Source: Bacteroidota bacterium
GTDB taxonomy: Bacteria > Bacteroidota > Bacteroidia > 2-12-FULL-35-15
Assembly (NCBI GenBank): GCA_021413595.1
Contig: JAIOQD010000547.1
Location: 1 to 10,771 of the forward strand
Direction of reading: 5' to 3'
Length of the DNA: 10,771 bases
The notes beneath the pieces were generated by a model, which was not told the DNA's origin, searched no databases, and worked only from the letters and a program-made list of their open reading frames with translations. Position 1 is the stretch's first letter; every line of letters starts with the position of its first letter. This document shows positions 1 through 10,771 of this stretch, in pieces. A program made the position numbers and the translations under genes.

Positions 1-104
1 AAAATACAGCAGCAATGTACGGTATGATGGGCGCATTGAGCGGAACAGATGACCTGGAAGAAATTGTTCTTGATTTTCTGGACAAAATAAATTCCGTACA
101 ATAA
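1..104 (+). CDS. 3' end of an unidentified protein (partial)
   Basis: The frame starting at base 3 is open from the window edge to a TAA at 102-104. It encodes the last 33 residues of a protein that begins upstream. The tail contains MYGMMGALSGTDDLEEIVLD and ends DKINSVQ, an acidic, probably helical C-terminus. I do not recognise the family from so short a piece. Only 12 bp separate its stop from the next start on the same strand, so it is probably the upstream partner of the LysE-type gene in one transcript. The two other forward frames stop within the first 55 bases, so this is the only one that can be coding. Confidence 0.6.
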   Translation, partial: NTAAMYGMMGALSGTDDLEEIVLDFLDKINSVQ

Positions 105-116
105 ATATTTTTAGCA

Positions 117-722
117 ATGTACGAAGCCGTTTTTCAGGGAATAATGATGGGCTTAATTTTAAGCACTTTTTGCGGTCCTATCTTCTTTATGCTTATTAAT
201 CTTGGCATAAGCAGTACTTTAAGATCTGTTTTTTATTTAGCCTTTGGTGTTTTTTTAAGCGATGCCATCATCATTTTTTTGTTGCTTTATGTTGCTCTTG
301 GCTCTATTTCGGAATTCAAATATTTAGAAATCCTATATTACATTGGTGGGGCGGTTTTAATTTATTTTGGTGTACGAAATCTACTTAAAACACCGGTAAT
401 AATGGGGCAAGAAGAAAATTCACAAAAAAGATTGAATACACTTTTTATAAAAGGCTTTATGGTCAACACCCTAAATCCCACCATTTTCTTTTTTTGGTTT
501 GGAGCAATGATGCTTGCTTTTAGCTCATACCACAATGATAAAGACCTTGTTTTAACACATTTTATATGTGGCCTTAGCGTTACCCTGTTAACAGACTGTT
601 TGAAAGGATATTCTGCATTTCACCTCAAAAAATATGTTAAACCAAATTTTTTAAGAGCTCTTAATATATTTTCAGGAATAATAATAATTGGATTTGGATT
701 GAAACTGATTTTTTTTCATTGA
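117..722 (+). CDS. LysE/RhtB-family membrane exporter
   Basis: A 201-residue, strongly hydrophobic protein with about six predicted membrane segments, at roughly residues 5-27, 38-60, 70-88, 112-133, 143-160 and 180-200. This is the size and topology of LysE/RhtB-family translocators, which export amino acids or related small metabolites across the inner membrane. The N-terminal stretch, with GPIFFMLIN at residues 20-28 followed by a short polar loop and FGVFLSDAI at residues 43-51, matches the conserved first part of the family. NTLNPTIFFFW at residues 116-126 matches the conserved NPK/NPT-type segment that opens the next helix pair. The ATG at 117 has no Shine-Dalgarno sequence, which is common in Bacteroidota, and lies 12 bp after the preceding stop. 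The substrate cannot be told from sequence; lysine export should not be assumed. The family call is confident. Confidence 0.85.
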   Translation: MYEAVFQGIMMGLILSTFCGPIFFMLINLGISSTLRSVFYLAFGVFLSDAIIIFLLLYVALGSISEFKYLEILYYIGGAVLIYFGVRNLLKTPVIMGQEENSQKRLNTLFIKGFMVNTLNPTIFFFWFGAMMLAFSSYHNDKDLVLTHFICGLSVTLLTDCLKGYSAFHLKKYVKPNFLRALNIFSGIIIIGFGLKLIFFH

Positions 723-743
723 GGGTTTACATTACGTCAAGCT

Positions 744-775
744 TTCGCACATTTCTCGACCGAGCTCGAAATGAA
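744..775 (+). repeat. Dispersed imperfect-palindrome repeat, copy 1
   Basis: The stretch reads TTCGCAC, then ATTTCTCGAC, then CGAGCTCGAAATGAA. It closely matches 1837-1870, including the TTCGCAC lead-in. The core has inverted arms (TTTCTCGA and TCGAAA) with a small bulge, so it could fold in RNA. It lies in the gap between two convergent genes. I associate repeats of this form with intergenic regions of many Bacteroidota genomes. Confidence 0.6.
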
Positions 776-841
776 ACTCCGCTCATGGGTGTTTCACGAA
801 AAGGGTCTTATCCTGCATTGGCAATATTTTAACAATAACAA

Positions 842-870
842 GATCCCTCACAAAAAAGCTCGGGATGACA
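842..870 (+). repeat. Dispersed repeat, diverged copy 2
   Basis: The stretch reads GATCCCTCAC, an A-run, then AGCTCGGGATGACA. It has the same design as the copies at 744-775 and 1837-1870: a pyrimidine-rich CTC arm, a short variable centre, then a GCTCGRRATGA arm. The arms here are CCC/GGG where the other copies have TTTC/GAAA, so the pairing is kept while the bases differ. That makes it a diverged member rather than a chance match. Shared ancestry is an inference. Confidence 0.4.
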
Positions 871-909
871 GGTATAGCAAGGATGACAAGCGGATTAATC
901 AGGAGCCAA

Positions 910-1752
910 TCAAAGACCAGTAAGTCTTACACTTTCCTCCCATAATTTTTCTTTCATTCCCAGCGTTTGGGAATAACGCGAATGCCATTTTTGTTTACTA
1001 TTAGCAAAATATTTCCCTGAAATATCATTTACATCTTTGGAATGCGCCAGGTATATTGATGTTTCAGCTCCTTTTTCAATACTAATAGAGGAGAACCATT
1101 TGAAAAATGTCCATCCTATTGTATAAAGCAAGCCTGAATTTTTGCTTCCAATATCAGTTTTCACTCTTCCAGGATGAAGTGCATTAACCGTAACCCCAGT
1201 TCCTTTGATCTTTTCGGCAAGTGCAAGAGTAAAAAGAACATTACCAAGTTTTGAGCACTCATACGCTTTTAACCCATTGTAATTAGAACTCATGTTCAGA
1301 TCATTAAAATCCATTGTGCCTCGATAATGAGAATCTGAAGCCACGATCACAATTCGAGCCGGGGCTGATCTTTTTATTAGATCGAGCAATAGGTTGGTCA
1401 GTAAAAAATAGCTTAAGTGGTTGGTAGCAAAAGACATTTCAATATTATCTTCTGATAATCGAAAATGCTGAAAAGTGGCTCCTGCATTATTAATTAAGAC
1501 AGCCAACTTCGTTAGCTTCGTTTTTATCTCCTCAGCAAGTTTGCGTACTTCTTTCTGTGAAGAAAGGTCAGCAACAAAAAAATGTATATTGTCGTTTCCG
1601 CTGTGTTCTTTAATTTCCTGTACTGCTATTTTAGCTTTTTCAATTGTACGTGCAACGATATAAATATTGGCACCTTTTTTTGCCAGTGATTTGGCTGTTT
1701 CCAGTCCGATACCGGCAGTAGCACCTGTTATAAGTACGTTTTGGTGTTGCAT
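910..1752 (-). CDS. Short-chain dehydrogenase/reductase (SDR), retinol-dehydrogenase-like
   Basis: A 280-residue NAD(P)-dependent oxidoreductase of the classical SDR superfamily. The Rossmann glycine motif TGATAGIG is at residues 9-16, NNAG at 88-91, the structural Asn at N111, the catalytic Ser at S139 in VASDSH, and the YxxxK pair at Y164 and K168. HPGRVKT at about 194-200 is the usual segment after the active site. Arg35 (VARTIEKA) after the second strand suggests NADPH preference, by analogy with related enzymes. The overall pattern (VLFTLALAEKIKGTGVTVNALHPG) is closest to the RDH11-14/WWOX-like branch, but the substrate is unknown. The ATG at 1752 puts the glycine motif at the usual distance from the N-terminus. 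It stands alone, flanked on both sides by dispersed repeats. It reads away from the helicase gene's 3' end with a 132-bp gap and shares no obvious pathway with its neighbours. Confidence 0.9.
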   Translation of the reverse strand: MQHQNVLITGATAGIGLETAKSLAKKGANIYIVARTIEKAKIAVQEIKEHSGNDNIHFFVADLSSQKEVRKLAEEIKTKLTKLAVLINNAGATFQHFRLSEDNIEMSFATNHLSYFLLTNLLLDLIKRSAPARIVIVASDSHYRGTMDFNDLNMSSNYNGLKAYECSKLGNVLFTLALAEKIKGTGVTVNALHPGRVKTDIGSKNSGLLYTIGWTFFKWFSSISIEKGAETSIYLAHSKDVNDISGKYFANSKQKWHSRYSQTLGMKEKLWEESVRLTGL

Positions 1753-1836
1753 TGTTTTTGTTATTTTAGTATGATCAAAAAATCCTTCGCTCTTGAATAT
1801 TAATTATAATCAAAAGTGTGAGACAAGTAAAATCCC

Positions 1837-1870
1837 TTCGCACTTTCTCGACTCCGCTCGAAATGAACAA
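1837..1870 (+). repeat. Dispersed imperfect-palindrome repeat, copy 3
   Basis: The stretch reads TTCGCAC, then TTTCTCGACTCCGCTCGAAATGAAC. It shares both the lead-in and the core with 744-775, in the same orientation about 1.1 kb away. Together the two copies bracket the SDR gene. The core folds as TTTCTCGA/TCGAAA with a short bulge and a six-base loop. It lies between the 3' end of the helicase gene and the 5' end of the SDR gene. Confidence 0.6.
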
Positions 1871-1884
1871 CACACGATTAACAA

Positions 1885-3816
1885 TTAGTACATAAACTCC
1901 CATGCAGATTTATAAGCATTGATCGATTCAGTATAATCAAGAAAGCTTTTATAAAAAGGATGATTAGCAAGTGTAGCGCTATCTCCGATCACTACCAGTT
2001 TTTTCTTTGCACGTGTAAGTGCTACATTCATTCTGCGAATATCATTTAAAAATCCAATCTCCTTAAGATCATTACTTCTTACTAAACTGATATAAATAAC
2101 ATCACGTTCCTGTCCCTGAAACCCATCAACGGTTTTAATTGCAATTTGTGATCTGTAATTAATGAAAGCCTCATCCTCCTCCACCTTATTAATAAGATAT
2201 TGTACCTGCTCTTTGTAAGGAGAAATAATTCCAATAGTTATTCGTTTACCCGATTTATTACTTTCTGAATATTGCTCCAATAGCAATTTTAGATGTTTAA
2301 TAAGTAATTGCGCTTCTTCCGGATTAGCAATACTTAAACTTTCGGGATTTATGATTTCATTATATCCACATCCTGCAGTATCAATAAAATCGACAGGTGT
2401 ATGCAATAATATTTCATTGGGATCAAAACTCAATACAGTGTCTTTAACAGAAGCATCGGCAATTAAATTATTTTGATAGAATTTTTTATTCGAAAAATTC
2501 ATGATGTGTTCATGCATCCGATACTGTGTATTGAGCATCACAGCAACATTATCTAAATGTATGCATTGTTCAAACAATGTTTCTTTAAGCCCTTCTACTT
2601 CTGCTTTTTTCGACTTTACTGTTGGTGGAAGTTGAAAATGATCACCGGCAAATATTACGCGGTCGCTCCTTGTAATTGGTATCCAACACATCGGCTCTAA
2701 AGCCTGTGCAGCTTCATCAATAAATACAGTGGTAAAATGTTTGTTGCGCATCATCTTTCCTGATGATACCACAGGGGTGCAGGCAATTACCTGGGCTTTT
2801 TCAAATTGTTCCTCAAAAATATAATCTTCCAAATTGCGTGCTTCATGTAAAATTTTACGAGCTTCCATGTAAAACAACTGTCGCTGCTCACGTTCCTCAC
2901 GGCCAAATGTTCGTTTATATTTTCCGGCCATCCGAAAATATTCTTCCGCAGTTTTACGATACTTCTTTAACTCTTTATACGATTCGTGTGCAGCCATTTT
3001 TACATCCAGCGTATTTATCAGCACATCCTCCGAAATACGCGCAGGGTTGCCTAATCGCAATACATTGATCCCTTCACGATGCAATTTTTCTGTCAGCAGA
3101 TCAACAGCAGTATTGCTTGAACTGCAAACCAATACTTGCTTTTCTGTAAGTAATGTTTGGCGTATTGCCTGCACTAAGGTGGTTGTTTTTCCGGTTCCCG
3201 GTGGACCGTGAATAATTGCAATATCTTTAGCGGCAACTATTTTTTGAACAGCAGTATTTTGGGATTGATTTAATCCTGTAATGTGAATTGATTCGTCTAT
3301 TTTATTGAATGTAGGAGGTTTTATTCCATACATCACATCACGTAACATTGCCAGGCGATTGTGTGATGCGTTGATCACTTTTTCCATCGCAATATCCATT
3401 TCACGATAACTGCTTTCATCAAATAATAAATTGATCCCGAGCTTCCCATCATCGCACCAATCGGGTAATTCATCAATGGTAAGCGAAAGTCGAATTTTGT
3501 TTGGATTAATTACTTTAATAATTCCATTAATGGGCTGTTCATCGGGATAGGTATTTGAAAAAAGTGCTGCGTTTTTATTTCCCGAAAACTGGTGTGGTTC
3601 ATTATGATTTGTTGTGCGTTCGATCTCGATAGAAAGATACTCTCCATGTCCGATCTCAACATTAGTAATAACTACAGGATACCATGTAACGCCCTTTTCT
3701 CTTCTGTAATTAATATTGTTACGAGAAAAATGTTGTTTATATTGTGCGAAATCCTCATCACGTTCTACTTTTAAAAGCCTACGTAAATTCAGTAATCGAT
3801 CTATTTGTTGTTCCAT
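1885..3816 (-). CDS. SF1 DNA/RNA helicase, IGHMBP2 (SMUBP-2)/UPF1 class
   Basis: A 643-residue protein with the full set of superfamily 1B helicase motifs. The Q motif (GLNQSQ) is near residue 181. Walker A (GPPGTGKT) is at 204-211, motif Ia around SSSNTAVD at 232-239, and the Walker B/motif II DEAA at 367-370. Motif III (GDHFQLPP) is at 391-398, motif IV with QYRMH at 431-435, motif V (DGFQGQE) at 564-570 and motif VI (NVALTRAKK) at 597-605. The first 180 residues form the beta-rich N-terminal domain of the class. The charged helical stretch at about 275-340 corresponds to the insertion between Walker A and motif II. Family members translocate 5' to 3' on single-stranded DNA or RNA using ATP; the cellular role in bacteria is poorly defined. 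Length and motif set are complete, so the gene appears intact. Its start lies 63 bp after the end of the lipoprotein gene on the same strand, so co-transcription is possible. Confidence 0.95.
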   Translation of the reverse strand: MEQQIDRLLNLRRLLKVERDEDFAQYKQHFSRNNINYRREKGVTWYPVVITNVEIGHGEYLSIEIERTTNHNEPHQFSGNKNAALFSNTYPDEQPINGIIKVINPNKIRLSLTIDELPDWCDDGKLGINLLFDESSYREMDIAMEKVINASHNRLAMLRDVMYGIKPPTFNKIDESIHITGLNQSQNTAVQKIVAAKDIAIIHGPPGTGKTTTLVQAIRQTLLTEKQVLVCSSSNTAVDLLTEKLHREGINVLRLGNPARISEDVLINTLDVKMAAHESYKELKKYRKTAEEYFRMAGKYKRTFGREEREQRQLFYMEARKILHEARNLEDYIFEEQFEKAQVIACTPVVSSGKMMRNKHFTTVFIDEAAQALEPMCWIPITRSDRVIFAGDHFQLPPTVKSKKAEVEGLKETLFEQCIHLDNVAVMLNTQYRMHEHIMNFSNKKFYQNNLIADASVKDTVLSFDPNEILLHTPVDFIDTAGCGYNEIINPESLSIANPEEAQLLIKHLKLLLEQYSESNKSGKRITIGIISPYKEQVQYLINKVEEDEAFINYRSQIAIKTVDGFQGQERDVIYISLVRSNDLKEIGFLNDIRRMNVALTRAKKKLVVIGDSATLANHPFYKSFLDYTESINAYKSAWEFMY

Positions 3817-3879
3817 ACTTTTTTCTTGGTAATAATATAGTCCGGCTCTTCATAATCAGGAACTCAACAAAGCGAAATA

Positions 3880-5076
3880 CTAAAATAAAATATTTTTATT
3901 TTTATAAATTATGTCTTTCACCATACCCTTCAATACCTGACCTGCCTGCAAAAGCATATCAAAACCGGAAGGAAAAGGAACGGGCTTAGATCCAAGCTTG
4001 GCTTTTGTTTCAGGTTTTAGAGCATTGATATCACCAATAGCTCCGAACGAACGGTGTTCAAAAAAGTTTTCACTTGCTATCGGATCCGTTTTTATGAGTT
4101 GACCTGTACTGTTATTTATATAATCGAGACTTCCTGCAATAATCGCTTTCTTATTTTGGTAGGTTTCTATCACATTACAGAAAATGGTTTTTGTTTTAGG
4201 CAACTTTATATCATTCCCCGATGAATCCTTTTTTACATTTCCATTCGCATCTAAAGCATATTGAAAACCATCCGGAATGATTTTTGTTTCCGTAAAACTT
4301 GTTTCCTTAATGGCTTCAGGAGATACGTTAATATTTTTCATATTCACAACAATAACATAATCATAATCCAAACCTTTTACTTCGTGGGTATAATACCTTA
4401 ACCATGCACCATTTAAATCGGTTAAACTTATTTTTGTTAGTTCGTCTTCAAAAGAAGGCGGAAGCGGCACACCTGTTGTGTTTTTCATTTTAAAAAGCAC
4501 ATAGCTGGTTCCAATATCCTTTGCCCGTTGTAATTCTTTATCCACATCCTTATAATTACCCGAATATTCTTTTACGCGTAGCAACTCATCGTAGGCCAGT
4601 CGTGCATCAGGCTTGTTGTTTCTGTTGAGCAAAGAAAGTGCATGGGCATAAAAATATTCGGTAGCATTCTTTTTGGCCTGAATAATTTCATCGCTATAAT
4701 TTACAACCTCAAAATTCGCATCTCTATTTTGACCTTCAAGATGCAATGGTAATAATGGTTTTAAATTTTCCTGACGCTGAGCCATTCTGGAATAAACAGC
4801 AAAAATATCATCCCAATTATCAGGTTTTCCTTCTTTCTTTAAAAAACCGATACGTTCTCTATCGCGGTCGTTGGCCTTTTGATAAGACTGTTCCAACACA
4901 ACAATTTCCTTATCATTTTGTTTTTTACGTTTCAGCTTCTGAGTTGATTTTCGAATCGCAGCATCATAATTTCCACTTTTCATCAATTTTGAAGACTGTG
5001 AACAAGAAATAATGAGTGTGGATACCAATAGGCAGACAACTATTTTTTTAGTAATAAGTATCAATCGATTTTTCAT
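3880..5076 (-). CDS. Lipoprotein of unknown function
   Basis: A 398-residue protein with a clear lipoprotein signal. The N-terminus is basic (KNR, KK), followed by a hydrophobic stretch and a lipobox IISC, with the modified cysteine at residue 25. It should be processed by signal peptidase II and anchored to a membrane on the periplasmic side. The first half of the mature protein (about 27-190) is helical and charged, with TPR-like pieces such as SGNYDAAIRKSTQKLKRK and ARLAYDELLRVKEY, suggesting a helical-repeat scaffold. The second half (about 190-370) is mixed alpha/beta. It contains GVPLPPSFEDEL, LDYDYVIVVNMKNINVSPE and ETKTIFCNVIE-like strands, which I cannot assign to a family. The protein ends with a basic, hydrophobic tail. 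The ATG at 5076 gives a standard signal peptide. It is transcribed divergently from the aldehyde dehydrogenase gene and is followed by the helicase gene. The lipoprotein assignment is strong; the function is unknown. Confidence 0.85.
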   Translation of the reverse strand: MKNRLILITKKIVVCLLVSTLIISCSQSSKLMKSGNYDAAIRKSTQKLKRKKQNDKEIVVLEQSYQKANDRDRERIGFLKKEGKPDNWDDIFAVYSRMAQRQENLKPLLPLHLEGQNRDANFEVVNYSDEIIQAKKNATEYFYAHALSLLNRNNKPDARLAYDELLRVKEYSGNYKDVDKELQRAKDIGTSYVLFKMKNTTGVPLPPSFEDELTKISLTDLNGAWLRYYTHEVKGLDYDYVIVVNMKNINVSPEAIKETSFTETKIIPDGFQYALDANGNVKKDSSGNDIKLPKTKTIFCNVIETYQNKKAIIAGSLDYINNSTGQLIKTDPIASENFFEHRSFGAIGDINALKPETKAKLGSKPVPFPSGFDMLLQAGQVLKGMVKDIIYKNKNILF

Positions 5077-5165
5077 AGGTTTTTTAGTTATAAAAGTAAA
5101 AATAGTATTATTTTTTGTTTGAAATGCTGTTGTGATTAAATTCTAATTTCTATCCCCTGCTGCCT

Positions 5166-5191
5166 AAATTCTAAATTCAAATTTAGAATTT
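5166..5191. repeat. Perfect 12-bp inverted repeat
   Basis: AAATTCTAAATT at 5166-5177 and its exact complement AATTTAGAATTT at 5180-5191 are separated by only two bases (CA). The arms are AT-rich with one G:C pair each. The very short gap suits a protein-binding operator or a cruciform better than an RNA hairpin. There is no run of T long enough on either side for a typical terminator. It lies 89 bp upstream of the lipoprotein start and 229 bp upstream of the dehydrogenase start. Confidence 0.6.
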
Positions 5192-5388
5192 TTACCCTTA
5201 ATTTTTGTCTTTGTCTAATGTAAGCGTATGATTGAAATTACCAAACTGTGTGCCAATACTCAAATTACGTTTAAAAGCATTGATATCATTGAATTTAAGA
5301 AAACAACAGTTTTCAACAGAACAAAATTGGAACCTGTGTAATTCAACACAATTATCAAAATAAACGCAGTTATTTCTTTGTTTTTTCT

Positions 5389-5396
5389 TAATTTTG
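5389..5396 (+). promoter_or_regulatory. Bacteroidota-type -7 promoter box for the dehydrogenase gene
   Basis: TAATTTTG matches the Bacteroidota housekeeping -7 consensus TAnnTTTG exactly. It lies 24 bases before the ATG at 5421, giving a short leader of about 18 bases. The -33 TTTG element is not clear at the usual 19-21-base spacing; the nearest TTTG (5377-5380) is too close. Because this box overlaps the TTG codon at 5394 that extends the reading frame, it argues for the ATG at 5421 as the true start. Confidence 0.45.
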
Positions 5397-5420
5397 TACC
5401 TCAACAAAAACAAAAACGAT

Positions 5421-6977
5421 ATGTCAGAAATATTAACAGCAAAAAGTTTTGGAATCGAAAGTGTTCTGAAAGAATTAGGAATTAAAGAAACCAATTACGG
5501 TGCCTCCACAGGCCTAAAACATATTGCTACAAAAGGAAAAAAGATAGATTCGTTCTCACCTGTTGACGGATTGCTTATTGGTAGTGTAAATGCTGCAACA
5601 GCAGAAGATTACACCAAGGTGATGAAAACTGCAGAAGAAGCTTTTAAAGTATGGCGTTTAATGCCAGCTCCAAAGCGTGGTGAGATCGTTCGCCAGGTGG
5701 GTGATGAACTACGAAAATATAAAGATTCATTAGGGAAATTGGTTTCTTATGAAATGGGAAAAAGTTTACAGGAAGGCTTAGGAGAAGTACAGGAGATGAT
5801 CGATATTTGCGATTTTGCTGTAGGTTTATCCCGACAGTTATACGGCTTAACAATGCATAGCGAACGCCCTATGCACCGGATGTATGAGCAATGGCATCCT
5901 TTTGGTGTTGTTGGAATTATTTCCGCTTTTAATTTCCCTGTTGCTGTATGGAGCTGGAATGCTGCTTTAGCTTGGGTATGTGGTGATGTTTGTATTTGGA
6001 AGCCAAGTTCAAAAACTCCATTATGCGCTATCGCTTGCCAGAATATTATTGCAGATGTATTAAAACGCAACAATGTTCCGGAAGGTGTTAGCTGCCTTGT
6101 AATTGGCAATGAATCGGGGGATCTGATCAATAACGATAAACGAATTCCATTAGTATCCTTTACAGGTTCAACCCGTATTGGTCGTCACGTGTCAAAAACA
6201 GTAGCCGAGCGTTTCGGTAATACTATTTTAGAGTTGGGTGGTAATAATGCAATCATTGTTTCTGAACATGCTGATTTGGGTATGGTATTGGTTGGTTCAG
6301 TATTTGGTGCTGTTGGAACGGCAGGTCAGCGTTGTACTTCCACTCGCAGATTAATTATTCATGATAGTATATATGATAAAACAATCCGCATTTTACAACA
6401 AGCGTATGCTCAATTACGCATTGGAAATCCTTTGGATGCAAACAACCATGTTGGGCCGTTAATTGATCAAAATGCAACAAAAGATTATTTGAATGCCATT
6501 GAAAAAGCAAAACAAGAAGGTGCTCAACTAATTGTAGAAGGTGGAATAGTAACAGGTGAAGGATACGAGAGTGGATGCTATGTTAAGCCTTGCATTATTG
6601 AAGCCAAAAATGAATTCCATATTGTACAGGAAGAAACCTTTGCCCCTATACTTTATGTGATGAAATATAACACCATTGAAGAAGCAATTGCAATGCAAAA
6701 TGGCGTTCCTCAAGGTTTATCCTCATCCATCTTTACCAACAACATGCGCGAAATGGAATTATTCCTTTCACAAGCAGGTTCAGACTGTGGTATTGCCAAT
6801 GTAAATATTGGAACATCCGGTGCTGAAATAGGGGGTGCATTTGGTGGTGAAAAAGAAACTGGTGGTGGACGTGAATCAGGCTCCGATGCCTGGAAAGCTT
6901 ATATGCGCAGACAAACAAACACTATTAATTATGGTAATAGCTTACCATTGGCACAAGGTATTAATTTTACAATTTAA
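5421..6977 (+). CDS. amaB: ALDH7-type aldehyde dehydrogenase (L-piperidine-6-carboxylate / aminoadipate-semialdehyde dehydrogenase)
   Basis: From the ATG at 5421 this is a 518-residue NAD(P)+-dependent aldehyde dehydrogenase. Members of the ALDH7 branch oxidise alpha-aminoadipic semialdehyde (in equilibrium with piperidine-6-carboxylate) to alpha-aminoadipate in lysine breakdown. Key residues from this start are the oxyanion Asn171 in FNFP, the coenzyme-binding Lys194 in WKPSS, the FTGSTRIG loop at about 247-254, general base Glu271 in LELGGNN, nucleophile Cys305 in GQRCTSTRR, and Glu405/Phe407 in EETFAP. The C-terminal signature GAEIGGAFGGEK followed by GGGRESGSDAWK and the ending LPLAQGI are diagnostic of ALDH7 rather than generic ALDHs. 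The frame continues upstream to a TTG at 5394, but that codon lies inside the promoter box, so the ATG is preferred. The gene is a single unit with its own terminator. No lysine aminotransferase or other lysine-catabolic partner is in the window, so the substrate comes from family membership. Confidence 0.93.
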   Translation: MSEILTAKSFGIESVLKELGIKETNYGASTGLKHIATKGKKIDSFSPVDGLLIGSVNAATAEDYTKVMKTAEEAFKVWRLMPAPKRGEIVRQVGDELRKYKDSLGKLVSYEMGKSLQEGLGEVQEMIDICDFAVGLSRQLYGLTMHSERPMHRMYEQWHPFGVVGIISAFNFPVAVWSWNAALAWVCGDVCIWKPSSKTPLCAIACQNIIADVLKRNNVPEGVSCLVIGNESGDLINNDKRIPLVSFTGSTRIGRHVSKTVAERFGNTILELGGNNAIIVSEHADLGMVLVGSVFGAVGTAGQRCTSTRRLIIHDSIYDKTIRILQQAYAQLRIGNPLDANNHVGPLIDQNATKDYLNAIEKAKQEGAQLIVEGGIVTGEGYESGCYVKPCIIEAKNEFHIVQEETFAPILYVMKYNTIEEAIAMQNGVPQGLSSSIFTNNMREMELFLSQAGSDCGIANVNIGTSGAEIGGAFGGEKETGGGRESGSDAWKAYMRRQTNTINYGNSLPLAQGINFTI

Positions 6978-6997
6978 TACCTTGTTCTCAGAATTGA

Positions 6998-7032
6998 AAA
7001 AGGTGCCCCGATAAATTATCAGGGCACCTTTT
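6998..7032 (+). terminator. Rho-independent terminator after the dehydrogenase gene
   Basis: AAAAGGTGCCC (6998-7008) pairs perfectly with GGGCACCTTTT (7022-7032). After one mismatch an inner GATA/TATC helix follows, leaving a three-base loop. The right arm ends in a T-run continuing as GTTT. It begins 20 bases after the stop codon. The A-run on the left and T-run on the right mean it could work in both directions. Confidence 0.9.
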
Positions 7033-7098
7033 GTTTATAAAGCCGATAATGGGAAAGAGTTACGTGTACAGAGAGGTTAGGCGGCATTTTACAAAAAC

Positions 7099-7104
7099 AG
7101 GAAG
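7099..7104 (+). promoter_or_regulatory. Shine-Dalgarno sequence deciding the peptidase start
   Basis: AGGAAG lies 7 bases before the ATG at 7112. This is unusual here, since the other plus-strand starts lack a recognisable site. It supports the ATG at 7112, which also begins a signal peptide, over the in-frame TTG at 7031 that sits inside the terminator. Confidence 0.6.
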
Positions 7105-7111
7105 ACATATT

Positions 7112-8128
7112 ATGAAAATAATTAAATTAACATTATTCATACTTTTAAATACATATATCGTCAATGGGCAAATTGATAACCAAAGCATTTCGACCCCGCA
7201 AATTGTTTCTAACAAATCAAAAAGTAAATATTTTAAAAAATACATTTATAACTTTAATAAAATCGTTCGATCAAATTCAATTTATGCCGACTCTTTAGAT
7301 TGGCATACCATTAATACTAACATAGCTAAATTATCAATAGGTTTAAAGGCAAAGGAAGATGCGCACATACTCTCTGATTATGTTTTGTCGGAACTAAGAC
7401 AATCTGGAGAAAATCATTCTTTTTATATGAAAAAAGTGAATGTAAATAAGTTTTCAGATCATAATACTGATGGTAGACAACCTTTTTCAAAATTGATCGA
7501 CAATCATATAGGGTACATATATGTTCCGGGCTTTAATTCTGTAAATGATACGACCTGTAGTAACTTTGCTATTAAAATTCAAAAGTTAATTGAAGATTTG
7601 GATTCAAGAAAAACAATTACAGGATGGATCATAGACTTAAGAGAAAATAGCGGAGGAAATATGTACCCAATGATTGCGGGCCTAGGACCAATTGTTGGTG
7701 AAGGAACTTTAGGTTATTTTATAAACCCCAAAAGTAAAAAAACTGATAAATGGTATTACTCAAATGGTTCTTCAGGAGAAGGAAATAAACCATATTTAAC
7801 GATCAAAAAACCATATTCACTTAAGACACTCAATTCTAAAGTTGCCGTATTAATTAGTTCTATGACAGGAAGCAGTGGTGAAATGACAGCGGTATCTTTT
7901 ATAGGTAAAGAAAATGTCAAAATCTTAGGACAAAATAGTGGTGGTTACACGACCGGCAATCAAGGCTACAAACTTTTAGATGGATCTTATTTATATCTCG
8001 CTGTTAGTTATATTTCTGACAGGAATAATAAAAAATATTTGGGAAGTATTTCACCAGACATTTTGGTTGACGAAAAAGATGACAACGATACAATTTCTAT
8101 TGCCCAGAAATGGTTAGACTCAAAATAA
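7112..8128 (+). CDS. Secreted S41-family serine peptidase
   Basis: From the ATG at 7112 this is a 338-residue protein with a Sec signal peptide of about 19 residues: KIIK, a hydrophobic core, cleavage near VNG/Q. The C-terminal two thirds is an S41 (C-terminal-processing/tricorn-type) peptidase fold. It includes HIGYIYVPGF near residue 132, WIIDLRENSGGN at about 172-183 (the conserved DLRxNxGG), a VAVLISSMTGSSGE segment with the presumed nucleophile Ser254 in SSGE (254-257), and GQNSGGYTTGN at about 273-283. I see no PDZ domain, unlike CtpA/Tsp enzymes. The MYPMIAGLGPIVGEGTLGYF stretch after the GG pair is distinctive for a subgroup. It should act in the periplasm or outside the cell; the substrate is unknown. 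The gene has its own Shine-Dalgarno, follows a strong terminator and is bracketed by attC-like boxes, suggesting acquisition as a cassette. Confidence 0.88.
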   Translation: MKIIKLTLFILLNTYIVNGQIDNQSISTPQIVSNKSKSKYFKKYIYNFNKIVRSNSIYADSLDWHTINTNIAKLSIGLKAKEDAHILSDYVLSELRQSGENHSFYMKKVNVNKFSDHNTDGRQPFSKLIDNHIGYIYVPGFNSVNDTTCSNFAIKIQKLIEDLDSRKTITGWIIDLRENSGGNMYPMIAGLGPIVGEGTLGYFINPKSKKTDKWYYSNGSSGEGNKPYLTIKKPYSLKTLNSKVAVLISSMTGSSGEMTAVSFIGKENVKILGQNSGGYTTGNQGYKLLDGSYLYLAVSYISDRNNKKYLGSISPDILVDEKDDNDTISIAQKWLDSK

Positions 8129-8134
8129 AAACGA

Positions 8135-8187
8135 CCGCCTAACACCGGCTAAGCGTGCGAAAAGCACGCCAAGCCAATCGTTATAAG
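8135..8187 (+). repeat. attC-like recombination site
   Basis: CCGCCTAAC (8135-8143) is followed by a bulged hairpin. GGCT (8147-8150) pairs with AGCC (8172-8175), two bases on each side do not pair, and GCGTGC (8153-8158) pairs with GCACGC (8164-8169) around a five-base GAAAA loop. AATC and GTTATAAG follow. Order and spacing (R'' core, imperfect stem, R' core) match an attC site, although GTTATAAG is only partly complementary to GCCTAAC. It starts six bases after the peptidase stop, where a cassette's site belongs. A plain terminator is less likely because no T-run follows the stem. Confidence 0.45.
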
Positions 8188-8235
8188 AAAACAAACTGTA
8201 ACCCGACAAAACAATTTAATAACTTAATAAAAGAC

Positions 8236-8269
8236 GGTCGGACACATTTTCAGCTTCTAGTGTTTGACC
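8236..8269 (+). repeat. Imperfect 10-bp hairpin
   Basis: GGTCGGACAC (8236-8245) and GTGTTTGACC (8260-8269) pair along all ten positions in RNA if two G-U pairs are allowed, with a 14-base loop. No T-run follows, so it is not a standard terminator. It lies between the two AATCGTTA cores and may be a structural remnant of a cassette. Confidence 0.4.
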
Positions 8270-8388
8270 CTCTAATTGAAAACGCCTTAACATTAACCGG
8301 GCGACATCGGTAATTTAAGTCCGCCTGTTTATATTAACCTTATATAGGCTTAGGACAGCTGCCATCAACATCATCAAATCGTTAGCCG

Positions 8389-8420
8389 GGCCTTGCTCCT
8401 CGCCAGACAAGAAGCAAGCC
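8389..8420 (+). repeat. Bulged hairpin next to a GTTA core
   Basis: GGC (8389-8391) pairs with GCC (8418-8420). After one extra-helical C, TTGCT (8393-8397) pairs with AGCAA (8413-8417). The stem continues with two mismatches up to a five-base loop at 8403-8407. It starts five bases after the AATCGTTA core at 8377-8384. A long imperfect stem with an extra-helical base beside a GTTA core resembles attC architecture, but a matching R'' box is not evident. Confidence 0.3.
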
Positions 8421-8551
8421 ACAGGCGTATGGAATTTTTTATTTTATTGAGCAAGTAAATCAGACAAAACGAGCAGTGCAGATATAATTAAACTTCCGTC
8501 TAAATATATGATACAAATCATTTTTTTAAAAAGACTATCTCCATTTCTTCG

Positions 8552-8575
8552 CACTATGCTTATTTTTACACAGTG
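8552..8575. promoter_or_regulatory. Palindromic operator 1, over the regulator's start codon
   Basis: CACTATG (8552-8558) and CACAGTG (8569-8575) form inverted arms with one mismatch, around a 10-base AT-rich centre. Total length and arms match the two sites downstream of the regulator gene. The last three bases of the right arm are the GTG start codon at 8573. A protein bound here would block transcription or translation entry, which fits autoregulation by the ModE-type protein. Assignment to that protein is by position and repetition, not by a known motif. Confidence 0.65.
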
Positions 8576-8923
8576 ACAAAAAAAGAGAAAAAATATTCGG
8601 TAAAGTTTCGTGTATGGATCGAAGAAGGCGAAGAGAGGTTTCTTGGCATGGGTAGAGTTATGCTTTTGGAGTTAATTGCGAAGACTGGATCTATAACAAA
8701 TGCAGCCAAGGAAATGAAAATGTCGTACCGACAAGCATGGCAATTTGTAGAGGAGATGAATAAGTATGCAAAAGAACCGCTTGTTGAGAAAATACTTGGT
8801 GGTAATAAAGGTGGAGGAGCAAGATTGACGGAAGCAGGGGAAAAAGCTATAAAAGAATTTAATAAGTTCGAAAATAAAGTTAAAGAATTTGTAAGGAAAG
8901 AATTTAAAAAAGTGAAATTGTAA
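8573..8923 (+). CDS. Single-domain ModE-type winged-helix transcriptional regulator
   Basis: A 116-residue protein that is essentially the N-terminal DNA-binding domain of ModE, the molybdate-responsive regulator. RVWIEEGEERFLGMGRVMLLE (about 13-33) is the usual lead-in. The helix-turn-helix follows with TGSITNAAKEMKMSYRQAW at 38-56. The wing GGNKGGGARLTEAG at 76-89 is the family hallmark. The last 25 residues are a lysine-rich helix. The C-terminal Mop/TOBE domains that bind molybdate in E. coli ModE are absent, so either another factor senses the ligand or the short form responds differently. The GTG at 8573 is the only start giving the full conserved N-terminus; the next in-frame ATG would remove the beta-strand lead-in. 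No Shine-Dalgarno is seen. The start codon lies inside operator 1, and two more copies of the palindrome stand between this gene and the receptor gene. It probably represses itself and the receptor. Confidence 0.85.
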   Translation: MTKKEKKYSVKFRVWIEEGEERFLGMGRVMLLELIAKTGSITNAAKEMKMSYRQAWQFVEEMNKYAKEPLVEKILGGNKGGGARLTEAGEKAIKEFNKFENKVKEFVRKEFKKVKL

Positions 8924-8936
8924 TTTTTTTAGTAGT

Positions 8937-8960
8937 CACTATGCCTTTAAAAGCATAGTG
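8937..8960. promoter_or_regulatory. Palindromic operator 2, after the regulator gene
   Basis: CACTATGC (8937-8944) and GCATAGTG (8953-8960) are perfect 8-bp inverted arms around CTTTAAAA. Of 24 positions, 22 are symmetric. It begins 14 bases after the regulator's stop codon. No T-run follows, so it is not a terminator. It is the most symmetric match to the core shared by operators 1 and 3. It may act as an upstream site for the receptor promoter. Confidence 0.7.
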
Positions 8961-8983
8961 TTAATTGAAAATAGAATACCCTT

Positions 8984-9006
8984 TATTGCTCAGGCAATAT
9001 TTTTTT
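8984..9006 (+). terminator. Short terminator or attenuator between the regulator and receptor genes
   Basis: TATTGC (8984-8989) and GCAATA (8994-8999) form a perfect 6-bp stem with a TCAG loop, followed at once by seven T (9000-9006). The stem is short and only moderately GC-rich, so termination may be partial. Its place between operators 2 and 3 suggests that the regulator and receptor are separate transcription units, or that read-through is limited. Confidence 0.45.
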
Positions 9007-9009
9007 GCG

Positions 9010-9039
9010 ATACACTATGTTTTTAAAAACACAGTGTAT
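9010..9039. promoter_or_regulatory. Palindromic operator 3, in front of the receptor gene
   Basis: This is the longest of the three sites. ATACACT (9010-9016) pairs with AGTGTAT (9033-9039), and the inner TGTTTTT/AAAAACA also pairs. Over 30 bp only one symmetric pair fails (A9017/C9032). The 24-bp core 9013-9036 starts with CACTATG and ends with CACAGTG, as in operator 1. It ends 23 bases before the receptor ATG, where a bound repressor would cover the promoter or the early transcribed region. Confidence 0.75.
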
Positions 9040-9062
9040 TGAAATAAGTAAAATAAATAAAT

Positions 9063-10771
9063 ATGAAATTGAGAATAATGCTTGGGTTAAGTTTAATTCC
9101 CTTGATTGGCATGAGCCAGCAAAAAGATTCATTAAAAGGTTCATCAAAAGATCCTTTAAAAACATCAAAAATTTTTAAGCTTGGTGAAATTGAAGTAACA
9201 TCAAATAAAAATGATGAGATGATTAATAGAGTTCGTTCCAACAGTATGGAACAGCAAAATAAAATGGAAGTATCAAAAGCACTAAACATGCTTTCTGGAA
9301 TAAGTATGACAACATTCGGAGCAAGAAACGAATCAATGGTAAATGTAAGAGGTTTTGATCTACGGCAAATCCCTGTTTATATGGATGGCATTCCTATTTA
9401 TGTTCCTTACGATGGTTATGTTGATTTGGCCAGATTTACAACATTTGATTTAGCTGCAATTGATGTATCAAAAGGATTTTCATCCATTATTTATGGACCG
9501 AATTCATTAGGTGGTGCAATTAATCTTATATCAAGAAAAGCAATTAAAAAAATTGAATACGATGGGGCATTGGGAATGATTAACACCAATGGATATAAAG
9601 GAAATGTGAACATAGGATCAAACTTAGGCAAATTTTTCGTGCAAGCCGGATATTCTTATTTGCACCGTAATTCTAATACGATATCTTCAAATTACACTCC
9701 CAATAAAAATGAATGGGGTGGAGAAAGAGATAATTCTTATCGCAGCGATCAAAAAATTAGTTTTAAGCTAGGTTTTACTCCAAACGAAAAACATGAATAT
9801 GTAATTGGATATATCAATCAGCAAGGACAAAAGGGAACTCCAGTATATTGTGGGACAGATGTAAAAAACTCAATGCTTACCAAACCAAGGTATTGGCAAT
9901 GGCCTTATTGGAATAAGGAAAGCTATTATTTCCTTTCAAACACCAAGCTGAACGAAAAAAATTATGTAAAAGCCCGAATCTATTATGATATTTTTAAAAA
10001 TTCTATATATAGTTTTGATGATACTTCTTACACTACTCAAAAGAAACCTTATGCTTTTCAAAGTTGGTATAACGATTATACCTACGGTGGTAGTTTAGAA
10101 TATGGCACAACATTAATTCCAAAAAACAATTTGAAACTTGCCCTTCATTTTAAAGAAGACATTCATAGAGAAAATAATTTAAATGAGCCAGTTCGCCTTT
10201 TTGAAGATAATACAATGAGCGTTGGTTTAGAGGATGTTTTCAAGGTATCAGACAAGTTTTTGATTATTCCCGGAGTAAGTTATGACGAAAGAAAAAGTGT
10301 AACAGCAGAAGACTATAATAGTTCAACCAAAACTGTATCTGATTTTACAAAAGCAGGAACAAGCCATGCCTTCAATGGTCAATTAGGATTATTTTATTAC
10401 GTAAATGACAATCATAAGATTGGTGCGACCGTTTCACATAAAACAAGGTTTGCTACTATTAAAGATCGTTATTCATACAAAATGGGAACAGGAATCCCTA
10501 ATCCTGACTTAAAACCAGAAATAGCAGATAATTATGAAATTAATTATAATGGAACTATTTTTAAAAAACTGACTATTCACACCGCATTGTTTTATAGCCA
10601 CCTAAAGGACGCTATTCTGAATGTTAGCAATGTTCAACCCGGAAAATCACAAATGCAAAACTTTGGAGCAGCAGAATACCAAGGTGCAGAGTTTCAGGCG
10701 AATTATAACGTTTTTAAAAATGTACATGTTGGTGCAAACTATATTGAAAGGCATAATTTAACGAATAATAC
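9063..10771 (+). CDS. TonB-dependent outer-membrane receptor (5' part, runs off the window)
   Basis: The frame is open from the ATG at 9063 to the window end (569 complete codons), so the C-terminal part of the barrel is missing. A signal peptide (KLR, a hydrophobic core, cleavage near GMSQ) covers about residues 1-19. A TonB-box-like GEIEVTS follows at 41-47. The plug domain spans about 50-160, with NVRGFD at 94-99, YMDGIPIYVPYDGY at 106-119 and the conserved GPNSLGGAINLISRK at 145-159. From about 165 on, alternating aromatic/polar strands with long loops form the barrel, including an aromatic-rich loop PRYWQWPYWNKESYYF near 276-291. The N-terminal carboxypeptidase-like domain common in SusC-type Bacteroidota receptors is absent. 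The architecture is that of siderophore, metallophore or vitamin receptors. Family receptors import ligands using TonB energy. Placement behind two operators of a ModE-type regulator suggests molybdate, tungstate or a complex of them, which is inference only. Confidence 0.92.
   Translation, partial: MKLRIMLGLSLIPLIGMSQQKDSLKGSSKDPLKTSKIFKLGEIEVTSNKNDEMINRVRSNSMEQQNKMEVSKALNMLSGISMTTFGARNESMVNVRGFDLRQIPVYMDGIPIYVPYDGYVDLARFTTFDLAAIDVSKGFSSIIYGPNSLGGAINLISRKAIKKIEYDGALGMINTNGYKGNVNIGSNLGKFFVQAGYSYLHRNSNTISSNYTPNKNEWGGERDNSYRSDQKISFKLGFTPNEKHEYVIGYINQQGQKGTPVYCGTDVKNSMLTKPRYWQWPYWNKESYYFLSNTKLNEKNYVKARIYYDIFKNSIYSFDDTSYTTQKKPYAFQSWYNDYTYGGSLEYGTTLIPKNNLKLALHFKEDIHRENNLNEPVRLFEDNTMSVGLEDVFKVSDKFLIIPGVSYDERKSVTAEDYNSSTKTVSDFTKAGTSHAFNGQLGLFYYVNDNHKIGATVSHKTRFATIKDRYSYKMGTGIPNPDLKPEIADNYEINYNGTIFKKLTIHTALFYSHLKDAILNVSNVQPGKSQMQNFGAAEYQGAEFQANYNVFKNVHVGANYIERHNLTNN

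Follow-up and report, generated by a model that had tools for sequence, protein, structure and literature searches.

Three 24-bp palindromes flank a gene for a single-domain ModE-type regulator and the TonB-dependent receptor (TBDT) gene behind it in the window, the whole 10,771-nt stretch of DNA analysed here. It is highly probable that they are operators of the neighbouring regulator, predicted as classical 24-bp ModE boxes with drifted arms. Comparison across genomes strongly supports a ModE-type regulon, and its best reading is a Bacteroidota regulon of few genes with a receptor operon as the predicted main target, comprising the TBDT, often a di-haem peroxidase, and a small PF00174-type protein.

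Table 1 Predicted operators and genes of the regulator–receptor locus (positions in the window).
Feature	Position	Strand	Description
Operator 1	8552–8575		CACTATG-N10-CACAGTG; overlaps the GTG start codon (8573–8575) of the regulator ORF
Regulator ORF	8573–8923	+	Single-domain ModE-type winged-helix protein, 116 aa, without TOBE/Mop match
Operator 2	8937–8960		Perfect arms CACTATG/CATAGTG; starts 14 nt past the last base of the regulator ORF
Operator 3	9010–9039		Dyad reaching 30 bp; 24-bp core 9013–9036; 26 bp from core to receptor ATG
TonB-dependent receptor (TBDT)	9063–10769	+	Plug and partial barrel; cut by contig end

A pattern scan of the window with CACTATG-N10-CAyAGTG at zero mismatches returned exactly the three operators in Table 1 (the third as its core), and allowing 3 mismatches gave six strand-matches at the same three places and no further copy. 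The initial annotation, which had placed three such palindromes around a ModE-type regulator and a receptor gene and had seen no other copy in the window, was right on both counts. The same 3-mismatch scan of the shuffled window gave a mean of 0.87 matches and a largest count of 6, reached by 3 of 200 shuffles. Sites 1 and 3 are each one base off in the right arm, and the 10-bp centre is AT-rich at all three sites and near-palindromic at sites 2 and 3 only. The window is the whole of contig C599 in an assembly of 3.64 Mb (793 contigs, 83.6% complete), in which CACTATK-N10-CATAGTG with up to 1 mismatch occurred only at these three places (reversed control: 0 forward, 1 reverse). Two mismatches in the CATAGTG form added three unrelated places (reversed control 9 versus 6).

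Elsewhere in the window, an S41 peptidase gene (7031–8128) lies between the heptamers GTTAGGC (7076–7082) and GCCTAAC (8137–8143), the second of which sits in a hairpin whose DNA fold was better than all 200 shuffles (region 7076–8190). We take this segment to resemble an integron cassette carrying an attC site; taken by themselves, the two heptamers are within chance, with 25 of 200 shuffles reaching two. The aldehyde dehydrogenase at 5394–6977 matched L-piperidine-6-carboxylate dehydrogenase (828 bits versus a cut-off of 730).

The regulator aligned with the ModE profile TIGR00637 over positions 2–91 of 100 with 95.6 bits (E = 1.5e-27), a near miss of the curated cut-off of 98.5. Pfam reported HTH_1 only, with no Mop or TOBE domain after the HTH, and the full-length ModE model NF007957 gave 65.8 bits versus a cut-off of 369. 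Its sequence relatives in the PDB were 2ijl, 1b9m and 1o7l; the closest, 2ijl (135 aa, PDB name ‘Molybdenum-binding transcriptional repressor’), was compared by sequence only. A relatives search of 59 genomes found the regulator in 16, and a sample of 392 genomes across the phylum found it in 90, both counts including the window's own genome; many of the 90, in one family, have open frames of 270–350 aa and look like full-length ModE. Regulator neighbours in relatives, named by eye, were moeA, mobA, moeB, moaE, moaC, moaA and TauE-family genes. Pfam confirmed one representative each of moeA, mobA, moaE, moaC and moaA, as well as TauE, ModA and a TOBE protein, and BLAST to E. coli ModABC placed modABC beside the regulator in L027 and L043.

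The operator of E. coli K-12 modA, as read from the K-12 record, is CGTTATA-N10-CATAACG and ends 19 bp before the modA CDS. It has the same 7-10-7 layout, 24-bp length and TAT core as the window sites and, as here, stands just before its target gene; the window arms differ from it at letters 2 and 7 and at the free letter 3. The view of the initial annotation that the arms depart from the CGnTATAT-type half-sites of E. coli was overstated, since footprint and TAT core equal those of the modA operator and only letters 2, 3 and 7 drift. Set against CGnTATA-N10-TATAnCG, the window sites have the 24-bp dyad, the 7-10-7 layout and the TAT/ATA core (with ACA for ATA in the right arm of sites 1 and 3), and carry CA in place of the outer CG. 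This outer dinucleotide was CA in all 30 Flavobacterium-group boxes; it was CG in all 12 Dyadobacter boxes and in 27 of the 37 remaining ones. Arm letter 3, open in the E. coli consensus, is T in E. coli modA, C in the window, G in 28 of the 30 Flavobacterium-group boxes and A in all 12 Dyadobacter boxes, a variation suggesting that this position is read and has drifted symmetrically. In relatives the sites stay at their places, with changed letters: L030 has a near-canonical box (CGCTATA...CATAGCG), and L076 has boxes at all three matching places. Studholme and Pau reportedly described ModE sites in 2003, going by their title, in green sulphur bacteria, relatives of the Bacteroidota outside the Proteobacteria. 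We conclude that the predicted operator is a drifted classical ModE box and not a new kind.

The ModE consensus printed in the accessible part of one study, ATCGnTATATA-N6-TATATAnCGAT, has a layout matching the window boxes (PMC545781), and a close form of it appears in the accessible part of another (PMC2700814). The same part of the former describes single-domain ModE regulators of Desulfovibrio that consist, like the window regulator, of a DNA-binding domain alone, and calls their mechanism of molybdenum sensing not clear (PMC545781). The site predicted there for Desulfovibrio, CGGTCACG-N14-CGTGACCG, is unlike the window boxes, whereas the Bacteroidota single-domain regulators keep the E. 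coli-type layout. E. coli ModE shares its winged-helix domain with the window regulator, from which its Mop/TOBE domains are absent; its target is modABC, whereas the conserved main target here is predicted to be a TBDT operon.

Operator arm letters and regulator wing may have drifted together. In 71 of 72 labelled rows (counterexample L010), residue 74 (window numbering), which lies just before the wing glycines, was I, L or V where the operator was CA and a different residue where it was CG. This residue set was chosen post hoc, and with only 4 changes on the tree and a single independent pair among its well-supported branches the association was not significant. Eighteen of the 24 CA-type regulators are from Flavobacterium, so the lineages are not independent. 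The 72 rows leave out L092 (regulator cut by the contig end), the duplicates L011, L014, L023 and L053, box-less loci and one full-length regulator. Residue 43 (N) was rejected as setting operator base 2, failing in four rows, among them L107 and L008.

A receptor-alignment scan of genome contigs yielded, from the best 80 of 468 relatives together with the window, 81 loci. By a box rule derived partly from these same loci, 65 of the 81 had a box between −170 and +140 of the called TBDT start, in genera including Flavobacterium, Dyadobacter, Spirosoma and Larkinella, and 16 had none; 12 of the 65 had it only behind the called start, and these receptor starts were probably called too far upstream. 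The regulator was inside the stretch in 54 loci, with a box after it in 49 (16 of them at +13 to +15) and upstream of it in 11, 10 of these at an identical offset (−30 from the first profile column). Five of the 54 had no box after the regulator or by the TBDT; three of them had one before the regulator, and L115 and L121 had none at all around regulator or receptor. A receptor orthologue (56–78% identical) follows the regulator in L029, L030, L031 and L033, and the window receptor is 78% identical to those of L029 and L030, which also follow regulator and boxes.

The absence near orthologous regulators that would have counted against the initial annotation was not seen, the motif lying after the gene in 49 of 54 loci. 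That annotation had combined a family-linked operator of a ModE-type regulator with autoregulation; the link held across genomes, and autoregulation came out weaker: 11 of 54 loci have a box ahead of the regulator, and 65 of 81 have one by the TBDT. These frequencies point to the receptor as the main conserved target, and autoregulation appears plausible in this lineage and not general.

The receptor exceeded the cut-offs for PF07715 (plug) and PF00593 (barrel), identifying it as a TonB-dependent transporter. In 68 of 80 loci a small protein of one BLAST cluster is encoded near the receptor and on its strand; its gene follows the receptor directly in about 40 of these and at a distance of 0.8–1.5 kb in 24. 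A di-haem peroxidase cluster (MauG/MbnH type) lies near the receptor in 31 of 80; both counts rest on BLAST clusters, with Pfam run on few members. In those runs the small proteins of L029 and L140 exceeded the cut-off for PF00174 (molybdopterin oxidoreductase domain), that of L030 fell below it (21.4 versus 24), and PF03150 was present in L144 and L146. The box after the regulator precedes the di-haem peroxidase gene in two Pedobacter loci (L146, checked with Pfam, and L152). Dyadobacter arcticus (L185) has a second regulator with a box and then a shortened receptor-like gene behind it, and peroxidase-like and PF00174 genes lie nearby. Between regulator and receptor, six loci (L082, L083, L088, L095, L098 and L104) carry a second TBDT-like gene (about 850 aa) that has a box of its own; the family scan covered that of L083 only. 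By eye, the shortened receptor paralogue of F. johnsoniae CI04 (L177), with a perfect-arm box, adjoins an integrase-looking ORF. One contig titled Thalassovita (L140), perhaps mis-binned, carries a Bacteroidota-type regulator–receptor operon.

Boxes before molybdate-transport or cofactor genes occurred in single loci only. In a Crocinitomicaceae MAG (G464, locus L212) a box separates a second regulator from a modA-type binding-protein gene (PF13531), and in Emticicia agri (L183) a box has a TauE-family gene 10 bp downstream and a mechanosensitive-channel gene on its other side. In the window's own genome, further parts of the receptor gene were sought, and the piece in the window was the sole match. 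A PF00174 gene at the very end of contig C758 is 83% identical to that following the L029 receptor; this fits the missing continuation of the receptor operon without proving it. Contig C541 of this genome carries moaC beside a moaE-like gene, and contig C399 encodes one protein above the cut-off for molybdopterin oxidoreductase; the contigs with moaC, the molybdopterin oxidoreductase and the PF00174 gene held only weaker box matches.

From this regulation and these neighbours, we infer that the receptor may import molybdenum or tungsten. Somewhat short of an even chance, in our judgement, is the specific proposal that Bacteroidota take up molybdate, tungstate or a chelate of Mo or W through a dedicated TBDT under ModE control, which has a PF00174-type partner and in many cases a di-haem peroxidase and is run by a ModE lacking the metal-binding domains. 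A fully compatible view of the operators, a possibility of real weight though not a probable one, is that the box is a genuine ModE operator and the receptor serves another molybdenum-switched substrate, such as haem, copper or an organic cofactor. The nearest receptor family models, all far below their cut-offs, were those of haem, siderophore and B12 receptors, the PDB sequence relatives include the colicin I receptor, BtuB and a PQQ transporter, and the MauG/MbnH-type peroxidase would suit such a substrate as well. Against it stand the ModE box that the receptor carries over many genera and the PF00174-type homologue behind it in the 68 loci. In the accessible part of one study, the ModA-IcmP system of P. 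aeruginosa links an outer-membrane protein to molybdate delivery, with ModA secreted by the type VI system (PMC11734730), which resembles the proposed role of the receptor, likened by description only.

Strict boxes were concentrated in front of the receptors, with 56 in 57,115 positions (−700 to +15 of the TBDT) versus 19 in 977,058 positions elsewhere, an enrichment of about 50-fold. On reading, 17 of the 19 sit between regulator and receptor or at an early-called receptor start, and only those of L119 and L139 lie away from both. A motif-free test asked which spacing between 7-bp inverted-repeat arms is frequent. Upstream, the counts peaked at 10, 12 and 14 bp, with such repeats in 50, 51 and 44 of the 81 loci; gene-body controls had no such peak (13, 18 and 21 loci). 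The three spacings reflect a single long palindrome read with its arms shifted. Twenty-seven loci had no regulator in the stretch, 18 of them with a box and nine without. The strongest test used the box to predict the regulator: a search of 26 of these 27 genomes (L128 left out) found it elsewhere in 17 of 17 box genomes versus 0 of 9 box-less ones (Fisher p = 3.2e-7, relatedness ignored); six of the nine are MAGs, perhaps incomplete. Box and regulator thus agree in 26 of 26 searched genomes, and the random scatter without a regulator link that would have counted against the initial proposal was not seen.

This agreement, obtained with the regulator outside the stretch, speaks against the idea that the boxes belong to another dimeric receptor regulator and that the ModE-like gene is merely a neighbour. 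That idea can draw on the sub-threshold TIGR00637 score and on a second set of 47 regulator loci from relatives and phylum searches, which had a box nearby in 28 and none in 19; eight were full-length forms, one of them with a box, and 12 of the remaining 39, all single-domain, had none. Yet the same layout precedes E. coli modA, and boxes also stand by regulators that lack such a TBDT in the stretch (L013, L015–L017, L020, L021 and L024), leaving it very improbable.

Genome scans suggest that the regulon of the ModE-type protein is very small. A loose box pattern in 10 genomes was not informative (139 matches versus 135 for the reversed control), and the inspected places in L184 and L186 had no evident molybdenum link. 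With up to 2 mismatches, F. johnsoniae CI04 had three places (reversed control 2), two at the receptor operon and one before the shortened receptor paralogue, and F. hydatis had a pair at the operon and another pair, with 2 mismatches each, at other places (reversed control 1). Across three genomes of the CACTATK type, eight places came within 1 mismatch, and seven of these were at the regulator–receptor locus.

In place of a DNA operator, the palindromes could act as RNA hairpins, as a terminator, an attenuator or part of a riboswitch. The RNA folds of sites 2 and 3 surpassed those of all 200 shuffles (z = −4.0 and −5.3), and site 2 lies just past a stop codon; site 1, by contrast, was no better than shuffles (z = −0.34), and the sole terminator-like match of the region lies away from the palindromes. 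No Rfam family reached its gathering score, the best over sites 2–3 having 27.6 bits versus 100. Covariation was assessed in 54 distinct boxes chosen with no demand for symmetry (core fixed, pair 2 limited to A/G with C/T, pair 3 free; three mixed-operator rows left out). Only pairs 2 and 3 clearly covaried, being complementary in 51 of 54 (28.6 expected) and 35 of 54 (14.1 expected), and pairs 7–12 were near or below expectation, the largest excess being at pair 8 (29 versus 23.8). That the symmetric change falls on arm pairs 2 and 3 and hardly on the centre speaks for an operator in DNA rather than a hairpin in RNA, and the box accompanies the regulator gene even where that gene sits elsewhere in the genome. 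An RNA hairpin or riboswitch was rejected as the main reading on Rfam, terminator scan, folding and covariation, and we regard an RNA role in place of the operator as a most improbable one. A dispersed repeat was ruled out by the count of only three close copies in the own genome and by the fixed places with differing letters among relatives.

The predicted ModE operators also relate to a promoter-like motif. Of 65 receptor promoters, 14 had an exact TAnnTTTG, which we take to be the Bacteroidota −7 consensus, in the 45 bp preceding the box; it was flush with the box in 11, and most of the 14 are from related genomes. Shuffles gave a mean of 1.7 and a maximum of 5, and a stretch further upstream gave 2 of 65. 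Window site 3 has no exact TAnnTTTG and only a stretched T-run. If TAnnTTTG is the −7 element, the box would cover the transcription start, as expected of a repressor.

From the computed sites, their layout and their links to regulator and receptor, we infer binding, repression, the metal signal and the receptor ligand as follows. A regulator dimer would most likely bind sites 2 and 3 at the promoter of the TBDT operon and, in this lineage, most likely also site 1 over its own start codon. When molybdate or tungstate, or a product of it, is plentiful, the regulator would shut off the receptor operon and itself. E. coli ModE represses when molybdenum or tungsten is plentiful, and repression under the same condition is presumed here by analogy with it. 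The receptor would import molybdate, tungstate or a chelate of them.

Passage of molybdate through the outer membrane of Gram-negative bacteria is usually left to porins. The literature covered, the top-ranked entries of searches that mostly lay outside subscription journals, showed no ModE-controlled TonB receptor. A receptor with a ModE box is a concrete, knock-out-ready candidate for active uptake of molybdenum or tungsten. The 54 distinct operators with their regulators should be useful for understanding how ModE reads the arms, and also how a ModE without metal-binding domains can report molybdenum status.
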